Below are positions 1 to 8,141 of a stretch of 8,141 nucleotides of DNA, piece by piece. This DNA is from Candidatus Nealsonbacteria bacterium CG01_land_8_20_14_3_00_12 (lineage in GTDB: Bacteria > Patescibacteriota > Minisyncoccia > Minisyncoccales > PETJ01). Location: positions 1 to 8,141 of the forward strand of contig PETJ01000057.1 in the NCBI GenBank assembly GCA_002781125.1, given 5' to 3'. The position numbers and the translations under genes are program-made. The notes below the pieces were generated by a model that was not told the DNA's origin, searched no databases, and saw only the letters and a list, made by a program, of their open reading frames with translations. Position 1 is the stretch's first letter, and the number at the start of each line of letters is the position of its first letter.

Positions 1-705
1 ATTAATCAACCTCTTCCAATTGCCTCCCTGACCAAACTGATGACGGCTGTGATTGTCTTAGAAAATTATGATTTGGACGCCACCCACCCACCACCCTATA
101 CTTTAATTACTATCTCCAAAGCTGCAGCAAATCAAGAAAATGTCCCCAATTATGGAAACTTAGATAAATATTTAGGAGAAAAATTTAATGTCGAGCAGCT
201 TCTGGATTTAATGCTTGTTTATTCCAGTAATGACGCGGCCTGGGCCCTTTCCGAAGTTATCGAAACTAAAAATTTTGTCGAAAAGATGAACCAAAAAGCC
301 GAAGAATTGGGTTTAGGGAATACTCATTTTGTTAATCCTACCGGCCTCGATCCCGAAAATTTCTATTATCATCCCCCTAATCAAAGTTATTTTAATTATT
401 CAACGGCTCAAGACCTTCTGAAATTAGCTCAGTACATTTCGAAAAATCATCCTTTAATTTTTGAAATCACTCTGAAAAAGGGGCCTTATCCAATTGAAAA
501 TGGGATGGGAGATTTAATCTTGCCTGAAAATCAAACAGGGATAGGATGGAAAACTGGTTATACTGATGAAGCTGGCGGTTGCGCCCTTTTAGTGCTTGGA
601 AAGGAAAATGGAAATGTTCTCTTCAATATAATTTTAGGTACCGAATCCCAAGAAGCTCGGATTAGAGAAATGCAAAAACTAATTAACTATCAAGCTCGCC
701 TATAG
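1..705 (+). CDS. D-alanyl-D-alanine carboxypeptidase, S11 family (5' truncated)
   Basis: Penicillin-binding-type serine peptidase that removes the terminal D-Ala from peptidoglycan pentapeptides outside the cytoplasmic membrane. The frame is open from base 1, so the N-terminus, including any signal peptide or membrane anchor, lies upstream of the window; the ATG at 40 is internal because the active-site motif precedes it. All three family motifs are present: SLTK (bases 25-36, catalytic Ser and Lys), SSN (223-231) and KTG (550-558, within GWKTGYT). About 49 residues follow KTG, with no C-terminal PBP5-like domain and no C-terminal helix, so only the catalytic domain is visible. The next gene is mraY, 129 bp downstream, consistent with a wall-synthesis cluster. 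The stop TAG (703-705) lies inside a small palindrome. An endopeptidase of the same fold (PBP7-like) cannot be excluded. Confidence 0.9.
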   Translation: MNQPLPIASLTKLMTAVIVLENYDLDATHPPPYTLITISKAAANQENVPNYGNLDKYLGEKFNVEQLLDLMLVYSSNDAAWALSEVIETKNFVEKMNQKAEELGLGNTHFVNPTGLDPENFYYHPPNQSYFNYSTAQDLLKLAQYISKNHPLIFEITLKKGPYPIENGMGDLILPENQTGIGWKTGYTDEAGGCALLVLGKENGNVLFNIILGTESQEARIREMQKLINYQARL

Positions 706-710
706 CGAGC
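694..710. repeat. Small palindrome over the carboxypeptidase stop codon
   Basis: Arm GCTCGC (694-699), 5-base loop, then its exact reverse complement (705-710). It overlaps the TAG stop at 703-705. No T-run follows, so it is not a typical intrinsic terminator. It is the only palindrome of the set with a loop longer than three bases. Confidence 0.6.
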
Positions 711-720
711 GAAGATAATC

Positions 721-739
721 AATGAGTCTTCGACTCATT
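721..739. repeat. Triloop palindrome, AATGARTC family
   Basis: Perfect 8-bp arms, AATGAGTC and GACTCATT, around the loop TTC. A sister copy lies at 5554-5572 in the opposite orientation. It differs at one base in each arm, and the two differences are complementary, so pairing is kept. Confidence 0.8.
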
Positions 740-759
740 TCAATCTGCGATAAATGTTC

Positions 760-778
760 AATGAATTAAAAATTCATT
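760..778. repeat. Triloop palindrome, AATGAATT arms
   Basis: Perfect 8-bp arms, AATGAATT and AATTCATT, around the loop AAA. It is similar in sequence and size to the neighbouring palindrome at 721-739 and lies in the same intergenic region. Confidence 0.7.
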
Positions 779-788
779 TCACACCTTC

Positions 789-827
789 GATAAATCTTCG
801 ATTTATCTTGTTCTTCGATTTATCTTG
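789..827. repeat. Triloop palindrome plus direct repeat upstream of mraY
   Basis: Perfect 8-bp arms GATAAATC (789-796) and GATTTATC (800-807) around TTC. The right half recurs once more as a 15-base direct repeat, CTTCGATTTATCTTG, at 796-810 and 813-827. A related palindrome inside murL (2264-2282) differs by one complementary pair of bases. No promoter or ribosome-binding site is recognisable in this stretch, although it directly precedes mraY. Confidence 0.75.
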
Positions 828-834
828 ATAATCT

Positions 835-1914
835 ATGACACTTTTTACATTTAATGTTATTCGGCTCCTGAGTATTGCCGCTTTGACAGCCGGAATTGCT
901 TTTTTATTGGCTCCGGTTTTAATCAAGTTCTTGCACAAAATCAAATTTTGGAAAAAAGAGGCCAGAAAAAAAACAATTACCGGAGAAGAGGCAGGGGTTT
1001 TTTATTCTTTGCATAAAGAAAGAGAGGTAACTGTTCCTCGGGGTGGGGGAGTACTGATTTGGGTTTCGGTTTTAATTGTTATTTTTTTATTTTTTGGATT
1101 ATCTTATTTTTCTCATCCCTGGTGGTTTAAAAAATTAAATTTTTTATCCAGGAGTGAAACTTGGTTACCTTTGTTTACTTTATTGGTGGCAGCAATTGTT
1201 GGATTGGTTGATGATTTTTTACAGGTTACCGGTAAAGGAAAATATGTTGGAGGGGGAATGGAGTTTACCAGAAGATTATTAATTGTCATTCTGATTGGTT
1301 TAATTGGGGGTCTCTGGTTTTATTACAAATTGGATTGGGATACTATTCATATTCCTTTAATTTTTAATTTTCCGGCGGGAATTGATATTTCGCTCGGGCT
1401 CTGGATAATCCCTCTTTTTATTTTAGTAATGGTTGCCTCTTGGTCAGGTGGAGTAATTGATGGTTTAGATGGTTTATCTGGCGGTGTTTTTGCCTCAATT
1501 TTTGGTGCCTTTTCTATCATTGCTTTTTCCCAGGGAAAAGCTGATTTGGCTACTTTTTGTGCTGCGATTTTGGGTACTCTTTTTGCTTTTTTATGGTTCA
1601 ATATTCCTCCAGCCAGATTTTATATGGGAGAAACCGGAATTTTAGCCCTGACCTCAACCATGGCCGTGGTTTCGTTTCTAACCGATTCAGTGGTAGTTTT
1701 GCCAATTATTGCCGGGGTAATGGTAATGGAAGTTGGTTCAATAATTTTGCAGTTGTTATCTAAAAAGTTTCTTCTGAAAAAAATCTGGCTTTCCACCCCA
1801 ATTCACCATCATTTTGAAGCCCGTAGTTGGCCAGTTTATCAGGTGACAATGCGCTTTTGGTTAATCAGTATCATTTTTGCTATTTTGGGAGTAGCCATCA
1901 GGCTTCTTGGATAA
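835..1914 (+). CDS. mraY: Phospho-N-acetylmuramoyl-pentapeptide transferase (MraY)
   Basis: Integral membrane enzyme that transfers phospho-MurNAc-pentapeptide from UDP to undecaprenyl phosphate, giving lipid I. The 359-residue length is normal and about ten hydrophobic segments are visible. Motifs in order: VPRGGG (67-72, equivalent to the usual TPTMGG), VDD (D126, D127, the aspartate pair), IDGLDGL (D209, D212, equivalent to NLTDGLDGL), MGETG (264-268) and PIHHHFE (H324-H326). Two deviations stand out: the metal-binding Asp of the usual MGDxGS motif is Glu266, and the Asn-Leu-Thr before DGLDGL is replaced by Gly-Val-Ile. The reading frame is intact and hydrophobicity is normal, so this looks like a divergent but working branch rather than a decayed gene. 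The ATG at 835 has no clear ribosome-binding site. The stop codon is 2 bp from the murL start, implying translational coupling. WecA/TagO-type transferases share the fold, but the HHHFE motif and gene context favour MraY. Confidence 0.95.
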   Translation: MTLFTFNVIRLLSIAALTAGIAFLLAPVLIKFLHKIKFWKKEARKKTITGEEAGVFYSLHKEREVTVPRGGGVLIWVSVLIVIFLFFGLSYFSHPWWFKKLNFLSRSETWLPLFTLLVAAIVGLVDDFLQVTGKGKYVGGGMEFTRRLLIVILIGLIGGLWFYYKLDWDTIHIPLIFNFPAGIDISLGLWIIPLFILVMVASWSGGVIDGLDGLSGGVFASIFGAFSIIAFSQGKADLATFCAAILGTLFAFLWFNIPPARFYMGETGILALTSTMAVVSFLTDSVVVLPIIAGVMVMEVGSIILQLLSKKFLLKKIWLSTPIHHHFEARSWPVYQVTMRFWLISIIFAILGVAIRLLG

Positions 1915-1916
1915 AT

Positions 1917-3434
1917 ATGCAATATAAAGAATTGAGGGAAAAATATCCAAAGTTTGTTTACGAAAAATACTCTTATCGAATCTCTGGCGCTAAGCCACGA
2001 AGTGGCCGCGCCACTTTTAGTGGTAATAATTTAGAGATTTTTTTTGATTTTTTGATAGAACCCGATATAAAATTTCAACCCAAAATTGTTATAGAAAATA
2101 TCCCCCAAAAATTATCGATATTGGATATCGATAGATTTGAGAATTTGATTTTTCATTTGGGATTAATGGAAATTCCCAGTTATTGGAAGGCAACTTGCTC
2201 ACCAGAAATTTTAATTAAAGCTGGCCCCCTGTCGATGAAGGCTTCGCCTTCATCTCCATCTTCGACAAATCTTCGATTTGTCTCGATAAACAAAGAACAA
2301 ATCGACTGGTGGAAAGATTTAATAATTAAAGGTATGGGCCAATTTTTTTACGAAAACAAAATCAATTTCACTCACCCTAACTTCTTTAAAATCATATCGC
2401 CGACTCCCGAACAAAATTGGTCAAGAACTGTTCTTGACCAATCTAATGATAAGGTTTTGGTACCGGTGGGGGGAGGGAAGGATTCGGTAGTGACTTTAGA
2501 GTTATTAAAGAAAGCAGGAAAACAGATTAGATGTTTTTCTTTGAATCCGACCGAAGCCGCTTTGAAAATAATGAAACTGGCCGGCTGCAAAAGACCTCTT
2601 ATTGTGCGACGAGAAATTGATGAAAAGTTATTAGAATTAAATCGCCAAGGGTTTTTAAATGGCCACACGCCATTTTCAGCTTATTTAGCTTTTTTAAGTG
2701 TTTTAGTGGCAACAATTTTTGGCCAAAGGTATATTGCTTTTTCAAATGAGCGGAGTTCAAACGAGGGAAATGTAAAATACTTGGGAAAGGTTATCAATCA
2801 TCAGTGGTCGAAAAGTTTTGAATTTGAGCAAAAATTCAGAAAATATTCTAAAAAATATTTAACCCCCTCACCAAAATTTGGTGGGGGGTTAGAGTATTTC
2901 AGTTTTTTGCGACCTTTATATGAGATTCAAATTGCCAAATTGTTTTCGAAATATCCGAAGTATTTCAATGCCTTTTTAAGCTGTAATGTCGCTTATCAGA
3001 CAGTTTCTGGAACTAAATTACCTGCCAAAAAATGGTGTGGAAATTGCTCAAAATGCCTATTTGTTTTTACTATTTTATACCCTTTTGTTGAAGAAAAAAA
3101 ATTGATTAAAATCTGGGGCAGAAATCTTTTTGAAAATAAAAATTTATTGCCAATAATGCAAGAATTAATCGGCGAGAGAAAATTTAAACCTTTTGAATGC
3201 GTCGGCACTGAAAAAGAAAGCCTCATCGCCTTCTATCTAAGTTGGAAAAAGGCTAAAAGTGGTCAAGAACTGTTCTTGACCAAATTGCCGTTTTTATTAA
3301 GGTATTTCGAAGAGAAAATTATGCCAAAATATCTGAATTTAGAGAAAGAGTCGAAAAAACTAATGAGTTCGTGGAATGCGCAAAATAATTCACCGAAAGA
3401 TTTCGAAAAAATATTAAAAACTTCGCTATTATAA
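1917..3434 (+). CDS. murL: UDP-MurNAc-L-Ala-L-Glu epimerase (MurL family), with palindrome insertions
   Basis: MurL, described in Xanthomonas, converts the terminal L-Glu of UDP-MurNAc-L-Ala-L-Glu to D-Glu using ATP and Mg2+, replacing the need for a glutamate racemase. Supporting motifs, numbered from the ATG at 1917: a PP-loop-like VPVGGGKDS (GGGKDS 185-190), SNERSSNEGN (276-285), a conserved stretch around SKSFEFEQKF, and a CGNCSKC cluster (C374, C377, C380). The frame is also open upstream to 1827, but that would overlap mraY by 88 bp; the ATG at 1917, 2 bp after the mraY stop, is preferred. At 505 residues it appears long for the family as I remember it. Several low-complexity segments coincide exactly with DNA palindromes (near residues 25-37, 102-125, 167-175, 314-325, 448-456) and together account for about 55-60 residues. 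None interrupts the motifs listed. It is expected to be cytoplasmic and to act just after the MurD-type ligase encoded downstream. The epimerase assignment rests on recalled family motifs. Confidence 0.85.
   Translation: MQYKELREKYPKFVYEKYSYRISGAKPRSGRATFSGNNLEIFFDFLIEPDIKFQPKIVIENIPQKLSILDIDRFENLIFHLGLMEIPSYWKATCSPEILIKAGPLSMKASPSSPSSTNLRFVSINKEQIDWWKDLIIKGMGQFFYENKINFTHPNFFKIISPTPEQNWSRTVLDQSNDKVLVPVGGGKDSVVTLELLKKAGKQIRCFSLNPTEAALKIMKLAGCKRPLIVRREIDEKLLELNRQGFLNGHTPFSAYLAFLSVLVATIFGQRYIAFSNERSSNEGNVKYLGKVINHQWSKSFEFEQKFRKYSKKYLTPSPKFGGGLEYFSFLRPLYEIQIAKLFSKYPKYFNAFLSCNVAYQTVSGTKLPAKKWCGNCSKCLFVFTILYPFVEEKKLIKIWGRNLFENKNLLPIMQELIGERKFKPFECVGTEKESLIAFYLSWKKAKSGQELFLTKLPFLLRYFEEKIMPKYLNLEKESKKLMSSWNAQNNSPKDFEKILKTSLL
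1994..2023. repeat. Chained small palindromes within murL
   Basis: Three overlapping triloop hairpins are possible: GCCAC-GAA-GTGGC (1994-2006), GTGGC-CGC-GCCAC (2002-2014) and CCACT-TTT-AGTGG (2011-2023). They encode the segment AKPRSGRATFSG between SYRIS and NNLEIFF. The segment is GC-richer than its flanks and looks inserted. Confidence 0.65.
2113..2133. repeat. Triloop palindrome within murL, TATCGATAT arms
   Basis: Perfect 9-bp arms, TATCGATAT and ATATCGATA, around TGG. The encoded KLSILDIDRF fits the protein without an obvious extra segment, so this copy may be a chance or substitution product rather than an insertion. Confidence 0.5.
2234..2254. repeat. Triloop palindrome within murL, GATGAAGGC family
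   Basis: Perfect 9-bp arms, GATGAAGGC and GCCTTCATC, around TTC. The same arm sequence with the same flanks (GTC before, TCCA after) recurs at 6742-6764 at the end of ftsW with the loop TAC. It encodes part of a Ser/Pro-rich stretch (MKASPSSPSS). Confidence 0.8.
2264..2282. repeat. Triloop palindrome within murL, GAYAAATC family
   Basis: Perfect 8-bp arms, GACAAATC and GATTTGTC, around TTC. It is a sister of 789-807; the two differ by a complementary T-to-C and A-to-G pair. It lies 9 bp after the palindrome at 2234-2254, and together they make up an apparent insertion of about 21 codons between IKAG and NKEQIDWW. Confidence 0.8.
2416..2442. repeat. Triloop palindrome within murL, TGGTCAAGAA family, copy 1
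   Basis: Perfect 12-bp arms (ATTGGTCAAGAA and its reverse complement) around CTG, 27 bp in total. Translated as NWSRTVLDQS just before the PP-loop. Its central 24 bases are identical to those of copy 2 (3260-3282 plus one base). Confidence 0.9.
2860..2891. repeat. Long palindrome with one bulge within murL
   Basis: Left arm TAACCCCC, a single bulged T (2868), CACCAA; loop AAT (2875-2877); right arm TTGGTG then GGGGGTTA. Fourteen base pairs in all. Encodes TPSPKFGGGL. Bases 2873-2888 (AAAATTTGGTGGGGGG) recur at 5990-6005 in ftsW in the same frame, giving KFGGG in both proteins. Confidence 0.8.
3260..3282. repeat. Triloop palindrome within murL, TGGTCAAGAA family, copy 2
   Basis: Perfect 10-bp arms (TGGTCAAGAA and its reverse complement) around CTG. 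Same sequence as copy 1 but shifted one base relative to the reading frame, so it is translated as SGQELFLTK rather than WSRTVLDQ. Confidence 0.9.
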
Positions 3435-3439
3435 AAATT

Positions 3440-4195
3440 ATGAAAGTTACAGCAATTAAAACCTGTAAAATTACAACTAAAAACAAGAGCTTATATAAAA
3501 TTTTAGACAAATATGTCCCTGCGTTAAAAGAGGGTTCTGTCCTTGTTGTAACTTCAAAAATTATAGCAATATGCGAAGGAAGGCTGGTAAAAATAGGCAA
3601 AATAGAAAAAGACACGTTGATAAAGAAGGAAGCTGACTACTTTTTGCCTTCGGAAATAAATCCTTATCATTTTTCTCTCGCAATTAAAAATAACATACTT
3701 GCTGCCTCAGCCGGCATTGATGAATCAAATGGGAATGGATATCATATTCTTTGGCCAAAAAATCCCCAAAAAACCGCTAATGGGATAAGACGATATCTAG
3801 TAAAAAGATTCTCTCTCACGCAGGTGGGCGTAATTATCACGGATAGTAAAACCACTCCCCAACGTTGGGGCGTAACAGGAATAGCAATTGCTCATAGTGG
3901 CTTTAAAGCTCTTAATGACTATCGGGGAAAACCTGATATTTTTGGAAGGAAATTTAAAGCGACCCAGGTAAGTGTGATGGACGGTCTTGCCGCAACTGCT
4001 GTGTTAGTTATGGGAGAAGGCAGGGAACAAACTCCTCTTGCCATTGTTGAAGATATTCCATTTGTAAGATTCCAACAAAGAGATCCTACTAAAAAAGAGT
4101 TGCAAGAATTAAAAATTTCTCTTGCCGAAGATTTATACGCTCCCTTACTCACAAGCGTCCAGTGGAGAAAGGGAGAAGGAGGATATAATTTATAA
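3440..4195 (+). CDS. CofE-like protein (F420-0:L-glutamate ligase family)
   Basis: Matches the CofE family, whose characterised members attach gamma-linked L-glutamate to coenzyme F420-0 using GTP and a divalent metal. Visible family features: GSVLVVTSKIIAICEGR (32-48, equivalent to the GDVLVVAQKIVSKAEGR type), an Asp at 135 within VIITDSKTT, RWGVTGIAIAHSGF, DYRG (160-163), DIFGRKFK, and DGLAATAVLVMGEG followed by TPLAIVED. The 251-residue length is that of a stand-alone CofE. The usual SDTFGRPWR motif is replaced by TDSKTTPQRWG, so the acceptor probably differs. No F420 gene is visible in the window; instead the gene follows murL by 5 bp and precedes murD. A glutamate-linked job in wall or precursor metabolism is therefore plausible but is inference. 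The ATG at 3440 has no clear ribosome-binding site, suggesting coupling to murL. A strong hairpin terminator follows. Unlike its neighbours murL, murD and ftsW, this gene has no triloop palindromes that I could find. Confidence 0.8.
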   Translation: MKVTAIKTCKITTKNKSLYKILDKYVPALKEGSVLVVTSKIIAICEGRLVKIGKIEKDTLIKKEADYFLPSEINPYHFSLAIKNNILAASAGIDESNGNGYHILWPKNPQKTANGIRRYLVKRFSLTQVGVIITDSKTTPQRWGVTGIAIAHSGFKALNDYRGKPDIFGRKFKATQVSVMDGLAATAVLVMGEGREQTPLAIVEDIPFVRFQQRDPTKKELQELKISLAEDLYAPLLTSVQWRKGEGGYNL

Positions 4196-4218
4196 ATAGA
4201 CAATTTTCTAAATGAACC

Positions 4219-4250
4219 CCGTTAAGAATATTTCATTTTTAACGGTTTTT
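4219..4250 (+). terminator. Rho-independent terminator after the CofE-like gene
   Basis: Stem CCGTTAAGAAT (4219-4229) pairs with ATTTTTAACGG (4235-4245), 11 bp including one G-T, with a 5-base loop ATTTC, followed directly by TTTTT (4246-4250). It would end the transcript of the first four genes. It sits only 18 bases before the murD ATG, so murD depends on read-through or on a promoter that overlaps it. Confidence 0.75.
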
Positions 4251-4268
4251 ATGTTATTTTAATATAAA

Positions 4269-5558
4269 ATGAAGTTAAATGAATTGAAAAATGAAAAAAT
4301 CTTGATTTTGGGGTTTGGCCGAGAGGGAATGGATAATTTTAGGTTTTTGAGGAAGATTTTTCCGGAGAAGGTTTTGGGAGTAGGGGACCAGAAAAAAATC
4401 CAAATTCCAAAATCCAAATTTCAAAAAGTTAAACTACACCTAGGTAAAAATTATCTTAAGGCGCTGAAAGATTATGATGTGATAATTAAGTCGCCGGGGA
4501 TTCCATTTAAGATTTTACCAAAATCAGTCCTGTCTAAAGTTACCACTCAGACGGAGATTTTTTTTGAGAATTGTCCGGGGAAAATTGTTGGAATTACGGG
4601 AACAAAAGGGAAAAGCACCACCGCTTCAATGATTTATGAAATTTTGAAGGCGGGAGGAATAAGGGCACATTTAGTTGGCAATATTGGGAAGCCAGTATTG
4701 AATCTTTTATTTTCAGCTACTCCCAAAGATGTTTATGTTTATGAATTGTCCAGCCATCAGTTATATAACCTCAAAAAATCACCTCAGATTGCCATTTTTT
4801 TGAATATTTACCCTGAACACCTCGATTATTACAAAAATTTCAGAGAGTATGTAAGGGCTAAGGCTAATATTGCCCGTTATCAAACAAAAGACGATTATTT
4901 AGTTTTTAACTCCGGAGATAAATTGGTTAGAGAAATTGCTAAAAAGTCAAAAGCTAAAAAAATTCCAATTAAGGGAAAATATTATTCATTAAATAAAGCA
5001 GCGGCTAAAGCGGTTGGTAAAATTTTTAAAATTCCTCAAAAGATTATTCAAAAAGCAATTAGAGAATTTAAACCTTTGCCTCATAGATTAGAATTGGTCG
5101 GTAATTATAAGAGAATCACTTTTTACAATGACGCCTTATCGACTATCCCCGAAACTGCCATTTTAGCAATGGAGGCCCTGGGAAAGCGAGTTCAGACGAT
5201 TTTTCTTGGCGGCTTTGATAGAAAAATCAATTTTAAAAAATTAGCTAAATTTATTTTGAAAAATAAAAATATTAAAAATCTAATTTTGTTCCCGACTACT
5301 GGAGAGAAAATCTGGAAAGAAATCCTCAAACTTAACACGGGTCTGACCCGTGTTAAATTGCCTAAACATTTTTTTGTTAATAATATGCCAGAAGCGGTAA
5401 AACTTGCTTATGAAAATACCCAAAAAGGAAAAATCTGTTTGCTCTCTTGCGCTTCAACTAGTTTCAGTATTTTCCGAGATTACAAAGAAAAAGGGAATTT
5501 ATTTAAAAAATACGTTAAAAAGCAAGGTGAATCGAAGATTCATCGAAGCTCGAAATGA
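4269..5558 (+). CDS. murD: UDP-MurNAc-L-alanine:glutamate ligase (MurD, probably MurD2-like)
   Basis: Cytoplasmic ATP-dependent Mur ligase that adds glutamate to UDP-MurNAc-L-Ala. Three-domain layout: N-terminal nucleotide-type fold (ILILGFGREG, IIKSPGIP), central ATPase domain with P-loop GTKGKST (111-117), YELSSHQL and NIYPEHLDYY, then C-terminal domain with PHRLELVGNY, NDALST (287-292), TIFLGGFDR and LLSCASTSFSIFRDYKEKG. 429 residues is close to normal for MurD. The usual DSKATN motif, which helps bind D-Glu, is replaced by DALSTI. With murL upstream, this suggests an L-Glu-adding MurD2-type enzyme; that step is inference. The ATG at 4269 begins the expected MKLNELKNEKILILGFG, but has no ribosome-binding site. 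Two apparent insertions are visible: a 14-base tandem repeat giving KIQIPKSKFQ (residues 42-53) and a palindrome giving LNTGLTRVKL (near 355-364). The C-terminal tail ESKIHRSSK is encoded by palindromes that also hold the stop codon. Confidence 0.93.
   Translation: MKLNELKNEKILILGFGREGMDNFRFLRKIFPEKVLGVGDQKKIQIPKSKFQKVKLHLGKNYLKALKDYDVIIKSPGIPFKILPKSVLSKVTTQTEIFFENCPGKIVGITGTKGKSTTASMIYEILKAGGIRAHLVGNIGKPVLNLLFSATPKDVYVYELSSHQLYNLKKSPQIAIFLNIYPEHLDYYKNFREYVRAKANIARYQTKDDYLVFNSGDKLVREIAKKSKAKKIPIKGKYYSLNKAAAKAVGKIFKIPQKIIQKAIREFKPLPHRLELVGNYKRITFYNDALSTIPETAILAMEALGKRVQTIFLGGFDRKINFKKLAKFILKNKNIKNLILFPTTGEKIWKEILKLNTGLTRVKLPKHFFVNNMPEAVKLAYENTQKGKICLLSCASTSFSIFRDYKEKGNLFKKYVKKQGESKIHRSSK
4395..4426. 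repeat. 14-base tandem repeat inside murD
   Basis: AAAATCCAAATT occurs at 4395-4406 and again at 4409-4420, period 14, with a third partial start (AAAA at 4423). It encodes KIQIPKSKFQ within the N-terminal domain, in a place where MurD proteins normally have no such lysine/isoleucine-rich run. Confidence 0.65.
5332..5356. repeat. Triloop palindrome within murD
   Basis: Perfect 11-bp arms, TTAACACGGGT and ACCCGTGTTAA, around the loop CTG, the same loop as the TGGTCAAGAA pair in murL. Encodes LNTGLTRVK in the C-terminal domain without breaking the frame. Confidence 0.85.
5528..5542. repeat. Short triloop palindrome at the murD 3' end
   Basis: Arms TGAATC and GATTCA around GAA; extendable to 8 bp (5526-5544) with one G-T pair. 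It lies 11 bp before a closely related palindrome at 5554-5572. Confidence 0.7.
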
Positions 5559-5572
5559 ATCGAAGATTCATT
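5554..5572. repeat. Triloop palindrome over the murD stop codon, AATGARTC family
   Basis: Perfect 8-bp arms, AATGAATC and GATTCATT, around GAA. Read on the other strand it matches 721-739 apart from one complementary pair of changes. The murD stop TGA (5556-5558) lies in its left arm and a possible ftsW TTG start (5571) in its right arm. Confidence 0.85.
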
Positions 5573-5585
5573 GAGCAACTTGCCC

Positions 5586-6746
5586 ATGAAAAAACATCCT
5601 GATTATATTTTGATAGGGGTAGTAGTTATTTTAATAATTTTGGGAATTTTGATTTTGGCTAGTGTTTCAGCCCCTCTTTCCCAGCAAAGATTTGGAAATA
5701 CTTATTATTTTTTAAATCATCAATTATTATTTGGGTTATTACCAGGAATTTTATTAGCTTTTTTAGTTTTTAAAATTCGCTTAGATTTTTTTAAAAAATG
5801 GGCTTCCCCCTTACTTTTAATAAACCTAATCTTACTAGCAATGGTTTTTTTGCCTAAAATTGGTTACAGCGCTGGAGGAGCCGCTCGTTGGCTATCTCTC
5901 GGTCCCATCTCTTTTCAACCTTCAGAATTTTTGAAATTAACTTCCATTCTTTATTTTGCTGCCTGGCTGACTAGCAGAACCGGGGCCAAAAAATTTGGTG
6001 GGGGGCGGACCGAAAAAGGCTACAACCCTCCCACCGCCCTCCCGCCGAAGGCGGGCCCCTCGTTCGGCCAAACATTTGTTGCCTTTTTAATAGTTATTGG
6101 ATTAATCAGCTCACTTTTAATTTTTCAGCCAGATATTAGCACTTTGGGAATAATTGTCTTGGTAGCTACTTTAATGTATTTTTTAGCCGAGACGCCTTTA
6201 TGGCACAGTATTTTATTCGTTTTACTTGGAGCCGGGGGATTGTTAACATTAATTAAACTCGCTCCTTATCGAGCAGCTCGTCTTTTAGTTTTTTTAAAAC
6301 CGGAAATCGACCCAATGGGAATTGGTTACCAAATAAAGCAGGCCTTGATTGCCGTAGGCTCGGGAGGGATTTCTGGGTTGGGTCTTGGGATGTCCCAACA
6401 AAGACTGGGTTTTTTACCCCAGTCGATATCGGATTCAATTTTTGCTATTTTGGCTGAAGAGACTGGATTTATTGGCTGCCTGATATTAATCTTTCTTTTT
6501 TTAATCTTTTTGTGGCGGGGATTTGAAATTGCCAAAGTCAGCCAGAATAAATTTTCTCAACTAGCAGCCCTAGGCATCACTTCTTGGATTACTCTTCAGG
6601 CTCTTACCAACATTGGTTCAATGATAGGAATTTTACCCCTGACTGGAATTCCTTTGCCATTTATCAGTTATGGCGGCTCAGCCTTGGTTAGCGAATTAGC
6701 TGGGGTAGGAATTTTATTAAATATTTCAAAACAAATAAGTCGATGA
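5586..6746 (+). CDS. ftsW: Septal peptidoglycan glycosyltransferase FtsW, with GC-rich loop insertion
   Basis: SEDS-family membrane enzyme that polymerises lipid II at the division site together with a class B penicillin-binding protein. The ATG at 5586 begins MKKHPDYILIG, which fits the family; an in-frame TTG at 5571 would add five residues but lies inside a palindrome. From the ATG it is 386 residues. Visible features: many hydrophobic helices, GGAARWLSLGPISFQPSE, QPDIST, LGMSQQRLGFLPQSISDSIFA with the expected catalytic Asp283, AEETGFIG, and the C-terminal PLTGIPLPFISYGGSA. The LPQSISDSIFA and TNIGSMIGILPLTG stretches favour FtsW over RodA. Residues 131-160, in a loop between helices, form a Gly/Pro-rich segment encoded by DNA that is about 73% GC (44 of 60 bases at 6001-6060) in an AT-rich gene. 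It looks inserted. The stop TGA (6744-6746) lies in a palindrome. Confidence 0.93.
   Translation: MKKHPDYILIGVVVILIILGILILASVSAPLSQQRFGNTYYFLNHQLLFGLLPGILLAFLVFKIRLDFFKKWASPLLLINLILLAMVFLPKIGYSAGGAARWLSLGPISFQPSEFLKLTSILYFAAWLTSRTGAKKFGGGRTEKGYNPPTALPPKAGPSFGQTFVAFLIVIGLISSLLIFQPDISTLGIIVLVATLMYFLAETPLWHSILFVLLGAGGLLTLIKLAPYRAARLLVFLKPEIDPMGIGYQIKQALIAVGSGGISGLGLGMSQQRLGFLPQSISDSIFAILAEETGFIGCLILIFLFLIFLWRGFEIAKVSQNKFSQLAALGITSWITLQALTNIGSMIGILPLTGIPLPFISYGGSALVSELAGVGILLNISKQISR
5990..6055. repeat. GC-rich palindromic insertion within ftsW
   Basis: Begins with the 16-mer AAAATTTGGTGGGGGG (5990-6005), shared with murL 2873-2888, and ends with a perfect triloop palindrome, CCCGCC-GAA-GGCGGG (6041-6055). 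Between them GGGCGG (6003-6008) can pair with CCGCCC (6034-6039), extendable over a G-T pair. Encodes KFGGGRTEKGYNPPTALPPK in a loop region. Confidence 0.75.
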
Positions 6747-6764
6747 AGGCGTACCGCCTTCATC
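6742..6764. repeat. Triloop palindrome over the ftsW stop codon, GATGAAGGC family
   Basis: Perfect 10-bp arms, GATGAAGGCG and CGCCTTCATC, around TAC. It shares arms and flanks with 2234-2254 in murL. The TGA stop of ftsW is in the left arm. No T-run follows immediately (the next is 10 bases on), so a simple terminator is unlikely. Confidence 0.85.
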
Positions 6765-6773
6765 TCCACCTGC

Positions 6774-6794
6774 GTTTTTTATAAGATAAAAAAC
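6774..6794. repeat. AT-rich triloop palindrome upstream of murG
   Basis: Perfect 9-bp arms, GTTTTTTAT and ATAAAAAAC, around AAG. It ends 7 bases before the murG ATG. The T-run forms part of the arm, so it could weakly terminate, but the pairing is nearly all A-T. Confidence 0.65.
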
Positions 6795-6801
6795 TTGATA
6801 T

Positions 6802-7926
6802 ATGAAAATACTATTCACCGGTGGTGGTACCGGCGGCCATGTCTTACCAATAATTGGAATCGTCAGAGAAATAAGGAGGATTTATTCTGGAAAAGACCTT
6901 CATTTTTTTTACCTTGGGCCAAAGGATGAGTTTGGAGAAATTTTTCTTACTCACGAAGGGATAGAAGTTAAAAGAGTTTTGGCCGGGAAAATTCGAAGAT
7001 ATACAGCTTGGGAAAGCATTTCCAAAAATTTAGTCGATTGTCTGATTAAAATTCCGGTTGGTATTTTCCAAGCCTTTTTCTATATTTTTATTTTGGCTCC
7101 CGACCTAATTTTTAGCAAGGGGGGATTTGGTTCCCTACCTGGAGTTGTTTCCGGTTGGCTACTCAGAATACCAATTTTCTTACACGAATCGGATATCTCC
7201 CCGGGACTGGCTAATCGATTCCTCTCGAGATTTGCCTTGACAATTTTTGTCTCTTTCCCAAAAACCGAATGGTTTCCTCCTTCAAAAATGATTTTGGTTG
7301 GAAATCCTATTAGAAGAGAAATTTTAGAAGGTTCAAGAGAAAAAGCCAAAGAATTGTTCAAATTAAGCGGCGGAAAACCACTTATTTTAATTCTTGGTGG
7401 TTCTCAAGGGGCTCAGAGAATTAACGATAAAATTCTGGAAATTCTACCCGAACTCCTAAAAGATTTTGAGATACTTCATCAATGTGGAGAGAAAAACTTT
7501 AAAGAAGTGAGGGCCGAGGCTAAAGTTGTAATTGGAGGAGATTTAGAAAAATATTACCATCCTGTTCCTTTTTTAAAGGAAGAAGAGTTAAGAGAGGCAT
7601 ATTGCGTTGCCAATTTAATTTTGAGCCGGGCTGGCTCAGGAAGTATTTTTGAAATTGCTGCGGCGGGTCTGCCAAGTATTCTGATTCCTCTGCCCGAAGC
7701 TGCCCAGAATCATCAAGTAAAAAATGCCTATGCCTACGCCCAAAGCGGAGCTTCAATAGTAATGGAGGAAGCCAATTTCACTCCTCGTTTTTTCTTAGAA
7801 AAATTAAAAGACCTTTTTTCTCATCCTGATGAATTAGAAAAAATGGCTAATCGGGCTAAAGAATTTGCTAAGCCTCAGGCAGCCAAAATAATCGCCGATT
7901 ACATTGTCAGTTATTTGACAAAGTGA
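6802..7926 (+). CDS. murG: Undecaprenyl-PP-MurNAc-pentapeptide GlcNAc transferase (MurG)
   Basis: Membrane-associated GT-B glycosyltransferase (family GT28) that adds GlcNAc from UDP-GlcNAc to lipid I, making lipid II on the cytoplasmic face. Motifs in order: GGGTGGHV near the N-terminus (7-14, lipid I/phosphate-binding glycine loop), SKGGFGSLPGVV, HESDISPGLANR (128-139), GNPIRREI, ILGGSQGAQRIND (GGSQG 199-203), then the donor-binding region SRAGSGSIFE (275-284, with Glu284) and LPEAAQNHQVKNA. The 374-residue length is typical and the gene is complete. HESDISPG in place of the common HEQNxxPG is a mild divergence. The ATG at 6802 gives the expected MKILFTGGGTGGH start but lacks a clear ribosome-binding site. 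It supplies the substrate for FtsW, encoded 55 bp upstream. No palindromes of the triloop type are evident within the gene. Confidence 0.96.
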   Translation: MKILFTGGGTGGHVLPIIGIVREIRRIYSGKDLHFFYLGPKDEFGEIFLTHEGIEVKRVLAGKIRRYTAWESISKNLVDCLIKIPVGIFQAFFYIFILAPDLIFSKGGFGSLPGVVSGWLLRIPIFLHESDISPGLANRFLSRFALTIFVSFPKTEWFPPSKMILVGNPIRREILEGSREKAKELFKLSGGKPLILILGGSQGAQRINDKILEILPELLKDFEILHQCGEKNFKEVRAEAKVVIGGDLEKYYHPVPFLKEEELREAYCVANLILSRAGSGSIFEIAAAGLPSILIPLPEAAQNHQVKNAYAYAQSGASIVMEEANFTPRFFLEKLKDLFSHPDELEKMANRAKEFAKPQAAKIIADYIVSYLTK

Positions 7927-7945
7927 AGAATTGTGTCAAAATTGA

Positions 7946-8141
<196 letters not shown>

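Follow-up and report, generated by a model that had tools for sequence, protein, structure and literature searches.

Why should a cluster of murein genes carry so many small palindromes? In the window, by which we mean the whole 8,141-nt stretch analysed here, an earlier note had counted short inverted repeats, nearly all with loops of exactly three bases, in gaps and inside murL, murD and ftsW, and had taken them for insertions that might form a separate class of 15-32 bp elements. Our findings point to a larger unit. We consider it probable that just over half of the triloop palindromes are halves of predicted double hairpins of about 44-61 bp, likely spread as non-autonomous mobile DNA that is joined, without target duplication, just 5' of AWNYRAWGA by a putative trans-acting enzyme.

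Palindromes beyond chance

The whole window holds 16, 11 and 9 perfect loop-3 palindromes at arms of at least 6, 7 and 8, against means of 3.3, 1.2 and 0.23 (maxima 7, 4 and 2) in 60 dinucleotide shuffles. In the genome sample (21 contigs, 134,688 bases, 125,300 of them readable, 28% of the genome) 39 have arms of at least 8 against 4.8 in shuffles (n=8). Chance origin is rejected by both counts, and the palindromes noted at this locus are real. The three-base loop was overstated: it is the commonest form, found in 9 of the 14 window palindromes with arms of at least 8 (loops 0-8 counted), but three of the longest (2416-2442, 3260-3282 and 5332-5356) have a 1-base centre. At the same arm length in the genome sample, loops of 1 and 2 are in excess too (15 and 22 vs about 5), those of 0, 4 and 5 more weakly so (8, 11 and 9 vs 5.0, 4.1 and 4.0), and loops of 6-12 stand near chance (3-6 vs 4.0-5.5). 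The positions given earlier for 721-739, 760-778, 789-807 and 6774-6794 proved exact, and the reading frames do stay open across the in-gene palindromes of the window. In murL at 1989-2024, 2231-2287 and 2861-2890, and in ftsW at 6021-6062, they coincide with insertions that some close relatives lack; murD 5332-5356 is no clear insertion. The sampled genome is rich in palindromes, rather than at shuffled levels, and in-gene copies, murD 5332-5356 excepted, match insertions missing in relatives. The window's features are collected in table 1.

Table 1. Palindromic features of the window, with flanking motifs. CM, covariance model; its E-values are rough.
Feature	Position	Strand	Details
Family A in murL, in frame	2231..2287	+	Hairpin 1 2234-2254, hairpin 2 2264-2282; CM 69.2 bits, E 1.7e-15; one of the 11 copies used to build the model
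Target motif 3' of murL copy	2288..2296	+	AAACAAAGA; consensus AWNYRAWGA; unoccupied G056 site AAATAAAGA
Family A between ftsW and murG	6739..6799	+	Hairpin 1 6742-6764, hairpin 2 6774-6794; CM 42.2 bits, E 1.2e-8; holds ftsW stop codon, ends 2 nt before murG ATG
Target motif 3' of the ftsW/murG copy	6800..6808	+	ATATGAAAA; overlaps murG start codon; one base off consensus
Family A, AT-rich subtype, murD end/before ftsW	5521..5575	-	Hairpins 5554-5572, 5528-5542; CM 27.5 bits, E 6.1e-5; encodes last murD residues, C-terminus longer than in most of 16 aligned relatives
Family A, AT-rich subtype, upstream of mraY	757..812	+	Hairpins 760-778, 789-807; CM 24.2 bits, E 4e-4
Probable lone or decayed hairpin 1, AT-rich subtype	718..742	+	Palindrome 721-739; no CM match on + strand, minus-strand 689-734 only at E 0.092
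12-codon insertion in murL with palindromes, not family A	1989..2024	+	In window and P0121, other insert in P0122, none in the 12 more distant homologues of the alignment; not covered by P0124
Palindrome type B in murL	2416..2442	+	ATTGGTCAAGAACtGTTCTTGACCAAT
Palindrome type B, second murL copy	3260..3282	+	Local stretch exceeds that of 11 of the 12 aligned, more distant relatives by 3-4 residues
Imperfect palindrome in murL	2861..2890	+	AACCCCCTCACCAAAaTTTGGTGGGGGGTT; part of repeat I1; P0121 (98-99% identity) lacks 6 residues here, some more distant relatives have a similar stretch
42-nt (14-codon) insertion in ftsW, not family A	6021..6062	+	Carries palindrome 6041-6055; missing in P0002 (95% identical)
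Palindrome in murD	5332..5356	+	TTAACACGGGTCtGACCCGTGTTAA; variable-length region

A composite double-hairpin element

Twenty-two of the 39 sampled triloop palindromes, and seven of the window's nine, each form half of a single composite element (family A), which runs in the order foot RG[TG]C, hairpin 1, TYC-ACC-TTC, hairpin 2, TC-GGT, and is predicted to fold as two hairpins. The remainder are of several types; at least three other, unlike palindromes lie in the same genes of the window (2416/3260, 2861 and 6041), and TGGTCAAGAACtGTTCTTGACCA of type B is present in the genome in five exact and two near copies. A single 15-32 bp class is thus rejected, the small palindromes being mostly halves of a unit that measures 44-61 bp in 140 of 154 copies. 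These comprise 30 merged covariance model matches in the 125.3 kb readable sample of the host genome (an estimated ~105 copies per genome) and 124 in 394 kb from five relatives.

Hairpin 1 is perfect in 126 of the 154 copies, with a stem of 8 or 9 bp in 114 of these 126 and a loop of three bases in 54, two in 51 and four or five in 16; the stem of the element usually starts GAWGA. Among the 154 feet, 113 read RGTC or RGGC, five read CGTC, TGTC or CCTC, and none is GTAG-like (GYAG, GTRG and similar). The arms covary between copies: 94.6% of cells are paired vs 74.9% shuffled, and the covariation score is 0.437 vs 0.158 shuffled and at most 0.119 in slid versions, in an alignment that was itself fitted to the covariance model. 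Pairs changed on both sides (17 of 20) say little, as 38 of 500 shuffles reach the same. Copies also occur in head-to-tail (tandem) arrays. In G018, 60 of 61 copies are distinct; since most copies differ, no recent burst is apparent.

Perfect arms in differing copies, together with tandem arrays, are what template switching in replication might leave behind, by turning near-palindromes into perfect ones locally and without any mobile unit. Conserved unpaired feet and linkers, a common length and a common downstream motif do not fit such an origin, nor does a whole unit inserted at an empty site; the exact murL insertion described below refutes it as sole cause, and we regard it as highly improbable. 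Template switching may nonetheless keep the arms matched.

Insertion sites and the downstream motif

Insertion in murL is exact, with 57 nt added: in G056 the site reads GGCCCCCT directly followed by AAATAAAGAACAA, whereas in the window GGCCCCCT and AAACAAAGAACAA are separated by the 57 nt. In ligA 45 nt are inserted against an element length of 44 nt, so that the insertion is exact within 1 nt, and the site is unoccupied in all 18 other genomes readable there (of 29). The covariance model found no copy at the murL or ligA site in the other 29 genomes and none anywhere inside their ligA, the DNA being readable at 19 of 30 loci for the ligA check and at 15 of 30 for murL. At the protein level, own copy included in each case, a 19-aa insert occurs at one codon of MurL in 12 of 121 homologues and an insert at one codon of LigA in 35 of 120.

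Beside the element, on its 3' side, lies the motif AWNYRAWGA. Its A at +6 is present in 108 of 111 flanks (the set left of 154 merged elements after 43 not ending NRT or too near a locus end were dropped), in 38 of 39 in-gene flanks, and in 101 of 104 when seven copies directly followed by another are set aside. Occupied MurL sites have a K/Q codon supplying this A in 12 of 12 cases vs 64 of 109 unoccupied ones (p 0.003); counting any residue with A at codon base 2, the unoccupied figure is 72 of 109 against the same 12 of 12 (p 0.01). The target form is similar to the left end of the element itself (RGKCGAWGA), a likeness that would account both for arrays running head to tail and for copies whose end lies 2 nt ahead of an ATGA start. 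Target duplication adjoining the element was not found above permuted flanks, with one of 40 offset combinations beating its permutations (5 vs at most 4). A MITE of a DDE transposon, with terminal inverted repeats and target-site duplication, was rejected on this lack of an adjacent duplication and on the exactness of the murL insertion. Guidance by base pairing between target and element gained no support, the W position showing no association (p 0.32). Element base 2 tended to combine with flank base +1 as T-A or G-Y (59 of 101 vs 47.8, p 0.0075), but as one of 30 tests this does not survive correction.

We infer that the element moves, and that a protein would recognise its folded form and act in trans. 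A given codon is occupied in some species and empty in others, so the units have likely spread as non-autonomous DNA, a candidate enzyme joining them just 5' of an AWNYRAWGA site without duplicating the target. In-gene copies would persist through staying open in the host frame and lying in loops that tolerate them.

How often such joining recurs at one codon is a separate matter. The MurL inserts match at 17-19 of 19 residues in proteins otherwise down to 65% identical, and those of LigA at 14-15 of 15 residues, with 71% identity in the rest of the protein. Such inserts could also be old insertions lost many times. Vertical inheritance with many losses, the peptides being held identical by strong constraint on the element, would sit uneasily with inserts so much better conserved than their proteins, and precise loss would need an excision mechanism of its own. 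Presence of the MurL insert takes eight changes on the tree, fewer than in any of 200 label shuffles (mean 11.6, minimum 9), which points to some inheritance; as the whole account we find this rather doubtful. A bolder reading, a self-homing, gene-less double hairpin of about 44-61 bp that repeatedly re-enters the same murL or ligA codon across species, in frame and without target duplication, at sites like its own left end and through an enzyme outside the known REP transposases, strikes us as unlikely.

Position relative to genes raises another possibility, that of a structured RNA with a role in the mRNA (stability, attenuation or translation), spread through its usefulness. By a crude ORF caller (longest ORFs), 99 of the 154 copies lie between genes or at gene edges and 55 (36%) inside genes vs 79% expected by chance; among the 86 extragenic copies flanked by genes on each side, 43 point the same way as the two neighbours and 22 run against both. 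An ATG lies 2 nt beyond the end of four copies by the same caller, and of two more by sequence. These figures and the covarying arms would suit an RNA. Yet copies inside genes point either way (30 and 25), their presence or absence at a single codon is precise, and Rfam covariance models, run at E <= 1 on 65,540 bases (the window and seven contigs, eight in all), matched two tRNAs only and not the element. Motif positions +4 to +9 hold in genes as well and ATGA starts fit the motif, so no role in translation is needed to explain the spacing from the start codon. We think an RNA function quite improbable as the cause of the spread, and retain mobile DNA as the better reading.

Distribution, enzyme and known relatives

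Of the order's 147 genomes, 20 carry the element, eight of them in many copies; across the phylum five of 379 do (three of this order, two others). Copy numbers in these surveys are floors, with weak matches missed, since at most 38 and 14 candidates per genome, respectively, were scored under stricter filters. In some lineages of the order the sequence retrieved holds up to one element every 2 kb; densities in the five relatives are biased upward, their regions having been picked around known matches. Thirty-two loci (30 from the order survey, two from the phylum survey, low-copy genomes included), compared with LigA, MurL and FtsW, gave no matches. The host is an uncultured Patescibacterium with a small genome, and some copies sit in housekeeping and DNA repair genes.

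As to the enzyme, Y1_Tnp is present in seven of eight high-copy genomes vs 72 of 139 others (p 0.05), and a Y1/HUH (RAYT-like) transposase is our tentative guess. Neither reverse transcriptase (RVT_1; 2 of 8 high-copy vs 9 of 24 zero-copy genomes) nor tyrosine recombinase (phage integrases; 6 of 8 vs 23 of 24) tracks the element. Ends of IS200/IS605 elements, which move by Y1 transposition, are hairpins that join without target duplication beside a fixed target (PMC6006769). Family A works like such ends in all three respects, but has no internal transposase gene and no replication-strand bias by GC skew (56 vs 50).

Precedent for small in-gene palindromes exists: many genes contain GTAG- or CGTC-tagged REPs of 20-40 bp in frame, and the Rickettsia elements RPE-4 and RPE-6 are themselves CGTC REPs (PMC3733652). 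Family A is REP-like in the broad sense of dispersed, mainly intergenic repeats. As in GTAG REPs, BIMEs and REPINs with RAYT, there are many small short-loop hairpins with covarying stems, mostly intergenic and partly in frame, DNA repair genes included (same source). One could see ordinary REP-type elements here, mobilised in trans by a host Y1/HUH RAYT as GTAG REPs are, given the lack of target duplication, the fixed flank motif, the in-gene copies, the Y1_Tnp counts and loops of 2-3 bases, which many REP families have along with 6-13 bp stems (PMC3733652). What speaks against this is that the feet are GTAG-like in none and CGTC-like in five copies; that G018, rated 100% complete and with the densest copies, has no Y1_Tnp match at E <= 0.001; that 23 of 25 Y1 loci have no copy within ~1.5 kb, one of the two that do being the ligA copy near the host's own Y1 gene; and that this gene, the one found, has palindromes of a different kind on its flanks (L011 6387-6409 and 7177-7199). 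Family A, moreover, joins two unlike hairpins head to tail as one unit with a fixed motif on its 3' side, where GTAG REPs are one hairpin or an inverted pair. We see this reading as on the unlikely side.

CGTC REPs, RPE-4 and RPE-6 included, share the 8-9 bp stem, a 4-base foot ending TC in some copies, a short C-rich tail, in-gene copies and the lack of a known dedicated transposase (PMC3733652); family A differs in its RGTC/RGGC foot, loops mostly of 2-3 rather than 4-5 bases, GAWGA stem start, second hairpin and phylum. The larger palindromic elements of Rickettsia (RPE-1 and others), likened by description, also lie in frame inside genes, but exceed 100 bp by the earlier note's figure. Mitochondrial DHE/RHE are short units of one to three hairpins, sometimes tandem, in or between genes and thought mobile (PMC2800124). 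They belong to eukaryote organelles, unlike family A, and are likened by description. We know of no such target motif for them. A literature search, with subscription journals and preprints outside its scope, returned no paper on such elements in Patescibacteria.

If mobile, family A would offer a REP-like element whose rule of insertion can be read (unit, exact junction and target motif), and so a route to its enzyme. The protein insertions of 15-19 residues seen here are of DNA origin, not protein origin. Patescibacteria genomes are small, yet one order has lineages dense in this element.

Anatomy of the hairpin element

The small triloop palindromes (perfect arms, 3-base loop) reported in genes and gaps of the murein cluster do lie where the earlier note placed them, and palindromes are far more frequent than in shuffles, both across the window and over 125,300 readable bases taken from its genome. 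In this sample the sharpest excess by loop size is at 3-base loops with arms of at least 8 bp (39 vs. 4.8 in shuffles); loops of 1 and 2 are likewise enriched, those of 0, 4, and 5 more weakly. Many palindromes are paired at fixed spacing, with their unpaired bases in common. This composite double hairpin, family A, reads in aligned copies RG[TG]C, hairpin 1, TYC, ACC, TTC, hairpin 2, TC, GGT. A covariance model trained on 11 copies gave 33 matches at E < 1e-3 in the own-genome sample and 128 in five relatives (394 kb), which upon merging of overlaps form a set of 154 copies. The foot RG[TG]C is found in 113 of these; hairpin 1 is GAWGARNNC plus its complement, with perfect arms in 126 copies (9 bp in 88, 8 bp in 26; loop of 3 in 54, of 2 in 51). 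Hairpin 2 varies in length, and in most copies ACC pairs with GGT across the TTC/TC internal loop. Lengths range from 26 to 111 bp (median 54), with 140/154 between 44 and 61. The 33 own-genome matches contain 22 of the 39 triloop palindromes; with matches masked, 17 are left against 4.2 expected, several being AT-rich hairpins similar in shape. Among 123 distinct alignment rows, paired cells reach 94.6% (74.9% shuffled), and the covariation score is 0.437 (0.158 shuffled; at most 0.119 with slid partners), although fitting the alignment to the structure favours these figures. Pairs changed on both sides number 17, equalled by 38 of 500 shuffles. Predicted folding of five copies, on both strands and as DNA or RNA, is far better than in shuffles (z -3.6 to -7.4).

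Insertion sites and target

The protein of the gene called murL, a name taken over from the earlier note, had no match of its own in the Pfam search; PF26298 and PF26299 are present in its homologues. Its family A copy corresponds to 19 inserted residues, shared at this position by 12 of 121 proteins (our own and the best 120 among 7,987 homologues). The inserts agree at 17-19 of 19 residues, the rest of MurL being 65-99% identical, and their presence needs 8 changes on an insert-free tree (shuffled mean 11.6, minimum 9). In the relative G056, GGCCCCCT is directly joined to AAATAAAGAACAA, and our genome has GGCCCCCT, 57 nt, and AAACAAAGAACAA; the copy is an exact insertion without target duplication. 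The site is unoccupied in all 14 readable relatives of 29, and across the whole set of 29 the covariance model places no family A copy at it. In LigA, a 15-residue insertion (45 nt) contains a 44-nt element in opposite orientation. Among the 120 best homologues, our own counted, 35 have this insertion. This site is unoccupied in 18 readable order relatives of 29, with no model match inside ligA in any of the 29. The region of a second element in our LigA varies among aligned relatives. LigA of two other genomes (G098, locus L144, and G008, L150) has a different stretch in frame, in which peptides of NPKxEIxNPKQIxN type recur, perhaps another in-gene repeat family.

The bases 3' of family A, outside the covariance model, carry the motif AWNYRAWGA. 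In 111 copies ending NRT, A stands at +6 in 108, a purine at +5 in 106, and T or C at +4 in 66 and 19, respectively; A at +6 is kept in 38/39 in-gene copies, and R-A at +5/+6 in all four of the window. The motif belongs to the target, since the empty MurL site of G056 reads AAATAAAGA. The codon supplying the +6 A encodes K or Q in 12/12 occupied and 64/109 unoccupied MurL (p 0.003). The motif also accommodates start codons followed by A (ATGA), and this would account for the copies ending 2 nt before ATG (four by ORF caller, two more by sequence). Against the element's own left end, the motif matches 4.32 of 9 bases in the best register (random 2.24; other registers 2.0-2.9), dropping to 4.06 once seven copies preceding another copy are removed. 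Element base 2 and flank +1 show A after 36/48 GTC and 21/51 GGC elements, not significant after correction.

Genes are avoided but not spared, as 55/154 copies lie inside ORFs while random placement expects 79%. Nine host proteins, picked by us and named via Pfam, are LigA, UvrC, RecO, a class I tRNA synthetase (leucyl-type domains), and a beta-lactamase-superfamily protein in our genome, UvrB in G018, and O-antigen ligase, tetrahydrofolate dehydrogenase, and spermidine synthase in G061.

Genomic spread and neighbouring repeats

Our genome (440,920 bases in 71 contigs, the window being contig 31; completeness 79.7%) would hold about 105 copies by extrapolation. Names borne by homologues, such as Nealsonbacteria, Patescibacteria group bacterium, Paceibacterota, and Staskawiczbacteria, mark the source as a Patescibacterium; no second genome of its family turned up among the relatives or in the order sample. 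Family A matches occur in 20/147 order genomes: at least 14 in eight (G000, G003, G017, G018, G061, G078, G103, and G114), six in one, and one or two in eleven, counts that are floors with up to 38 candidates scored per genome. In the phylum sample (up to 14 candidates scored per genome) 5/379 genomes match, three belonging to the same order and two having a single match. Density is 0.12-0.51 per kb of fetched sequence, relatives' regions having been picked around matches. Head-to-tail arrays also occur. Most copies differ from one another; thus, the spread need not be recent.

Window palindromes outside family A are of separate types (table). For the window, Pfam supports mraY as a family 4 glycosyl transferase, murD as a Mur ligase, and murG as a family 28 glycosyl transferase, along with FtsW, a D-Ala-D-Ala carboxypeptidase, an F420-0:gamma-glutamyl ligase, and the beginning of a class I tRNA synthetase. 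The 12-codon murL insert is missing in 12 more distant aligned relatives, and its site looks like an insertion hotspot. In some ten or more order genomes the MurD homologue matches are broken around residue 236, which suggests a further loop prone to insertions.

Positions of repeats, inserts, and genes in the window and other loci
Feature	Position	Description
murL	window 1917-3431
murL 12-codon insert	window 1989-2024	common to homologous protein P0121; P0122 has a different insert
Family A in murL	window 2231-2287 (+)
Type B palindrome	window 2416-2442, 3260-3282	TGGTCAAGAACtGTTCTTGACCA; 5 exact and 2 near genome copies, two inside one gene
Imperfect palindrome type	window	AACCCCCTCACCAAA; separate from family A
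ftsW insert	window	14 residues; absent from an FtsW 95% identical
F420-0:gamma-glutamyl ligase family gene (PF01996)	window 3440-4192	in the murL-murD gap within the murein cluster
Second family A element of LigA	L011 (own genome) 8731-8786
Y1 gene	L011 6414-7157 (-)	only one found in own genome
Palindromes either side of Y1 gene	L011 6387-6409, 7177-7199	TGTTTAAGGTTnAACCTTAAACA
Family A array	L100 6390-6577	four units
Family A array	L110 4995-5140	three units

Relation to known hairpins and probable mobility

The GTAG and CGTC REPs of Di Nocera and colleagues have short loops and stems of 6-13 bp, in which alternative bases complement each other, and many lie in genes, notably those of DNA repair; Rickettsia RPE-4 and RPE-6 count as CGTC REPs, which have no known transposase (PMC3733652). 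The part of that survey drawn on here makes no mention of Patescibacteria. By its foot, family A fits neither group, yet it shares their style; from the parts of those accounts consulted, mitochondrial hairpin elements are nearest to it in shape (PMC2800124, PMC2670323). No enzyme for family A was found among the Y1 (RAYT-like/HUH) transposases, reverse transcriptases, and tyrosine recombinases checked across genomes. Y1 transposases occur in 79/147 order genomes, including 7/8 high-copy ones, with no match in G018, the densest of these; 2/25 Y1 loci are flanked by family A. The presence of reverse transcriptases or of tyrosine recombinases does not follow that of the element. The palindromes flanking our genome's Y1 gene resemble window type B in build (11-bp arms, 1-base centre). 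Neither guidance of insertion by target-element pairing nor a preference for one replication strand is supported. Overall, mobility driven by an enzyme acting in trans best accounts for family A, because insertion is precise, free of duplication, and beside a fixed motif, and because the unit is foldable, occurs in both orientations, and populates a patchy set of genomes.
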